NCBI GenBank assembly: GCA_038400315.1
Contig: CP151667.1
Coordinates: 1,623,174-1,687,173, forward strand
Direction of reading: 5' to 3'
Source of the DNA: Isosphaeraceae bacterium EP7
GTDB taxonomy: Bacteria; Planctomycetota; Planctomycetia; Isosphaerales; Isosphaeraceae
Length of the DNA: 64,000 nucleotides
Shown here: positions 1 through 64,000 of the stretch, piece by piece
Numbering within the stretch: position 1 is the first letter of the stretch
Layout: each line of letters begins with the position of its first letter
Position numbers and translations under genes: made by a program
The notes under the pieces: generated by a model
What the model was told of the DNA's origin: nothing
Database searches by the model: none
What the model saw: the letters and a program-made list of their open reading frames with translations, nothing else

Positions 1-2
1 CC

Positions 3-1958
3 AAGTCTTCGAAGCCCGTGGCCATGACCCAGGCGATCATCGACCTGGGCCCCCGGATCTCGAAGCTGCGCGGCGTCGATGAGTTCTGGACCGGGCAGAT
101 CCCCACGTCGACCCTCCCGCGCGACGTGGTGATGGGCCTGCTTGGCAATATTATCCAAAAGGAAAATAAGAGCGAACGACTGGCCAAGGGCCGGTTCCTG
201 ATCCAGGCGGAGTGGTACCCCGAGGCGATGGCCGAGCTGGCCTCGATCGAGGCCGATTTCCCCGAGGAGAAGGAGAATATCGGCGTGGCCTTGAGGAACA
301 TCCGCGACCTCGAAGCCCGCCGGGTGCGGGCCGAGATCGACGTGAGGCGCTCGGCGGGGCAGCCGAAGAAGGTGGCCGAGCTGCTGAAAGGCTTCCCGAC
401 CGGCGAAGGGGTCTCCGAGGAACTGCTCCAGGAGGTGCGCGACCTCCTGAAGCAGGACGAAGATCAGGCCGCCGCGGATCGGGCCCTGGCCGAGCAGATC
501 AGGACACTCCCCGATGAGCTGATCGAGGTCCAGGACAAGGCGGACTGGAAGAATCGCATGATCGAGGTCCTCCGGTTCTTCGACGAGGCACCCGATGCGA
601 TCCGCCCGAGGTTCGAGCCCCTGCTCAAGGCCGACTCCAGCCTCGATGCCCGGGGAAAGCTGGCGCTGGCCGTCTCCGGCTACGTGCTCGGGGCCGAGGG
701 GGCGGTGTCCAATCTGGACGACGCTTCGACGCTCTGGAAAGCCCGCGACATCGTCCGACGCTATCTGGCCTCCCGCCCCGAGGATGACCGCCCGGCCATG
801 GCCGCCGAGCTGCAGGCGCTAAGCAGGCCGGGGCCCGACGGGGCGACGCTGCCGATGGATTTCACCACGGTCGGCCGCATCGCCAGGGTGCTGCCGCCCC
901 CGTTAATGGACTCGAAGGAATCCCCGAAGGCCATCCGGACGCATCGGGTGCGCGACGACGCGAGCGAGTCGCCGACGGAATACACCCTGATGCTTCCGCC
1001 GGAATATCACCCGCTGCGGAGCTATCCGCTCGTGGTCGCGCTGCACTCGGGCCGGGGCCCGGCGTCGGCGATCGACTGGTGGCAGGCCGAGGCGACGCGT
1101 CGCGGTTACATCGTGCTGGCGCCGGAATACAACCTGCCCGACCAGTCGCCCGACTATCGCTATTCCGCCACGGAACATGCGGCGGTCGAGCTGGCCTTGC
1201 GCGATGCGCGGCGGCGGTACTCGGTGGACTCCGATCGCATCTACCTGGGCGGCCAGTTGCTGGGAGGGAACATGGCGTTCGACTTCGGCCTGGCTCACCC
1301 CGACCTGTTCGCCGGAGTCGTCGTGGTCTCGGGCCTCCCCGCGAAGTACGTCCCGCGCTACACGCAGAACGCACAGAACCTCCCGCTTTACGCAGCTTAC
1401 GGCGAGTTTGCTCCTGCGGCGAACGAAGTCATCTTCGGTACGCTGCTCAAGCCGCTGATCTCCAAAGGCTGGGACGTGACTTACGTCGAGTATCAGCGGA
1501 GAGGGCTCGAGGAGTTCCCGGAGGAGGCCGTCCCGGCCTTCGATTGGATGGACCGGCGGCGGCGAGACCCCTATCCCAAGGCATTCAAGTTCGATTCGGC
1601 GCGGGGGAGCGACAATCGGTTCTTCGGCGTGGTCATCGACTCCCATCACAACGGCCGGACCACCGAGCCCGATGCGGTCGACCCCGTGGGCAAGAACCTC
1701 AATCCGGCGCGTGTGGAGCTGAAGATCGGCGCGAGCACCAACCTGGTGAACCTCAAGACCGCCGGCGTCCGCAGGCTCTATATCTGGCTGGGGCCGGCCG
1801 AGGTCGACTTCTCGAAGCGGGTCGAGCTGCGGGTCAATGACAGCCCCAAGCCCGTCTACCGGGCCGTTCCCCCCGTCTCGTTCGGGCCGATGCTGGACGA
1901 CCTGCGGATCCGCGGCGATCGGCAGCAGATGTACGCCCTGAAAATCCCGGTGGGATAG
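3..1958 (+). CDS. Partial alpha/beta-hydrolase-fold protein, nucleophile position not Ser
   Basis: The frame is open through the left edge, so the gene is probably 5'-truncated; a GTG at 18 is the first visible start. The first ~300 residues are helical and charged, with no recognised domain. The rest resembles secreted planctomycete esterase/PHB-depolymerase-like proteins: a strand followed by VVALHSGRG, then IYLGGQLLGGNMAFD where homologues have a GHSMGG-type nucleophile elbow. The residue aligned with the catalytic Ser is Leu (TTG at 1257-1259). The chain closes with a short beta-rich C-terminal segment. Substrate is unknown, and it may be a non-catalytic member or use different chemistry. 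It is separated from the downstream amylase by about 120 bp that contain a small hairpin but no clear terminator. Confidence 0.75.
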   Translation, partial: KSSKPVAMTQAIIDLGPRISKLRGVDEFWTGQIPTSTLPRDVVMGLLGNIIQKENKSERLAKGRFLIQAEWYPEAMAELASIEADFPEEKENIGVALRNIRDLEARRVRAEIDVRRSAGQPKKVAELLKGFPTGEGVSEELLQEVRDLLKQDEDQAAADRALAEQIRTLPDELIEVQDKADWKNRMIEVLRFFDEAPDAIRPRFEPLLKADSSLDARGKLALAVSGYVLGAEGAVSNLDDASTLWKARDIVRRYLASRPEDDRPAMAAELQALSRPGPDGATLPMDFTTVGRIARVLPPPLMDSKESPKAIRTHRVRDDASESPTEYTLMLPPEYHPLRSYPLVVALHSGRGPASAIDWWQAEATRRGYIVLAPEYNLPDQSPDYRYSATEHAAVELALRDARRRYSVDSDRIYLGGQLLGGNMAFDFGLAHPDLFAGVVVVSGLPAKYVPRYTQNAQNLPLYAAYGEFAPAANEVIFGTLLKPLISKGWDVTYVEYQRRGLEEFPEEAVPAFDWMDRRRRDPYPKAFKFDSARGSDNRFFGVVIDSHHNGRTTEPDAVDPVGKNLNPARVELKIGASTNLVNLKTAGVRRLYIWLGPAEVDFSKRVELRVNDSPKPVYRAVPPVSFGPMLDDLRIRGDRQQMYALKIPVG

Positions 1959-2079
1959 TCGCCACGTTGGCGGATGGGCATGATTAATGCGATCTGGCCC
2001 GGCCGGCCGCCCGCATCCTCAAGTGACGGATGCAGGGGCCGGGCCGTCCGTGCTGCAAGAGATTCCGAGGGATTGACTC

Positions 2080-3555
2080 GTGACCGATGACTTTCGCACG
2101 CCGGAATGGGTCCGCGACGCGGTGTTCTACCAGATCTTCCCCGACCGATTCGCGTCGAGTCTGAGCGTACCTAAGCCGAGCGGGCTCGATGCATGGGGTT
2201 CCGCCCCGACCTACTACTCATACCAGGGCGGCGATCTTATCGGGGTCGTCGAGAAGCTCGATTACCTCCAGGATCTCGGCGTCAACGCGGTCTATTTCAC
2301 CCCGGTCTTCCAGTCTGCGTCAAACCACCGCTATCACACGCACGACTACGAGAAGGTCGACCCCATGCTTGGGGGGAACCAGGCGCTGCGAAGGCTCGTG
2401 GACGAGGTGCACGGGCGGGGGATGAAAATCGTCCTCGACGGCGTGTTCAACCATGCCAGCCGCGGCTTCTTCCAGTTCCACGACATCCTCGAGAATGGGC
2501 AGAACTCGGCCTATCTCGACTGGTTCACCGTGACCGGCTACCCGCTCAACGCGTATGAATCGAAGAAGCCGCTGGGCTACCACGCCTGGTGGGGGCTGCC
2601 GGCCCTGCCCAAGTTCAACATCAAGACGCCGGCGGTGCGGGAGTTCATCCTCGGCGTCGCCCGCAACTGGATCGACTTCGGCATCGACGGCTGGCGGCTC
2701 GACGTGCCGGGGGAAATCGAGGACGACGACTTCTGGCGGGCCTTTCGCGAGCGGGTCAAGGGGGCGAACCCCGACGCCTACATCGTCGGCGAGATCTGGC
2801 GCGAGGCCCGGCACTGGCTGCAGGGAGACATGTGGGACGCGGTGATGAACTACGTGTTCACCCGCGCCTGCATCGGCTTCTTCATCGGCCGCGAGATGGA
2901 CGTCGCCGAGGTCAAGCAGACGAGCTTCAAGGCCATTGAGGTGGCCGATGCTCCCCAGTTCGCGCAGAATCTCCGCGACCTGATCGCCCTGTATCGGCCC
3001 GAGGTCACGGCCGTCCAGCTCAACCTGCTCGACAGCCACGACATGGCCCGGTTCGTCACCCTGGCGGGCGGCGACCAGTCGGCCCTGAGGCTCGCGACCC
3101 TCTTCCAGATGACCTACACAGGCGCCCCCTCGATCTATTACGGCGACGAGGTCGGCCTCTCCGGCGGCCACGACCCGGCCAACCGAGGCGCCTTCCCCTG
3201 GGGCCATCGAGACGACTGGGACACCGCGTTGCTGGCCGACTTCCAGAAGATGATCGCGCTCCGGCATGCCAGGCCGGCCCTCCGTCGCGGCAGCTTCGAG
3301 ATTCTGCACGCGGCCGATGACGTCTTCGTCCACCTCCGGGCGCTGGGCGACGAGAAGGTGGTCGTGGCCTTCAACGTGTCCAGGTCGACCCGAGTGGCCG
3401 ATGTCAACGTTTCCGGCAAGATCGCCGACGGCGCGGTGCTCGACGAGGTCTGGGCCGATGAGTCGGTGCGGGCCGAGGCGGGGATGCTGCGTGGGATCAA
3501 AATCCCGCCGCGATCGGCCAGGGTCTTCGCCACGCCGGCGGGTGCCCATCGATGA
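2080..3555 (+). CDS. Glycoside hydrolase family 13 alpha-amylase / cyclomaltodextrinase-like
   Basis: This 491-residue protein starts at GTG with GAGG upstream. It has the GH13 barrel from the first residues (FYQIFPDRF at ~16-24). Region I is DGVFNH (~120-125), region II GWRLDVP with nucleophile D208, region III IVGEIW with acid/base E238, and region IV LLDSHD with D321, so the catalytic triad is complete. A short beta-sandwich C-terminal domain follows. There is no signal peptide, so it is probably a cytoplasmic maltodextrin, pullulan or cyclodextrin hydrolase of the neopullulanase group. Its stop codon overlaps the ATG of the next gene (ATGA), indicating translational coupling. Exact substrate is inferred. 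Confidence 0.93.
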
Positions 3556-4346
3556 GCGGAATCGACGAGATCCCCCCCTCGTGGCGCATGCCCGAGGGGG
3601 TGGATGCCTCACTCTGGACTTATGCGCGATCGGTGCGGCTCGCGGCGGAAGAAGACTCCTACTTCGACGGCCACCCCTTGTTCCGTGTCGACCGCCAGTT
3701 CCTGCTCGACCGACTGACCGAGCCTGGTCGGCTCGTCGACCTGGGATGTGGCGCGGGCCGCCTCACGCTGGAGTTCGCCCGCCGTGGCTTCGATGCCGTC
3801 GCGGTCGACCTGAGCCGGCCGATGCTGCGTCAGGTCGGTGCAAAAGGGGCGAGTGAGGGCCTGGACGTCCCCAGGGTCGAGGCGAATCTCTGCCACCTGC
3901 CGTTCGGTGCGGACGAGTTCGACTCCGCCCTGCTGATGTTCAGCACCCTGGGGATGGTCCGAAACGAGCAGGCGCGGGATCGCGTCTTGGAGGAAGCCGC
4001 GCGCGTCCTCCGCCCTGGAGGTCGGCTCTTCCTGCATGCGCACAACCTCTGGCTGAACCTACACGACCCGCAGGGGCGAGCCTGGTTGATCGGCCGAGGG
4101 TTCCGATCGCTGGCCCGGAAGGCCGGCCGGGGCGACCGGACGATGACCTATCGGGGGATCGCCGGGATGACGGTCCACCTCTTCACCTGGGGCGAGCTTT
4201 CATCGGCGATCGGTCGGGCCGGGCTGGTCATCGAGGAGGCCCTGCCGATCAACGAGATCACGGCCGAGCCGATCAAGCGGCCAGGCTTCTTTCCCTCAAT
4301 CCGCGCCGGTGGGTGGCTCGTCGTGGCTCGCAAGCCGGGGGCCTGA
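3552..4346 (+). CDS. Class I SAM-dependent methyltransferase
   Basis: The 264-residue product has a seven-strand methyltransferase core. Motif I is [19 protein letters not shown] (~62-80), followed by an acidic strand end at [10 protein letters not shown] post-motif region with [13 protein letters not shown] matches the class I fold (Methyltransf_11/25 type). The substrate cannot be read from sequence. The start codon overlaps the amylase stop by 4 nt, so the two genes are translated together, although no functional link is evident. It converges on the serine acetyltransferase gene with only 3 nt between stop codons. Confidence 0.88.
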
Positions 4347-4349
4347 CCG

Positions 4350-5312
4350 TCAGATCTGGTAGTCGAGCACCGACTGGATGTCGTCCGGCCCTTTGGTGGC
4401 GGTCCCCCGGAACCTTAGGCGTGGGTCTTCGATGGTGACGGTGGTGTAGGGCTCGACGGTCCGCGTGATCCAGGCCGAGGAGCCGATGACCGAGTGGTGG
4501 CCGACCACGGTCTTGCCGCCGAGGATGGTGGCATTGGCGTAGATGACCACCTCGTCCTCGATGGTCGGGTGCCGCTTGATATTGCGGAGGATCTCCCCGG
4601 TCTTCTCGTCGCGCGGGAACGAGAGGGCCCCGAGGGTCACCCCCTGGTAGAGCTTGACCCCGTCGCCGATCTGCGTGGTCTCGCCGATGACCAGGCCCGT
4701 CCCGTGGTCGATGAAGAATCTGCGGCCGATCGTGGCGCCGGGGTGAAGGTCGATGCCGGTCTTGGCGTGCGCGTATTCGGTCATCATCCGGGGGATGAGG
4801 GGGACTTCCAGCTTGTACAGCTCGTGCGCGATCCGGAAGACGGCAATGGCCGCGAGCCCCGGGTAGCAGAAGATGATCTCGTCGAGACCCTTGGCCGCGG
4901 GATCGCCGTCGTAGGCGGCTTGTGCATCGTCGGACAGGATGTTGCGCAGTTCGGGGATCGTCTCGAGGAACCGGATCGCTTTGAGCTGGGCCTCGGCCTC
5001 GAAGTCGGTCTCCAGGTCCTGCGAATCGCAGCTGTGCCTCATGGACCGGGTGATCTGCTGCGTCAAGCGGTCGTGGAGCGAGTCGATCAGGTCGCCGACG
5101 TGATAGCCGACGTTGCCCATGTGCAGGTTCTGGCGCCGGCCGTAGCCCGGGAAGATGATCTCGCGGAGGTCGGCCAGGATCTCGACGACTTCCCGATAGC
5201 TGGGCAGCGGCGTATGGCCGAGGTGGTGGATCCGGCCGCACTCCTCGTACGTCTCCAGGATCCGCTCGGTGAGGGCGGGCAGTGTCTCTTTCAGTCGCGT
5301 TTCGGTCGACAT
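4350..5312 (-). CDS. cysE: Serine O-acetyltransferase, left-handed beta-helix
   Basis: This enzyme transfers acetyl from acetyl-CoA to L-serine to give O-acetylserine, the first step of cysteine synthesis. The N-terminal ~170 residues are helical, as in CysE/SatA. They are followed by hexapeptide-repeat turns: [25 protein letters not shown] (carrying the catalytic Asp-His pair), [11 protein letters not shown], and IGSSAWI at the end of the helix. I place the start at ATG 5312 (320 aa). A longer frame to 5384 would begin inside the promoter spacer (-10 at 5371-5376, -35 at 5395-5400). No cysK is adjacent. Confidence 0.93.
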
Positions 5313-5370
5313 GGATGGACCATCCCCCGCCGTCGTCGCGACGGCCCGCCTGGCGTACATGCGTCGAGCG

Positions 5371-5400
5371 ATTGTAGGACCCACGCCGGCGTCCGGTCAA
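5371..5400 (-). promoter_or_regulatory. Sigma70-like promoter of cysE
   Basis: On the minus strand, TTGACC (5395-5400) is followed by 18 nt and TACAAT (5371-5376). It lies about 60 nt upstream of the chosen cysE ATG and excludes the longer start at 5384. A perfect 7-bp hairpin with a 3-nt loop (5329-5345) lies in the resulting leader. Confidence 0.65.
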
Positions 5401-5443
5401 TCCGAGCCCCCGACACTCGACCTCGACATCCCGCCGCTCCTGG

Positions 5444-5471
5444 TTGCCGAGCCCTGCCTGGAGGTTACGAT
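5444..5471 (+). promoter_or_regulatory. Sigma70-like promoter of the O-methyltransferase gene
   Basis: TTGCCG (5444-5449), a 16-nt spacer and TACGAT (5466-5471) lie about 40 nt upstream of the methyltransferase ATG at 5514. It is arranged back to back with the cysE promoter. Confidence 0.55.
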
Positions 5472-5513
5472 TGCTCCATTCACCCGCGAGACGCCGCGCG
5501 AAAGGCCCCGACG

Positions 5514-6560
5514 ATGCAGCCAGCGAAGCTCGATCCGACGCCCCTCTTCGACCTCTTCCGGGGGAACTATGCCACCGAACTGCTGACCTCGGCGGTGGCC
5601 CACTTCGACGTGTTCGGAACGCTGGCGGATGGCCCGATCGGCTTCGAAGCGTTCTGCGAGGAACTCGGACTGGCGTCCCGTCCTGCCAATGTTCTGGTCA
5701 CGGCGCTCCGGGCCATGGGCCTGATTGCGGTCAACAAAGCTGGCCAGCTTAAGGCAACGGAGCTGGGCTCGACGTTCCTGGTCCCCGCGGTCGGGCACGA
5801 CATCGGCGGTTATCTGGGCCTGGCGGCGAAGTCGCCCGGTGTGGTCGAGATGGTCGAGCGGCTGCGGACGAACCGGCCGGCAAACGCCGAGGAAGGGGAG
5901 CCTGGCGCGGCGTTCATCTTCCGCGAGGGCCTGGCCTCGGCCATGGAACTCGAGGTCGAGGCGCGTACGCTCACGCTGGCCCTCGCGGGACGGGCCCGCA
6001 ACGTGGCGCCCGTGCTGGCGGACGTCTATCCGCTCGACGGGGTGAGCACCTTGCTCGATGTCGCCGGCGGTTCTGGACTTTATGGAATCGCCTGGCTCCT
6101 GCGGCATCCGGACCTGCGTGTGATCCTCTGGGACCGGCCCGAGGTCCTGAAGGTTGCCGCCGAGCTGGCCGCCGAGCATGGCGTGGCCGACCGGCTCGAC
6201 CTGGTCGCGGGCGACATGTTCAGCGACCCGGTCCCGGCCGGGGCCGACGCGATCCTCCTTTCCAACGTGCTGCACGACTGGGACGTTCCCGAGTGCCGCA
6301 TGCTCGTGAACAAATGCGCCGAGGCCCTGGGTCCGGGGGGCCGACTCTTGATCCACGACGTGTTTCTGGACGACGACCAGGGCGGCCCGTTGCCGATCGC
6401 GCTTTACTCGGCGGCCTTGTTTACCACCACCGAAGGCCGGGCCTATAGCCGCGCGGAATACGCCGGCTGGCTCACGGACGCGGGTCTTGAGCCGGCCCAG
6501 AGTGTCGCGACGCGGGTCCACTGCGGGGTCTTGCCCGCGACGAAGTCGGGTGCGGCCTGA
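5514..6560 (+). CDS. O-methyltransferase, COMT / hydroxyneurosporene-methyltransferase type
   Basis: The 348-residue protein has the two-domain plan of the Methyltransf_2 family. An N-terminal winged-helix dimerisation region (~1-100: LLTSAVAHFDVFGTL and a helix-turn-helix-like segment) precedes the SAM-binding domain. Motif I is LLDVAGGSGLYG (~183-194), and the family signature LSNVLHDWD (~248-256) holds the usual catalytic-His position. Such enzymes methylate hydroxyls on small aromatic, polyketide or carotenoid-like acceptors; the substrate here is unknown. The start at 5514 fits the upstream promoter; the much longer open frame upstream is antisense shadow of cysE. It is monocistronic by spacing. 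Confidence 0.88.
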   Translation: MQPAKLDPTPLFDLFRGNYATELLTSAVAHFDVFGTLADGPIGFEAFCEELGLASRPANVLVTALRAMGLIAVNKAGQLKATELGSTFLVPAVGHDIGGYLGLAAKSPGVVEMVERLRTNRPANAEEGEPGAAFIFREGLASAMELEVEARTLTLALAGRARNVAPVLADVYPLDGVSTLLDVAGGSGLYGIAWLLRHPDLRVILWDRPEVLKVAAELAAEHGVADRLDLVAGDMFSDPVPAGADAILLSNVLHDWDVPECRMLVNKCAEALGPGGRLLIHDVFLDDDQGGPLPIALYSAALFTTTEGRAYSRAEYAGWLTDAGLEPAQSVATRVHCGVLPATKSGAA

Positions 6561-6686
6561 GGGTTGCCGTTCGATTCGACTGGTCAAGCCGGGCGCGGCT
6601 TCGGTAGCCTAGGCACGACCAGAGCATAAGTTGAAGGCCGACGCCGGTCCGGCGGGCCGGGCAGCCCTTTGAGAGTTTTGACCGCC

Positions 6687-7253
6687 ATGATGATCAAGGC
6701 AAATGACATCCGTCGGGGAATGGTGATCACGATGGAGGGGACCGATTACGTGGTGGTCGACTTCGCCCACCACACCCCGGGCAACCTCCGCGCGATGGTC
6801 CAGACCAAGCTGAGGAACATGAAGACGGGCACCCTGATCGACAAGCGGTTGCGCTCGGTCGACCAGATCGAGGTCCCCTACGTCGAGACGAAGGAGTACG
6901 AATATCTATACTCCGCCGGCGACGAGCACGTCTTCATGGACAGCGAGACCTTCGACCAGATCTCCTTCTCGCCCGAGATCCTGGGCACGGCGATGCAGTA
7001 CTTGCTGCCCAACAACAAGGTGATGGTCAAGTACGTCGCCGACAAGGCAGTTTCCATCGAAGTGCCTGCCTCTATTGATCTTGTGGTCACCGACACCCCC
7101 CCCTCGATGCAGGGTGCGACGGCGACCAACCAGTACAAGGAAGCGACGCTGGAGACCGGCCTCAAGGTGCAGGTCCCGCCGTTCATCACCCCCGGCACGA
7201 AGATCAAGATCGACACCCGCACGGGTGAGTACGTCGAGCGCGTGACCAAGTAA
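6687..7253 (+). CDS. efp: Translation elongation factor P, with Asn at the usual Lys34 site
   Basis: EF-P relieves ribosome stalling at proline runs. The 188-residue product has all three domains: an N-terminal KOW-like domain (NDIRRGMVI...), a central OB domain (YLYSAGDEHVFMD) and a C-terminal OB domain ending DTRTGEYVERV, the EF-P signature region. The loop that normally reads PGKGQ (E. coli Lys34, beta-lysylated) or PGRG (rhamnosylated Arg32) reads PGNLRA here, with no gap in the alignment. The modified residue is therefore Asn33 in this numbering. No modification enzyme is next to it. Start is ATG 6687 or 6690; a TTG at 6669 is less likely. Confidence 0.93.
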   Translation: MMIKANDIRRGMVITMEGTDYVVVDFAHHTPGNLRAMVQTKLRNMKTGTLIDKRLRSVDQIEVPYVETKEYEYLYSAGDEHVFMDSETFDQISFSPEILGTAMQYLLPNNKVMVKYVADKAVSIEVPASIDLVVTDTPPSMQGATATNQYKEATLETGLKVQVPPFITPGTKIKIDTRTGEYVERVTK

Positions 7254-7270
7254 GGTCAAGCCATTTGAGG

Positions 7271-7288
7271 GCCCGGGACTGCCCGGGC
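7271..7288 (+). terminator. Possible terminator hairpin after efp
   Basis: A perfect 7-bp GC stem (GCCCGGG / CCCGGGC, loop ACTG) begins 17 nt after the efp stop. There is no T tract, so intrinsic termination is uncertain. Confidence 0.35.
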
Positions 7289-7535
7289 TGGCGAGTTGAG
7301 AGAAGCAGGTTCAACGAGGGCGGGGCAGCACGGATGGCCCGCCTTCGATGGCCTGGCAGGCTAGGGCCGGGGGAAGGCCGCGACGTCGCGGGATCGGGCC
7401 GGTGATCGGTGGCAAGCTGGCGGCGGCCTGAGTAAGATCGTGCCCCAACCGGTCGAAGGATCCTGCCGGCAGGTCGATGCTCCACATCCACTGAATCGAC
7501 GACACTCGGCAAACTGAGCATAAGGAGGTGCTGCT

Positions 7536-8402
7536 GTGCAGAGCCAACCCGAATCGACCCTGGTCGTCTCGCCCGACGATCGTCTCTCCAGCCTCGATCA
7601 GTCCCTCTCCGCTCAGACTCCCTCGACGCCGCAAGCCGCCGCCCCGATGGGCCTGCTGACCCGCGCCCGCCTGGCCCTGAAGCTGGCCATGTGGCCGGGG
7701 ACGAATTGGGTGAGCCGCGACAAGTCGAAGGTGATCCACCACCTCCTCGTCGGCTCCGACGACCAGCCCGTCCGAACCCTCGATTGCGGCTGCGGCAACG
7801 CCTACTTTGCGTATGAAGCCTTCAAGCGAGGTGCAACCTGCACCGGGATCACGATCTACGACTGGGAGCGGCGGAAGTGCGAGGAGATGCGGGACTACCT
7901 GCAAGTTCCCGAAGCCCGCATGCAATTCCAGGTCGGCCGCCTGGACCTGTTCGCCGATGACCCGTCGAACCACGAGAAGTTCGACCAGGTGATGATGTTC
8001 GACGTCATCGAGCACATCATGGATGCCCGTGCGGCCCTCCGGCAGGTGCATACCCTGCTCGACGACGACGGCTTCGTCTACCTCACGACCCCCGACCGCG
8101 ACTGGCAGGGCAACGCGTCGCGCGGCCGGGTCTCGCGGACCGAGGACGGCTGGCACGTCCGCAACGGGTTCACGTTCGAGCAGCTCGAAACGGTGCTGGA
8201 GGAGAGCGGCTTCGAGCCGATCGACCGCCTGCGGTTCGGGACGAACGGCTCGACGCTGGTGACCCGGCTCCAGCACTCCGTCTTCCGCTCGTGGATCGAC
8301 CCGCTGACGGTCCTCTTCTTCCCGCTCCTGAAGCTTCTGTCGCTGGTGCCTGGGCGTGACACCCATACGATCTTCGTCCTGGCGCGCAAGCGGCAGATCT
8401 GA
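7536..8402 (+). CDS. Class I SAM-dependent methyltransferase, unknown substrate
   Basis: The 288-residue protein starts at GTG after an excellent Shine-Dalgarno (AAGGAGGTG, 7522-7530). A Pro/Ser-rich N-terminus precedes a methyltransferase core with motif I LDCGCGNAYFAYEAFKRG (~83-100) and motif II region MMFDVIEHI (~153-161). A C-terminal amphipathic or hydrophobic patch (SWIDPLTVLFFPLLKLLSLV, ~252-271) suggests peripheral membrane contact or a lipid-like substrate. It is followed 45 nt later by a PIG-L deacetylase and then an M20 hydrolase, a co-directional group that could act on one N-acylated metabolite. That pathway is inference. Confidence 0.85.
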   Translation: MQSQPESTLVVSPDDRLSSLDQSLSAQTPSTPQAAAPMGLLTRARLALKLAMWPGTNWVSRDKSKVIHHLLVGSDDQPVRTLDCGCGNAYFAYEAFKRGATCTGITIYDWERRKCEEMRDYLQVPEARMQFQVGRLDLFADDPSNHEKFDQVMMFDVIEHIMDARAALRQVHTLLDDDGFVYLTTPDRDWQGNASRGRVSRTEDGWHVRNGFTFEQLETVLEESGFEPIDRLRFGTNGSTLVTRLQHSVFRSWIDPLTVLFFPLLKLLSLVPGRDTHTIFVLARKRQI

Positions 8403-8447
8403 ATCGTCCGCCGAACACCCTCTTGCCCCGCGAAGCGAGACCCCTCG

Positions 8448-9290
8448 ATGGCCGACCCGCTGCGTCTGATGGTCGTCGGGGCGCATCCCGACGACGCCGA
8501 TTACAAGGCGGGGGGCCTCGCGGCGCTCTATCTGGAGCGAGGGCATGAGGTCCTGTTCATCTCGGTGACCAACGGCGAGTCGGGCCATCATCGGATCAGC
8601 GGCCCCGAGCTCGTCGAGCGGCGGCGGGCCGAGGCGGCCGAGGCGGGGCGTCGGGCGGGACTGACCTACGAGGTCTGGGACAATCCCGACGGTCGTCTCG
8701 TCGCCGATCTGCCCCGGCGCGAGGCCCTGATCCGGTCCATCCGCCGGTTCAAGCCCGACCTGCTGCTGACCCATCGACCCAACGATTATCACCCCGACCA
8801 CCGCCAGACGAGCCTGATGGTGCAGGACGCTGCCTACCTGCTGACAGTGCCGCCGATCTGCCCCGACGTGCCGCACCTGCGCCGCGACCCGGTGATCGCC
8901 TATCTTTCGGACACATTCAGCCGCCCCTATCCGTTCCACCCGACGGTCGCCCTCGACATTGGCGCGGCCTGGGATCGTAAGATCTCGATGCTCGACGCCC
9001 ACGTCTCGCAATTCTACGAGTGGCTGCCCTACAACATGCGAATCGAGGACAGCGTCCCGGCCGATGCGGCGGCACGTCGCTCGGGCCTCGAAGAATGGAT
9101 GAGGACGGGTTCGCTCGAGCTTGCAGGGCGGATCAGATCAAAACTGGTCGCAACCTACGGTCCCGATCGAGGGGCCTCGGCCACGCTGGTGGAGGCGTTC
9201 GAGGGGTGCGAGTACGGGGCCCCGCTGGACGAGCCGGCGATTGCAAGGCTGTTCCCGATGCTACCCACGGGCGACGAAGTGACCCGGTAA
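8448..9290 (+). CDS. PIG-L/LmbE family deacetylase
   Basis: This is a zinc-dependent N-acetyl (glucosamine-type) deacetylase of the LmbE fold, 280 residues. The N-terminal zinc motif GAHPDDADY places His13, Asp15 and Asp16 at the metal site. The second motif YHPDH (His115, His118) supplies the remaining ligands. Family members deacetylate GlcNAc-PI, mycothiol and bacillithiol precursors or antibiotics. No other thiol-biosynthesis gene is nearby, so the substrate is unknown. It lies between a methyltransferase and an M20 peptidase, all on one strand. A second, divergent member occurs at 42009-42839. Confidence 0.9.
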   Translation: MADPLRLMVVGAHPDDADYKAGGLAALYLERGHEVLFISVTNGESGHHRISGPELVERRRAEAAEAGRRAGLTYEVWDNPDGRLVADLPRREALIRSIRRFKPDLLLTHRPNDYHPDHRQTSLMVQDAAYLLTVPPICPDVPHLRRDPVIAYLSDTFSRPYPFHPTVALDIGAAWDRKISMLDAHVSQFYEWLPYNMRIEDSVPADAAARRSGLEEWMRTGSLELAGRIRSKLVATYGPDRGASATLVEAFEGCEYGAPLDEPAIARLFPMLPTGDEVTR

Positions 9291-9375
9291 CGGGCGCTAG
9301 ACCCGCGCCGGGGCCGGGGCTATCATCGAGTTCGATGCGGTTGATGGCCGTCGTTACGCCGTTGGAGTCAGCACC

Positions 9376-10545
9376 TTGGATGCCGTCACGCGTCTGCTCT
9401 CGGATCTCGTCTCGATCCCCAGCGTCAACCCGATGGGGAGATCCCTGAAGGGGCCGGACTTCCTGGAGACGAGGATCGGAGACTACCTCGACTCGTACTT
9501 CCGCGACCTCGGCGTCTCCTACACACGCGAGCCGGTCGCCCCGGGCCGCGACAACATCATCGCCCGGTTCGAGCCGCCCGGTTCAAGGTCGACGCTGCTC
9601 TTCGACGCCCACCAGGACACGGTGCCCGTCGACGGCATGACGATCCCTCCGTTCGAGCCCTCGATCCGCGACGGCCGGCTGTACGGCCGGGGCTCCGTCG
9701 ACATCAAAGGGGGCCTGGCGGCCATGCTCGCCGCGTTCTCCAGGCTGGTGCGCGAACGCCCCGAGGGGGCTGCCACGGTCATCATGGCCTGCACGGTGGA
9801 TGAGGAATTCACCCACATCGGGTCGTCGGCGCTGGCCCTGAATACGCGTGGGGCCGATCTCGCGGTGATCGCCGAGCCAACCCTGCTCGACCTCGTCGAT
9901 CGCCACAAAGGGGCCGTTCGGTGGAAGATCAGGACCGCCGGCGTGGCCTGCCACAGCTCGACTCCGCACCTGGGCGACAACGCGATCTACCGGATGGCCG
10001 GAGTGCTCGACGCGCTCGCGGAATATGCCGGCGAGCTGGCACGGTCGGAGCCCGACAAGGTTCTCGGGCCGCCGAGCCTGTCGGTGGGGCGGATCGATGG
10101 GGGGCTGAGCGTCAACGTCGTACCAGACTGGTGCGAGATCGACATTGACCGGCGCCTGATCCCCGGCGAGACCGGCCCCGACGCGATTGGAAGGGCCGAG
10201 AGCTACGTGAAAGCCCACATCGCCAGGCCCGATCTCGTGGAATTTCTGCCGCCCTGGGTGAACATGCCCGCGCTCTGCCCCGACGCCGAGCGACTTGGCC
10301 CCTGGCTCAACCCATTGAAGGCCGCCATCCAGTCGATCCGTGGCGTCGCGCCCAGCGTGCACGGGGTGCCGTTCGGGACCGACGCGGGCCCGATCGGCGC
10401 GACGGGGCTCCCGTGCGTCGTCTTCGGCCCCGGGGATATTGCCCAGGCTCACACGAAGGATGAGTGGGTGGATCTCGACCAGGTGAGGGCCGCAGCAGAA
10501 ATCTATCACGCGATGGCAATCGAGGTGGGCCGGGCCGGTCGCTGA
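9376..10545 (+). CDS. M20 family metallopeptidase / deacylase (ArgE/DapE-like)
   Basis: A 389-residue di-zinc hydrolase of the ArgE/DapE/CPG2 group; start TTG 9376. Motifs are DAHQD (His79, Asp81), GRGSVDIKGG (bridging Asp109), DEEF (general base Glu143, ligand Glu144), AEPT (Glu167) and a late His in SVHGVPFGTDAG. A lid/dimerisation domain occupies ~180-290. It cleaves an amide bond of an N-acyl amino acid or dipeptide; specificity is not readable. It is the last gene of its run and is followed by a strong hairpin. Confidence 0.9.
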   Translation: MDAVTRLLSDLVSIPSVNPMGRSLKGPDFLETRIGDYLDSYFRDLGVSYTREPVAPGRDNIIARFEPPGSRSTLLFDAHQDTVPVDGMTIPPFEPSIRDGRLYGRGSVDIKGGLAAMLAAFSRLVRERPEGAATVIMACTVDEEFTHIGSSALALNTRGADLAVIAEPTLLDLVDRHKGAVRWKIRTAGVACHSSTPHLGDNAIYRMAGVLDALAEYAGELARSEPDKVLGPPSLSVGRIDGGLSVNVVPDWCEIDIDRRLIPGETGPDAIGRAESYVKAHIARPDLVEFLPPWVNMPALCPDAERLGPWLNPLKAAIQSIRGVAPSVHGVPFGTDAGPIGATGLPCVVFGPGDIAQAHTKDEWVDLDQVRAAAEIYHAMAIEVGRAGR

Positions 10546-10563
10546 GGCCTTCGAAATAAGGCA

Positions 10564-10590
10564 GCCCCGGCGGTCGGGAACCGCCGGGGC
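10564..10590 (+). terminator. Strong hairpin terminator after the M20 gene
   Basis: A perfect 11-bp GC stem (arms 10564-10574 and 10580-10590) with a 5-nt loop lies 19 nt after the stop codon. It sits between convergent genes and has no T tract. Confidence 0.6.
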
Positions 10591-10648
10591 CGATCGTCTG
10601 CCGGGACAGGGAGGGACGCCTCGGAGAGGTTGGTCGCCCGGAGAACGT

Positions 10649-10670
10649 CATCGCGGCCTTGGCCGCGATG
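10649..10670 (-). terminator. Hairpin terminator for the small secreted protein gene
   Basis: Perfect 10-bp arms CATCGCGGCC and GGCCGCGATG with a TT core lie a few bases beyond the minus-strand stop at 10677. It pairs with the opposing hairpin at 10564-10590 to separate the convergent genes. Confidence 0.5.
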
Positions 10671-10676
10671 GCGGGT

Positions 10677-11009
10677 TCAGAAGACGTCGAGGGTGAAGTG
10701 ATTCCCCTCGTAGTACTTCATCTTGTTCAGGCCATGCCAGCCGTTGGGATGACGGACCCCGAGGTGCCGCTTGCCGCCGTAATAATTACGGTACATCGGA
10801 CCCTGGATCTGGGGGACGATCCGCTGCTCACGCGGGTAGACGTACCAGCCGTCGTGCAGCGAGCGGTATTCGTGGCCATTGCCGGGGACCTGCGGGGGCG
10901 TGTAGGGCCAGTGCAGATAGTCGCCCCAATCCTGGGCCTGCGCCGAGGCGGAGACGCTGAGGATCGCGATGGCCAGCAATGCAATCTTGCGGAGCGAAGT
11001 GAGCGACAC
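10677..11009 (-). CDS. Small secreted Tyr/Trp/His-rich protein
   Basis: The 110-residue product starts at GTG 11009, chosen because GGAGG lies 7 nt upstream and a signal peptide follows at once. The N-terminus SLTSLRKIALLAIAILSVSA is a hydrophobic export signal, with probable cleavage after ASAQA. The mature ~85 residues are rich in Tyr, Trp, His and Gly (DWGDYLHWPY, DGWYVYPREQR, MYRNYYGGKR). There is no Cys and no recognised domain. An extracytoplasmic structural or surface role is possible. It is monocistronic, divergent from the M28 peptidase gene. Confidence 0.75.
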   Translation of the reverse strand: MSLTSLRKIALLAIAILSVSASAQAQDWGDYLHWPYTPPQVPGNGHEYRSLHDGWYVYPREQRIVPQIQGPMYRNYYGGKRHLGVRHPNGWHGLNKMKYYEGNHFTLDVF

Positions 11010-11158
11010 GATCCACCTCCGTGTAGAGAGTCGATTCGCAGACGTTGGGAAGCATGACACGCGGACGGATCGCGGGCGGGAACGGGCCGAACTTTTTTCG
11101 GGGCGGGCGACGGGTTGCGCCAGGTCCACGGATGACGACACCTCCGGGAGTTCTGACG

Positions 11159-12325
11159 ATGGGACGATTCCGACCGCTCGACGGGATGATCCAACTGCTG
11201 GCGGTGGTCGCGGTCGCGGCGATGATCGGCGAGACGTCTCGCGCCGAGGCTCCTCGTCCGGAACTCGACCGACTGAGGAATCACGTCGAGGTCCTCGCCT
11301 CGCCCGCCTTCGAAGGTCGACGTGGGGCAGGGGCCCGCAAGGCCGAGGCTTACGTGCTCGACGCCTTCAAGAAGCTGGGCCTCGAACCGCTCTTCGGCGA
11401 CTCGTTCACGCAAGACGTCCCCGATAACGACCCCGCACGTATCATCGGCCGCAATGTCGGCGTGGTCATGCGCGGCTCAGACCCGGCCCTTCGTGATGAG
11501 TACGTCATGCTCGCGGCGCATTACGACCATCTGGGGGTACGCGACGGCGTCCTCTATCCGGGTGCCGACGACAACGCATCGGCCGTGGCGATGTTGCTGG
11601 AGACGTCCAGGTCGTTCGTCGAGGCCGACGTGAAGCCGCGCCGGAGCGTCATCTTCATGGCGTTCGACCTGGAGGAGTTTGGCCTATTCGGATCCCGCTA
11701 TTTCGCGGCGCACCCGCCCATGCCGCTGGAACAGATCAGGCTGTTCATCACCGCCGACCTCATCGGCAGGTCGCTCGGAGGGGTCTGCGAGCGTGACCTC
11801 TTCGTCATCGGCGCCGAGAACTCACCCGGCGTTCGCCCCTGGATCGAGGAAGCGTCCGTGGGCCGCGACCTGCGGGTTGGGCAGCTCGGGGCCGACGTCC
11901 TGGTCCTCGACCGTAGCGATTACGGCCCGTTCCGGAGCCGCAAGGTGCCGTTCCTCTTCTTCTCCTGCGGCGAGAGCCCCGACTATCACAAGCCGACCGA
12001 CCTGGCCGAGACCCTGAATTATCCCAAGCTGGCCGAGGTCAGCCGGGTGATGCACGACGTCGTCCGCAAGGCCTCGCTCGCCGATTCGATCTCGGGCTGG
12101 GTCGCAACCCCGTCCAACACGCTGGACGAGGCGGTCACCGTGCGCGATATCCTCACGACGCTCCTGAAGCATGAAACGAAGCTGAGCGTCGGCGCGGCCC
12201 AGAAGTACCTGATGAAGGCGACGTTGCGCACGCTCGAAGACGCCATCGGCCGGGGGACCCTCACCCCCGAGGAACGTGCCAGGATGGTGCAAGTCGTCCG
12301 GCTGGTGATGTTCTCGGTCCTCTAG
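11159..12325 (+). CDS. Secreted M28 family metallopeptidase
   Basis: A 388-residue zinc aminopeptidase-like enzyme. ATG 11159 is chosen because it is followed directly by a signal peptide (MIQLLAVVAVAAMIGE) and preceded by GGGAG; an upstream in-frame ATG would bury that signal. The co-catalytic zinc ligands are readable: His121 in AAHYDH, bridging Asp137 in GADDNAS, catalytic Glu172/173 in DLEEFG, Asp200 in TADLIG and a late His in DYHKPTD. The C-terminal ~100 residues form an extra helical region not needed for catalysis. It probably trims peptides in the periplasm or outside. Confidence 0.9.
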   Translation: MGRFRPLDGMIQLLAVVAVAAMIGETSRAEAPRPELDRLRNHVEVLASPAFEGRRGAGARKAEAYVLDAFKKLGLEPLFGDSFTQDVPDNDPARIIGRNVGVVMRGSDPALRDEYVMLAAHYDHLGVRDGVLYPGADDNASAVAMLLETSRSFVEADVKPRRSVIFMAFDLEEFGLFGSRYFAAHPPMPLEQIRLFITADLIGRSLGGVCERDLFVIGAENSPGVRPWIEEASVGRDLRVGQLGADVLVLDRSDYGPFRSRKVPFLFFSCGESPDYHKPTDLAETLNYPKLAEVSRVMHDVVRKASLADSISGWVATPSNTLDEAVTVRDILTTLLKHETKLSVGAAQKYLMKATLRTLEDAIGRGTLTPEERARMVQVVRLVMFSVL

Positions 12326-12346
12326 CATGCGGACGGGTCGCCCCCG

Positions 12347-14287
12347 TCAGTCGGGCCGGATCCGAGGCAGGGCGGGGGGAATCTCGCGGATCTGCGGGAC
12401 ATCCGGCTCGATCAAGGGCATCGGTTCGAGCTGAGGAATCGCCTGCGGGTCGCCCGGCCGCGGCGCCGGGGCGTCATCGACAGGATCAAGGCCGAGGCCC
12501 GGCATCGGGGCGTCCGGGTTGCCGAAGTCGAGCGGGTCGGACGGGCCTCCCGCCGGATTGGCCGCGACCTGCCGCTCCTGGGCGTCGACCATGGACAGGA
12601 GATACGCGGGCCAACCCTGCCCGACGGCCGCCTCGATGATCACGACGGGGTGGTCGCCAACCATCTCGATGCGTTGAGGGGCGGCGGGCTCGGTCGCCTT
12701 GAGATAGTTGAGGGTCGCCCTGGCACGGTCGAACTCGCCGCGGGCGGCGAAGAGCTGGGCCCGAAGCCCGAGTGCACGCTGACGTTGTCGGGGAGTCTCC
12801 AGGCCGGGCTCGATCGCGGAGAGAGACGCCTCGGCGGCCAGGTAATCGCCCTTGAGATAGTCGAAGAAGAGGCGGGCCTCTGCGAGCGCACGCAGGGTCG
12901 AGGGTTCGGCGGGGGGGGCGTCGGCCGGCCTGTCGCACATGGCTCGGCCAAGCCTGCCGATCTTCTTGAGACGCAGGCCGGCTTCAGACGTGAGGGGGAA
13001 TTCGCCCACGACGGGCAGCCAGGTCGGTCTGGCGATCGGACGCCCCTCGTCGGTGGGGGGGACCGACGGGTTGGCGACAATCCCGCGTGCCGCCGAGGCG
13101 AGCGTGGCGATCCAGTCCAACCGCGCATCGTCGTCGGCCGCGATCAGGGTCGACTTGTTGGTCTCGAGGTCGAAGACCAGCGGCGGCGACTGGCTCTCGA
13201 TCGGCCCGAGCCTCATCGCCAGACCCTTGCCCGACGGGGAGACCGCCAACGAGCCGATCGGCAAGGCGATATCAACGGGATGGAACTGGCGGTAGACCTG
13301 ATTGGCACGCGGCAGGCACCAGACGATCGTCGTGTCGCGCCCTTCGATCGCGGTGGCGAAGAACGCGTTGTCGCCGTCGCGATCGAGCGCCATCGAGACC
13401 CCCTGGAGCGACTTACCTCGGGTCAGGGTCTCGGGGACGAGGATCCGGATGGGGAGGGGGACCGGCGGCGTCTCGTCGACCCTGACCCGGATCAGGTCGG
13501 CCTGCTCCGAAGGGATCCGTGCACCTCGCGCCTTGGGCCGGCGCGCGACGGCGAAGACCGAGAGCCCGTCGCGGGACCACGCGGCCGGCTGCATCGAGGC
13601 CCCGACATCGGCCAGGTGTCTCGGGGCTCCCAGTGAGGCGTCGAGGCAATAGAGAGCCTGGGGCTCCCCCCCCCGGACGTACGCCAGACGGCCGCCGACC
13701 GGCGACCAGCTCGGCAGGTAGGCATCCTCAAGCACCTTGACCACCCGGCCGTTCTCGGCCCGGACGATCGCGAGGCCCCTGGGCTCGAGCGTGGGGACGG
13801 CCAGATATCGGCCATCGGGGCTCCAGGAAACCGCCAGGCCGGGTAATTCGGCGAGATGCTCATTGTCGAGCGGCAGAGGTTGGCTGAACAGCTCGCGACG
13901 TCGGTCGAGCCCCTCTCGGACGACCAGCTCGTAACGCCCGCGACCACCCGCCTCGGGGACCACCTTGACGTAGGCGATCGCCGAGCCGTCGGGGCTCCAC
14001 CCGGGGGACGAGATGGGGGCCGTCGATTCCTCGATCAGGACCGGCGTCGAGCCGTCGGTCCGGGTCGCCCAGAGCCGGTATCCGGTCGGCTTCTCGACGC
14101 TCGCAGGGCGTCGCGCATCGGACTCGAAGATCCAGCCGGCGGGAAGCCTCGACCCGGCGGGCCGCACCGCGGAGGTGTAGGCTAGCCAACGCCCGTCGGG
14201 CGACCAGAAGATCGGGGAATAGAGGCAGCCGGAGAACGCCGTGACGAACGCGGCCAGGCACGTCGCCCGGGCGAGATGGGTCTTCAT
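12347..14287 (-). CDS. Lipoprotein with TolB-like beta-propeller
   Basis: The 646-residue protein starts at ATG 14287 behind GGGAG. A lipobox (AFSGC, Cys ~21) follows a short signal. Several PD40/WD40-like blades appear as WSPDGRWLAY, WSPDGSAIAY, WSPDGRYLAV, WSPVGGRLAY and WSRDGLSVF over ~25-290, as in TolB. The later region (~470-580) is helical with a TPR-like LRALAEARLFFDYLKGDYLAA pattern, and the last ~60 residues are Pro/Asp-rich. Probably a membrane-anchored scaffold or sensor. It is not accompanied by Tol-Pal genes. A longer in-frame start at 14395 would hide the signal peptide. Confidence 0.85.
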   Translation of the reverse strand: MKTHLARATCLAAFVTAFSGCLYSPIFWSPDGRWLAYTSAVRPAGSRLPAGWIFESDARRPASVEKPTGYRLWATRTDGSTPVLIEESTAPISSPGWSPDGSAIAYVKVVPEAGGRGRYELVVREGLDRRRELFSQPLPLDNEHLAELPGLAVSWSPDGRYLAVPTLEPRGLAIVRAENGRVVKVLEDAYLPSWSPVGGRLAYVRGGEPQALYCLDASLGAPRHLADVGASMQPAAWSRDGLSVFAVARRPKARGARIPSEQADLIRVRVDETPPVPLPIRILVPETLTRGKSLQGVSMALDRDGDNAFFATAIEGRDTTIVWCLPRANQVYRQFHPVDIALPIGSLAVSPSGKGLAMRLGPIESQSPPLVFDLETNKSTLIAADDDARLDWIATLASAARGIVANPSVPPTDEGRPIARPTWLPVVGEFPLTSEAGLRLKKIGRLGRAMCDRPADAPPAEPSTLRALAEARLFFDYLKGDYLAAEASLSAIEPGLETPRQRQRALGLRAQLFAARGEFDRARATLNYLKATEPAAPQRIEMVGDHPVVIIEAAVGQGWPAYLLSMVDAQERQVAANPAGGPSDPLDFGNPDAPMPGLGLDPVDDAPAPRPGDPQAIPQLEPMPLIEPDVPQIREIPPALPRIRPD

Positions 14288-14562
14288 CGGCGGTCTCCCT
14301 TGCGGGGCGGGGAATGTCCGGGCGGGTCGCCTTCGATCATATCCGCCGTGGTCCGGGGCGTCGATCGGGTCGCGGAGTCGAGCCATTTCAAGCAACAGAT
14401 TTCGGAAACAGGGCTAAACGGGTAGTCCAGGAAATTTGGGCGAAATCGGCGAATTCGGTCCTTCGGTTTGACCTTGGCCGTAGACGGAGTAAAGTTTCCT
14501 CGAAGGCAACGAAGACTCGTCTCGGGCCGCTCGCCCCAGTGCGGGGCCGTCCGAGAGACTGC

Positions 14563-14591
14563 TTGTAGTCTCGGCGTCTGCTTCTTATGGT
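14563..14591 (+). promoter_or_regulatory. Candidate promoter in the 397-bp gap before the dehydratase/ACP cluster
   Basis: The gap 14288-14684 separates the divergent lipoprotein and the first dehydratase. It holds two promoter-like pairs on the plus strand: TTGTAG (14563-14568), 17 nt, TATGGT (14586-14591); and a more distal TTGACC (14468-14473), 16 nt, TAAAGT (14490-14495). Either would give a long leader before ATG 14685. No ORF of note was seen in the gap. Confidence 0.4.
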
Positions 14592-14684
14592 GTAAGATTC
14601 GTCCCGGGAGCCGCCGGGTGCATCCTTTGCCCGTCGGATCAACGGAGATCCCCGGGGCGGCCAGTCCACAACGCGGGGCCTTCC

Positions 14685-15215
14685 ATGCGTTTCGTGCTCA
14701 TTGATCGCATCATCGAGATCGAGTCGGGCCGGTCGTTGGTGGCCTTGAAGAATCTTTCGCTCGCGGAAGAGTATCTGGCCGACCACTTCCCCGGTTTCCC
14801 GGTGATGCCGGGCGTCTTGATGCTCGAGGCATTGACTCAGGCCGGCGCCTGGCTCCTGCGTGAGATGGAAGACTTCGAATATAGCGTGGTCGTCCTGAAG
14901 TCGGCGAAGACGATCAAGTACGGAAGCTTCGTCGAGCCCGGACGGCAGCTCTCGATCAAGGTCGAGCTGCTCTCGCAGGAAGGCCGCGACGCCGTCTTCA
15001 AGGGGACGGGCACGGTCGAGGGGCAGTCGGTGGTGCAGGGGAAATTCACCCTCACGCGCTACAATCTCCGGGAGAAATCTCCCGGACTTTACGCGACCGA
15101 CGCCGCCCTGGTCGCCCACCTTCGCGATCTCTACTCCAACTTGCTGAAGGGGTCGGTCGGCTCCAAGGCGATGACCCGGATCGTCGTCCAGCCTCAGGCC
15201 ACGACCACCACCTGA
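14685..15215 (+). CDS. FabZ-like 3-hydroxyacyl-ACP dehydratase, first copy
   Basis: A 176-residue hot-dog-fold protein. The FabZ active-site helix is intact: catalytic His34 in HFPGFPVMPG and Glu48 in LEAL, with the usual 14-residue spacing. Family members remove water from 3-hydroxyacyl-ACP to give trans-2-enoyl-ACP. It carries ~25 extra C-terminal residues beyond the hot dog. It heads a co-directional group with an ACP, a second dehydratase with the same motif, and two ketosynthases, and so probably works on ACP-bound intermediates of a dedicated pathway rather than as the only housekeeping FabZ. Confidence 0.88.
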   Translation: MRFVLIDRIIEIESGRSLVALKNLSLAEEYLADHFPGFPVMPGVLMLEALTQAGAWLLREMEDFEYSVVVLKSAKTIKYGSFVEPGRQLSIKVELLSQEGRDAVFKGTGTVEGQSVVQGKFTLTRYNLREKSPGLYATDAALVAHLRDLYSNLLKGSVGSKAMTRIVVQPQATTTT

Positions 15216-15497
15216 CCGCCTTGGGGAGGGGTGAGGCGTGAGGGTGGAGTTGCAACGAATCGTCATAATCGACACAATGTTCCTCGCCCACGAGCCTCAG
15301 GCCCGACCTCGACCGAGGCCGGCAACCCTCCTCGCGATGTCTTCGACGAGCCCGAGGCGACGTTCTACGATCGAACGGCAGGACTGAAGTCCATTCGATC
15401 GCCGGCCGATGTAGTGAGGTAACTTGGTTGCCTCGGCGTCGATCGGGCGCTGACCCCCGCGGAGAGGGTTGTGGCGTTCCCGCAATTCGAGGATTCT

Positions 15498-15878
15498 ATG
15501 CCTTCACACGACGAGATTTACCAGAAAGTTCAGACGACCCTGGTCGACGCCCTGGGCGTTGATGAGGACGACATCACCCCGGGGGCAACCCTTCAAGGTG
15601 ATCTCGGTGCCGAGAGCATCGACTTCCTCGACATCGTCTTCCGCCTCGAGCGGAACTTCGGCATCACGATCCCCCGCGGCGAGCTCTTCCCCGAGAATGT
15701 CGTCTCCGACCCCGAGATGATTTCCGGTGGCAAGCTGACGGCCAAGGGCCTCGCCGAGGTCAAGGCCCGGATGCCGTACGCCGACCTGACCGAGTTCGCT
15801 TCGAACCCCGAAGTGGACCGCATGGGCGACCTGTACACCGTCGAGATGCTCGTCCAGTACGTCTCCAGCAAGGTCTGA
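15498..15878 (+). CDS. Acyl carrier protein with a long internal insertion
   Basis: The 126-residue product starts at ATG 15498 behind CGAGG; a GTG at 15471 is possible but lacks support. Residues 1-60 match ACP helices I-II with the phosphopantetheine site GAESIDFLD, Ser40. After the helix II/III region (RNFGITIPRGELFP) there is an extra stretch of about 45 residues before the last helix (LYTVEMLVQYVSS), so the protein is ~50 residues longer than a typical ~78-residue ACP. It is acidic, as expected for a carrier. Its place among dehydratases and ketosynthases suggests it carries the substrate of this cluster. Confidence 0.88.
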   Translation: MPSHDEIYQKVQTTLVDALGVDEDDITPGATLQGDLGAESIDFLDIVFRLERNFGITIPRGELFPENVVSDPEMISGGKLTAKGLAEVKARMPYADLTEFASNPEVDRMGDLYTVEMLVQYVSSKV

Positions 15879-15922
15879 GCACCTGCTGGTCGAGCTGACC
15901 CGAGGCATCCGACATGACCCGG

Positions 15923-15965
15923 CTGACGCAACGGCGTCAGGCGTCAATTCGATTGACCTGACGCC
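15923..15965 (+). promoter_or_regulatory. Overlapping alternative hairpins between ACP and second dehydratase
   Basis: CTGACGC (15923-15929) can pair with GCGTCAG (15934-15940). Alternatively GGCGTCA (15940-15946) pairs with TGACGCC (15959-15965), with an inner GTCAAT/ATTGAC stem (15943-15957). The two large stems share base 15940 and repeat one GCGTCA unit. The layout resembles an attenuator or tandem terminator, but no T tract follows. Confidence 0.4.
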
Positions 15966-16058
15966 GTGGTCGTCTCCTCCTTGTCCGACGCTCCTCGAAC
16001 GCGTTTCCTTCACGCCGGCACCCGCCGGCCCGTCCGGTCTGCGCGGATACACCCGACC

Positions 16059-16631
16059 ATGCGCTGGATTTGGATCGACAAGTTCCTCGAGTTCCGAAGC
16101 GGCGAATTCGCCCGAGCCGTCAAGAATTTGACGCTCGCCGAGGAGCATTTGCACGATCATTTCCCGGGATTCCCGGTGATGCCCGCCTCCTTGATTATCG
16201 AGGGGTTGGCACAGACCGGCGGAATCCTGGTCGGGGAAGCCAATAACTTCACCGAGAAGGTGGTCCTGGCGAAGATCCCTCGGGCCGAGTTCTTCGGCGT
16301 CGCCTGCGCCGGCGATCAGCTGATTTACGAGGTGACGCTGAAGGACCTGCGTGAGCAGGGCGCCTTCGTCGAAGCCAAGGCGTTCCTGAACGGTGAGCTC
16401 CTGGCCGACGTCGAGATCTTCTTCGCCCACCTCGATAAGTCGCGGGTCAACCAGATCTTCGGGTCCAAGAATTTCGTCTTCACCCAGCAGATGCTCACTG
16501 TCCTGAACCTGGCCAAGGCCCAGGCGGCGGCCAAGGAAGTGGCGGCCGCTGCGGCCCTGACCGTACCCGCCGACGGGCAGGCCGACGGGGTGACCCCCGT
16601 GCCCGCCTCGACGTCCAACGACGGCATCTGA
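16059..16631 (+). CDS. FabZ-like dehydratase, second copy
   Basis: This 190-residue hot-dog protein is paralogous to the one at 14685. It has His34 in HFPGFPVMP and Glu48 in IIEGL. The Gly after MP is Ala here (MPAS), a small change in the active-site tunnel. The C-terminal ~35 residues are Ala-rich and low in complexity. The start at ATG 16059 puts the two paralogues in register from the first residue; the in-frame extension upstream lacks family similarity. Paired dehydratases occur as heterodimers in some type II polyene systems (ApeI/ApeP), which is a possible parallel. Confidence 0.87.
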   Translation: MRWIWIDKFLEFRSGEFARAVKNLTLAEEHLHDHFPGFPVMPASLIIEGLAQTGGILVGEANNFTEKVVLAKIPRAEFFGVACAGDQLIYEVTLKDLREQGAFVEAKAFLNGELLADVEIFFAHLDKSRVNQIFGSKNFVFTQQMLTVLNLAKAQAAAKEVAAAAALTVPADGQADGVTPVPASTSNDGI

Positions 16632-16711
16632 GGGTGACCTCTGCCCGTCTGCTCGCCATCGACCCACGAGTCTCCTCCGTGTCTCCCCTTGACTTAGAGC
16701 GCCCGTAGACC

Positions 16712-18028
16712 ATGGCCCGCAACGACCGCCGAGTCCTCATCACCGGCTTGGCCGTGATCAGCCCCGTCGGCATCGGCGCCGAGGCCTATCGCGCCAGCCT
16801 TGCCGAACGTCGAGGTGGGATCGGTCCCATCCGCTCGTTCCCCGTCGCGGGCCTGCCCAGCTCCGCTGGCGGCGAAATCGCCAATTTTCGCGCCCGCGAT
16901 CACGCCGTCCCCAAGCACGCCAAGGCCCTGCAAAAGAGCCTGAAATACATGGCGCGTGACATCCAGCTGGCCGTCGCCGGGGCCGAGCTGGCCATGGCCG
17001 ACGCCGGCTTGATCGATGGCGGCGTCGATCCGACCCGGATCGGGCTCGACCTCGGTGCGGGGCTCATCGCCACCGACCTGGACGAGCTGGCCCCGGCCAT
17101 GCAGAAGGCCTTCCCCAATGGGAAGACGCTCGACTACAAGGCCTACGCCCGTGAGGGGATCCCCCTCATCCCGCCGATCTGGCTGCTGAAGTATCTGCCC
17201 AACATGCTGGCGTGCCACATCTCGATCCTGATGGATTGCCAGGGGCCCAGCAACTCGATCACCGAGAACGAGGCCGCCTCGAACCTCGCCATCGGCGAGG
17301 CGACCCGGATCATCCAGCGCGGTCGGGCCGACGTGATGATCGCCGGCGGGGCCGACACCAAGATCCACCCGATGAGCCTCGTCCGGATCGGTCTGGCCGA
17401 GCAGATGAGCAACTGGGCCGGTGATCCCGCGGCCGCCTGCCGCCCATTCGACAAGGATCGGGCCGGCATCGTCCCGGGCGAAGGGGCGGGCATCCTTATC
17501 CTTGAAGAGGCCGAGCACGCGGCACGCCGCGGGGCCAAGGTCTACGGCGAGATCCTGGGCGCCGGTTCCGGCTGCGATGCCCATCCCGCCGGCGGACAGG
17601 ACCCCGAGGGGAAGGGGACCGAGGTCGCCATCCTCGCCGCGCTCCGCGACGCGGGCCTGAAACCCTCCGACATCGGCCACGTCAACGCCCACGGCTCGGC
17701 CACCCGGATCTCAGACCTGGCCGAGGCCCGCGCCATCCGCCGTATCTTCGGCGACGGCCAGTCGGTGCCCGTGACCGCGCTGAAGGGCTACATGGGCAAT
17801 CTCGTCTCGGGCTGCGGGGTCGTCGAGGCCATCGGCAGCCTGCTCGGCGTCAATTCGGGTTGGATCCCCTCGGTCCTGCATTGCGACGAGCAGGATCCCG
17901 AGTGCGGATTAGACCTGGTCCTTGGCCAATCGCGGCCGACCGACAATCCGATCTTCGTGAACACGAATCTCACACGCAACGGTCAGGCGGCCGCCCTGGT
18001 CATCCGGGGTCAGCGGTCGTCGGGCTGA
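16712..18028 (+). CDS. Ketosynthase-like protein lacking Cys and second His (KS-beta / chain-length-factor-like)
   Basis: A 438-residue thiolase-fold protein co-linear with FabF. Aligned without gaps to FabF's GPSISIATACTSG, it reads GPSNSITENEAAS, so the catalytic Cys is Glu187. The first active-site His is kept (VNAHGSAT, His327) and Lys358 is kept (ALKGYMGN). The second His is Asn363, and the terminal GFGG loop is replaced by TNLTRNG. It therefore cannot do normal Claisen condensation. Loss of Cys, to Gln or Glu, is typical of KS-beta/CLF subunits that pair with an active KS. The next gene, 67 nt downstream, is exactly such a KS. Confidence 0.88.
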   Translation: MARNDRRVLITGLAVISPVGIGAEAYRASLAERRGGIGPIRSFPVAGLPSSAGGEIANFRARDHAVPKHAKALQKSLKYMARDIQLAVAGAELAMADAGLIDGGVDPTRIGLDLGAGLIATDLDELAPAMQKAFPNGKTLDYKAYAREGIPLIPPIWLLKYLPNMLACHISILMDCQGPSNSITENEAASNLAIGEATRIIQRGRADVMIAGGADTKIHPMSLVRIGLAEQMSNWAGDPAAACRPFDKDRAGIVPGEGAGILILEEAEHAARRGAKVYGEILGAGSGCDAHPAGGQDPEGKGTEVAILAALRDAGLKPSDIGHVNAHGSATRISDLAEARAIRRIFGDGQSVPVTALKGYMGNLVSGCGVVEAIGSLLGVNSGWIPSVLHCDEQDPECGLDLVLGQSRPTDNPIFVNTNLTRNGQAAALVIRGQRSSG

Positions 18029-18095
18029 ATCCCTCCCGGGTCGGCCTCGTACTCTCCCACCGTCCGTCGCATCGACCTCGGGCAAGGAACTTCGC

Positions 18096-19406
18096 ATGCA
18101 TCGTCGAGTCGTGGTCACCGGGATGGGGATGGTCACGCCGGTCGGAAATGACCTGGAATCCTCCTGGAAGGCGTTGCAGGAGGGGAAGAGCGGCGTCGGG
18201 CCGATCTCGCTGTTCGACGCCTCGTCCTTCTCCACCAAGATCGCCGCCGAGGTCAAGGATCTCGATCTCTCCAGGTATGTCGCCGACGTCGACCGCTGGA
18301 AGCATTGCAATCGGAACACGATCCTCGCCATCGCCGCCGCCACGATGGCCATCGCTGACTCCCGGCTCGAAGCCTTCGACGGCCTCGACCGGACCAGGTT
18401 CGGCATCTATCTGGGATCGGGCGAAGGCCAGCAGGACTTCCCCCGGTTCGCCGCCCTGATCTACCAGACGACGCAGCACCTGGCCGCGGACGACAAGCAG
18501 AACGGCCGGGTCGAGACCGCCTCGTACATCAGCGAGGGGGTCCACTTCCTGGACAAGATGCACGAGGCGGAGCAGGAGCCGGGGACTCCCTCGGGACACC
18601 TCGCGAGCCTTTTCGGCGCCCAAGGGCCGAACTCGAACTGCCTGACCGCCTGCGCCGCCAGCTCGCAGGCCATCGGTGAGGCCGTCGAGATCATCCGCCG
18701 GGGCGAGGCCGACGTCATGCTGTCGGGCGGCACCCACAGCATGATCCACCCGTTCGGCGTCACCGGCTTCAACCTGTTGACGGCCCTCTCCACGCGCAAT
18801 GACGAGCCGACCCGTGCCAGCCGCCCGTTCGACCGGGACCGGGACGGGTTCATCCTCGGCGAAGGGGCGGGGATGATCGTGCTGGAAGGCCTGGAGCACG
18901 CCCTGGCTCGCGGGGCCACGATCCACGGCGAAGTCGTCGGTTACGGCTCGACGGCCGATGCATTCCGCCTGACCGACACCCACGACGAGGGGCGGGGGGC
19001 CATCGCATGCATGAAAGAAGCCCTGGCCGATGCCGGCCTCCAGCCGACCGATATCGACTATATTAACGCCCACGGGACCAGCACGTCGGTCAACGACTCG
19101 ATCGAGACTCTCGCGATCAAGGGGACGTTCGGCGACGCGGCATACCATGTGCCTATCTCGAGCACGAAAAGTATGATGGGTCACCTCATCGCGGCCGCTG
19201 GCAGCGTCGAGGCGATCGTCTGCTTGCTCGCGATTCGAGACGGGGTGGTCCCGCCGACGATCAACCTGGAACATCCGGGCGACGACTGCGACCTCGATTA
19301 CGTGCCCCACACGGCACGCAAGAAGGACGTCCAGGTCACCCTGTCCAACAGCTTCGGCTTCGGCGGCCAGAACATCTCCTTGATCCTCAAGCGATATACT
19401 GGCTGA
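18096..19406 (+). CDS. Beta-ketoacyl-ACP synthase, FabF-like, catalytically intact
   Basis: The 436-residue protein has the full FabF active site: Cys186 in LTACAAS, His326 in INAHGTST, Lys358 and His363 in STKSMMGHL, and the SFGFGGQN closing loop. It would condense acyl-enzyme with malonyl-ACP. Compared with FabF there is an insertion around residues 105-170 (DFPRFAALIYQTTQHL... ISEGVHFLDKM), near the dimer interface. With the inactive partner upstream it likely forms a KS-alpha/KS-beta heterodimer. No ketoreductase, enoyl reductase or malonyltransferase is in the window, so these would come from central metabolism. Confidence 0.92.
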   Translation: MHRRVVVTGMGMVTPVGNDLESSWKALQEGKSGVGPISLFDASSFSTKIAAEVKDLDLSRYVADVDRWKHCNRNTILAIAAATMAIADSRLEAFDGLDRTRFGIYLGSGEGQQDFPRFAALIYQTTQHLAADDKQNGRVETASYISEGVHFLDKMHEAEQEPGTPSGHLASLFGAQGPNSNCLTACAASSQAIGEAVEIIRRGEADVMLSGGTHSMIHPFGVTGFNLLTALSTRNDEPTRASRPFDRDRDGFILGEGAGMIVLEGLEHALARGATIHGEVVGYGSTADAFRLTDTHDEGRGAIACMKEALADAGLQPTDIDYINAHGTSTSVNDSIETLAIKGTFGDAAYHVPISSTKSMMGHLIAAAGSVEAIVCLLAIRDGVVPPTINLEHPGDDCDLDYVPHTARKKDVQVTLSNSFGFGGQNISLILKRYTG

Positions 19407-19510
19407 CGTCCCAGGTTCACCTAAGACGACTCAACTCCTCTCGCCCGACCCACCGCCGTCCCGATCGAGCACCGAGACTCCTCCCCCAGCGACGACTCCG
19501 GAGCCCCGCC

Positions 19511-20560
19511 GTGCCATCCCCCCTGACCCTGGCCGTGCTTCTCCCCGTGCTGGTGGTCTTACTCACCGTCGCCGGGTTATTTGCCTATATTTGGTTGCGA
19601 TACGGCCCCGTCGTGGCCCGGATTTTCGAGGAGAAGCCCCTGTTTCTCCCGCTCCGGATCGAAGCCAAGCCCGGCGAGGAGGTTCGATTCCGGACCTCCG
19701 ACGGGCTGACGCTGGCCGGCACTTATCTTCCCAGGCGTACGCAATCGAGGGCCGGCGTCGTCGTCTTCTCGCATGAGTACCTGAGCGATCGCTGGGGCGT
19801 TGTCCCCTACATCGACGGGCTCCGCGACCTGGGCTTCGACCTCTTCACCTTCGATTACCGCAATCACGGGCGGAGCGAGTCGAAGACCGACTACGAGCCG
19901 CTCCAGTGGGTTTCCGAATACGAAATCCGCGACCTGAAAGCGGCCCTGGCTTACCTGCGGACGAGGCCCGATGCCGACCCCGCCGGCGTGGGCCTCTTCG
20001 GGGTCAGCCGCGGCGGCACGACGGCCCTCTGCGTGACCGCGGCCGAGCCCTCCGTCTGGGGTGTGGCCACCGACGGCGCGTTCCCGATCCGCGGCACGAT
20101 GATGGCCTACATCCAGCGCTGGGCCGAGATTTACATCCACTCCCGGAGCATCTTCAACAAGATGCCCAAATGGATGTACCGGTTTGTCGGCTGGGCGGGC
20201 CGGTCCCGTTCGGCACGTCGCTTGAATTGCTCGTTCCCGGATGTCGAGCGGGCCACCCGACAGATCGCCCCTCGCCCTCTGTTCATGATCCACGGCGAGA
20301 AGGACGCGTACATCTCGCCGGCCATCGCCCGGGGCCTCTTCGACGAAGCGGGCGATCCCAAGGAGATCTGGATCGTCCCGCTGGCCAAGCACAACCGGAG
20401 CCGCGAGCGTCAGCCCGAAGAGCACTTCGCCAGGCTCTCGAAGTTCTTCCGTGCGAATGCCCCTCGCAGCATTTCCGAGCCCGTTCGACAGGCCACCGAA
20501 GTTGTCCGCGAGGAAACGAAGGTCACCGAGCCCGTCATCGCGACAACGGTCTCGGCCTGA
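19511..20560 (+). CDS. Membrane-anchored alpha/beta hydrolase
   Basis: A 349-residue protein starting at GTG 19511. An N-terminal transmembrane helix (LAVLLPVLVVLLTVAGLF, ~6-26) is followed by an alpha/beta-hydrolase domain with nucleophile elbow GVSRGG, acid in HGEKDAY and His in LAKHNRS, so the triad looks complete. The C-terminus is charged and low in complexity. It is co-directional with the dehydratase/ACP/ketosynthase genes (104 nt after the last KS) and could be the thioesterase or acyl-transfer step of that pathway, but this is only positional inference. The 3' end overlaps the convergent hydrolase gene by 26 bp. Confidence 0.82.
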   Translation: MPSPLTLAVLLPVLVVLLTVAGLFAYIWLRYGPVVARIFEEKPLFLPLRIEAKPGEEVRFRTSDGLTLAGTYLPRRTQSRAGVVVFSHEYLSDRWGVVPYIDGLRDLGFDLFTFDYRNHGRSESKTDYEPLQWVSEYEIRDLKAALAYLRTRPDADPAGVGLFGVSRGGTTALCVTAAEPSVWGVATDGAFPIRGTMMAYIQRWAEIYIHSRSIFNKMPKWMYRFVGWAGRSRSARRLNCSFPDVERATRQIAPRPLFMIHGEKDAYISPAIARGLFDEAGDPKEIWIVPLAKHNRSRERQPEEHFARLSKFFRANAPRSISEPVRQATEVVREETKVTEPVIATTVSA

Positions 20561-21398
20561 CCTCGAGCACCGAGTCCAGCCAGTCGATCAGGTCGGTCAT
20601 GTACCGGTCGGGATCGGGCTCGAATTCCAACGTGTGATGCGCCTCGGGATATTCGATGACCTTCCGGTCGGCACTCGCAAGTTGATCGAAGTAAGCACGG
20701 GTTTGAATGTTGTCCACGATCCGGTCCTGGCCGCCCAGCATCAATAAGATGGGCTGGGTGACCTTGGCCGGGATCTTGCGGACCTTCAGGTCGAGGAACG
20801 TGCTCGCCGCGAGCAGGCCGGCGGTGGCCACGCGCAGCGACAGCGAGTCGGCCGCGATGAAGGCCTGGCCGGCTGGCTCGGCGGTGAACAGGGCGGGGTC
20901 GGCCAGCGGGATCGGGAACGTCTTGCGGCGGTTGGTGGCGAAGGCCACCGCGATCCGCAGCTTCTCGACGAAGGAGACCCCGACCCTCGGCCTCAAGCCG
21001 GGGCAGATCAGGGCGAGCGCGTCGATCCGGTCGGGCCAGAGGCCCGCGGCGACCACCGCGAGCTTCCCACCCCAGCTGATCCCGGCAAGGGCCAGCGGCA
21101 CGTCCGACTTGCCTCGGACGAAGGCCGTGAACTCGCCGACGTCGTCGACCAGCCTGCGGGACGACGGAGTATGGCCCCGATCCTGGCGATTGGCCCCCGA
21201 GCCGCGACGGTCGGGAAAATAGGCGACGTAGCCGCGACTGGCGAGGTTCCGGCCCATCCTGTGGTACCAGCCGCCGTGGCTCTGCACGCCGTGGAGGACC
21301 ACGCAGGCCCCCCTGACCGATCCTTCGGGATGCCAGGTGGTGACGTGGATCGGGTAGCCGTCGGAGGCCGTCCAGGTCTCGGAACTCGGTTCAAGCAT
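20535..21398 (-). CDS. Alpha/beta hydrolase, monoglyceride-lipase-like (Hydrolase_4)
   Basis: A 287-residue cytoplasmic serine hydrolase. It shows the oxyanion strand VVLHGVQSHGGWY, nucleophile Ser108 in GISWGG, acid in LGGQDRIV and His in EAHHTLEFE. The fold and length match the Hydrolase_4 / monoacylglycerol-lipase group; natural substrate unknown. Its ATG overlaps the stop of the enolase-superfamily gene by 8 nt, so the two are translationally coupled. Its last 26 bp are antisense to the 3' end of the plus-strand hydrolase gene. Confidence 0.87.
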   Translation of the reverse strand: MLEPSSETWTASDGYPIHVTTWHPEGSVRGACVVLHGVQSHGGWYHRMGRNLASRGYVAYFPDRRGSGANRQDRGHTPSSRRLVDDVGEFTAFVRGKSDVPLALAGISWGGKLAVVAAGLWPDRIDALALICPGLRPRVGVSFVEKLRIAVAFATNRRKTFPIPLADPALFTAEPAGQAFIAADSLSLRVATAGLLAASTFLDLKVRKIPAKVTQPILLMLGGQDRIVDNIQTRAYFDQLASADRKVIEYPEAHHTLEFEPDPDRYMTDLIDWLDSVLEVRPRPLSR

Positions 21399-22572
21399 AG
21401 TCGAGATGCACCTTCCTGACGGTCAACGCGTCGAGGCCCTGCTCATCCACGGTGACCCCGAGCCCGGGCCCCTTGATCGGCCAGGCAAGCCCGTGGATCG
21501 TGAAGTTGACGCCCTTTGTCGTGATATTCCTCGCCAGGACGTGGCGGTCGTACGAGCCCTCGACGTAGCGGAGCCCGCGCAGATTCGAGGCGACATGTCG
21601 GCCGGCCGCCGAGAGCACCCCGGTTTCGCCCGGGTGGCAACCGAGCTGCACACCGAGGCCGGCGGTGTGGGCCATCGCCACCAGTCTCAGGCTCGGGAAG
21701 ATTCCTCCGCACTTGGAGAGGCGGACATTGAAGAGGTCGGCTAGCCCCGCCTCGATGGCGCGCCGGCCGTCGGGCTCTCCGCAGAGCGACTCGTCAAGCA
21801 TCACCGGCACGCCCAGCTGGGGTCGGAGTGACGCCAGGCTTCCAACGTCCTCGTGCGAGACCGGCTGCTCGAGCGCCGACGGTCGGCTGCCCAGGAGCGG
21901 GGCGACTCTTTCGATCAGCTCATGGGGTGCCCACGATTCATTGGCGTCGATCCGGATGTTCATCCAGGGCCCCAGGACCCGCCGCAGATTTCTGAGCCGT
22001 CGGGGGTCATCCTGCCCATCAACGCCTACCTTGATCTTGGTCTGCGAGAACCGGTAGAGGCGAAGTTTGAGGGCCGAGTAGAGCTCGCGCCGTGGGTCTT
22101 CGGCCGTGATCGCGCCGCTGTACCAGACCACGCCTGGCTTGGCCCGCAATGGAAGGCCCGGCACCTCGGCCATCCGGAGCGCCTCGCTCGCGGAGACGCC
22201 GAATGCCTGGCCGTAAGCGTCCAGGATCGCCAGTTCCAGGGCGCACCGGGCGGCGTTGCCGTCCATCCCTCGGGGATCGTCCTCGATCGAGGGGAGCGTG
22301 AAACGCTCGAGCGAACGGACGACACTCCGCATGTCAGAGGGTCGGCCGATGGCCCGGGCGACATCGACGCCGGAGAGGGCCCGGAAGGCCGTCTCGATGG
22401 TCTCGCCCGTGACGTAAGAGCGCGGGACCCCCTCGCCGACTCCGACCCGGCCGTCATCAAGGCGGACGCGTACGATCAGGTTGTCGCTGGTCGTCCGGTC
22501 GTGCGACGCGTGCTTGATGCGGCGTTTCAGCGGGACCGCGACGTGGTGAACGTCAATGGAAGAGATCAGCAT
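21391..22572 (-). CDS. Enolase-superfamily enzyme, muconate-lactonizing / dipeptide-epimerase subgroup
   Basis: The 393-residue product starts at ATG 22572; the open frame runs further upstream but without similarity. Catalytic residues of the MLE subgroup are present: KxK motif Lys179/Lys181 (TKIKVG), metal ligands Asp209 (RIDANES), Glu235 (LEQP) and Asp260 (MLDES), and general base Lys287 (VRLSKCGG). These enzymes abstract an alpha-proton from a carboxylate for racemisation, epimerisation or cycloisomerisation. The longer-than-usual N-terminal capping domain and the absence of a peptidoglycan gene nearby leave specificity open. Coupled to the following hydrolase. Confidence 0.88.
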   Translation of the reverse strand: MLISSIDVHHVAVPLKRRIKHASHDRTTSDNLIVRVRLDDGRVGVGEGVPRSYVTGETIETAFRALSGVDVARAIGRPSDMRSVVRSLERFTLPSIEDDPRGMDGNAARCALELAILDAYGQAFGVSASEALRMAEVPGLPLRAKPGVVWYSGAITAEDPRRELYSALKLRLYRFSQTKIKVGVDGQDDPRRLRNLRRVLGPWMNIRIDANESWAPHELIERVAPLLGSRPSALEQPVSHEDVGSLASLRPQLGVPVMLDESLCGEPDGRRAIEAGLADLFNVRLSKCGGIFPSLRLVAMAHTAGLGVQLGCHPGETGVLSAAGRHVASNLRGLRYVEGSYDRHVLARNITTKGVNFTIHGLAWPIKGPGLGVTVDEQGLDALTVRKVHLDYA

Positions 22573-22699
22573 TCGACGGCCCGATCGCGATGCATCGCAC
22601 GCCCCTGCAAAAGAGCCGATCCGGGACTTCAACCGGCAACGGCGAGCCTCGGCTTCGAAGCCCGATTTGTTCGTCCTCGCCCGTCCAAACCGGCGATCC

Positions 22700-24064
22700 T
22701 CACCGACCCGTCGCCGACGTCCCTGACCCGTTGAGAAGGTACAGGCCCATCCCCAAGATGACCAGCCCAGCCGCCAGACCCAGGGCCCTCGACCCTCGAC
22801 CCTTCGGTCCGAGGATTGATGGGACGATACGCCCGGAAGCCCAGGCCACCGTGGCCAAAACCAGCCCCATCCCCAGGCCGAACGCAATCAGCAGGATCAG
22901 CCCCAGGCCGAGTCGGCCCAACGCCTCGGCCAGCACGATCAGGCTGATGGCGTCCCAGCAGGGGACCAGGCCCGCGACTAGCCCCAGGCCCGCGACCTGC
23001 CACGCTCCTTTCATGGGAGGGAGGTCGTCCGTGGGAGCCTCGGCATGCTCGGGGACGCCCGAGACCCAGCGGCCCAGCTTCCAGGCACCGATGGCCGCGA
23101 TCAGAAATCCGGCCACCCGAGTCAGCCCGTCGTCGATCTCGGCATATCGAGCGGTGCGCGTGGCGCGCAGAAGGCCGGCGACCGCGATCACGGCCCCGGT
23201 GTGGGTCAGCGTCACGGCCGACGCCAGAACGAACGCCAGGCCTCGTCCGCCGCCTCGACCCACGGAGACCGCCGCCACCAGCGACTTGCCATGCCCCGGC
23301 TGGAGCGAGTGCGCCGCCCCCAGGCCGATCGCGATCAAGATGAGAGCCGCGACCGACCAGCCACGCTCCGCGTCCAGGAGGCTCGCAGTCTGCCTGGAGA
23401 GCCAACCCCGCTCTTCCTCAGGCCGAGGCGGCTTCTGTTCGCTGACCTGGAGATTCGACGCAGTTCGTACTGGTCCAGGAGCCTGCGATGGTACGTAGAA
23501 GACCTCGACCTGCTTCGTCCGCTTTTCCTCGGAGTCGGAGAGCTCCCAGACGGCGCGGATGGGGATGTCGCCGACGTTCGCCGATAGCTCATCTCCGGTC
23601 AGCGTGATGCCGGGTTCTCCGGCGATCGCCAGCCTGCTTGTCCCTTCGCTGGCCGCGTAATTCGTGTCCTGGAGCCTGAGCCGACCCTTGGGCGGGATCC
23701 CGGCGATCATCCGGAACTCGAAGCGAGGGTGTCCCTCGACGACGACGTGGGAGCGATCGATCTTCAGGGCGATCTCGGCTCCGTCCACCGAGACGAGCAA
23801 GCCCTTTGCGTTCAGCGGGCCGGTCACCTGGGCGTAGATCTCGAACAGGGATCGTCGGTCGAGATTCGGCGGGATCTCGGCGAGGCCGCGCAAGTCCTGG
23901 ACGAGCGTCAGCTCGGCCAGACTCACCTCGTACTCGACGATCAGCCGGCCGGGCTCGATCCGTGCCTGGATCGATCGGTCGACTCGCGCGTTGGGGATGT
24001 CATGGCCGCGAGCGTCGACCGCGACCACCGCAAGCCAGAAGATGAGTGCGGCGAGGCGGCGCAT
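22700..24064 (-). CDS. NicO/RcnA-type nickel-cobalt transporter with N-terminal extracytoplasmic domain
   Basis: The ~454-residue protein begins with a signal sequence (RRLAALIFWLAVVAVDARG). About 200 residues of beta-rich extracytoplasmic domain follow, and then six or so membrane helices from ~225. The family motif HSLQPGHGKS (~247-256) matches the HxxxPGHGK metal site of NicO/RcnA exporters. Later helices include GLGLVAGLVPCWDAISLIVLAE. Likely a Ni/Co (or other divalent metal) permease with its own sensing or binding domain. Start is ATG 24064; a GTG at 24073 is possible. It lies just downstream of a single-domain response regulator and is probably co-transcribed. Confidence 0.82.
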   Translation of the reverse strand: MRRLAALIFWLAVVAVDARGHDIPNARVDRSIQARIEPGRLIVEYEVSLAELTLVQDLRGLAEIPPNLDRRSLFEIYAQVTGPLNAKGLLVSVDGAEIALKIDRSHVVVEGHPRFEFRMIAGIPPKGRLRLQDTNYAASEGTSRLAIAGEPGITLTGDELSANVGDIPIRAVWELSDSEEKRTKQVEVFYVPSQAPGPVRTASNLQVSEQKPPRPEEERGWLSRQTASLLDAERGWSVAALILIAIGLGAAHSLQPGHGKSLVAAVSVGRGGGRGLAFVLASAVTLTHTGAVIAVAGLLRATRTARYAEIDDGLTRVAGFLIAAIGAWKLGRWVSGVPEHAEAPTDDLPPMKGAWQVAGLGLVAGLVPCWDAISLIVLAEALGRLGLGLILLIAFGLGMGLVLATVAWASGRIVPSILGPKGRGSRALGLAAGLVILGMGLYLLNGSGTSATGR

Positions 24065-24078
24065 CGTGGGCACCGGCC

Positions 24079-24459
24079 TCAGTAGAACTTCTGGAGCGCC
24101 CGCGCGACGACGTAGATAACGACGTGCTTGCTGACCGGCTTGGCCAGCACGCAGAAGGCATGCGCCGAGAGGGCTTTGCGAAGAAGATTATCGTCGCTGG
24201 CCCCGGAGACCAGGATCATCGGCAGCATCCCCTTGATCTGGCGGACGATCTCCATCGTCTCCAGGCCGGTGAGGCGGGGGAGATGCATGTCCATGAGGGC
24301 CAGGTGGATGACGTTATGCTGCGCGATGTCGATGGCTTGCTCGCCACTCTCCGCCAGCAAGGTTCGATATCCTTGCGGCTCGAAGATATCGCGCAACGTT
24401 TCTCGGGCGACGGGGTCGTCGTCCGTGATCAGGATCGAAAATGGATGATCGGCAACCAT
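24079..24459 (-). CDS. Single-domain response regulator (CheY-like)
   Basis: The 126-residue protein is a bare receiver domain: acidic pocket Asp13/Asp14, phosphoacceptor Asp57 (LMDMHLP), Ser85 (VSGAS) and Lys107 (LAKPVS). There is no output domain and no histidine kinase nearby, so signalling must be by protein contact or phosphorelay. The start is ATG 24459 (GTG 24465 possible). Only ~14 nt separate it from the NicO-type transporter gene, an unusual pairing. Confidence 0.88.
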   Translation of the reverse strand: MVADHPFSILITDDDPVARETLRDIFEPQGYRTLLAESGEQAIDIAQHNVIHLALMDMHLPRLTGLETMEIVRQIKGMLPMILVSGASDDNLLRKALSAHAFCVLAKPVSKHVVIYVVARALQKFY

Positions 24460-24542
24460 GGCCACACATCATTCGCTGATGGAGCTCGGAACCGGGGCAA
24501 GAGGGGGGTCTAGCAATTCCATTGCCGGAGTCTTGCTCTTCC

Positions 24543-24571
24543 ATTTTATGCGGCCGGTTTGGTGACGGAAA
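24543..24571 (-). promoter_or_regulatory. Candidate promoter of the response-regulator/transporter operon
   Basis: On the minus strand TTTCCG (24566-24571), 17 nt, TAAAAT (24543-24548), about 85 nt upstream of the receiver gene, in an AT-rich patch that stands out from its surroundings. Confidence 0.4.
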
Positions 24572-24606
24572 CAGCTTTTCCCAATCGGGTTAAAATTTGT
24601 GACAAT

Positions 24607-24626
24607 TTGGGGATTTCGATCCCCAA
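24607..24626 (-). terminator. Terminator hairpin after the DUF1571 lipoprotein gene
   Basis: A perfect 8-bp stem TTGGGGAT / ATCCCCAA with a 4-nt loop (CGAA on the minus strand) lies ~40 nt past the stop at 24665. It is followed by AT-rich sequence. Confidence 0.55.
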
Positions 24627-24664
24627 CTTTCACGCCGCCCGTTCGGTGCTCGCCAGAATGGCAG

Positions 24665-25918
24665 TCACTGCGTCGTCGTCTTGACGGGCTCGGTGCTGCT
24701 GCCCCGCGCAAGCCGGCCGAATAAGCCCGAGGGCTGTCCCCATCGGGCGTTCGGGTCGAACGCATCGACCGAGGCGAGTTCGGGCAGATCGACCTTGGGC
24801 GGGTCGAAGACATACCGCTCCAGGAGTTGTCCCTGGGCGTCGGCCGCCAGGACCATCGCGGGCAGTGAGGTGGTCGTGTCGAGGTAGACCCGCCAGTGCT
24901 CTCCGCTCGGCGTCACGCGAGTCAGGACGTAGCAGGCGCGGCCAACTTCCTGCGGAGACTCGACTCCGGCGTATTTCACCCTGCCCACGGCCGGGTCGTT
25001 CGATCGAGCGGGTGCCTCGACGTTCGCCAGAATCGTGTCGAAACCCGCCTCGGTAATCGGGTGCCGACCGCTGCGCATCACTAGCGGGCTGTCGGGTGCC
25101 AGCGAGAGCCTCGGAATCAGCGGATTGGGCATCTTGACGTGCATCTTGGCATCCGGCCCGTTACCGGCAAAGAGGACCTCGCGACCCTTGTTGGGGCCGT
25201 CGGGCCACTCGATCCGGACCGCCCGAGGCGACCTCAGGATGCTCAGCGTGATGTCCTCGACCGGCTGCAAGTCGGAGCCGACCCGCTCCTGGCGGCGGAC
25301 CTTGACCTGATAATTGCCGATCGCGTCGAGCTTGGATCGGGCATCGGCCAGGACCTGCCTCATCTTGACGTCTTCGTCTTCGTCTTCGTCTTCCGACTTC
25401 GGCCCGGGCTCGTTCACGGGAGCCCCGGCGATGACCGGCGGGACGTCGACGGGCGGGACAACCAGCTTGGGCACCGAGATGTCCGGCAGGTCGAGCGGCG
25501 GCAGGGCATTGGGGGCGGGCCTGGTCGCTGCGGCCCGGATCCTCGAAGATTCCTGGGCCGCGAGCAGGGCGCCCGGGGTCGGGGAATCGGTCGGACCCGC
25601 CGCGGGCGGGGTCGACGGATGGGCCGTCGAACGGGTGACCGTTGCCTTGCCGTCGGCCGAATCCAGGTCGATCAGGTCGCCGACCAGCGATGGTCTCGAG
25701 GTCTGGGCCCGGGGAGTGAGGTCGCCCGCGACCGGGATCGGGATCGGTCCCGACGTGCTCGCCGACGGCCCGGGGACCACGACGTCCTTGCCCAGGGTCG
25801 GCCGACGATGGTCGCGGAACCGTGAGCAGCCATGCAAGGCGGGCGAGACGGCGACGAACGAGGCGAGCAGCAGATGGGCTGCCCGCCGGCGGCGCGCGCG
25901 ATCCTTCGCGGAATTCAT
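24665..25918 (-). CDS. DUF1571-family lipoprotein
   Basis: The 417-residue protein starts at ATG 25918 behind GGAGGG. A signal with lipobox (SPALHGC, Cys ~31) anchors it. Residues ~32-180 are a Pro/Ala-rich linker ending in an acidic ED repeat (SEDEDEDED). The folded part (~185-395) matches planctomycete DUF1571 proteins, a LolA/LppX-like half-barrel: QVLADARSKLDAIGNYQVKVRRQER, then WPDGPNKGREVLFAGN and VYLDTTTSLPAMV. Such folds often bind lipid or act as periplasmic carriers, but the function is not established. Confidence 0.82.
   Translation of the reverse strand: MNSAKDRARRRRAAHLLLASFVAVSPALHGCSRFRDHRRPTLGKDVVVPGPSASTSGPIPIPVAGDLTPRAQTSRPSLVGDLIDLDSADGKATVTRSTAHPSTPPAAGPTDSPTPGALLAAQESSRIRAAATRPAPNALPPLDLPDISVPKLVVPPVDVPPVIAGAPVNEPGPKSEDEDEDEDVKMRQVLADARSKLDAIGNYQVKVRRQERVGSDLQPVEDITLSILRSPRAVRIEWPDGPNKGREVLFAGNGPDAKMHVKMPNPLIPRLSLAPDSPLVMRSGRHPITEAGFDTILANVEAPARSNDPAVGRVKYAGVESPQEVGRACYVLTRVTPSGEHWRVYLDTTTSLPAMVLAADAQGQLLERYVFDPPKVDLPELASVDAFDPNARWGQPSGLFGRLARGSSTEPVKTTTQ
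25370..25393. repeat. Four perfect copies of a 6-bp repeat (GTCTTC)
   Basis: Four tandem GTCTTC units lie inside the DUF1571 lipoprotein gene, encoding alternating Glu-Asp on the minus strand. Copy-number change would stay in frame and alter only the acidic linker. Confidence 0.8.
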
Positions 25919-25973
25919 TGCGAGATCCCTCCCTCGACCGGCTCACTCCGCTCTGAGTTCGCGGCGCGGCAAC

Positions 25974-26002
25974 GTCATATCTCAATCGACCGTTCCGGAC
26001 AA
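25974..26002 (-). promoter_or_regulatory. Candidate promoter of the DUF1571 lipoprotein gene
   Basis: Minus strand TTGTCC (25997-26002), 17 nt, TATGAC (25974-25979), ~55 nt upstream of the start codon. Confidence 0.45.
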
Positions 26003-26023
26003 CCCGAGATCGAGGGCCTCCGG

Positions 26024-27727
26024 TCAGGTCGGCCCCGCCTGCGTGGGCTCGTCGCAGACCTGGAAACCTTGCAGGGCTTCCAGGTCGGGCATCAGGAGCG
26101 GCTGCTTATATTGTTCGACGGTCCCGCCGCTCCTCGCCAATCGCTTCCGCTGGAAATCGGCCCATGATCCGGCGGGGATCCGGCGTGCGCGGATCGGGGC
26201 GAGGCGGAGGGTTGATCGCTTATTCTCGTATTCGACGTTCAGAGCCTGAAGCTGATGCTCCATCTCCGAGGCCATCCGGCACGCGAGCTCGGAGTCGGCG
26301 TCCCCCTCCTCGATGAGCAGGACGTAACCGGGCGGGTCTCCCCACTCCGGGAGCAGCAGGAACGACTTCAGCCTGATCCCGAGCGCCCGCTGGGCCAGGT
26401 CGCCGGCCGCCACGACCTGGAACTCCGAGAGCTTCTCTCCGGTCAGGCTGGAGTAATGGGCCCCTTTGTTGAGGAACTCGATAAGGGGGGTCTCGCCCCG
26501 GTAGCCCGCGCACCGCACCAGGTCCTGGATGTGGTAGCGGTAGAGCCCGCCCGCCGTGGTCGGCAGGATGAAGTATCGCTTCCCCTCCTCGAGCTCGGTC
26601 GCCCCCAGCACGTCGGGCTGGTCGGCGTCCCCCTGGTCCTCGGGGATGAACTCGAAGTAATGATGGCGGATGTCGAGCAGGCCCGCGGCCGTCCCGTCCT
26701 CGATCGGGATGGTCATCCGCCCTTCCGACGCGATCAGGCCGACGTCGCGCACCGGCGTCTCGCCGAAGTATTCGGGATAGCCGCGCAGGTACGAACCCAT
26801 CGTGCCGCCCGTCCAGTTGGAGAGGAACTGGAGGTTCGGCCAGTAATCCTTGGGTAGCAGGCGGCCCGTCCGCTCGACGATCCGCTCCAGCCGTCTGGCC
26901 GCATTGGGGCGTCGCCAGCGAGTCCGGGGCCGGATGGCCCGGCGCACCTCGTCGGGAATGGTCCATTTCTCGGAGACCGTGCCGTCCGCGAGGTCGCGGA
27001 TGAGCGTCTCCTTCTCGCGATCGCCGAGGCGAGCGATGGCCAGGATCGTGCTCGGATTGGCTGCGATGACGGTGCCGACGTCGCGATACGCCGAGAGCCT
27101 CAACGCCACATAGTATTTGGATTCGACGTCCTTGATCCGCGACGCCGACGGGTGCATGCAGTAGACCGTCCGGACGAGGAGGCTCTGCATCTGCGACGTC
27201 AGGCCCGTGATCGCCCCGCAGGGAATCCCCGACGGTGTGACGCTCTCGCGCCAGTCGCTGGCGAGCTGGAGAATCGGCTTGAGCCCCGCAGTGAGCATCG
27301 CGGGATGGTCGTCGAAGGCACGAATTCCCCAGATCGTCCAGCCCTCGCGATAGCCGTCGAGCGACTCCTGGGTTACCGGGATCGTCTTGGGCCGGGCCGT
27401 GGTGCCCGACGTCATCGCGAACATCCGGACCGTTGTCCCGGCACCGAAGAGGGCGCCGATGTCGCCCTGCCGGACCCGCGCGATGTACGGCTCGTGGCCG
27501 TCGTAACCCCGCACGGGCACATGCTTCCGGAAGTCCTCGATCGACTTGATGGCGCCGAAATGATGGTCCCGGCCGAAATCGCTGCCGGCGTGCCGCGCGA
27601 CCATGCCCAGTAGCAGGCTGCGCTGGACGGCGCCGGCGCGGGCGGTCTGTTCAAGAAAGCTGGCCGCCAAGGCACGCGAGCGATTCGTGAGCGGAAGTCC
27701 GGCGAGTCGACGGATCGTGCCGATCAT
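26024..27727 (-). CDS. GH3-family acyl-acid amido synthetase
   Basis: A 567-residue protein of the GH3 auxin-responsive family, adenylating enzymes that activate a carboxylic acid with ATP and join it to an amine. The ATP loop is MTSGTTARPKTIPVT (~105-119). Motif 2 lies around SEGRM (~345), followed by TTAGGLYRYHIQDLVR, the conserved YRxxxGD-like region with His in place of the usual residue, and then LTGEKLSE. Bacterial GH3 proteins are less studied than plant ones; substrate unknown. It has its own promoter and no neighbour pointing to a pathway. Confidence 0.87.
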   Translation of the reverse strand: MIGTIRRLAGLPLTNRSRALAASFLEQTARAGAVQRSLLLGMVARHAGSDFGRDHHFGAIKSIEDFRKHVPVRGYDGHEPYIARVRQGDIGALFGAGTTVRMFAMTSGTTARPKTIPVTQESLDGYREGWTIWGIRAFDDHPAMLTAGLKPILQLASDWRESVTPSGIPCGAITGLTSQMQSLLVRTVYCMHPSASRIKDVESKYYVALRLSAYRDVGTVIAANPSTILAIARLGDREKETLIRDLADGTVSEKWTIPDEVRRAIRPRTRWRRPNAARRLERIVERTGRLLPKDYWPNLQFLSNWTGGTMGSYLRGYPEYFGETPVRDVGLIASEGRMTIPIEDGTAAGLLDIRHHYFEFIPEDQGDADQPDVLGATELEEGKRYFILPTTAGGLYRYHIQDLVRCAGYRGETPLIEFLNKGAHYSSLTGEKLSEFQVVAAGDLAQRALGIRLKSFLLLPEWGDPPGYVLLIEEGDADSELACRMASEMEHQLQALNVEYENKRSTLRLAPIRARRIPAGSWADFQRKRLARSGGTVEQYKQPLLMPDLEALQGFQVCDEPTQAGPT

Positions 27728-27812
27728 TCGGGTTCGACCTCGGCTCTAGGACCTGGAGAGAATGGGAGGGATGGGCCGGCGCGTTCGATCGGACGCCGAC
27801 ATCATGAGGCGA

Positions 27813-27840
27813 ATCGTAGCAGGCGGAGAATCTCTGTCAA
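27813..27840 (-). promoter_or_regulatory. Sigma70-like promoter of the GH3-type gene
   Basis: Minus strand consensus TTGACA (27835-27840), 16 nt, TACGAT (27813-27818), ~80 nt upstream of ATG 27727. The intergenic interval 27728-27916 holds nothing else recognisable. Confidence 0.65.
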
Positions 27841-27916
27841 CGCAAAGGCCGCCGCAGCCGGTGATTCCTCCGGTCCGCGGCGACCTGATCGGCGTCGTTG
27901 GCCAGTCAGGGACCGG

Positions 27917-29353
27917 TCAGGGTCGGGTCATCTCGGACTTCTTGGCCTTGAAGCCCGCTTCGATCAGCCCGAGGGTCGTCTTGGTGTCAAACCCTTCGAC
28001 GATCGTCACATCGACACCGCGGCGGTCGATCGCGTAATCGGTGCCCCTCACGGAGCGGCGGAGGGCGTCGGCAGGTTGGTCGGGGGTCTCGGCATCGGCG
28101 TTCATCTTGGTCGCCTGGAACCGCGCGTAGCCCTGGGCAAATTCCTTGGCGTCTTCCTCGGTGTCCCAGGTCAAGGCCCAGACGAGGCCGAGCTTGCCGC
28201 CGGGCTTCTCGAAGACGGCGTAGCGGTCGCCGTCCCAGCCGGCCGCCGCCTTCTTGCCGCCGTGCTTGTTCAGCAGGACGCTCGTCTGCATCTCGCCGAC
28301 CACGTTCCGGCCCAGCTCTTTCCAGTCAGGGCCGGCGTCGAGCGTGCCGAGGTCGATGAGGGTGGGGACGTCGGGCTTGGCCTGGTACTTCTCGGGGTGG
28401 AGGATCTGCTCGGTCGACAGCGGCGGATTCTTGTACGCCTCGTCGATCCCTTCCCAGCCCTTGTCATTCGTCAGCTTGGAGACGAAGACGAGGCCGCGGA
28501 GGTAAGGGAAGACAAGCGACTCGATGAGCACGGGCGGGGCCTTCTTCAGGCTGGCGCCACCGGCGAACTTCATGAACGGCATGATGAACGACATGGTTCG
28601 TTCGAGGTCGGCCGAGGGGAGGACGGTGATCGCCTTGCCCTGCCAGTCGTCCATCTGCGCGGCCATCATCGTCAGGGTGGCCTCACCCTCGATGAGGGCC
28701 GAGACCGCCATCGCGGCGTCGTCGTTGCCCTTGGCCGCCTTCTGGAGTGCGGCGAGGTCGTAATGCTGGTCGGCCAGGGCGTGCGTCAGCTCGTGGGCGA
28801 GCACCGTCTTGTTCTGGTCCTTGTCGAACCCGCCGGTCCGGCCGAGGAGCTTGTCGAGGAACCCGACCGGCTTCTTGTCCTTCTCCTTGACCTCGGGCTC
28901 GCGGATCAGGTGCATCGTCTTGGTCCGAGGGTCGTAGAACGCGGCGATCTCCTCGGAATAGACCTGGACCATCGTCGCCTTGAGGTCGGCGTTGCGCGGG
29001 AGGAAGCCGAGGGCCTTCATGCCCATCTCCATCGCCCGGAACTCGCCCGGTGTCGAGTCTTCGTCCAGCTCCTTGACGAGGAAGTCTTTCAACGCTTCGC
29101 GTGCGGTGACGTCGCGCTTGACCTCGGTCTTGAACGGCAGCTTGCGCATCACGGGCAGGAGCTTCTCGAAAGCCTGCTTGTATTTGAGGACGGCCTGGTT
29201 GGTATCCGCCTTGTCGGCGAGGTCGTCCCCCTCCTTCAGAAGCGTCTTGCCCGCCGTAATTCCCGGTTCCGTGTCGTCCGCGGCATGGGCCCGTTGAGTC
29301 AGGGCCAGCGCGGCCGTCAGGAGCGTCAAGGCGGCGACCCGAGTCAGCAGCAT
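27917..29353 (-). CDS. Secreted gluzincin-like metallopeptidase
   Basis: The 478-residue protein begins with a signal peptide (LLTRVAALTLLTAALALTQRAHA). A helical region follows, then a zinc site HELTHALADQHYDL (~189-202, HExxH) and a downstream glutamate in LIEGEATLTMM (~226) at gluzincin-like spacing. The last ~100 residues form a separate alpha/beta segment (VWALTWDTEEDAKEFAQGY). It is conserved-looking but not a family I can name. It probably acts on extracytoplasmic proteins; autoprocessing is possible. Confidence 0.8.
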   Translation of the reverse strand: MLLTRVAALTLLTAALALTQRAHAADDTEPGITAGKTLLKEGDDLADKADTNQAVLKYKQAFEKLLPVMRKLPFKTEVKRDVTAREALKDFLVKELDEDSTPGEFRAMEMGMKALGFLPRNADLKATMVQVYSEEIAAFYDPRTKTMHLIREPEVKEKDKKPVGFLDKLLGRTGGFDKDQNKTVLAHELTHALADQHYDLAALQKAAKGNDDAAMAVSALIEGEATLTMMAAQMDDWQGKAITVLPSADLERTMSFIMPFMKFAGGASLKKAPPVLIESLVFPYLRGLVFVSKLTNDKGWEGIDEAYKNPPLSTEQILHPEKYQAKPDVPTLIDLGTLDAGPDWKELGRNVVGEMQTSVLLNKHGGKKAAAGWDGDRYAVFEKPGGKLGLVWALTWDTEEDAKEFAQGYARFQATKMNADAETPDQPADALRRSVRGTDYAIDRRGVDVTIVEGFDTKTTLGLIEAGFKAKKSEMTRP

Positions 29354-29406
29354 GGTGGGAGGCCTCGTCCAAGGGGGTCGAATCGGAGTCGTGCCCCGCG
29401 TTCAGG

Positions 29407-29426
29407 CTTCGCCAGATTCGGCGAAG
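29407..29426 (-). terminator. Hairpin downstream of the single-TM protein gene
   Basis: A perfect 7-bp stem CTTCGCC / GGCGAAG with a 6-nt loop, 28 nt past the stop at 29455 and upstream of the peptidase start. Confidence 0.4.
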
Positions 29427-29454
29427 TTTCGGGGGAGGGATGATCCATCATTCA

Positions 29455-30678
29455 TTATGGACGAGGCCGGTCTCGGTCGGCTAGCGGGGGGGGCGAGGAG
29501 ACGCCGGCCTGGTTGGCCGGGGGATTTCCCTGGGCGGCCCGTTCCGCGGGGAACGGCACGGCCAGAAGCTGCTTGGCCGCCCGGACCCAGACCTCCCTCA
29601 GGTCGCGGGCGGATCCACGCTGTGAGATCTTCATCCCCTCGTCGTACGCGAGGATCCCCAGGATGTCCGGCTCGCTCATCCCCTTGGACCGCATGAACTC
29701 GATCCGACCATTTCGCGTGAATTTCGTCTTCCGCGCCGAGCCCTTGAAGGCCTTCGCCACGGCGTCCTCGATCTCGGGCTGGACCGGCAGAAGCGACCGC
29801 TCGCGAAGCTCGCTAACCTGCGTCCCGAGCGCATCGCCGCGTCCGGCCAGCACCCGCCGCAGCTCGGCGCGGAACCTGGGACGCTGGGCATCGGCGCGCT
29901 TCCGCGCCTCGGCGACCTCGACCTTGCGACGTTCGAGGCTCTGCTGCTTGTCCCGCTCGGCGAGCTTCGGCTTGATTGCCTCGATCGCGCGGATCTCGGC
30001 CTTGCGCTCGGTCGACTCGCGCTGGATGTCCTTCAGGACCTGATCGCGGGTCAGCTTCGGAGGCTCGGCCGCCGGTTTGACCTCGGCAACTTCGGCCTTA
30101 GCCTCGCCCGGGTCGACGGCGTCCGGCGGCGGGACGAGGGCCTCGATGCCCGCCAGGGGTTCGCTCTCGGGCGCCGCGATGGGGGTCGGGGACGGCGGCA
30201 ATTGCGTTGGATTCGCCGCTGCGAGGGGAGCAAGGGGGGCGAGTTTCGGTTCCGACGGATGGGCAAAGCCGATCGAGGCGGGCTTCGAAGGCTCGCCCTC
30301 GATGTTACCGAGGACGATCGAGGGATCGAGGATCGAACGGATCTCGAGCTGAGGCCGCTCGATCACCGGGACGGGCTCGGGCCCTTTCGACTCGTCGGAA
30401 ACCTGAGGCTCGGCAGGGTTTACCGGCCGGGTCGCGACTCGATTCGATGGCCCCTCGGTGGGATGGGGGAAGCTCTGCCGATAGACCAGGATCCCCAGCG
30501 CGGCGGCGATGAGGAGCAGGGCGGGGAGCATGACCAGCGGGACGCTGGCTCCTCCCTTCTGCACGATCACGATCCGAGCTTCGCCGGCCTCGGGAGCGTG
30601 CAGGATCGGGGTCGGGTCGACGGCCAGTTCCCCGGATTCGTCCGCCGCCGGTCCCTCGTCAATTCGAGTCTCGGCCAT
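29455..30678 (-). CDS. Hypothetical single-pass membrane protein with Pro-rich linker and coiled coil
   Basis: The start at ATG 30678 is preferred because GGAGAG lies 6 nt upstream; the frame extends to 30723. The ~407-residue product has an acidic cytoplasmic N-terminus, one transmembrane helix (VPLVMLPALLLIAAALGILVY, ~46-66), a long Pro/Ala/Glu-rich linker, and a charged coiled-coil region (RDQVLKDIQRESTERKAEI ... ERRKVEVAEARKR). It ends in a compact helical domain with RSKGMSEPDILGILAYDEG. No family recognised. It lies between fumarase and a secreted peptidase, same strand. Confidence 0.7.
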   Translation of the reverse strand: MAETRIDEGPAADESGELAVDPTPILHAPEAGEARIVIVQKGGASVPLVMLPALLLIAAALGILVYRQSFPHPTEGPSNRVATRPVNPAEPQVSDESKGPEPVPVIERPQLEIRSILDPSIVLGNIEGEPSKPASIGFAHPSEPKLAPLAPLAAANPTQLPPSPTPIAAPESEPLAGIEALVPPPDAVDPGEAKAEVAEVKPAAEPPKLTRDQVLKDIQRESTERKAEIRAIEAIKPKLAERDKQQSLERRKVEVAEARKRADAQRPRFRAELRRVLAGRGDALGTQVSELRERSLLPVQPEIEDAVAKAFKGSARKTKFTRNGRIEFMRSKGMSEPDILGILAYDEGMKISQRGSARDLREVWVRAAKQLLAVPFPAERAAQGNPPANQAGVSSPPPLADRDRPRP

Positions 30679-30735
30679 CGCAGTCTCTCCAGAACGAAAC
30701 GAACCCGGCGAAGCGTCGGTCATCTCGAAGAGGGC

Positions 30736-32223
30736 TCATCCGCCGCCGGATCCGCCCACGCCCGTGCCTCGGATCGTCTGGCCCATCGGGTCGAGCGCCG
30801 CCATGATCTGCTCGGCGGCCGGCAGCGGTGACACCGAGCCTTTGAAGGAATCGGCGAGGGGACCGTACAGGTCCGCCACCTCGTCGCCCGTCTTGCCGGC
30901 GACAGACAGGGCGACCTCACGGACGGTCCGGCCCGTCTTGTAAGCCAACTTGGCGATCGCCGCAGCGCGATCATAGCCCACGATCGGTGCCAGCGCCGTG
31001 CACATGGCCAGGCTCCGCTCGATCGACTCCGCGCATCGAGCCTCGTCGGCAATGAGGCCGGCGACGCACTTATCCTGGAGGTGTTGAGCCGCGGTCGTCA
31101 GCAGCGCGATCGATTGCAGCAGGTTGTAGGCGATCACCGGCATCATCACGTTCAGCTCGAAGTTAGAGCCGACTCCATTGGCCCAGGCGATCGTCGCGTC
31201 GTTGCCTACGACCTGCGCGGCCACCATCATCACGGCCTCGGGGATGACCGGATTGACCTTGCCCGGCATGATCGAGCTGCCCGGCTGAAGCTCTGGCAGG
31301 ACGATCTCGCCAATTCCACACCGCGGGCCGGAGGCCAGCCATCGGAGATTGTTCGCGACGTTGGACAGGCTGATTGCCACGCTCCGGAGGGCCGCCGAGG
31401 CCTCGAGCGCCGCGTCGCGACCGGCCATCGCCTCGAAGGGGTTGTCGGCGGGCCTGAAGGTCAGGCCGGTCTGCTGGGTGAGCCGGGCAGCCATCCGCTT
31501 CGGAAAGTCGGCGTGCGTGTTGATCCCCGTGCCGACGGCCGTCCCGCCGATCGGCAATTCCGCCAGGGCTAGCCCGGCCGCCTGCAATCGTCGGATCCCT
31601 TGGGCCACCTGCGCCGCGTAGCCCGAGAATTCCTGGCCCAGCCGGATCGGGACCGCGTCTTGCAGGTGGGTCCGGCCGATCTTGACGATCGGGTCGAACG
31701 ACCTGGCCTTGGCGTCGAGCCCCTCGCGCAGCAATTCCAGCGAGGGTATCAGGTGTTTCGAGATCCCCTCGAGCGCCGCGACATGGATGGCCGTGGGGAA
31801 GACGTCATTGGACGACTGCCCCATGTTCACCGAGTCGTTGGGGTGGACCGGGGACTTGCCGCCACGGCCGGCTCCGAGGATCTCGTTGGCGACCCCGGCG
31901 ATCACCTCGTTCGTGTTCATGTTCGACGACGTGCCGCTGCCTGTCTGGAACACGTCGACGACGAACTGGGAGTCGTACCGCCCCTCGGCCACCCCCTGTG
32001 ACGCCTGGGCGACGACCTCACCGATCTCGGCGGCGAGCAGCCCCAAATCCATGTTCACCTGCGCCGCGGCCCCTTTGATCAATCCCAGGGCCCGGATCAT
32101 GGCTCGCGGGATGCGCAGGCTGCTGATCTGGAAATTGAGCTCGGCCCGCCTGGTCTGGGCGCCATAATACGCCTCGGCCGGGACCTCCATGCTCCCCATC
32201 GAGTCGAGTTCAGTTCGCGTCAT
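30736..32223 (-). CDS. fumC: Class II fumarate hydratase
   Basis: This enzyme interconverts fumarate and L-malate in the TCA cycle. The 495-residue product is full length for the family. It has GSGTSSNMNTNEV (~96-108), the GRTHLQDA active-site His region (His186), and the superfamily signature GSSIMPGKVNP (315-325) with the catalytic Ser loop. The Gly in MPGKVN favours fumarase over aspartase (usually MPAKVN), although aspartase activity cannot be excluded by reading alone. A short Gly-rich tail ends the protein. Confidence 0.93.
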   Translation of the reverse strand: MTRTELDSMGSMEVPAEAYYGAQTRRAELNFQISSLRIPRAMIRALGLIKGAAAQVNMDLGLLAAEIGEVVAQASQGVAEGRYDSQFVVDVFQTGSGTSSNMNTNEVIAGVANEILGAGRGGKSPVHPNDSVNMGQSSNDVFPTAIHVAALEGISKHLIPSLELLREGLDAKARSFDPIVKIGRTHLQDAVPIRLGQEFSGYAAQVAQGIRRLQAAGLALAELPIGGTAVGTGINTHADFPKRMAARLTQQTGLTFRPADNPFEAMAGRDAALEASAALRSVAISLSNVANNLRWLASGPRCGIGEIVLPELQPGSSIMPGKVNPVIPEAVMMVAAQVVGNDATIAWANGVGSNFELNVMMPVIAYNLLQSIALLTTAAQHLQDKCVAGLIADEARCAESIERSLAMCTALAPIVGYDRAAAIAKLAYKTGRTVREVALSVAGKTGDEVADLYGPLADSFKGSVSPLPAAEQIMAALDPMGQTIRGTGVGGSGGG

Positions 32224-32848
32224 GGCGGTCCGCCCGGGTCATCGTTCGGCCCGGGCAAGCCCCCCGGACCGTCTCTCTAAGTCCCGGCGATCTTACCAAA
32301 ATGAGCCCCTCTGGGCACACCCAAGAGGTCTCTACGGGGTCCGCATGCGGACGGATCGGGCGATCCCGGAGAGGCGACTGACCAAACCGCCCCGCGCTTC
32401 GGGCCAACTGTAAGTTCAGGTACTCAGGCCGAAGTCTTCGCGTCCACGACTGGCCAGAGACCAACCCGGACGTGATCCACGGGCGGATGGGTCGGGCAGG
32501 CCATTCGACGGAGTGAGACTGAAGACCGATCATGGGCATGACGGCTTGTTGAATCAGGGGGGAGTCGAGATGAATCCGACAAATTAGGTCCTCACGACGC
32601 GTTGAGGACCTTGAGAGTTGTGATCCATCCCGAATTGAACTCTCCACGCCTGGGATCTCCACGAACCATATCTCCATCGTGGCCCGGCGCACCACATCGC
32701 ACTCCAACGCCTTCATCACCTTCAGATTCAGCCTCGCCCCTTTGACGTGGATCGTCTTGATTAAGCCAATCGTGGAGGGAATGCCCTTCCAACTCAACGA
32801 CCGGGCGAATCCCACCAACGGCTCGATCGATTCCAGCAGCGGCCTTCT
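32224..32848. other. Gene-poor interval after fumC
   Basis: About 625 bp with no convincing gene. GC content is visibly lower than in the flanks. A minus-strand open frame of ~200 codons (32210-32818) has no start signal and no recognisable family; a short stretch around 32630-32790 keeps coding-like third-position bias and may be decayed coding DNA. With the next two remnants it forms a ~1.6 kb scar. Confidence 0.5.
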
Positions 32849-33420
32849 CTACGAAGACGGCCCGGGACGGAGTCGCGCGGCTCGGAACGTCTGACGGACG
32901 AACCGTTTCACCCGGCGTCTTAGCCCGATCGCATCGAGAAGCCCGATGGCGGCGCGGGAGGAGGCGTCGAGGCCGGCGTAAAGTCCCAGGAGCATGAGGT
33001 GGCGCAGGCTTCGGCGAAAGTGGAAGAGGTCCGCAAATGGGATGCTCCGGGTCGAGAAGACCTCCTTGTGCAGCCCATCTCCATCGGCGAAATCGAATGT
33101 CCGGTGCTGGCCCTCAGCGAACAGACGTTCCAGCGCGAGGTAGAGCAGGACGATCCCCGGGGACCAAGGATTGAACTTGGGGTCATGACCGGCATATCGG
33201 TACAGGAGGTCATTCCCTCGCGCCACGCAATGAAGAAAGGAGACGGGATGCTCGCGGTGGAAGAGGATGAAGGAGCGCACCATGTCCTCGGAGGCGAGCC
33301 GCGATAACTCCCGCAGTATCCCTGCCGATTGAGCCCGCTGAGAATCGCTTGTTGGATCGGCAACTCGGCGTAGGCGTAACCACAGGGTCGATCATCTGAC
33401 GGCAGACCAAGTCGGTTCCG
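32849..33420 (-). pseudogene. Remnant of a BioF2-like GNAT acetyltransferase
   Basis: The minus-strand frame 32849-33283 keeps the C-terminal half of an Acetyltransf_6/BioF2-like (FemAB-related) domain: YRYAGHDPKFNPWSPGIVLLYLALE followed by FDFADGDGLHKEVF. Reading upstream, similarity continues as LRELSRLASED without a start, and then switches to another frame (YAELPIQQAILSGLNRQG). This implies at least one frameshift and loss of the N-terminal half. Such enzymes usually modify polysaccharide or peptidoglycan precursors. Confidence 0.6.
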
Positions 33421-33431
33421 ATGCGAGCGGT

Positions 33432-33744
33432 CTAACTTCGGTCCTCGGCGATTTCCATGATGTCGTCCAGGAGTCGACGCATGCGGACCTCCGCAAGGCG
33501 ACGCCCCCCGACGGATGAGGCATCGAGGCAGGTCATGCCGCATTGCAACTCAGGCAACATCTCGCCGATGGTGACCCGGCTCCAGCCGAGATGGTCGTCG
33601 GCCCGGCGTCGGGTCGCCCCATCCCATGGCCTTGGCGGCCCTGGCCATGAAGGGTCGCTTCTTGCTGCGATTGTGGATCTTGAAGGTGTCGATGAGGACG
33701 GGAAACTTCTCGGGGAGGACGCACACCGTCGCTCCTGAACTCAC
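33432..33744 (-). pseudogene. Frameshifted short gene of unknown family
   Basis: A GTG at 33744 opens a frame reading PVLIDTFKIHNRSKKRPF and AKAMGWGDPTP. Removing one G in the GC run near 33600-33607 joins it to HLGWSRVTIGEMLPELQCG and a clean end MRRLLDDIMEIAEDRS before TAG (33432-33434). The span is 313 nt, one more than a multiple of three, as expected for a single-base insertion. Coding-like bias is good on both sides. Family not recognised; a sequencing error is an alternative to real decay. Confidence 0.5.
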
Positions 33745-33872
33745 TGGGGGTAAGTCGTCAGGATACGGGATACCGATTTGCTTTCAAGGCATTAAAATGC
33801 ATGAATACCAGGAACGTGGGAATGCATGGCAAGCGAGGAGGACCACCCCTCAAGCCGGCAGTGCCACGTTCG

Positions 33873-34661
33873 TCAGACCGTGTCGGGGCCCGGTTGCGAG
33901 CAACTCAGCCCGGGCTTGGCGGTTGGTTGGTCGGCCTCCGGAAGGGGCCAGGAGACGAGCTGGATCTCGGGTCCCTTGATGGCCAGGAAGGGGCAGGGCG
34001 GGTGCTCGGTCCAGGTCCCGCTGTTGAGGTATCGGACCCCGTCGACCGTCACGTCGAGCGCGAGATGGGTGTGGCCGCAGGTCACCGCGAGGAAACCCTT
34101 GCTCCGGGCATAGTCGATCGCCCGCTGCTGCACGAGCTGGCTATTACGCTGGAATTTCTTGGTGACACGCCGCAGCCAGCGGGACGCCCGGTGGGGCATC
34201 GACTTCTGGAAGTAATAGTAGATGCCGCATGCGAAGTTGGTCAGGAACGCATAATTGGTGACGACCGTGTCGAACTGGTCGCCGTGCAAGATCAGGAGCC
34301 GGACCTGGCCGTTGTCGAAGACGTACTCGTCATGGATCTCGACGCCGACGATGTGACTGACGATGTCGGCCGCGCCGTCATGGTTGCCGCGCAACCAGAC
34401 GACCCGCACGTCGTCGCGGTCTGAGTTCCTGCGGATCTCCTTCAGGCAGGCGAAATGCCTCTTCGAGAGGCGCTTGAAGTTCAGGTCATCGAAGATATCG
34501 CCATTGATGATCAGCTCGTGGGTGTGGTCGAACGCCCAGGTCAGGAACTCCTCCAACAGCCTGGCCTGGCAGACGTCGCTACCCAGGTGCAGATCGCTCA
34601 GCACGATGCCGTCGTAGATCAGGTCACCGATCGGCACATGCGCGGTCTTCAGGTCGTCCAT
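33873..34661 (-). CDS. Calcineurin-like metallophosphoesterase, LpxH-like
   Basis: A 262-residue two-metal phosphoesterase with ordered motifs: LSDLHLGS (~21-28), INGDIFDD (~52-59), LRGNHD (~89-94), LHGDQFD (~125-131) and CGHTHLA (~195-201). This motif order and length match UDP-2,3-diacylglucosamine pyrophosphatase (LpxH) and its relatives, so a role in lipid A-type envelope synthesis is plausible; no other lpx gene is near. The region of ~140-170 (YYYFQKSMPHRASRWLRR) resembles the helical lid of LpxH. The C-terminal ~15 residues look like extension. It is the last gene of the minus-strand run. Confidence 0.85.
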   Translation of the reverse strand: MDDLKTAHVPIGDLIYDGIVLSDLHLGSDVCQARLLEEFLTWAFDHTHELIINGDIFDDLNFKRLSKRHFACLKEIRRNSDRDDVRVVWLRGNHDGAADIVSHIVGVEIHDEYVFDNGQVRLLILHGDQFDTVVTNYAFLTNFACGIYYYFQKSMPHRASRWLRRVTKKFQRNSQLVQQRAIDYARSKGFLAVTCGHTHLALDVTVDGVRYLNSGTWTEHPPCPFLAIKGPEIQLVSWPLPEADQPTAKPGLSCSQPGPDTV

Positions 34662-34752
34662 CGTGGCCCTTGATTCCGAATGTTCGTGGAGGGCAGAGGT
34701 CGGGTCTCGGTCCTCTGCGAGGGTCTCAAAAACGTCGGCCGCGTTCGGCCCG

Positions 34753-37700
34753 CTACCAGCCGGCGTAATAGGCCATCCCGGGATAGTCGCGGACGAACCC
34801 CGCCTCGGCCAGCCAGGGGGCCGCCGGGCTCGCCAGCGTGGCAGCCCCGTTGTAGGTTTCGACCTTCAGGACCCGCCGACTGGAGGTCGCCAGGCTTGGC
34901 AGCAGGCCGACCGCGGCCTTCAACTCGGCCTCGGAGGCCGCACCCAGCCCGGTCAGCCGCTTGCCCGTCCCCTCGACGATCAGGATCGGCCGGCCGCCCA
35001 TCAGGACGATCCAGTTCGAGGCATTGCGAAAGAGCCTGGCCGTCCCCCCTTCGAGCAGCGGCACGTCGAGCGGCGCCCCCGAGCCGTAGAGGTTGGCCGG
35101 GTCCAGGGTCGGAAGCAGGATCGGGGCCGCCGATTGGCCGGAGTTCGCCCATCGCGCAAGAGACTCGATCGTCTCGGCCTCTGCGAACTGGACGCCCGAG
35201 AGTCCCTCGACGAAGTGGCCCCGACGCAGCTCGCCGCGCATCTCGGCCCGGTCCAGGAACGGGAAGAGCTCGCGCCAGGGGGGGCACCAGGGCTCGACCG
35301 CCACGGTCTCGCGGCAGAGCACGCCGAATCGATCCAGGACCGCCGCCGCCCAGGCCAGGGCCGAACCTTCCGCGTCGCCCTCGGGGGCCGAGACGAGTGA
35401 CCAGCGCCCTTCAGGACGATCGGTCACCGGCCGCCTGGGCAGCCGCCCACGCGTGCGCGACGCCGCTTTCGCCTCCACCAGCGCCTCGGCGCGTGCCCGC
35501 GATCCCGGACGGACCGGGTCGAACCGGTCATTGGTGACCAATCCACGGGCGACCAGCGTCGCCAGCGACGATCGAACGCGGAATGGTTCCATCGATGCTG
35601 AACGCGCCAGGTCGGGCACGAACGAGGCGCCGAGCGTTCCCAGGGTCGCCAGAATTGTCGCCGGATCACCCGAGAGCAGCTCGGCCCCTTCGACCACGGT
35701 CCAGTGGCCGGGAAAGTCGCGTGGGAGGATCGAGACCGAGGGGTCGGCGCGGGCGTCGGGGGCCTCGGCCCGCCAGGTCCAGCCGCCCGACGTCAGCGCC
35801 GAATCGAGCCAGGTCGGGCGATAATCCCCGAGGCGCCTGGGTAGCACGTCCGACTCCCAGACCTCGGCGGGAAGGGGCCGCCCTCGAAGCTGGTCCAGGA
35901 CCGTCGTCAGCGCCGCCTCGCCTCGCAAGGGCGCCTCGGCCGCGACGTGCTGGCGGGCCAGGACGAAGGCCGCGAAGACCTCGGGCGCCACGGCGAGGGC
36001 TTCTTTTCGGCGCAACGCGATCGTGATCCGCCGGGCTTCTTCCAGGTTCCGCCGGTCGGCCCAGCGCACCCCGTCGGGGTCGTCTACCCGCACGAAATCC
36101 TCGGCATGTGCCCGTCGTTCCAGCACCTCGGTGGCGATCGCGGGGTCGATCGGGTAGCGCGAAGTCAGCTCGGCCAACCCGACCAGGGCCCTCGTCCGCA
36201 TGTAGCGGCCCAGCACCGTCGCCATCGCCAGCTCGTCGGGCGGGTTTGCGAAGGCAAGGTCGAACGTGGCCAGGTCTTCGGCGTGGATCCAGCGACCCGG
36301 CCTCGCGGTCCCTTCCAGGTCGATCCGGCAGGCCCGATGATCGTCGGCCAGGTCGCGGAGAAACCCGGCCATCGGCCCGACCACCTCGTCGTCGTCAAGG
36401 TCCCCCAGCCGCCTCAGTGTTTCGGCCATCTCCTCGACGCTCCGAGGTGGTCGGCCCACCCCGCGCAGGCGGCCGTCGACCCGGCCAATGGCCGCTGGGT
36501 CGAGCCAGTTGGGGTCGGTCGAGGCCGACGCCAGCAGCGGGTTGAGCATCGCCTCGTCCACGGCCCTGGTTGTTGTCCCCCGATCGGCACGCTTGGGCTC
36601 GTCCCATTCGTACATGAATTTCAGGGTGAATTGGAAGGTCAGCTCCGAGGTGAACGGCGAGGGGATCTCATTGCGCCGGCCGACCACCTTGATCTCGCCC
36701 GAGGCGAGCCTGTCCAGGAAGATCCGGAGCCTGGGAAGGTCGAGGTCGTCGTCGATGCACTCGCGGTAGGTCTCGACCACGATGGGGAAATCGGGCGACT
36801 TGCGGACCACCTGGAGCAGGTCCTTCGCCCGCAGCCGCTGGAGCCAGAGCGGCGTCCGCTTGGATGGGTCGGGACGTGGCATCAGCAGTGCCCGGCCGGC
36901 GTTCTGGCGGAACCGCAGGCCGAACAGCGGGCTCTCGCCCAGCGTATCGCGGATCAATCGCTCGGCCAGGGCACCATCCAGCCCGCTCAGGATGTCGAGC
37001 GGCGGGTCGTCCATCCTCGGCAACCGGATCAGCACCCCGTCATCGGCCGAGAGGCAGGCCGCCTCGATCCCGTACCGCTCGCGCAGACGCTCTTGCAGCG
37101 CCAGCTTCAAGGCGTTGTGCAGCTTGCCGCCGAAGGGGGTCAGGATCGCCAGCCCCAGCTCTCCTGCCGGGTCGTCGAACGCCTCCACGAGCACCGTCCG
37201 GTCGTCGGGCGCCGCGCCGGAATGGCGGACCTGGCGGCCGACGTAATCTCGCAGGCGTCGGGCCGATCGTGCATCCAGCCGACACTCCTGTTCCAGCCAA
37301 GACAGGAGCGATTTGTCGTCCAGTCGCCCCGAGATTTCTCGGGTCAGCACGCCAACCGCCTCGCCCAGCTCGGCCGAGCGTGTCGCCCCTTCGCCGCGCC
37401 AGAAGGGCATCAGGGCGGACCTGCCCGCGGCCGGCGAGACCACCACCTTCTGCGGCTCGATGGCGTCAATCTTCCAGGTCGACGTCCCCAGCACGAACGT
37501 CTCGCCCACCCGTCGTTCCAGCACGAATTCCTCGTCGAGCTCGCCAAGCTTGGGCCCGTTCTCGCCGAGATAGAGCGGATATTGCCCCGTGTCGGGGATC
37601 GTCCCGCCGCCGACCAGGGCCATCCGCTGGGTGCCTGGAAGGGGAGCGAGCGCATTGTGCACGCGATCCCAGCTCAGACGCGGGCGCAGGTCGCGGAGCG

Positions 37701-39153
37701 ACGCGGCGGGGAATCGGCCCGAGACCATCGCCAGCACCGCCTCGAACGCCTCTGGCGTGAGGTCGCGGTAGGGGTAGGCGCAGCGCATCAGGTCGAACAG
37801 CGCGGGGACATCCCAGCGATCCATCCCCACGCAGGCGACGACCTGCTGCGCCAGCACGTCCAGGCAATTCGTCGGCACCCTGAGGGCCTCGACCTGGCCT
37901 GCGATCATGGCCCTGGCCAGGGCCGCGGTCTCCAGCAGGTCTCCCGTGGTCTTCGCCAGCATCCGACCACGGCTCTTGCGGCCGACGATGTGACCCGCGC
38001 GGCCAACCCGCTGGAGCCCGCGCGCGATGCCGCCCGGCGACTCGACCTGGCAGACGAGGTCGACGGCCCCCATGTCGATTCCCATCTCAAGCGAAGCTGT
38101 CGACACGACCGCCGCAAGCTCGCCCTGCTTCAACGCGTCCTCGGTGCGTCTCCGCTCGTCCAGGTTCAGGCTGCCGTGATGGGCACGGACCAGCGGAGGA
38201 TGCTCGCCGTCATCGCCGGGGCCGCGATCGACCTCGGCCTTCTCATTCAAGCGGCTGGTGAGCCGTTCGACGATCCGCCGATTGTTGGCGAAGATGATCG
38301 TCGACCGATTGGCGCGGATCGACGCCAGCAGGTCATCCTCGATGGCCGGCCAGATCGACCCCCCGGGCGGGCCGTCGCCGCCGGTCAGGGTCACCTCCAG
38401 CTCAAGCTCCTTGCGCCTTCCCGCGTCCACAATCGTCACCGGCCTGGGGACGAGGCGTGTTGAGCCGTCGGCCGTCGTCTCGATTGAACGGCCGCCGAGG
38501 TAGCGGGCGACCTCTTCTAGCGGGCGCTGGGTGGCCGAGAGGCCGATCCGCACGAATCCGGCCGGGTTGATGGCCTGGAGCCGCTCCAGCAGGATGGCCA
38601 GGAAGACCCCTCGCTTGTTGGGGCAGAGGGCGTGAATCTCGTCGACGATGACGTGCTCGAGTGCCCCGAGAGTCTCACGGGCGCCGCTCGTCAGCAGGAG
38701 GTGGAGCGATTCGGGGGTTGTGATCAGGATCTCGGGCGGACGACGACGCATCCTGGCCCGCTCGGCCTGCGGAGTGTCGCCTGTTCTCAGGCCCATCGAC
38801 AGCGGGCGTAGCGGGGTTCCGGCCGCCTCGGCACCGGCAAGGATCCCTTCGAGCGGGTCCTGCAAGTTCCGCGCGATGTCGGCGTTGAGTGCCTTCAACG
38901 GCGAGATGTACAGGATCCGCGTCGTCGGCCGCGAGATCGGGTTTCGCCAGAGGTGGTCGAGGCCCGCCAGGAATGCCGCGAGCGTCTTGCCCGAGCCCGT
39001 GGGCGCGAAGAGCAGGGTATTCTCGCCCGCGGCGATCGCCGGCCATCCCTGCCGCTGCGGCGGGGTCGGCTCGCCGAAACGGGCGCGAAACCACTCTGCG
39101 ACCGGGGGAAGGAACAACCCCAGCGGATCGCCGACGCCCTCGGCCTCGGCCAT
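34753..39153 (-). CDS. lhr: Lhr-family superfamily 2 ATP-dependent helicase
   Basis: A very large DEAD/DEAH DNA-repair helicase (~1466 residues from ATG 39153; the frame extends to 39201). Walker A is APTGSGKT (50-57), Walker B VIVDEIHAL (~170), motif III GLSATQ, motif V/VI region QVESPGGIARGLQRVGRAGH. The Lhr winged-helix and beta-barrel regions follow, and a long C-terminal domain of ~600 residues as in full-length bacterial Lhr. Translocates 3' to 5' on ssDNA and unwinds RNA:DNA hybrids in characterised members. Neighbours do not reveal a dedicated partner nuclease. Confidence 0.93.
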   Translation of the reverse strand: MAEAEGVGDPLGLFLPPVAEWFRARFGEPTPPQRQGWPAIAAGENTLLFAPTGSGKTLAAFLAGLDHLWRNPISRPTTRILYISPLKALNADIARNLQDPLEGILAGAEAAGTPLRPLSMGLRTGDTPQAERARMRRRPPEILITTPESLHLLLTSGARETLGALEHVIVDEIHALCPNKRGVFLAILLERLQAINPAGFVRIGLSATQRPLEEVARYLGGRSIETTADGSTRLVPRPVTIVDAGRRKELELEVTLTGGDGPPGGSIWPAIEDDLLASIRANRSTIIFANNRRIVERLTSRLNEKAEVDRGPGDDGEHPPLVRAHHGSLNLDERRRTEDALKQGELAAVVSTASLEMGIDMGAVDLVCQVESPGGIARGLQRVGRAGHIVGRKSRGRMLAKTTGDLLETAALARAMIAGQVEALRVPTNCLDVLAQQVVACVGMDRWDVPALFDLMRCAYPYRDLTPEAFEAVLAMVSGRFPAASLRDLRPRLSWDRVHNALAPLPGTQRMALVGGGTIPDTGQYPLYLGENGPKLGELDEEFVLERRVGETFVLGTSTWKIDAIEPQKVVVSPAAGRSALMPFWRGEGATRSAELGEAVGVLTREISGRLDDKSLLSWLEQECRLDARSARRLRDYVGRQVRHSGAAPDDRTVLVEAFDDPAGELGLAILTPFGGKLHNALKLALQERLRERYGIEAACLSADDGVLIRLPRMDDPPLDILSGLDGALAERLIRDTLGESPLFGLRFRQNAGRALLMPRPDPSKRTPLWLQRLRAKDLLQVVRKSPDFPIVVETYRECIDDDLDLPRLRIFLDRLASGEIKVVGRRNEIPSPFTSELTFQFTLKFMYEWDEPKRADRGTTTRAVDEAMLNPLLASASTDPNWLDPAAIGRVDGRLRGVGRPPRSVEEMAETLRRLGDLDDDEVVGPMAGFLRDLADDHRACRIDLEGTARPGRWIHAEDLATFDLAFANPPDELAMATVLGRYMRTRALVGLAELTSRYPIDPAIATEVLERRAHAEDFVRVDDPDGVRWADRRNLEEARRITIALRRKEALAVAPEVFAAFVLARQHVAAEAPLRGEAALTTVLDQLRGRPLPAEVWESDVLPRRLGDYRPTWLDSALTSGGWTWRAEAPDARADPSVSILPRDFPGHWTVVEGAELLSGDPATILATLGTLGASFVPDLARSASMEPFRVRSSLATLVARGLVTNDRFDPVRPGSRARAEALVEAKAASRTRGRLPRRPVTDRPEGRWSLVSAPEGDAEGSALAWAAAVLDRFGVLCRETVAVEPWCPPWRELFPFLDRAEMRGELRRGHFVEGLSGVQFAEAETIESLARWANSGQSAAPILLPTLDPANLYGSGAPLDVPLLEGGTARLFRNASNWIVLMGGRPILIVEGTGKRLTGLGAASEAELKAAVGLLPSLATSSRRVLKVETYNGAATLASPAAPWLAEAGFVRDYPGMAYYAGW

Positions 39154-39222
39154 TTCCGGTCGCACTCGTCGATTCGTTCTCACTCGACGATTATGGACCA
39201 TCGAGGCCCGTCGAACAATCCG

Positions 39223-39468
39223 TTACTGAACAGACGATTCCGTCGGGACCGTTAAACCTACCGAGTGACACTCGGCGTCGATCGCGTCATCGATCCAACC
39301 GCGGAGCATCTGGGCGACGCTCCGCTGATTCCGCCTCGACAGGGCGATCAACGCGGCGACCCTGTCGGATGAGAGGAGCAAGCCGATTTCGATGACATTC
39401 AAGCGATCGCTACTGCCCAAATCCAGTGCGGAACCGCCCGCCATTGCGGCGATCCTGGTTCGTTCCAT
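39223..39468 (-). CDS. Small protein with ribbon-helix-helix-like segment
   Basis: The 81-residue product starts at ATG 39468 with GGGGAA upstream; the frame extends to 39537. The segment NVIEIGLLLSSDRVAALIAL followed by RRNQRSVAQMLRGWIDDAID has the strand-helix-helix pattern of Arc/MetJ-type DNA-binding domains, with hydrophobic spacing to match. It could be a small regulator, perhaps of its own operon with lhr downstream. No toxin-like partner is adjacent. Confidence 0.6.
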   Translation of the reverse strand: MERTRIAAMAGGSALDLGSSDRLNVIEIGLLLSSDRVAALIALSRRNQRSVAQMLRGWIDDAIDAECHSVGLTVPTESSVQ

Positions 39469-39558
39469 CGGATGTTCCCCCCGGCCTTGGGAGTTTCTTA
39501 CGAGACGAGTCGGTAAGTAAGGCAAATCGGGGGCCATCTCGTTGACCAGGTCCGTATT

Positions 39559-40923
39559 TTACCGGAACACGGTGATGACCAAAATGACCGCGATGCCCAG
39601 TAAAACGGCAACCAGAATGAAAGCATAGAGCCAGCGTGAGTCGTCCTGGTTCGCGTCGGCCCCGACCTTTGGACGCAGCGTATCTCGAGGATTCACGATC
39701 ACGGCGGACCTGGGCTTGGGCAATGGTCGGGACATTGGAGCCGGGGCGGGGGTGGGGTCGCCGAGGTCTCGCAGATTGGCCAGGCTGATCCCTGAATCTT
39801 CGGTCATCAAGAGTCGAAGCTCGTCGTCGTCGAGCTCGGGGGGAGGCGGCCGGAACGCACGCGCGGCATCGGCCTCGGCACCGAGGATGGCGCGGACGAT
39901 GGCAGGGTCGGTCCAGCGGGCGAGGTCAACCCGCAGCTCGGCCGCTGACTGATAACGATGGTCGGGCTCCTTGGCCATCAGCTTGCGGACGATCGCCCCG
40001 AACGTGGAAGGGACGCCGCGAGCGACCGTCTCCAACGGGTCGGCCTCGACCATCCGTTGCTTGAAGATCTTGTTGACGACGTCTCCCCCTTCGAACGGGG
40101 GGCGCCCGGCCAGGGTGAAGTAGAGCGTGCATCCCAGCGAATAGAGGTCGCTGCGGCGATCGGCGTGCGAGGCATTGCCCAGTTGTTCGGGGCTGGCATA
40201 GTCGAGCGTGCCGATGACGGTGTTGGTCTTCGTCAGCCGGTGAGCCTCCTCGTCCATGTCGCGGGCCAGGCCCAGGTCGAGGATCTTGGCGTCGCCTTCG
40301 GGCGTCACCATGATGTTCGACGGCTTGATGTCGCGATGGACCAGGCCCCCTCCGTGGGCGGCCTCCAGGCCGTCGAGGATCTTGAGGAAGAACCGGGCGG
40401 CGTCGGGCACACGCAAGGGGCCGCCGTCGTCCGACTTGACGACGTGGTAGAGGCTGTCGCCGGGGATGTACTCCATGACCATGAAGTAAACGTCGCCCTC
40501 GTTGCCCACCTCGAAGGTCCGTGCGAGGTTGGGATGATTGACACGGGTCGAGAGTTCCATCTCGCGCTGGAACCTGAGCAAGCTCTGCTCATCCTCCTGC
40601 GCTCGCTTGGGGGGCAAGACCTTGATCGCCACGAGGTCGCCGCGCTTCGGCCCTCGGGCGAGATAGACCTTGCCCATTCCCCCTTCGCCCAGGGGCCTGA
40701 GGATGGTGTAGCCGCCCACGAAGAAGCCGCGCGTGGCACCCGCCAGGATCTTGCGAGCCTGGTAGGACGTCAACAAGTCCTTGGAGATCAAGTGGCGGGC
40801 AAGCCTGACGGCGGCTTCAGGATTCTCGGTCGGCGCAACGGCCGCGCGGGCCCGCTCCAGGTCATCGGGCTTGACCAGGGCGGAGCGGGTCAGATTCTCG
40901 ACGAACTCGTCGAGTCGCGGCAT
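39559..40923 (-). CDS. Membrane-anchored Ser/Thr protein kinase
   Basis: A 454-residue Hanks-type kinase. An N-terminal helical region (~1-68, ending LTSYQARKILAG) precedes the kinase domain (~72-345) with glycine loop LGEGGMGKVYLA, Lys101, catalytic loop HRDIKPSN (Asp198) and DLG (Asp216). A Pro-rich linker leads to one C-terminal transmembrane helix (WLYAFILVAVLLGIAVILVI), so the kinase faces the cytoplasm with almost nothing outside. It lies 70 nt downstream of a PPM phosphatase on the same strand, a classic opposing pair. Confidence 0.93.
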   Translation of the reverse strand: MPRLDEFVENLTRSALVKPDDLERARAAVAPTENPEAAVRLARHLISKDLLTSYQARKILAGATRGFFVGGYTILRPLGEGGMGKVYLARGPKRGDLVAIKVLPPKRAQEDEQSLLRFQREMELSTRVNHPNLARTFEVGNEGDVYFMVMEYIPGDSLYHVVKSDDGGPLRVPDAARFFLKILDGLEAAHGGGLVHRDIKPSNIMVTPEGDAKILDLGLARDMDEEAHRLTKTNTVIGTLDYASPEQLGNASHADRRSDLYSLGCTLYFTLAGRPPFEGGDVVNKIFKQRMVEADPLETVARGVPSTFGAIVRKLMAKEPDHRYQSAAELRVDLARWTDPAIVRAILGAEADAARAFRPPPPELDDDELRLLMTEDSGISLANLRDLGDPTPAPAPMSRPLPKPRSAVIVNPRDTLRPKVGADANQDDSRWLYAFILVAVLLGIAVILVITVFR

Positions 40924-40993
40924 GCCCCGTCACCTCTGGTCGCTTGGGTCGGGGAATCGGCCGAAGTCCGGCCGGCACTCCGCCGATCGGCCG

Positions 40994-41992
40994 TCACTCG
41001 ACGTGGACGACCAGGCAGGTGACATTGTCCTTCGAGTTATTGGCCAGCGCGCGATTCATCAGCAATCGGGAGGCCAGTTGTGGGTCGTCATTTTCCGCAA
41101 GGATGGTCGCGATGTCCGCGTCCTCGACGACTCCGGTCAGGCCGTCGGAGGCCATCAGGAACCGATCACCCGAGGCGATTGGCAAGACCCGGACGTCGTC
41201 GGGCCCGCCCCTCGCGTCCTTACTTCCCAGATACAAGTACAGCACGTTTTTGAACTTGTGGAATGGGACCTCGGACCGCGAGATCGTCCCGGCCTCGCCC
41301 AGGGCGTCGGCCAGCGAATGGTCCTTGGTCAACTGCTCCAGCTTGCGATCGCGCAGGCGATAGGCCCTGGAGTCGCCGATCCCGGCGACGTAGACGTGGT
41401 CGCGGCGAAACTGGGCGAGCACCACGGTGGTGCCCATGTTGGAATATTCGGCGCCGATGTGCGACTGGGCCAGGATCTCCTGGTTGGTCACGGCCACCGC
41501 TTCCTTGATCGCACGCGACGTCTGAGGCTGGTCGAGCGCCTCACCCACCAGGCGTTTGGAGAGCTCGCGCGGGATGAGGGTGACGGCCATCGAGCTGGCC
41601 TCCTCGCCGGCGAGTTGCCCGCCCATCCCATCGGCGACGATGAGCAGGCTCCCCAGGTCGAGCACCGAGGGACTCTCGAAGTCGACGTCCTTGCGGCCAT
41701 CGTGGCGCACCGGCGGCAGGCCGGGGACGAAGAAGTTGTCCTCGTTGTGCTCGCGGTAGCGCCCCACGGTCGAGACCACGCCGACTTTGAGTCGCAACGG
41801 CCCCGCTGACGTCTTGGGCGTGGGATCGCCGGGCGCCAAGCGGCCCGCGGCGTTCGCGTGGGCGCCGACGTCGGGGGAAAACAGTTTACGCATCCAGGTC
41901 GCTAGGCCCACCTCGTCCGCCCTTCTCGTCACGCCGGACGCCCGATCTTCGCTCGACGGCGAGCGAACCTGGGCGAGCGGGGGCAGGGTCAT
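40994..41992 (-). CDS. PPM-type (PP2C) Ser/Thr protein phosphatase
   Basis: A 332-residue phosphatase with VADGMGGQLAGEE (metal-binding Asp/Gly), GDSRAYRLRD, ASDGLTGV and SKDNVTCLVV, the standard Stp/PrpC metal ligands. An extra ~60 residues precede the domain; ATG 41893 would remove the first 33. The longer start is kept because it leaves only 16 nt to the preceding deacetylase stop. It likely reverses phosphorylation by the kinase encoded next. Confidence 0.92.
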   Translation of the reverse strand: MTLPPLAQVRSPSSEDRASGVTRRADEVGLATWMRKLFSPDVGAHANAAGRLAPGDPTPKTSAGPLRLKVGVVSTVGRYREHNEDNFFVPGLPPVRHDGRKDVDFESPSVLDLGSLLIVADGMGGQLAGEEASSMAVTLIPRELSKRLVGEALDQPQTSRAIKEAVAVTNQEILAQSHIGAEYSNMGTTVVLAQFRRDHVYVAGIGDSRAYRLRDRKLEQLTKDHSLADALGEAGTISRSEVPFHKFKNVLYLYLGSKDARGGPDDVRVLPIASGDRFLMASDGLTGVVEDADIATILAENDDPQLASRLLMNRALANNSKDNVTCLVVHVE

Positions 41993-42008
41993 CGCTCGGC
42001 GACCGGGG

Positions 42009-42839
42009 CTAGCCCCGGGTCATCGTCGGGCATGCCCACTCGATCAGATCTTCGACCCCGACCGAGCGATATGTCAGCAGCAACTCACCCGCCTCGAACC
42101 CGGCCGTCTGACCGTGATATCGGTTCATCGACTCCACCAGCCGAAAAATCCGGCTTTTGGCCGCCGGGAATTGGCTGCCGTACGCCCGGATGGCCTCAAG
42201 CTTGATGTCCATCGTCTGGCCGATGTCCGAGATGATTGACCCGGACGATTCCGGCAAGTCCAGGCTATTCAAGGCGATCGGGAAACTCAACTGGTTGGAA
42301 ACCGAATGGACCGGCAGATTGTCGAAGTGCTCGTCCCACTTCGTCAGGCGACTGTAGAAGACCGCCGCGTCGGTGATCAGCATCGCCTGATAATGATCGG
42401 GAGATGCCATCACTGTCTTGCCGCCGAAGCCCAGGACCAGCCTGGGCCGGTGCCTGCGGAACACCTTGGCCAGCGCCACGCGGGCCTCGAAGGAGTCGAA
42501 CAGCCGCCGGTTGGGCAGGTTCAGGTTGATCCGCTTGTGGACTCCGAGGATCTCGGCGGCGCGCCTGGCCTCCTCCATCCTGGCATCGGGGCCGGGCGAG
42601 AGCGGAGTCGGCTCGCCATCGGTCAAGTCGACGATGCCGACCTTGTAGCCCTTCAGGGCCAAGTTGGCGAGCGTCCCCCCGCAGGCGATCTCCACGTCGT
42701 CGGGGTGAGCCCCGACGGCGATCAAGTCGAGCTGAATATCGCCCGAGTCAGACGTGCCCAAAGCCAGTTCCCCGAAACCATTCGTCCCGAGAGGGACGGC
42801 AAGCTCTCTATTATAGAAGACGAACCCGGCCGTGGGCAA
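42009..42839 (-). CDS. PIG-L/LmbE family deacetylase, second copy
   Basis: The 276-residue product has zinc motif [10 protein letters not shown] (~41-50), the ring of acidic/His residues, and ASPDHY as second motif. It resembles BshB1-type deacetylases (bacillithiol pathway: GlcNAc-malate deacetylation) more than the copy at 8448, but no BshA or BshC partner is in view. About 35 extra N-terminal residues precede the domain. It heads a probable operon with the phosphatase and kinase, and lies 42 nt after cobL. Confidence 0.87.
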
Positions 42840-42881
42840 CGCGCGCCCAATTTCGGCATATCCACTTCTGAGCGTTTCCGT

Positions 42882-44147
42882 TCAGTCGGCACCTTCGGGC
42901 TTCTTGACGACCGCCAGCAGGAACGACGGCATCACCGGCTCGAATCGGACGCGCTCGAATTGCTCGATCCCGCGGCTCACCGCCACGTTCCAGAGCTTGA
43001 CCTCGCCGGCCAGCGACTTCAAGGTCTGGTAGGCCGTCAGGAGCCCGTCGATCGTGGCGACATTCACGGCCATCCGCCCGCCCATCGAGAGCCTTGCGTA
43101 GGCCGCGTTCAGCACGGCGTCGACCTGCCGGCCGGTGCCGCCGATGAAGATGGCGTCGGGATCGGGCAGGCCCACCAGGGCCTCGGGAGCGCGGTCGACG
43201 ATGGGCCGGACGTTGGTGACGCCGAACGCCTCGGCATTGGCCGAGATCAGGGCGGCGTCGGCCGGGTCGGGCTCGATCGCGTAGACCACTCCCTGATCGG
43301 CGAGCTGGGCCGCCTCGATCGCCACCGAGCCGGAGCCCGCCCCCACGTCCCAGACCACGCTCGAAGGCCGGATGTCGAGCTGCGCCAGGGCGATCGAGCG
43401 GACCTCGGCCTGGGTGATCAGACCGCTCTTGGGCTGGCTCTGCACGAATGCGTCGTCGGGGTTGCCGAAGATCCTGAATTTACCCGATCGGCTCGCCTGG
43501 TCGGGCCGATTCGGCTTCCGGACCAGGATCAGCACGTTCAGGGGGTTGAAGTCCAGGTCGACCAGCTCGTCCAGCTCGGCCTGCGTAACCCGCTCGTCGG
43601 CCGAGCCCAGGTTCTCGCAGACGTAGGCCCGGAAGTAGTCGATCCCACGCTCCAGAAGCGCCTTCGCCAGCCGCTTCGGCGTGTTCTCGTCGCTGGAGAA
43701 GAGGCCCACCTTCTCGGCGGTCCTGATCCGGTCGAGCACCGCGGCTAGCGGGCGATCGGCCAGGCTGGTGAGGTAGGCGTCTTCCCAGGTTTCCTTCACG
43801 CGGGCGAAGGCGAGCTGCATGCTGCTGACGTGCGGCACGACCTGGAACTGGTCCTTGCCCAGGCGCTCGGTGATGTAACGGGCGACCCCGTAGAAGAGGG
43901 GATCGCCGCCGCTGACGAGCACGGGGTGGTCGAACTCCAGGGCATCGCGCACCTGGCGAACGGCACGGGGCATGTCGGGGTCCAGTTCGACGAGCTTGGC
44001 CTTCGTCGGCCCGATCAAGCCCAGCGTGGTCGTCGCGCCCAGGATCACGTCGGCCCCCGAGAGCACAGCGCGAGCCGCCTCGGTCAGGCCAGAAAGGCCG
44101 TCGTCCCCGATCCCCAAGATGACCAGCTTCGCCCGAGACTCGGCCAC
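42882..44147 (-). CDS. cobL: Precorrin-6Y C5,15-methyltransferase (decarboxylating), CbiE-CbiT fusion
   Basis: This fusion methylates C5 and C15 and decarboxylates the C12 side chain in cobalamin ring synthesis. The CbiE half (~1-205) is a tetrapyrrole methylase: VILGIGDDGLSGLT, VLVSGGDPLFYG and VPHVSSMQLAFAR. The CbiT half (~225-421) is a class I methyltransferase with VWDVGAGSGSVAIEAA. GTG 44147 is chosen (GGGAGG 7 nt upstream); ATG 44162 is an alternative. No other cobalamin gene and no obvious B12 riboswitch was seen here. Confidence 0.92.
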   Translation of the reverse strand: MAESRAKLVILGIGDDGLSGLTEAARAVLSGADVILGATTTLGLIGPTKAKLVELDPDMPRAVRQVRDALEFDHPVLVSGGDPLFYGVARYITERLGKDQFQVVPHVSSMQLAFARVKETWEDAYLTSLADRPLAAVLDRIRTAEKVGLFSSDENTPKRLAKALLERGIDYFRAYVCENLGSADERVTQAELDELVDLDFNPLNVLILVRKPNRPDQASRSGKFRIFGNPDDAFVQSQPKSGLITQAEVRSIALAQLDIRPSSVVWDVGAGSGSVAIEAAQLADQGVVYAIEPDPADAALISANAEAFGVTNVRPIVDRAPEALVGLPDPDAIFIGGTGRQVDAVLNAAYARLSMGGRMAVNVATIDGLLTAYQTLKSLAGEVKLWNVAVSRGIEQFERVRFEPVMPSFLLAVVKKPEGAD

Positions 44148-44235
44148 CGCCCGCCCTCCCATCGCCTACATCGACCGGGACGACCGCCCCGGCGCAACCC
44201 AAGGATGCGCCACTCGGGCCGTGCGTTGCAACCCC

Positions 44236-45180
44236 TCAACGGGCCGGTTCGTTACGCTCACTCGGGCACCCCTCGGGGGCGCATGGCAGCAAGTAGCCTT
44301 CGATCGCCTGCGCGAAGACCTCCGCGTGCGTAAAATGAGGCTGGTGCCCGATCAACGGCATCAGGACCCCCGTCGCCCCGGGCAGTTGGGTCCGCAGCAG
44401 ATCGAACTCCGACTGGCGAACGATCCGGTCCTCATTCCCGTGCAGCAGCAGGATCTCGACCGGGATCTGGGCCAGCTTCGGCCGCAGGTCAAGACGCGTC
44501 AGGAGCGACGTCCGATGGGCAATCCCGGCGATCGGCGTCAGGCCGTTCTGCTCCAGGTAAATCGGCCAGCGGTCGGCGATCACCCGGGGGAACTGGTTCT
44601 TCGAGTTGTGCTCGAGGATGGTTCGTCGCAACGGCAGTCGGTCGATCGTCCCCGGCACACGCCGGCCGACCGCCAGGGCCAGCTTCTCGGCGAACGAGAA
44701 TTGACGGTGGGCGAACGCGCCTTGCAGCACCGCCTTGGGGAACCGTCGAGGCTCTCGGAGCAGGGCACCGAGCGTCACCGTGCTGCCGAAGGAGGTGCCG
44801 ACCAGGAACACACGGCCGATCCGCAGGTGCTCGATCAGGTCGAAGACGTCGTCGACCAGATTCTCATGGGTGATCGAGGCCAGTTGGGCGGTGTCGTCGG
44901 GGTTGTCGCCGGGGTAGTCGAGGACGATCGTCCTGAATCGCGCGGCCAGCCGGTTGAGGGTCAGGGCGTAGCCTCGATACGTCGAGGCGATGCCCGGCAG
45001 CAAGATCAAGGGGGGGCCGGCGCCCAGAACCCGGTAAGTCATCCGGTGCCGCGGGCCTTGCCATTGGCCCACCTCGGCCTGGGCGTCGTAAGCGGCGATC
45101 TCGGCACGGAAATCGGCCGGGGCGGGGCAGGCAGGGCGGGCGCCTTCGTCGGCGTCCGGGGGGCTCGCGTTCGATGACAC
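44236..45180 (-). CDS. Alpha/beta hydrolase
   Basis: A 314-residue serine hydrolase starting at GTG 45180, a single nucleotide after the MEMO-family stop, so the two are coupled. Oxyanion strand LILLPGIASTYRGY, nucleophile VGTSFGSTV, acid in HGNEDRIV and His in GHQPHF make a complete triad. The N-terminal ~45 residues are an extra segment. It resembles C-C hydrolase/esterase-type proteins; substrate unknown. Confidence 0.85.
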   Translation of the reverse strand: MSSNASPPDADEGARPACPAPADFRAEIAAYDAQAEVGQWQGPRHRMTYRVLGAGPPLILLPGIASTYRGYALTLNRLAARFRTIVLDYPGDNPDDTAQLASITHENLVDDVFDLIEHLRIGRVFLVGTSFGSTVTLGALLREPRRFPKAVLQGAFAHRQFSFAEKLALAVGRRVPGTIDRLPLRRTILEHNSKNQFPRVIADRWPIYLEQNGLTPIAGIAHRTSLLTRLDLRPKLAQIPVEILLLHGNEDRIVRQSEFDLLRTQLPGATGVLMPLIGHQPHFTHAEVFAQAIEGYLLPCAPEGCPSERNEPAR

Positions 45181-45181
45181 G

Positions 45182-46420
45182 TCAGGGCGCCTCGGTCGTC
45201 TGGTAGGAGACGCTGGCGAAGGAGACGCAGCAGGTGCGGCCTTCGTCCACGGCCTGTTGGTAGTTCAGGACGAGTCCCTCGGCCGGGCCCATCGCCTGAA
45301 GCATTGTATACGTCGCCGCCAGGCCGCAGACACGCCAGCGATCCTGGACCTTCGTCGCATGGCCGAACCAGCCAGCCGCGTCGCACCCCGTCGCGTGGCC
45401 GAGCATCCCTTCGTCGAACGAGCGAATCGTCCCCAGCAGTTCGGCGGAGACCGGATCGGGGTCGCCGAACTCCGGCCCGACGTGGCAGAGGTCGATCCCG
45501 GCGATGTAAACCACCTTGCCGGGGGCCTCGCGCTCGGCCTGCTTCAAGGCCTCGATGAACTGGCGGACTTCGGCGTCCTCGATCGGCTCGGCTCGGCGTA
45601 TCATCAGGTCGTAGAACGACCCGACCAGGATCGGCACGATCCGGAACGGCCGGTCGCCCAGCACATACTTGAGGAACACCGCCTGGAACTCGACGGAGTG
45701 CTCCATCCGATGCGCCAGCTCGTCGTCGAAGTAAGTCGGCCCGGCGAACTCGGCGATCCGGTCCACATAGTCGCGATCGGTTTCGACCAGCCCGAGCGGG
45801 GTGTCAAAATCCTTCCGCGTCAGCACGAATCTGCGAGCGCACGCCTGATGTGCCACTCCCAGGATGACGAACGTGTCGGCATCGGATCGTTCGGCCAGCG
45901 CCCTGTACGCCCAGCTATAAGCCCGACCGCCTCGTCGGAAGTCGATATGAGGGCTGAGGATCCCGCGCAGTCGCCCGTCCACGTCGCCGACTGTCGGCTC
46001 GCCCGCCCCCCCTTCGCCGGCGAAGCACTGGAGCAGCTGGGCCTGGAGCGAACGCTGGGTGCTGGCGTAGGAACGACCCGCGAAAGCGGGCGGGCGCACG
46101 CGGCTCTCGGCGTAATCTCGGCGGAACGCCTGGAAGGTCGGGCCGTCGAGCACCAGGGCCTGGTCGAGCTGCTCCGTCAGGGATTCCAGGTCGGCCAGGT
46201 CGATGAAATGGCCGGTCTCTCGAAGGGCGAGCGCCTGGATCGCGGCCAGCGTGCGCGTGCCGTCGAAATGTTGGACAACCCTGATCCAGGCGTCCCACGG
46301 GACCAGCATCGGCTGGGCGAAGAGGCCCAGAGGGTCCTCCAACGCGACGAAGGACCGCCCGTCATGGTCGAGCCGCCTACCGGAGAGCGGGCGGAGCTTG
46401 GGCCGGTCGAGAGGAGGCAT
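45182..46420 (-). CDS. MEMO1-family protein (AmmeMemoRadiSam protein B) with N-terminal extension
   Basis: The C-terminal ~290 residues are a MEMO fold (extradiol-dioxygenase-like): ILSPHIDFRRGG with the metal-site His, FVILGVAHQA, the AHRMEHSVEFQ motif, and IAGIDLCHVGPEFGD. The N-terminal ~120 residues form a separate winged-helix-like domain (VQHFDGTRTLAAIQALALRETG). The usual partners (AMMECR1 domain and radical SAM protein) are absent locally. Biochemical role of the family is not settled. It is coupled to the hydrolase downstream. Confidence 0.88.
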   Translation of the reverse strand: MPPLDRPKLRPLSGRRLDHDGRSFVALEDPLGLFAQPMLVPWDAWIRVVQHFDGTRTLAAIQALALRETGHFIDLADLESLTEQLDQALVLDGPTFQAFRRDYAESRVRPPAFAGRSYASTQRSLQAQLLQCFAGEGGAGEPTVGDVDGRLRGILSPHIDFRRGGRAYSWAYRALAERSDADTFVILGVAHQACARRFVLTRKDFDTPLGLVETDRDYVDRIAEFAGPTYFDDELAHRMEHSVEFQAVFLKYVLGDRPFRIVPILVGSFYDLMIRRAEPIEDAEVRQFIEALKQAEREAPGKVVYIAGIDLCHVGPEFGDPDPVSAELLGTIRSFDEGMLGHATGCDAAGWFGHATKVQDRWRVCGLAATYTMLQAMGPAEGLVLNYQQAVDEGRTCCVSFASVSYQTTEAP

Positions 46421-46513
46421 TTCAGCGATCCTCGAAAGGCCGGGGAGCCTCCGAACGTCGCGTCAGGCCCGGATCCGCGATCCAGCGGCCGTGCGCGAGG
46501 AACCCCCGCCGGG

Positions 46514-46542
46514 ATTGTCGAGGTCGGGCGGGGTTGCGTCAA
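46514..46542 (-). promoter_or_regulatory. Candidate promoter of the MEMO operon in the 432-bp divergent gap
   Basis: Minus strand TTGACG (46537-46542), 17 nt, GACAAT (46514-46519), ~90 nt before the MEMO ATG. The gap 46421-46852 between divergent genes otherwise holds one 31-codon minus-strand ORF (46539-46634) that I do not trust, and no clear plus-strand promoter beyond a TAATGT box near 46778. Confidence 0.5.
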
Positions 46543-46852
46543 GCCTGCCCGCCGCGTGGGCCGACCGGCGGCCCGGCGATCAGCGGATTGGTCCAGGTTT
46601 CCGGCGGCAGGTCCCGGGGAGTGATCACTGGCATCGTCGGGGCCTCTCGTTCTTCGCGGGGCCATCATGGGTCGGCACGGAATGGTAGGCCCCGGATCAA
46701 GTCTGGTGCGTTTTATCGACGCGGGCCGCGAGACCTCAGACCGTCCGAGACGATCTGGAGCCATTTTGGAATCTCTGCTAATGTGCGCCGGCGTCACGCC
46801 CGACGGACGAGCCGATTGCTCGGCGGCGGGCTGTACACGGAAGGAGTGACCC

Positions 46853-47842
46853 ATGCGACGGATCGTCTGGACGTTGTTCTCGCTGACCGCACTGACGACG
46901 ATGGGAGTGCGCGCGGCGGGGCAGACGGCCGCGCCGGCGCCCAGGAACGCGCCGCAGGCCCAGGCCCGGCCCAAGGCCGCGACTCAAGGTACCCCGGCCA
47001 AGCCCCAGGAAGCCAGGATCCCCAAGCCCGCGGTCCCGCCGCTCTCGCCGGCCGAGATCGCAGCCCGCCAGAAGAAGATGGACGACCTGCTCGTCCGCTG
47101 GGAAGCGTCGAGCAAGAAGGTCACCCAGCTCGACGTCCACATGACCCGGATCGACAGATCGGAGAACTGGCCCGCCGAATGGTACGACGGCCGGGCCATC
47201 CTCAAGGCTCCCCACTTCGCCATGATCGATTTCCGCGCCATCGAGATCGATCCCGCGACGAAGAAGCCGGTCAAGGGGCCCGACGGCAAGGCCAAGAGCA
47301 AGGCCCACCAGAAGGTGATCTGCGACGGCTCGAACGTCTGGGAATACAAAGACGAGACCAAGCAGATCTTCATCTTCCCGCTGGGCAAGGAGCAGAAGGA
47401 GAAGGCCCTCCTCGAAGGTCCGCTCCCCTTCCTCTTTAACATGCGGGCCGCCGAGGCGACCAAGCGGTACAAGATGACCTGGAAGGAAGAGAAGAACGAC
47501 GCCACGATCATCGAGATCGTCCCACGCCTGGACATCGACCGCGACTCGTTCAGCAGGGCCTTGGTCCGGCTGAACAACACGACGCTGATGCCCGACGCCA
47601 TGATCCTGTATGACCCCAACGGCAACGACTGGCAGGAATACAGCCTCGACGACGTCCGGCCCAACGCCAAGATCAACGACGACAATTTCAAGGGCGTGAT
47701 GCTCGCCGGCTGGAAGGTCGAGAAGAACTCGCCGACCAAGCCCGGAGCTGCCACGCCGGCGACGGCCCCGGCAAGCGCCGACCCCGCGTCCCGTCAGCCC
47801 TCGGCCCGTCGCGCCCCGGCCAACCCGCCCAAGACACGCTGA
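46853..47842 (+). CDS. TIGR03009-type planctomycete secreted protein
   Basis: The 329-residue protein has a signal peptide (RRIVWTLFSLTALTTMGVRA), a Pro/Ala-rich linker (~25-70), then the conserved planctomycete domain (~75-300): DLLVRWEASSKKVTQLDVHM, ICDGSNVWEYKDETKQIFIF, LPFLFNMRAAEAT, with a LolA-like half-barrel pattern. The C-terminus is again Pro/Ala-rich. Function is unknown; a lipid-binding or carrier role in the periplasm is suggested only by fold resemblance. A terminator hairpin follows at 47856. Confidence 0.85.
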   Translation: MRRIVWTLFSLTALTTMGVRAAGQTAAPAPRNAPQAQARPKAATQGTPAKPQEARIPKPAVPPLSPAEIAARQKKMDDLLVRWEASSKKVTQLDVHMTRIDRSENWPAEWYDGRAILKAPHFAMIDFRAIEIDPATKKPVKGPDGKAKSKAHQKVICDGSNVWEYKDETKQIFIFPLGKEQKEKALLEGPLPFLFNMRAAEATKRYKMTWKEEKNDATIIEIVPRLDIDRDSFSRALVRLNNTTLMPDAMILYDPNGNDWQEYSLDDVRPNAKINDDNFKGVMLAGWKVEKNSPTKPGAATPATAPASADPASRQPSARRAPANPPKTR

Positions 47843-47855
47843 GATTCGCGGATCT

Positions 47856-47876
47856 CGCCCGTCTACGGGCGTGTTT
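47856..47876 (+). terminator. Terminator after the TIGR03009-type gene
   Basis: Perfect 7-bp stem CGCCCGT / ACGGGCG with a 2-nt core, followed by TGTTT, 13 nt after the stop. Its T tract runs into the -35 of the next promoter. Confidence 0.55.
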
Positions 47877-47903
47877 GACGGTCGTTCCGGGGGGGCCTAT
47901 AAT
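47875..47903 (+). promoter_or_regulatory. Near-consensus sigma70 promoter of the NfeD gene
   Basis: TTGACG (47875-47880), exactly 17 nt, TATAAT (47898-47903), the best promoter in the window. It implies a leader of ~140 nt. At the start codon, GGAGG (48032-48036) can pair with CCTCC (48040-48044), a small hairpin that could mask the ribosome binding site. Confidence 0.75.
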
Positions 47904-48049
47904 GGGCTCGTCGGATCGGCCTCCCCGGCCAAAAATGCAGGGGGCCGGTCGACTGCGGGGGGTGGTGGCATGGACCGCCCGCCCCCGGCAACCGACCGTC
48001 GCCCGCCTGCCCGGCGTGGCGGCGAGATCCCGGAGGGAGCCTCCCGGCC

Positions 48050-50278
48050 ATGATTCGCACCGTCCTCAAGCGACTCTTCCCGGCCCTCCTCTTCACGCCG
48101 GTCGTCCTGGGCTTCGCCGTCGCGGCTCGCGCCCAGGACGGGCCCCCTCGGGCCGAGAATCCCGACAAAAACGGCCCGGTCGAGCCGGCCGAGGTCGTCC
48201 CCGGACAGTTCTTCCCGATCATCGAGCCCATCGACGGCGACCTGATCGAACGCACCGCCATCGCGGCACGCCAGGTCATCGACCGAGCCCGCACCGAAGA
48301 GTCCAGGCCCGTCCTCGTCTTCGAGATCAGGCCCGGCACCGCACAGCCCGGCAAGGCCAGCTTCGGCACCGCCTGGGACCTGGCCAACGTCCTCTCCACC
48401 CGGCTCGCCGGCGCGCGGACCACCGTCGCTTACATTCCCGAGCCCCTCACCGGCTACGCCGTGCTGGCGGCACTCGCTTGCGACGAGATCGTGATGGCCC
48501 CCGGCGCCTCGCTCGGCCCGATCACCCCCGAGGGCGAGGTGGTTGACCAGGCCGCCGTCGAGCCCCTGAAGATCCTCGCACGCCGCAAGGGGCGCGAGCC
48601 CGACTTGCTGCTGGGCATGCTCGACAAGGAGGCCGACCTGCGGGCCGTCCGCGCCGACAACAAGCAGGTCCACTACGTCCTGGCCCAGAACCTCGCCGAG
48701 TTCAAGGCCTCGCACGTCGTCCTCGACGACCAGCCCGCCTGGGAGGGGGGCCGTCGCGGCGTGCTCTCCGCCGAGCGGGCACGCGACGAGGGGTTCGTCA
48801 AGCTGCTCGCCGAGAACCCCTCCGACGTCGCCAACGCCTATCGACTGGCCGGCCAGGCCTCGGGTGCCGACCCCACGCTCGGCCAGGTCATCCGGCCCGT
48901 CTGGATTGAGATCGAGGGGACGCTCGACAGCGTCAAGGAGTCGTACCTCCGCAGACGCATTGAGCAGGCAAGGCAGGAGAAGGCCAACCTCATCTTCTTC
49001 GCGATGGATAGCGACGGCGGGATCGACAAGTCGGCCGATAACATCGCCGACCTCATCGTCAACACCAAGGACATGAAGACGGTCGCCTTCGTCGACGGCA
49101 AGGCGATGGGCGTCGCGATCCTGGTCGCCCTGGCCTGCGACGATGTCGTGTTCCTTAAAGGAGCCCGGATGGGCGACGTCAGGCGCCTGATCACGGGCCG
49201 TCGAGGGCAATCCGAACCCCTCTCCGACCTGCAAATCAGCAGCCTGGCCAGCCGCGCCGAGACCCTGGCCAGGCAGAACGGCCACCCCTCCGCCGTCGCC
49301 CGCGCGATGGTCGACCCCGAGAGCATCGTCCTCCGCGCCAAGGACCACAAGACCGGCGCGGTCGTCTACGTCCTCCGCACCCAGGTCGAGGCCGAGCCCG
49401 CGCGATACACCGTCGACGAGACGATCAAGGACGCCGGCGATGTCCTGACCGTCACCGGAGAGGACGCCGCCTCGTTCGGTCTGGGGCAGGTCGTCAACGA
49501 TCGTGAGGACTTCAAGGGGCTCTACGGCCTGAGAGGCAAGACGATCAAGGTCGACGGCCCCACCTGGGTCGACGGCCTGGTGACGACCCTGAATGACCCA
49601 TTCGTGAGCTGGATCGTCCTGTTCGTCGGGCTCTTCATGCTGGTCCTGGAGCTGAAGCTGCCGGGAATCGGCCTGCCCGCGATCACGTCGGCGCTGGCCT
49701 TCATGCTCTTCTTCTGGAGCCGATACCTCAGCGGCACGGCCGACCAGCTCGAGATCATGCTGTTCGTCATCGGCATGGCCTGCCTGGCGATGGAGCTGTT
49801 CGTCTTTCCCGGGTTCGGCGTCTTCGGGATGAGCGGGATCCTCCTGATCCTGGTCAGCATCGTGATGGCCAGCCACACGTTCATCTGGCCGACGCAGGAG
49901 TATGAGTATCGCCAGCTCGGCCAGACGCTCCTCCAGATGACCCTGGTGCTCGGCACGGTTGGCGGCGGCGCGGTGGCCCTGGGCCGTTACTTCCCGTCGA
50001 TGCCCATCTTCAACCGGCTCATCCTGAAGCCCGAGCCGTGGGACGCGCCGTCGGACCCGACGGTGAAGCCCTCGGCCGACGGGATGCTCGACTCGCTGAC
50101 CTTCCTGATCGGCGAGACCGGCCGCACGACCTCGGTGCTGCGGCCCAGCGGCAAGGCCAGGTTCGGCGAGCTTCTGGTCGACGTCTCGGCCGACGGCTTC
50201 TATATCGAGCGCGATCGGCTCGTCGAGGTGGTCGAGGTTCAGGGCTCCCGCGTCATCGTCAAGGCAATGGGGAGCTGA
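48050..50278 (+). CDS. NfeD-family membrane protein with two degenerate protease-like domains
   Basis: A 742-residue protein. A signal peptide is followed by two ClpP/SppA-like domains (~50-280 and ~285-500), then four to six membrane helices (~515-640) and a C-terminal NfeD OB domain (~675-742, [23 protein letters not shown]). In NfeD proteases the nucleophile sits in a GSAAS/SAGA-type segment before ALACD. Here domain 1 reads [18 protein letters not shown] and domain 2 [18 protein letters not shown], both without Ser. It is therefore likely a scaffold or membrane-quality-control pseudoprotease, perhaps working with a stomatin-like partner encoded elsewhere. Confidence 0.88.
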
Positions 50279-50279
50279 G

Positions 50280-50308
50280 CCGGAGGCGCCCCGTTCCGGG
50301 GCGCTCCG
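50280..50308 (+). terminator. Terminator hairpin after the NfeD gene
   Basis: A ~12-bp GC stem with one bulged base (CCGGAGgCGCCCC / GGGGCGCTCCGG, loop GTTCC) starts 2 nt after the stop. No T tract. Confidence 0.55.
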
Positions 50309-50332
50309 GGCGTGCCGGCGGCGTCCGTTCGC

Positions 50333-50362
50333 TCGACAGTGCGACGCCGGCTGTGCTACATT
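50333..50362 (+). promoter_or_regulatory. Candidate promoter of the cyclophilin gene
   Basis: TCGACA (50333-50338), 18 nt, TACATT (50357-50362), ~70 nt upstream of ATG 50433. Confidence 0.45.
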
Positions 50363-50432
50363 CGCGGCGATTTCCGGGAGAAATTGGCCGCGCGATCGCT
50401 GCGCGAACTCCCGGAAACAGGGAGCGAACACC

Positions 50433-51023
50433 ATGCATCAGGGACGTCCGATGACCATCACCCTCTTCGGCCTTGCCGCCGCGACCGGCCTCGCCTTGAT
50501 GTTCGCGGCCGGGTCCGCCGAGGCCGCCGACGCCAAGACGATCGTCGTCTTCGACACCAGCGCCGGCCCGATCGAGATCGAGGTCGACGGCGAGAAGGCC
50601 CCGATCAGCGCCGCCAACTTCCTCAAGTACGTCGACTCGGGCTTCTACGACAACCTGATCTTCCACCGCGTGATCCCCGGATTCATGGTCCAGGGCGGCG
50701 GCATGGACGACGCCATGAAAGAGAAGTCCAAAGGTCAGGCGGCCCCGATCAAGAACGAGAGCGGCAACGGCCTGAAGAACTCGCGCGGCGCGCTGGCCAT
50801 GGCCCGGACGAACGACCCGGATTCGGCCACCAACCAGTTCTTCATCAACCTCGTCGACAACGACTTCCTCGACAAGGCCCGGTACGCGGTCTTCGGCAAG
50901 GTCATCTCGGGGATGGACACCGTCGACGCGATCGCCAAGCAGCCGACCGCCACCAAGGGGTTCCACGAGAACGTGCCGACGAAGCCGATTTACATCAAGT
51001 CGGCCAAGCGGAAGGCCAGCTGA
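50433..51023 (+). CDS. Secreted cyclophilin-type peptidyl-prolyl cis-trans isomerase
   Basis: The 196-residue enzyme speeds proline isomerisation during folding. The start ATG 50433 has GGGAG upstream; ATG 50451 is an alternative. A signal peptide ([23 protein letters not shown]) precedes the cyclophilin barrel: catalytic Arg in [13 protein letters not shown], then [21 protein letters not shown] and [15 protein letters not shown]. The compact loops match bacterial PpiA/PpiB. Likely periplasmic. Confidence 0.92.
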
Positions 51024-51077
51024 GGCCAGCGAATCGGCCGGCAGGGAGGTGTCGCAAATGAGTCTGGGCTCTCAGCC

Positions 51078-51106
51078 TTGACCCATGCCGGCGGCCATCC
51101 TACGAT
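51078..51106 (+). promoter_or_regulatory. Sigma70-like promoter of the ferredoxin gene
   Basis: TTGACC (51078-51083), 17 nt, TACGAT (51101-51106), ~95 nt upstream of the ferredoxin GTG. Confidence 0.65.
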
Positions 51107-51116
51107 AGTCGCGTTC

Positions 51117-51160
51117 GAGGGGCGGCGTGCCGATATAAGGTGCGTCGCCCCCTCAATTTT
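51117..51160 (+). promoter_or_regulatory. Leader hairpin followed by T run upstream of the ferredoxin gene
   Basis: Arms 51117-51127 (GAGGGGCGGCG) and 51143-51154 (CGTCGCCCCCTC) pair over ~11 bp with one bulge and one G-T, then AATTTT. It begins within a few bases of the expected transcription start, so it could act as an attenuator or a stabilising 5' stem-loop. Confidence 0.4.
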
Positions 51161-51202
51161 GCCGATCAAGATCAACGCGCCGACCCTGGAAAGGAGCGGA
51201 AC

Positions 51203-51502
51203 GTGGCTCACGTTGTCGCCGAGCCCTGTTTTGACTGCAAGTACACCGACTGCGTCGTCGTCTGTCCGGTGGACTGTTTCTACGAAGGCGCGCAGATCCT
51301 CTACATCCACCCCGAAGAGTGCATCGACTGCGAGGCCTGCGTGCCCGAGTGCCCGGTCGAGGCCATCTTCCACGAAGATAACCTGCCCGACGACTGGAAG
51401 GACTTCACGGCCCTGAACGCCGAAGAAGCCCCCAAGTGCCCCTGCATCACCGAGCGCAAGGACGCCCTCGAAGGCGAGTCCTGCACCAAGGCCGCGAAGT
51501 AA
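51203..51502 (+). CDS. fdxA: 7Fe ferredoxin ([3Fe-4S][4Fe-4S])
   Basis: The 99-residue protein starts at GTG 51203 behind a perfect AAAGGAG. It aligns through its length with Azotobacter-type ferredoxin [22 protein letters not shown] then [21 protein letters not shown]. By analogy Cys9, Cys17 and Cys50 bind the 3Fe cluster, and Cys21, Cys40, Cys43 and Cys46 the 4Fe cluster. The family's Trp/acid-rich tail ([20 protein letters not shown]) follows. A low-potential electron carrier; the redox partner is not adjacent. Confidence 0.94.
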
Positions 51503-51536
51503 CCGGAACCGCCGCCCGGCGGAATGCGGAATGACG

Positions 51537-51562
51537 AAACCCCGGCCAGACGCCGGGGTTTT
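51537..51562 (+). terminator. Bidirectional intrinsic terminator between ferredoxin and DUF1559 genes
   Basis: Perfect 10-bp stem AAACCCCGGC / GCCGGGGTTT, 5-nt loop, ending in TTTT. Flanking A and T runs let it serve both convergent genes. The best intrinsic terminator in the window. Confidence 0.8.
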
Positions 51563-51655
51563 GCATTTCGAAGCCGATCAAATGCGACAGCAAGCCCCCC
51601 GTCGAGGCGGGCCCAGGGCTGGGCTTGCGTCGGGGGCAGGATCAAACTCGATCGC

Positions 51656-52594
51656 TCAGCGACGTTCGTCGCTGGAGATCGACTCGCCGCCATTGCGGGT
51701 CATCATCTTCACGAGGACGAGCTTGTTGATCTGGTTGGTCACCTGGCTGACGCTGCCGTCGCAGAAGGCGAAGTTGACCAGGCCCGGGTGCTTGCTCATC
51801 CAGTAAGTGTAATAATTGACCCCGGCGATACGGATCGGCTTGTTGAGCGTCCGATCCATCGTGGTCCGGACGCAGCAGTCGAACCCCTGCGACCAGGTGC
51901 CGACGAGCGACTCGCCGAACATGATCGTGTTCGACGTGCCGTCGGTGATGTCGGCAAGCCCGGTCTTCGAGTTCATGTAGTTGGTGCCGTTGTCATAGAT
52001 CCCGCAGAGGGTCGTCGGCGGGCTTTCCACGCAGTCGGGGAGAGTGCCTGCGGCCATGTTGAATCGGTAGTCGGACGGCCCGAACTTACTGATGGTGCTC
52101 GCGGTCCCGGACGTGGTGGCGGTGGCCGCCGCCTTGCGGTTCGAGGGGCAGACGAACAGGTCGAGCGTCCGCCTGAGGCTCGTCGAGTTCGACCATTCCG
52201 GCTGAACCACACCCTTGGCGTCGAGGTAGGTCGGCGGGACCTGGAAATTCATCTCATCGAAGAGATTGCCCTGCTCCATGTGGGTGAGCAGGCCGGGCAG
52301 GCCCCCCCACTGGGTCGGCAGTGCGATATTCGGGGCGCAGACCGGGTTGTTCGGATCGGACTCGAAGCAGATCCATCCCGCGGGGAAGTAGTTGAACGAG
52401 TCGTGATATTGCTGAGCGGCGAGGGCGAGCTGCTTCAGGTTGTTGATGCACTTGGCCCGATTGGCCGCCTCGCGCGCCTGCTGCACCGCCGGCAGGATCA
52501 GGGCGACGAGCACGCCGATGATCGCGATGACCACCAGCAGCTCGATGAGAGTGAAACCGACACGTCCGCGCTTGGAGAGAGGCTGGCGACGCAT
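51656..52594 (-). CDS. DUF1559 prepilin-like secreted protein
   Basis: The 312-residue protein starts at ATG 52594 (frame open to 52618). It has a type IV prepilin/pseudopilin leader [20 protein letters not shown] with cleavage G13|F14 and methylatable Phe. The planctomycete DUF1559 body follows: [19 protein letters not shown], a Cys-containing extracellular domain, and the C-terminal FAFCDGSV signature (H-x9-DG class). Planctomycete genomes carry dozens of these, thought to be pilin-like surface or secretion-system subunits. Monocistronic. Confidence 0.92.
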
Positions 52595-52707
52595 GACGCG
52601 ACCCCGCGATGAGGACAAGGGACTGACAACCGTCGTCGATTGCTAAGATAATCCATCCACCCCGTCAATGTCACCCTCGTCGGAGAAAGATTCGTGGCGA
52701 TGACGGG

Positions 52708-53340
52708 CTAAGCCAGCTCGACCGTCCAGTAGGCATCGTCCAGGAAGCTCTTCCAGCTGAGGTAACGCCGGTTGGCCAGCTTGAGGCGGAGCGCGGGGCT
52801 GGTCCTGGGCTCGACCGGCTCGCGGATCAGGCGCATCGAGGCCTCCGTCGGCGTGCGGCACCCCTTGCGCACGTTGCACTTGAGGCAGGCGCAGACGAGA
52901 TTCAGCCAGCTCGCCCCGCCCCCCTGGCTGCGCGGGACGATGTGATCGAGGCTGAGCTGGGCGGTGGAGAACCGCTTGCCGCAATACTGGCAGCGATTGC
53001 CGTCGCGGGCGAAGATGTTGCGGCGGTTGAATTTGACCTTGCGGCGCGGGAGCCGGTCATAGGCCAGCAGGCGGATGACGCGGGGGACCTGGATCTCGAA
53101 CTGGACGGTGCGGACGTAGTCGTCTTCCGGCTTGCGGAAGGCGGCCCTCGCCTCGGACACTTCGCGCCAGGACGGGAAGTCGAACGACTGATACTGGCCG
53201 TCGTCGACGGTGACAACCTCGGCCAGCTCCTTGACGAGCAGCCGGAAGGCCCGTCGCGCCGAGATGACGTGGACGGCCATGAAGAATTTGTTGAGGACCA
53301 GGACGCTGGAGTCGAGCGGCTGGAAAGCTCCGAGACTCAT
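52708..53340 (-). CDS. HNH endonuclease
   Basis: A 210-residue nuclease with a structural zinc ribbon CQYCGKRF (Cys117, Cys120) and CLKCNVRKG (Cys152, Cys155), plus the catalytic LDHIVPRSQGG (Asp132, His133) and Asn147. The N-terminal ~95 residues, including SSVLVLNKFFMAVHVISARRAF, match the widespread cyanobacterial/planctomycete HNH subfamily. There is no methylase or mobile element near it; the physiological role is unknown. Confidence 0.92.
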   Translation of the reverse strand: MSLGAFQPLDSSVLVLNKFFMAVHVISARRAFRLLVKELAEVVTVDDGQYQSFDFPSWREVSEARAAFRKPEDDYVRTVQFEIQVPRVIRLLAYDRLPRRKVKFNRRNIFARDGNRCQYCGKRFSTAQLSLDHIVPRSQGGGASWLNLVCACLKCNVRKGCRTPTEASMRLIREPVEPRTSPALRLKLANRRYLSWKSFLDDAYWTVELA

Positions 53341-53604
53341 AAACGAGAGGCTCCCCGGTTACCGATCTTCTAGAATCGGGCGGTTCGCGGGTCGACCGTC
53401 GCTGGGCGAGGTCGGGTAGCCGGGGGTCGAGGCCGGCCGTCGTTTTGGTCGTTGGGTCGGGGTGTCGCGGCCCCGGGCTCCTGAGCTGGTTCGAGGGCAA
53501 TTCTCCGTTGACGTCCGAGGGTCGGGCGGGGCCCGTCTCGCTTCATGATGACCCCTCGGCGGGCGACCGTCCAGGTTGCGTCGCCGAGGGGGCGTGGATG
53601 GGGC

Positions 53605-54723
53605 TCAGGCGGAATGGCGTGCGAGGGCTTCGCGGACGGCGGCACCGACCTCGGTGGTCGTGGCCTTGCCGCCCAGGTCGGGCGTGCGCGGGGTGCCTGC
53701 GGCGAGGACCGCGGTGACGGCCTTGCGGATGGCGGCGGCCCCCTTGGGTGCGTCCAGATGGTCCAGCAGCATGGCCAGTGAGAACATGGCCGCCAGGGGG
53801 TTGGCGATGTTCTTGCCGGCGATATCGGGGGCCGAGCCGTGGACCGGCTCGAACATGCTGGGGAATTTGCGATCGGGGTTGAGGTTGCCCGACGCGGCCA
53901 GGCCCATCCCGCCCTGGAGCACCGCGCCCAGGTCGGTGATGATGTCGCCGAACATGTTGGTGGTGGCGATGACGTCGTACCGCTCGGGGCTGACGACCAT
54001 CCGCATGCAGCAGGCGTCGACGTGGTTGTAGTCGGCCTTGATGTCGGGGTACTCGGCGGCCACCTCGTCGAAGGTGCGCATCCAGAGGTCGTGGGCGAAG
54101 GTCAGTACGTTGGTCTTGGCGACCATGGTGACCTGCCCCTTGTGCCCCTTGTCGCGGTCGGCCTGGCTGAGCCCGGCGAAGGTCCGGGCCTTGGCGCGGC
54201 CGCGGGCCAGCTCGAACGAGTAGCGGATGCAGCGCTCGACGCCGGCCCTGGTGTTGATGGAGGTCTGGATGGCGACCTCCTCGGGCGTCCCTTTATAGGT
54301 GAACCCGCCGGCGCCGACGTAGAGGTCCTCGTTGTTCTCGCGGACCACCACCATGTCGATCTGCTCGGGCCCCTTGTTCTTGATGGGGGTCTCGACGCCC
54401 GGGTAGAGTCGGACGGGACGCAGATTGATGTACTGGTGGAAGGCGAACCGGATGCGGAGCAGGATGCCCTTCTCCAGCACGCCGGGTGCCACGCCCGGGT
54501 GGCCGACGGCGCCCAGGAACAGGGCGTCGCAACGCTTCAGATCATTGAGGACCGAGTCCGGCAGGACCTCGCCGGTCTTGAGATAGCGCTCGCCGCCCAG
54601 GTCGAACTGGACCAGCTCGGGCGCCTGGCCGTCGAGCCCGGCGACGTCCGCCAGCACGGCCAGTCCTTCACGCACCACTTCGGGGCCGACCCCGTCTCCC
54701 GCGATGACTCCGATCGTGGCCAA
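53605..54723 (-). CDS. leuB: Isocitrate/isopropylmalate dehydrogenase family, probably 3-isopropylmalate dehydrogenase
   Basis: The 372-residue enzyme starts at TTG 54723, 5 nt after GGAGG; GTG 54726 is too close to it. It has the nucleotide-binding start ATIGVIAGDGVGPEV, substrate-loop Arg residues (ILLRIRFAFHQYINLRPV), catalytic Tyr/Lys regions (DLYVGAGGFTYKG, MVAKTNVLTFAHD), metal Asp in TTNMFGDIITDLGA and the adenine loop FEPVHGSAPDIAGK. LeuB is the likeliest role (leucine synthesis), but no leuACD is adjacent; homoisocitrate or tartrate dehydrogenase activity is possible. Confidence 0.85.
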   Translation of the reverse strand: MATIGVIAGDGVGPEVVREGLAVLADVAGLDGQAPELVQFDLGGERYLKTGEVLPDSVLNDLKRCDALFLGAVGHPGVAPGVLEKGILLRIRFAFHQYINLRPVRLYPGVETPIKNKGPEQIDMVVVRENNEDLYVGAGGFTYKGTPEEVAIQTSINTRAGVERCIRYSFELARGRAKARTFAGLSQADRDKGHKGQVTMVAKTNVLTFAHDLWMRTFDEVAAEYPDIKADYNHVDACCMRMVVSPERYDVIATTNMFGDIITDLGAVLQGGMGLAASGNLNPDRKFPSMFEPVHGSAPDIAGKNIANPLAAMFSLAMLLDHLDAPKGAAAIRKAVTAVLAAGTPRTPDLGGKATTTEVGAAVREALARHSA

Positions 54724-54776
54724 CACCGCCTCCGCTGTCCGATCTAAAGGGGAGAAGCTTGGAATTCGAGTCACCG

Positions 54777-54805
54777 ACTGTAGCGGCGACCGTGTAGGTC
54801 GGCAA
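54777..54805 (-). promoter_or_regulatory. Candidate promoter of the leuB-like gene
   Basis: Minus strand TTGCCG (54800-54805), 17 nt, TACAGT (54777-54782), ~50 nt upstream of TTG 54723. Confidence 0.5.
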
Positions 54806-54859
54806 GGGGCGCGGCGCGGGCCGGGGTGTTGCAACCGTGCCGCAACCCGGGACGGCGCG

Positions 54860-54887
54860 TTGACAAGGGTCGGGACTGCCGCATAAT
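54860..54887 (+). promoter_or_regulatory. Sigma70-like promoter of the second kinase gene
   Basis: Consensus TTGACA (54860-54865), 16 nt, CATAAT (54882-54887), divergent to the leuB promoter, with a ~130-nt leader before ATG 55024. Confidence 0.65.
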
Positions 54888-55023
54888 TCCAAGGGTTCAA
54901 AGCCCGCGCACTTCTCTCCTTCCGTCTCGGGCTCATCCGGCAGGCTCTATCTCCGCGTCGCCGGGCCCCGGGCCAGTTTGCCCGGGTTCTCCCCCCATTC
55001 TCCGCCCCAGGGAGGCGTCCGCC

Positions 55024-56331
55024 ATGGCGACTTCGACCGAGAACACACCCCCCGGCAAGAAGGACACGCGTGGCCTCTCCTCGCTCAGCGAGACGCTGCT
55101 GGAGAAGTCGATCCTCCGCCGGGGGCTTGCCACGCCCCAGGAGCTGGCCCACTGCAAGGAGCTGCGCAAGCAGATGGCCGCCCGGGAGGAGTCCAAGAAC
55201 CTACTCGAGGTGATGCTCGAGGCGCGGGTGCTCACCAAGGGGCAGGGCCTCAGGCTGCTGCAAGAGGTGGGCGCCGAAGCGACCGCGCAGAAGCTTGAGA
55301 TCCCCGGCTACCAGATCATCGACAAGCTGGGCAAGGGCTCGATGGGCATGGTCTACAAGGCCAGGCAGACCAGCGTCGACCGCATCGTCGCGGTCAAGGT
55401 GCTGCTCGACGCCCTGGCCAAGAACAAGGAATTCATCAAGCGGTTCGACCGAGAGGCCAAGATCGCCGCCAAGCTGTCGCACAGCAACATCGTCAACGCC
55501 ATCGACGCCGGTCAGATCGACGACCACCACTATTTCGTGATGGAATACGTCGAGGGCGCCACGATCAAGGACGAGCTGGAGAAGGGCAAGATCTTCGACG
55601 AAAAGGTGGCCCTCAAGGTGGTGCTGGCGGTCGCCGAGGCACTGAAGCATGCCCACGAGCGCGGCCTGATCCACCGAGACATCAAGCCAGAGAACATCAT
55701 CCTGACCCGCGACGGCAACGTGAAGCTGGCCGACCTGGGCCTGGCCCGGCTGACGGCCGACGAGAAGTGGGCGATGGCCGAGGCCGGCATGGCCATCGGC
55801 ACCCCCTACTACATCAGCCCCGAGCAGGTGCGCGGGCAGGTCGACGTCGACATTCGCGGCGATATCTACAGCCTGGGGGCGACCCTCTACCACATGGTCA
55901 CCGGCAAGGTGCCCTACGACGGCGCGACGCCGCCCGAGGTGATGCGCAAGCATGTTGATAAGAACGTTAATTTCATCCCGCCCGACCACGTCAACACCAA
56001 GCTCTCCAGCGGGCTGGGCGTCGTCGTCGAGACGATGATGGCCAAGAACAGGGACAACCGCTATCGCAACCCGGACGACCTGATCATCGACCTGAACTGC
56101 CTGACCCAGGGCGAGTCGCCGATCCTGGCCGGCTCGAAGATCGACACCCTCGCCAGCCTGGCGGAGGGGGATTCGGCCGACGGCGAGGGATACGGCGGGG
56201 TCGCGGCGAGCGAGTCGGAACTGATCGAACTGGCGGGCTACGTGAACAGCCGCAACACCATCATCGCGGCCCTCGCCGCGATCCTGGCCCTGTCGCTGGT
56301 CACCAACGTGATCTTCCTCGTCCGGGGCTGA
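55024..56331 (+). CDS. Membrane-anchored Ser/Thr protein kinase
   Basis: A 435-residue Hanks-type kinase; ATG 55024 follows GGGAGG. The N-terminal ~95 residues are helical (SETLLEKSILRRGLATPQEL ... LTKGQGLRLLQEVG), similar in plan to the region before the other kinase (39559). The kinase domain has LGKGSMGMVYKA, Lys125, HRDIKPEN (Asp219), DLGLAR and GTPYYISPEQ. One C-terminal transmembrane helix (TIIAALAAILALSLVTNVIF) ends the protein with almost no extracellular part. No phosphatase adjacent. Confidence 0.93.
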   Translation: MATSTENTPPGKKDTRGLSSLSETLLEKSILRRGLATPQELAHCKELRKQMAAREESKNLLEVMLEARVLTKGQGLRLLQEVGAEATAQKLEIPGYQIIDKLGKGSMGMVYKARQTSVDRIVAVKVLLDALAKNKEFIKRFDREAKIAAKLSHSNIVNAIDAGQIDDHHYFVMEYVEGATIKDELEKGKIFDEKVALKVVLAVAEALKHAHERGLIHRDIKPENIILTRDGNVKLADLGLARLTADEKWAMAEAGMAIGTPYYISPEQVRGQVDVDIRGDIYSLGATLYHMVTGKVPYDGATPPEVMRKHVDKNVNFIPPDHVNTKLSSGLGVVVETMMAKNRDNRYRNPDDLIIDLNCLTQGESPILAGSKIDTLASLAEGDSADGEGYGGVAASESELIELAGYVNSRNTIIAALAAILALSLVTNVIFLVRG

Positions 56332-56351
56332 CGGCGTCCTGATCATGCCTC

Positions 56352-56378
56352 GACGCCGGCGCTCCTGCACCCGGCGTC
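56352..56378 (+). terminator. Hairpin between convergent kinase and zinc-ribbon genes
   Basis: GACGCCGG (56352-56359) and CCGGCGTC (56371-56378) form an 8-bp stem with an 11-nt loop, 20 nt past the kinase stop. A second GC hairpin (ggccgc/gcggcc, 56387-56403) follows. Confidence 0.45.
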
Positions 56379-56432
56379 AACCAACCGGCCGCGACGAGGC
56401 GGCCCTCCGGTTTCACGTCGATCTCGGTCGTT

Positions 56433-56741
56433 TCAATTCTTGCTGAAATCCAGCGTGCGGCTCAGGTCGCGGCCAAGCGGGTCGTTCAGATATTTCTTGT
56501 GGCAGCAGGCGCAGAGGTCGAAGCGGAAGGCCTTGTTCACTGGGGTGGCAAGCTCGTCGGAGCTCAGGTTCTCGTCCTGCCGCAGCAGGGCGGAGACCGC
56601 TTCCATGGGGTCGGCGTCGAGGTCTTCTTCGGTGATCGAAGTCGGGTCGAAGCCGGGGAAGGCCTCGATCCGAACGACGTAACGAGGCTGGCCGCAGGCG
56701 GTCAAGTCCGTGCCGCAGAGATCGCACGAGATGTGGATCAT
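56433..56741 (-). CDS. Small zinc-ribbon-like protein
   Basis: The 102-residue protein starts at ATG 56741. It has two Cys pairs, CDLCGTDL near the N-terminus and CACCHKKYL near the C-terminus, the layout of a zinc ribbon. The middle is acidic (TSITEEDLDADPMEAV). No named family. Its ATG overlaps the stop of the YfhO gene by 4 nt, so it is translated with it, though a functional link is unproven. Confidence 0.78.
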   Translation of the reverse strand: MIHISCDLCGTDLTACGQPRYVVRIEAFPGFDPTSITEEDLDADPMEAVSALLRQDENLSSDELATPVNKAFRFDLCACCHKKYLNDPLGRDLSRTLDFSKN

Positions 56742-59155
56742 TGGCGTGGAGTCCCTCGGTGGTAATCCGGTCCAGGTTGCCGACGGGTAGGCCGGTCCAA
56801 TTCTAACCCGACGAGCCGAGCCCTCCAAGGCGATTGGTGGCCTCGACGTCGAAAAAGGACGAGATTTAGGCGTCCCCACGCCACCAGTCCACTGATGAAC
56901 AGTATGGAGGTGGCGGAGGCAAGCAGCCCCATGCGCACCTCGGCCGGCTCATAGCTCAGGTCGATCCGGTGGCTCCCCGCCGGCACGTCGACAGCCAGGA
57001 ACGGCCCTTCCGACGACGGCTCGGCGGCCGGCCCGTCGTCAACCCTGACGACCCAGCCTGGGCATGCGATCATCCTCACGACCAGCCGGCCCGCCCGGTC
57101 GGACCGGGACCGACAGACCACCCGCCCGCCGTCGACTTCGATCTCGAGCGTCCCGCCCGGCTCGACCGTGGCGAGCGGCATCCCATCCACGGCGGCGATC
57201 CAGGTCTGTCCCACTCGTTCGACGGCGCCGAACAGCCCGGCGGGCGGCTCGGTGGCGCCGACGAGCGCCATGACGCCGGCACCACGCAGCCGATCGAGGC
57301 CTCGATACGCCGTGCGCCAGGTCACGTCGCGGCGGCTGCTCCTCATCCTCGGGTCGGGCTCATAAATCGGCTCGAACCAGTCGAGGGCGGCGGTCAGCTC
57401 GATCGAGTCATAGCAGCGGGCGTCGGCGATGCCATAACGCATCAACGAATTCGGCGGCCACTCCGCGCCGATGCCGACCACCCGGCTTCCCGTTCCCAGG
57501 TCCTTCAGGAAGTCGACCACCGCACCGCCCGGCCGATATTGGACGGCATTGATTGATGGGTTCAGCCCGACGACGAACACGAGCAGGTCTGCCGCGACGA
57601 GTCCGCACAGCCCGGCGCGGCCGGCATTCGCGCCGATCCGCCCTCGTCGCATCAGCCCGATCAGGATCAGCAGAACAAGCCCCTGCGCCGCGATCCAGCC
57701 GTAATACCGGGGAACGAACCAGAGCGTCGAATCCACCTGCCGGCCGGCACGTTCGAGATAGGCGGTCAGGTCGGCGCCTTCGGCCTCGGCGGCGGCGGCC
57801 CGATAGTTGGCCTCGGCGCGAGTGCGGAGCTGGGGCTCGAAGCGGGGCAAGGCAACGGCCACCATGATCGATCCGACGGCAATCAACGCCCACATCCAGC
57901 GCAATCGACCGAGCAAACGCATCCCGACATGAGCGCCCAACGAATCCAGGCCAATCCCTCCCAGCAGCGGCAGCGCGAACGCCAGCCAGACGCTCAGTCT
58001 CCGGTTGTCGGCCACCCCCAGCACCGGCAGGGCCCTCAGTAAGTTGTCAACCGGCGGGATGCGGAACGCGGCCAGTGCGCCGACCGCCGCCAGCGCGACC
58101 AGGAACCGCACGCGCGGATTCCGACGGCGGGCCGCCCAGGCGAGCGGGGCCAGGCAGACGAGCGTCGCCAGCCCCGCATATCCGCCCGCCGATTCGTTGA
58201 TGTTATGAACCCCAAGCGCCCTGGCCAGGTTCGGCTGCCCACGCCGCTGGCTCCCATACGCATAAGGGATTGCCGTGCAGACCGCGTCGAGCAGCCGGGG
58301 CGTCGCCAGGCTCAACGGCGAGCCCCATTCCTGCCTGCGATCGGCCAGGATCGGGCTTCGGGTCAGATAGACGCCCAGCGGCACGATCTGCACCGCCGCC
58401 AGCCCGATTCCGAGTGCGATGCCCGCCGACCAGGCCGGCCATGCCCGTCGGGCCCGGCGGCTGGTCCATCTCCAGGCGGCATAGAGGCCGGCGGCGAGCA
58501 GGGCGTGCGCGGCGGTCTGGACCTGCCCTCCGAACAGGATCAGCGAGGTGACGACGGCCAAGCCGGCCGTTCGTCGGGCGCCGGGCCGAGCCAGCACTCG
58601 GTCGGTGGCCAGGATCAGCCAGGGGATCCAGACGGCGACCGACGCGGCGGGGTAGAGGAGCCAGAGGCTGATGAACCCCGTGAACGGGTAGACCAAACCA
58701 GCAAACCATCGGCCCCACACCTTCAGGCCCCAGCGGCGTCCGAGCAGGAACATCCCCAGTCCGGCGACCCAGAGCCTGGCGGCGGCCATCGGCGCATGGG
58801 CGTCGGGCAGGGTGCCGAGATAGGCGATGAGGTGGAACGGGTCGAAGATGGCGCTCTGACCGTTGGCCAGGTGCGGGGCGCCGCAGCCGATCCAGGTGTT
58901 CCAGAGCGGAAGCCGACCCTGCCTGATCTGCCGGCGGCTTTCTTCAAGCCAGGGCTCGAACTGGAGGGCCGGATCGGTCAGCAGCCGATTGGCCGGCTCG
59001 AAGCGTTGGGCGTTCTCGCCTCCCAGGCTGGCGGTGGTCAGCAAGACATCGGACGGGCTGAGCACCCCGTCGCCGAAGAGGCAAGGGGCGAAGAGGGCGC
59101 AGAGGATGAGGAGCAAGGTTGCGCCAAAGGCGGCGGTTTCGCGTCGATGGCTCAT
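56738..59155 (-). CDS. YfhO-family polytopic membrane protein
   Basis: The ~805-residue protein starts at ATG 59155 with GGAGG upstream; the longer frame to 59371 crosses an inverted repeat and is rejected. It has about 12 transmembrane helices with a GT-C glycosyltransferase-like plan: a first helix, an extracytoplasmic loop with NTWIGCGAPHLANGQSAIFDP, many hydrophobic helices, and a periplasmic C-terminal beta domain ending with one more helix (LLASATSILFISGLVAW). YfhO proteins are linked to glycosylation of lipoteichoic acid or surface polymers in other bacteria; donor and acceptor here are unknown. Confidence 0.87.
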   Translation of the reverse strand: MSHRRETAAFGATLLLILCALFAPCLFGDGVLSPSDVLLTTASLGGENAQRFEPANRLLTDPALQFEPWLEESRRQIRQGRLPLWNTWIGCGAPHLANGQSAIFDPFHLIAYLGTLPDAHAPMAAARLWVAGLGMFLLGRRWGLKVWGRWFAGLVYPFTGFISLWLLYPAASVAVWIPWLILATDRVLARPGARRTAGLAVVTSLILFGGQVQTAAHALLAAGLYAAWRWTSRRARRAWPAWSAGIALGIGLAAVQIVPLGVYLTRSPILADRRQEWGSPLSLATPRLLDAVCTAIPYAYGSQRRGQPNLARALGVHNINESAGGYAGLATLVCLAPLAWAARRRNPRVRFLVALAAVGALAAFRIPPVDNLLRALPVLGVADNRRLSVWLAFALPLLGGIGLDSLGAHVGMRLLGRLRWMWALIAVGSIMVAVALPRFEPQLRTRAEANYRAAAAEAEGADLTAYLERAGRQVDSTLWFVPRYYGWIAAQGLVLLILIGLMRRGRIGANAGRAGLCGLVAADLLVFVVGLNPSINAVQYRPGGAVVDFLKDLGTGSRVVGIGAEWPPNSLMRYGIADARCYDSIELTAALDWFEPIYEPDPRMRSSRRDVTWRTAYRGLDRLRGAGVMALVGATEPPAGLFGAVERVGQTWIAAVDGMPLATVEPGGTLEIEVDGGRVVCRSRSDRAGRLVVRMIACPGWVVRVDDGPAAEPSSEGPFLAVDVPAGSHRIDLSYEPAEVRMGLLASATSILFISGLVAWGRLNLVLFRRRGHQSPWRARLVGLELDRPTRRQPGPDYHRGTPRQ

Positions 59156-59258
59156 CGGCCTGAAACCTCCGAATCCCCGGGTGATCGATGGCTGGTCGGA
59201 TGCGCCGGGTTCGTTTCGTCGTGAAAACCTGGGACCCGAATCGATGTTGCTCCACGGA

Positions 59259-59350
59259 TGCCATGCCCTCGCGCCGCGTGAGCATGAAGCGGGGCGGCCT
59301 CGCCCAGGCTGCCCGACCGGCGTATGCTCACGCGGCGCGAGGGCATGGCA
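59259..59350. repeat. 27-bp perfect inverted repeat (REP/REPIN-like)
   Basis: Arm 1 (59259-59285) and arm 2 (59324-59350) are exact reverse complements over 27 bp, beginning TGCCATGCCCTCGCGCC. The 38-bp centre is itself GC-rich. It lies in the 330-bp gap 59156-59485, which holds no gene. No target duplication or transposase is visible. Paired palindromic units of this size resemble REP doublets or a small non-autonomous element. Confidence 0.85.
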
Positions 59351-59485
59351 CACGGAAACGGCCCAGCACACGGGGATGGCCCGCGATGGGATCGTTTGCT
59401 CGCGTTCACGTCAGACCTGGCGATTCGATGAGGGACCATGCAGTCTCGTTTCGTCGGATCCATCACTGGGTCATTCAGAAGAGCG

Positions 59486-59857
59486 TTAAAGGTCGAGCAT
59501 TCGTTTGAACAAGACCATGAGTGCGGACAGCGTGAAGACTCCCGCGGCGATCCGATAAGGGCGAGTCCGGCCGGCGGCCTTGAACTTGCGCGGGTCGAGC
59601 TTGCTGGTGCGGTTGGCCAGGACGAAGAAGGTGACGGCCGCGATCGTGAGGAGGCCGCAGAGGCGCCACTCGGCGACGGCGGGGCCCTCGGTGCCGAAGA
59701 CGAAGTCGGCGGGGACCTGCAGGGCTCTCCCCGTCGAGCCGATCAGGATGGTGGTCAGTCCTTCCTGCATGTGGGACATCATGACCAGCGTGAACAGGCC
59801 GGCGCCTCCCAGGGAACCGGCCAGGACGGCGGCGATCAGGCTGCCGGATTTCGACAT
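59486..59857 (-). CDS. Small membrane protein with three to four helices
   Basis: The 123-residue protein starts at ATG 59857 behind GGAGGGG. Hydrophobic helices are LIAAVLAGSLGGAGLFTLVMM (~7-27), CGLLTIAAVTFFVLA (~67-81) and YRIAAGVFTLSALMVLF (~101-117), with a shorter polar-flanked segment between. No family recognised. Unlinked to the neighbours by spacing. Confidence 0.72.
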   Translation of the reverse strand: MSKSGSLIAAVLAGSLGGAGLFTLVMMSHMQEGLTTILIGSTGRALQVPADFVFGTEGPAVAEWRLCGLLTIAAVTFFVLANRTSKLDPRKFKAAGRTRPYRIAAGVFTLSALMVLFKRMLDL

Positions 59858-59997
59858 CGGGACCCCTCCGGGGCCTGGGCTTGGGCGGTTGCAGGCGAAG
59901 GGACGGGCACGCGAGATCGCTGGGCCCGAAGATCTCTGGAGACCATTGAAGCCGAGCGTGCGCGGGACCGGGGGGACGGGACATAATACCCAGAGGG

Positions 59998-61464
59998 TCA
60001 TGACGAGGTCACCTTGTTCGCCTCGGCCGACTCGGCGTCTCGCAGCTCCTTGGAAGTCGGGCGGCGGAAGGGGGCGGCGGGCGACGAGCCGGGGAATGAG
60101 GCGGGACGGTCGGGGTTGGGCTCGGTGAGCGGCTGGACGCGCGAGAGGAAGGCGTCGATGCCGGGCGTGTTGCTGCGGGCCTTGCGGGGCGGGGTCGGGC
60201 TGCGGGGGGGCTCGGGGCTCAGCCTGGCGGGGAAGGATTCGAGGGGAGTTGACGTCTTGTGCGCGAGGGCCCGGTCGTGGGAGTCGGGGTGGCCGGCGGT
60301 CGGGCGGTCGACGGGGTGGTTGTAGGTCTCGGGGTTGCTGAGTGGTTTTCCGGCGGTCCCTGGATAGGGAATGTTCGGGGCGCCGTCGAGCCAGTCTCGG
60401 CGATAGACGGGCTGGCCCTCGGTGTAGGCGACCGGGCCGGGGAAGGGCTGCATCTGCGCGAGTGCGGGGTGGTCGAGGCGCATCGAGGTGAGGCTGGGTT
60501 TGGGGGGGAGGGTCAGGGTCTTCGGGTCGCCGTCCCAGGCGTCGGGGGCCTCGGCCCAGCGGCCCTCGACGAAGACGACGCCGTTCTGGTCGACGGGCGT
60601 GGGGTTCGGTCGGTAGGCGCCGATCCGTTCGTGATAGGACAGGTCGACCCGTGATTTGGCCAGGTCGCGCAGCGAGCGGCTGATGGCCAGCTCGGCGGAG
60701 GTCTGGTAGCGGCGCAGGTTGACCCCTTCGCGGCCGGTGTCGACCAAGGCGCGGTCGGCGGCCTGTTCGCGGTCGAGCCGCTCGATCTCGGACCAATCGG
60801 CGGCCTGGGCGCGGAGCGACTGAATGGACCGGTCGACGTGGGAGATGAGGTGTCCACGCGCCTCGGCGGCGTCCGGCGATGCGGAGAGCTGGTTGAGCAG
60901 GCGCGCGACGGTCGGCGAATTCGCGGGGAGGAGCGAGGGATCGATGACGAGTCGGAGGCGATTGGCAAGATCGGGACCAGGGATCTCGCCGCCCGAGAGG
61001 GCCGCGTGGGCGTCTTCGAGCAAGTCGACCAGCGCGTGGCAGCCGGCGGCATTGGAGCGCAGGAGGACGACGGCGTAGGCGCTGGGCTCGGCCGCGAACA
61101 GGCGTTGATTGCGTTCGTGGTCGGCGGCGGTCTGGGCCTGGCAGTCGGAGGCGGCGTGGCGGGCGCGGTTGAAGATGGCGGCGTTCTCGTGGCGGCGGGC
61201 GCGTTCGAGCTGGACGACGGCCGTGACGGCGGTTTCCACCAGCGTGCGCTGGGCCTGGCCGTCGGGGCACATGTCGCGGTTCCAGGCGGCGAGCTTGACG
61301 TTGCGGTCCTTCTCGTCGTCGGGGAGCATCACCGTCCCGCGACTTGTGAGCCCATGCTTGAGCGAGTTGCGGCGCGAAGCGGTCTTGCCCTCGGCGGTCC
61401 GGGGTCCGGTGGACTTGGCCGCGCGGATGCGGTTGGCCTCGATCTGGGCGGGCGTGGCGGGCAT
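59998..61464 (-). CDS. LKHGLT-family planctomycete protein of unknown function
   Basis: The ~488-residue protein starts at ATG 61464 (frame open to 61587). The N-terminus carries KSTGPRTAEGKTASRRN and SLKHGLTSRG, the hallmark of a multicopy protein family in planctomycetes and acidobacteria that has no known function. A helical middle (VETAVTAVVQLERARRHENA) follows, and a long Pro/Arg/Ser-rich, probably disordered C-terminus (~360-488). The motif resembles a basic nucleic-acid-binding tail, but that is only appearance. Confidence 0.75.
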   Translation of the reverse strand: MPATPAQIEANRIRAAKSTGPRTAEGKTASRRNSLKHGLTSRGTVMLPDDEKDRNVKLAAWNRDMCPDGQAQRTLVETAVTAVVQLERARRHENAAIFNRARHAASDCQAQTAADHERNQRLFAAEPSAYAVVLLRSNAAGCHALVDLLEDAHAALSGGEIPGPDLANRLRLVIDPSLLPANSPTVARLLNQLSASPDAAEARGHLISHVDRSIQSLRAQAADWSEIERLDREQAADRALVDTGREGVNLRRYQTSAELAISRSLRDLAKSRVDLSYHERIGAYRPNPTPVDQNGVVFVEGRWAEAPDAWDGDPKTLTLPPKPSLTSMRLDHPALAQMQPFPGPVAYTEGQPVYRRDWLDGAPNIPYPGTAGKPLSNPETYNHPVDRPTAGHPDSHDRALAHKTSTPLESFPARLSPEPPRSPTPPRKARSNTPGIDAFLSRVQPLTEPNPDRPASFPGSSPAAPFRRPTSKELRDAESAEANKVTSS

Positions 61465-61940
61465 GGGTGGGGTCTCGTCGTTGAGAGCCTTGAGTGCGTC
61501 ATCGCGGTAGAAGGGGGACGACGCGTTGCCGACGGACTCTGCCCGTCGGTCTTTCGTCGCGCGAAGCGCCCCTCTATTGAAAGACAATCCTTTCGGCGCG
61601 CGATTTCCTCCCTACTTTTTCGGAATTCTCGAAAAATAATCCGCCAGATGAGCGAGCACGATGGCGACCGAAACCCGCGAAGCCTCGACGGGACGAGGCG
61701 CCCACAACCCGTCGAGCGTCCAAGGCCCGGTCCGCTCAGGCTCACGCCTTGTGAACAGGGAAGAGATGGTCCTGGCTGACTGACCCGATTGAGATGACAT
61801 CGGCCCGGGAAGGGCGCTCCGACGGTCCGCCCTGCGCGATGTTTCATCGACGCATCGCAGCGATTAGGGGAGGAGTTCTCTATCTAGGCATCAAGCTATT
61901 CAGGTGCGTTGTTTTTTGTCGAAAACGTCCCGAGGAAACC
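61465..61940. other. Intergenic stretch without a supported gene
   Basis: 476 bp upstream of the LKHGLT-family gene. A 62-codon minus-strand ORF (61612-61800) ends in AHLADYFSRIPKK but has no Shine-Dalgarno and weak coding bias; I leave it uncalled. The part from 61840 is lower in GC than its flanks. Confidence 0.5.
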
Positions 61941-62114
61941 TCATTCGGGACGAAACGGATGGTGCCCCGAATTCAATTGTGTAAGTTTTGAATGCTGTCG
62001 GATGTAATCGACGAACTCCGAGCGACTCGCTCGCACATGGATGGCCGCGGTCGAGGATTCGGGCAACTGGTCCCCCCCCCAGGCACCGGAAAACGCGATG
62101 ACCATCACGATCAC
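61941..62114 (-). CDS. Possible 57-residue small protein
   Basis: GTG 62114 follows a 9-nt Shine-Dalgarno AGGAGGTGA (62121-62129) at 6 nt, the strongest in the window; GTG 62108 and ATG 62105 are in frame. The product begins MIVMVIAFSGAWGGDQLPE and ends YIRQHSKLTQLNSGHHPFRP. Codons 12-15 include a run of nine G, so slippage would switch the frame. There is no recognised family; too short for a length-based gene call. It could be a real small gene, a phase-variable one, or a remnant. Confidence 0.45.
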   Translation of the reverse strand: MIVMVIAFSGAWGGDQLPESSTAAIHVRASRSEFVDYIRQHSKLTQLNSGHHPFRPE

Positions 62115-62352
62115 GAGGTTTCACCTCCTCGCGCCCCTGCGCGCCCACTCTCCCCGATACGGCCGTGAGATCCCCCGCTTCGACGGCGTTATGCGGGCTT
62201 CGCTCCCGAGTTAGACGCCCCTCCGCGTCAACACGGGCACGGCGAGGATCTCGCTCGTTCGCCCCGAGACAGTCTCGCGGATCCGAAGGGACTCCGCCTT
62301 GTAAGTTTAAAACAGAACATATTCAAATGAATTATTGGCGCGGAGCTAAGCT

Positions 62353-63429
62353 GTGCATCGGGACCCCTCAGTTGAGACGATTCGAGGCCTGGCGGTGGTG
62401 CTCGTCGTGCTGTTCCACTCGCTGGTCTCGGTGGACGGTGCGCACCTGAGCGACGCGGGTCTCTCGGCCCTCAGGTGGCTGATGGCCCCGCTGGTCCTGA
62501 TCAGGATGCCATTGTTCGCGGCGATGTCGGGCTACGTCGCCGGGCTCGGGTCGGCGGGCGCGGACCCGAGCCCGAGGCGATTCATCGCGGCGAAGGCCCG
62601 GCGGCTCCTCGTCCCGTTCGCCTCGATGCTGACGCTGACCTTGCTGGTGCGTGCCGCTCGGAACGGACTGAGGCCGGACAAGTACCCGATGGACTGGGAT
62701 CCGGGCGTGCTGCTCGGCCACTTCGTCTACGGCTTCGAGCACCTCTGGTATTTGCAGGCGTTGTTCCTGATGGTGGTGGGGTTCTCGGCGCTGGACCGTC
62801 TCGGGTGCGTGCGGACGGTCGGCGGCTGGATGGCGACGACGTGCGTGGCGGCGGCGCTCGCCCTGCTGCTGCCGGACTGGCGGATCTTCAATCTGCACGA
62901 GGCCCTGGCCCTGTCGGCGTCGTTCCTGCTCGGCGTCGGGTTGGCCCGCTTCCCAGCGATGATCTTCACGCGGACCACGATGGTCGCCTGCATGCTGGCG
63001 ACCGCGGTCGGTTTCGCCACATTCTTGCTGACCAAGTCTGGCCACCTGGAGGTCCCCGCCGGCCGGAACAGCCTGGTGGGCGTCCTGACGGCGATGGCGG
63101 CGATCCCCGTGATCTTCCGCCGGAGGCTGATTCTCCCGGTCTTGCCGACGCTCGCGAGCTATTCCTACTCGATCTACCTGTTCCACACCCTCGGGCTCTA
63201 CTGGGGCTACTGGCTGTCGATCAAGCTCTTGCAGGGCCATGACCGCCTGCTGTTCGTCCTGTTCAACGCCATGTTCGCCATCGTCTTCTCCGCGGCCGCC
63301 CACCACGTCGTGACCTCCCACCCGATGCTCGCGTTCCTGTTCCTGGGCGAGAGAACGAAGGTTAAGGTACGGGCGCCCAGGCCTAGGCCGGCGGCCATCA
63401 GAACGATCCTGGTCGGCCAGGTCTCCTGA
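62353..63429 (+). CDS. Acyltransferase 3 family membrane protein
   Basis: A 358-residue OafA/YrhL-type O-acyltransferase; GTG 62353 with GGAG upstream. About ten transmembrane helices. The family's catalytic His lies in TIRGLAVVLVVLFHSLV (His22), followed by the helix-loop LIRMPLFAAMSGYVAG with the Arg/Ser-Gly pattern, and SYSYSIYLFHTLGLYWG near the end. These enzymes acylate sugars, lipids or peptides at the membrane. An AT-rich stretch (62300-62340) upstream probably holds the promoter; no partner genes. Confidence 0.9.
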   Translation: MHRDPSVETIRGLAVVLVVLFHSLVSVDGAHLSDAGLSALRWLMAPLVLIRMPLFAAMSGYVAGLGSAGADPSPRRFIAAKARRLLVPFASMLTLTLLVRAARNGLRPDKYPMDWDPGVLLGHFVYGFEHLWYLQALFLMVVGFSALDRLGCVRTVGGWMATTCVAAALALLLPDWRIFNLHEALALSASFLLGVGLARFPAMIFTRTTMVACMLATAVGFATFLLTKSGHLEVPAGRNSLVGVLTAMAAIPVIFRRRLILPVLPTLASYSYSIYLFHTLGLYWGYWLSIKLLQGHDRLLFVLFNAMFAIVFSAAAHHVVTSHPMLAFLFLGERTKVKVRAPRPRPAAIRTILVGQVS

Positions 63430-63480
63430 GCCTCGCGGCGATCGCCGAGCCCCGCTCGGGGGAGAAACACCCACGTCGGC

Positions 63481-63532
63481 TTGACTTCTCAGACTGGTTG
63501 TCTTAGCCTTTGACGGACAAAGACAATCTGTC
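63481..63532 (+). promoter_or_regulatory. BlaI promoter with overlapping operator-like dyad
   Basis: TTGACT (63481-63486), 17 nt, TAGCCT (63504-63509). An inverted repeat GACTGGTTGTCTT (63492-63504) / AAGACAATCTGTC (63520-63532), 10 of 13 matching, covers the spacer and -10. This is the position expected for autorepression by BlaI. It also shows that a TTG at 63510 is not the start. Confidence 0.55.
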
Positions 63533-63548
63533 TCGGGCGAGGATGGCG

Positions 63549-63929
63549 ATGGCACGGACCCCGCGCGATGTGACGGAGGCGGAACTCGCGGTGCTCCAGG
63601 CGCTCTGGGACCTGGGGCCTTCGACGATCCGGCAACTGACGGAGGCGACCTATGCGGACGAGGGGGCCTCGCCGTACGCGACGGTGCAGAAGCTGCTAGA
63701 GCGGCTTGAAGGGAAGGGGATCGTGGCCCGCGATCGGTCGACCCAGGTGCACGTCTTCCGCGCGAGCGTCGACCGCGAGGCGCTCATCGGCCGTCGGCTC
63801 AGGGCGGTGGCCGACACCCTCTGCGGCGGCTCGCTGACTCCCTTGCTGACGCATCTGGTCCAGGCCAACCGGCTGAGCGAGCAGGAGCGGGCCGCCCTGC
63901 GCAAGCTGATCGACAAGATGGGGCCCTGA
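63549..63929 (+). CDS. BlaI/MecI/CopY-family transcriptional repressor
   Basis: The 126-residue protein starts at ATG 63549 (GAGG 6 nt upstream). The winged helix has VTEAELAVLQALWDLGPSTIRQLTEA, recognition helix YATVQKLLERLEGKG and the wing IVARDRSTQVHVFRA. A C-terminal dimerisation helix region follows (LTPLLTHLVQANRLSEQERA), where BlaR1-type protease cleavage could inactivate it. A dyad over its own promoter suggests autorepression. The next frame may begin its partner BlaR1. Confidence 0.93.
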   Translation: MARTPRDVTEAELAVLQALWDLGPSTIRQLTEATYADEGASPYATVQKLLERLEGKGIVARDRSTQVHVFRASVDREALIGRRLRAVADTLCGGSLTPLLTHLVQANRLSEQERAALRKLIDKMGP

Positions 63930-63948
63930 GCCCAGGCGGGATGGACCG

Positions 63949-64000
63949 ATGGCCATTCGAAGCGGAATCGCGGGCCGCTGGATGCTCGGGGCGACCATGC
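63949..64000 (+). CDS. Start of a gene cut by the window edge, possibly BlaR1-like
   Basis: Twenty nt after blaI an ATG at 63949 opens a frame beginning MAIRSGIAGRWMLGATM that runs to the edge; an ATG at 63941 in another frame is an alternative. Position after a BlaI gene suggests the M56/BlaR1 membrane sensor-protease, but the visible part is too short to prove it. Confidence 0.35.
   Translation, partial: MAIRSGIAGRWMLGATM

Follow-up and report, generated by a model that had tools for sequence, protein, structure and literature searches.

The 64-kb window (the whole stretch of DNA analysed) contains at 59259-59350 a perfect inverted repeat with 27-nt arms, 100% complementary, around a 38-nt centre, and the question raised by this locus is what kind of element it is and which enzyme, if any, it belongs to. 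A first-pass annotation had described perfect 27-bp arms with a 38-bp centre, exactly as found here, and had suggested a REP doublet or a tiny MITE. The results presented below show that the element is very probably an orphan REP doublet, REPIN-like in form, made up of two inverted RAYT-type REP units with a short centre.

Inverted repeat and genomic surroundings

A census of perfect inverted repeats in the 64-kb window (arms of at least 13 nt, spacer of at most 150) showed that this repeat is the longest, and the only other one had arms of 13 nt. The longest perfect inverted repeat in 40 windows simulated with an order-1 Markov model was 15 nt, by which a chance origin was ruled out. Folding of 59250-59360 gave z = -8.83 as RNA and z = -9.15 as DNA, and in either analysis none of the 200 shuffles reached this stability.

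The features of the locus are listed in Table 1. Gene starts around the doublet were picked by eye from Shine-Dalgarno-like sites; the YfhO-like gene was scanned against Pfam as 56738-59146, and the small minus-strand ORF, scanned as 59486-59800, had no Pfam match. The YfhO-like gene starts at 59155, with the doublet 103 bp upstream of it, in agreement with the earlier placement. That placement had given the distance to plus-strand stops, and is corrected here by the minus-strand ORF, whose stop at 59486 is 135 bp away with the doublet downstream of it. A longer ORF frame crosses the doublet from a GTG at 59371, and this start was judged spurious.

Table 1. Coordinates of the doublet, its parts and the neighbouring genes in the window
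Feature	Position	Strand	Basis or remark
YfhO-like membrane protein gene	56738..59155	-	PF09586, 31.1 bits against a cut-off of 28.5
Intergenic gap holding the doublet, between two minus-strand genes	59156..59485	.	starts by eye
Left REP unit; foot ATGC (differs from GTGC at one base); stem of 11 bp, mismatched at T.T and C.A; loop GCC	59258..59286	+	sequence, alignment to relatives
Left perfect 27-nt arm	59259..59285	+	sequence
Centre between the perfect arms, 38 nt	59286..59323	.	sequence
Right REP unit, in inverted orientation; unaltered GTGC foot, stem and loop as in the left unit, last base changed	59323..59351	-	sequence, alignment to relatives
Right perfect 27-nt arm	59324..59350	-	sequence
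Small ORF, no known family	59486..59857	-	stop at 59486

The location between two co-directional genes and the very stable predicted RNA hairpin are what would be expected of a cis-acting RNA hairpin, acting as an attenuator or 3'-end stabiliser for the gene ending at 59486 or as a leader hairpin of the YfhO-like gene, and such effects are reported for REPs in the part of PMC6006769 considered here. However, no T run was found and terminator prediction made no terminator-like call at the doublet, so that it does not have the form of an intrinsic terminator. The Rfam search likewise returned no family at its cut-off for the doublet, and its five matches below the gathering score (mir-2545 twice, mir-592, mir-995 and nadA) were taken as chance matches to a long hairpin. 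An RNA role may moreover be a side effect of a REP doublet and not a separate origin, and as an explanation of the element it is unlikely.

Structure of the REP units

Each arm together with the next base forms an imperfect palindrome of the form foot-CATGC[T/C]CTCGC-NNN-GCGTGAGCATG, and the element is therefore composed of two inverted REP units. The window units read foot-CATGCCCTCGC-GCC-GCGTGAGCAT[G/A], with T.T and C.A mismatches in an 11-bp stem and a 3-nt loop. The short imperfect palindrome of a REP (11-bp stem, 3-nt loop) is present in the consensus units, which fold strongly (z of -3.22 and -3.79), and the window units are degraded versions of it, folding singly at chance level (z of -0.66 and 0.05). 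Neither of the window feet, ATGC and GTGC, is the canonical REP guide GT[AG]G. The left foot being ATGC instead of GTGC and the chance-level folding of the single units count against the REP-doublet reading.

In the alignment, both arms depart from the consensus alike, with CCC for CTC and with the loop GCC. From the comparison of sequences, these shared departures suggest that the arms arose recently from one source or that one has been corrected by the other, and over 27 sites the identity of the arms is weak evidence of age. They also look as if one arm had been copied from the other, as would happen if replication had converted a single REP unit to a perfect palindrome, through template switching or through correction of the palindrome; the doublet would then be a product of replication, and no RAYT would have copied it as a REPIN. 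Against such a replication product, the bases just outside the arms, foot included, differ between the two sides.

Copies in the host genome

The search of the host genome (G000; 7.2 Mb, 99.89% complete) at up to 3 mismatches revealed four distinct units, which are the two of the window doublet, a single unit at C1:1058354 and a decayed single unit at C1:215025. Five rows were obtained, one of them a second reading of the same unit, and the reversed control pattern gave 0 matches in the host genome. The genus was sampled by one genome. Rows of the type GGTGCCATGC...GCATG in the same genome (n = 6) were also considered; one of them corresponds to the single unit, here at C1:1058351, and the rest (e.g. 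C1:1490572 and C1:6476438) were set aside as other palindromes or chance.

The many intergenic copies that had been anticipated were thus not found, and the high copy number of REPs is absent from the host (4 units, against 23 in the metagenome-assembled genome G045 described below). Four units are far below typical REP families, and this counts against the REP-doublet reading. The outcome named beforehand as fatal to that reading, a single copy in the genome with none in relatives, did not occur either, with four units in the host and copies in relatives. The window doublet has the REPIN arrangement of two inverted REPs and a spacer in one hairpin; the same doublet at several sites, as in REPINs, was not seen, the host having one doublet, and for this reason the element is described as REPIN-like and not filed as a REPIN.

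The same unit beside a RAYT in another planctomycete

The strict unit pattern was run over a genome contig collection (described as covering 84,980 species, the host's own records possibly excluded) and gave 11 exact matches in 9 stretches, all in Planctomycetota bacterium USDE_maxbin.044 (G045). At up to 3 mismatches this genome gave 38 rows, corresponding to 23 distinct units. Most of these are not inverted doublets, which is a further point against the REP-doublet reading. The foot was GTGC in 19 units, GTGG in 2 and GTGT in 2, the T.T mismatch was present in 22 of the 23, and two units carried a compensated CCC/GGG change in the stem. Five units (L118, L119, L122, L123 and L124) shared longer common flanks, including CCCCTCTCCCCC...GGGGTGAGGGC, like a composite mosaic repeat.

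Six Y1_Tnp matches were obtained in G045, and one of these is flanked by window-type units. The flanked gene is a 202-aa ORF at L108:5618-6226; a single unit (5552) lies upstream of it, and three units in inverted orientation follow downstream (6247, 6284 and 6321; 37-bp spacing). The product of this ORF scores 89 bits (cut-off 80) against NCBIfam NF047646, REP-associated tyrosine transposase (RAYT). The association of the unit with a RAYT gene is therefore observed in G045 and not in the host.

The REP-doublet reading is borne out by these results, the arms being REP-like units that flank a RAYT in G045, with related inverted doublets in two genomes of the family (G040 and G003). An origin as a MITE, or as the leftover end of some unrelated DNA transposon, would account for the size and the inverted arms, and is highly improbable here because each arm is palindromic and matches a RAYT-flanking REP. 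The wording "tiny MITE" can be kept loosely, a REPIN being a miniature non-autonomous element.

RAYT genes of the host

A RAYT-type (Y1) transposase had been predicted elsewhere in the genome, and two RAYT copies are indeed present, at C1:1489362- and C1:5739072+ (NF047646 at 186 and 179.8 bits), but both carry a different REP. They are bounded by inverted AGTAGGGTCCGCTGTGCGGACC units, whose foot is the canonical GTAG and whose palindrome is another one, and for this reason the host RAYT was rejected as the cognate enzyme and is unlikely, as far as flanking sequences indicate, to serve the window doublet. The host also had 0 matches to the G045-type (cognate) RAYT at E 1e-5. The host RAYT cassette occurs twice (L036 and L037) as a 662-bp stretch, 641/662 identical, with inverted GTAG-type bounds and unrelated flanks. 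A nearly symmetric palindrome, GGTGCCATGCTCGTGC/GCACGAGCATGGC (L066, C1:1490572-1490601), lies about 850 bp from one host RAYT copy.

In the proposed mechanism, the single-stranded doublet would fold into a long hairpin, and a RAYT would recognise the bulged hairpin together with the tetranucleotide at its foot, nick the doublet and rejoin it. With the cognate RAYT clade absent from the host at the sensitivity used and a resident RAYT that has GTAG-type REPs, the doublet would be an orphan, and on these two grounds this copy is probably immobile at present. It was presumably mobile in the past, with loss or transfer to account for the present state. Gene loss is suspected for REPs without tnpAREP in the portion of PMC6006769 available.

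Doublets and RAYT clades across the family

Units at up to 2 mismatches were found in 3 of the 45 family genomes (G000, G003 and G040), in a search at order level that covered these same 45 genomes. A count of 11/45 was rejected as overstated, the rows of G029 (22) and of several others being different palindromes that are let through at 2-3 mismatches. An abundant palindrome of another kind, GCCATGCCCACGC...GTGGGCATG, is carried by the G029 loci L046, L052, L056, L060 and L063 and accounts for 22 rows in that genome.

G040 has an inverted doublet of a nearly window-type unit, with 37-nt perfect arms, a 16-nt centre and the foot GTGG. Its nearest RAYT (L149) carries other REPs, so that this doublet too is without a matching RAYT there. 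Next to this doublet lies a second inverted repeat (L049:1386-1479; 38-nt arms, 89% complementary), so that two REP types may be clustered here. In G003 an asymmetric element of two units, its centre conserved in part, occurs three times. This corresponds to the REPIN arrangement, and the G003 units differ from the window unit (CACGC, AGAGTG). These two genomes bear in opposite directions on the origin by replication, since the perfect arms of G040 extend beyond the unit into the flanks, as such a process would produce, whereas the three G003 copies with their partly shared centre show that copied doublets exist in the family. This origin is regarded as conceivable and rather doubtful.

Relatives of the G045-type RAYT were found in 21 of the 45 family genomes (E 1e-5), and the G045 protein (L144) showed 58% identity to that of G029 and 54% to that of G008. 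Around several of the related RAYTs in the family lie different palindromes that share the GGGTG[CG] foot (for example L146-L151). The GTGC foot goes with CATGTCCACGC or CATGGCCACGC in G029, with CATGCTTCCGCC in G008 and with CACGGGTTC in G038, G040 and G030, while the GTGG foot goes with CCCGGGTTCC in G041 and CTGGGGTCTC in G012. The automated REP-pair scan detected inverted flanking units at 12/68 loci. Not detected by it were the host pair (7-bp stem) and the pairs of L150 and L151, the latter two being read by eye; L152 and L160 are regarded as doubtful. A PDB search gave no match.

The protein tree took 30/38 rows, with the cognate L144 dropped by the length filter and placed by identity instead. 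The RAYTs of G029 and G008 grouped together (94/90), as did those of G038, G040, G030 and G041 (95/91). Taken with the flanking palindromes, these groupings indicate that a change of RAYT clade tends to go with a change of palindrome, which would fit the expected RAYT-REP pairing. The relation of foot to tree is not strict, as G041 (GTGG) falls among GTGC rows.

Comparison with known systems

The orphan doublet is of an ordinary kind; its guide and the lack of its enzyme make it slightly unusual. What is slightly new is the GTGC guide at the REP foot (19/23 units of the G045 genome), against the published GT[AG]G (PMC6006769, PMC8266576, both as excerpted); atypical REPs are also reported in the excerpts of PMC6006769. 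The passages at hand from PMC3116915, PMC3733652, PMC6006769, PMC8266576, PMC8049555 and PMC2817692 include a report that the stem bulge is required in E. coli, and no GTGC-guide family was met in them, though one may be in print.

It is tentatively proposed, as somewhat less probable than its contrary, that the natural guide of a planctomycete RAYT/REP lineage is GTGC in place of GT[AG]G and that in other genera the doublets of this lineage outlast the RAYT or persist without it. According to the part of PMC8266576 considered, a GTAC mutant guide abolished cleavage by the Stenotrophomonas enzyme and moved the cleavage site of the Marinomonas enzyme. If the proposal is true, the guide rule of the Marinomonas RAYT (same source) would predict cleavage at another dinucleotide, GC or GA, through cross-pairing with G3C4 or T2C4, and with such a natural guide variant the way in which the guide determines the cleavage site could be tested. 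An anonymous repeat thereby gains a known class and a tie to a named enzyme family, and offers a natural case, its guide lying outside the published GT[AG]G, in which the RAYT clade can be compared with the palindrome and the guide of the REP.

As far as the consulted sections of the sources extend, three systems are comparable. REPINs, defined as inverted REP doublets (Bertels and Rainey 2011, PMC3116915), resemble the window doublet in their two inverted REPs, short and less conserved centre, single long hairpin and extragenic position, but they form large populations, against one doublet in the host, where the cognate RAYT was not found. The REPs of the REPtron/TnpAREP system (PMC6006769, PMC8266576) likewise have a guide-like tetranucleotide at the 5' foot and a mismatch in the hairpin stem, and the G045 RAYT has inverted flanking units as in that system, in which the guide is GT[AG]G and not the GTGC of most G045 units. 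The GTAG-tagged REP superfamily (PMC3733652), which has also been recorded in Planctomycetes, shares the short palindrome tagged at one end and the often opposite orientation of units; it differs from the window doublet in the tag, and it is the host's own RAYT that has flanking units of the GTAG type.
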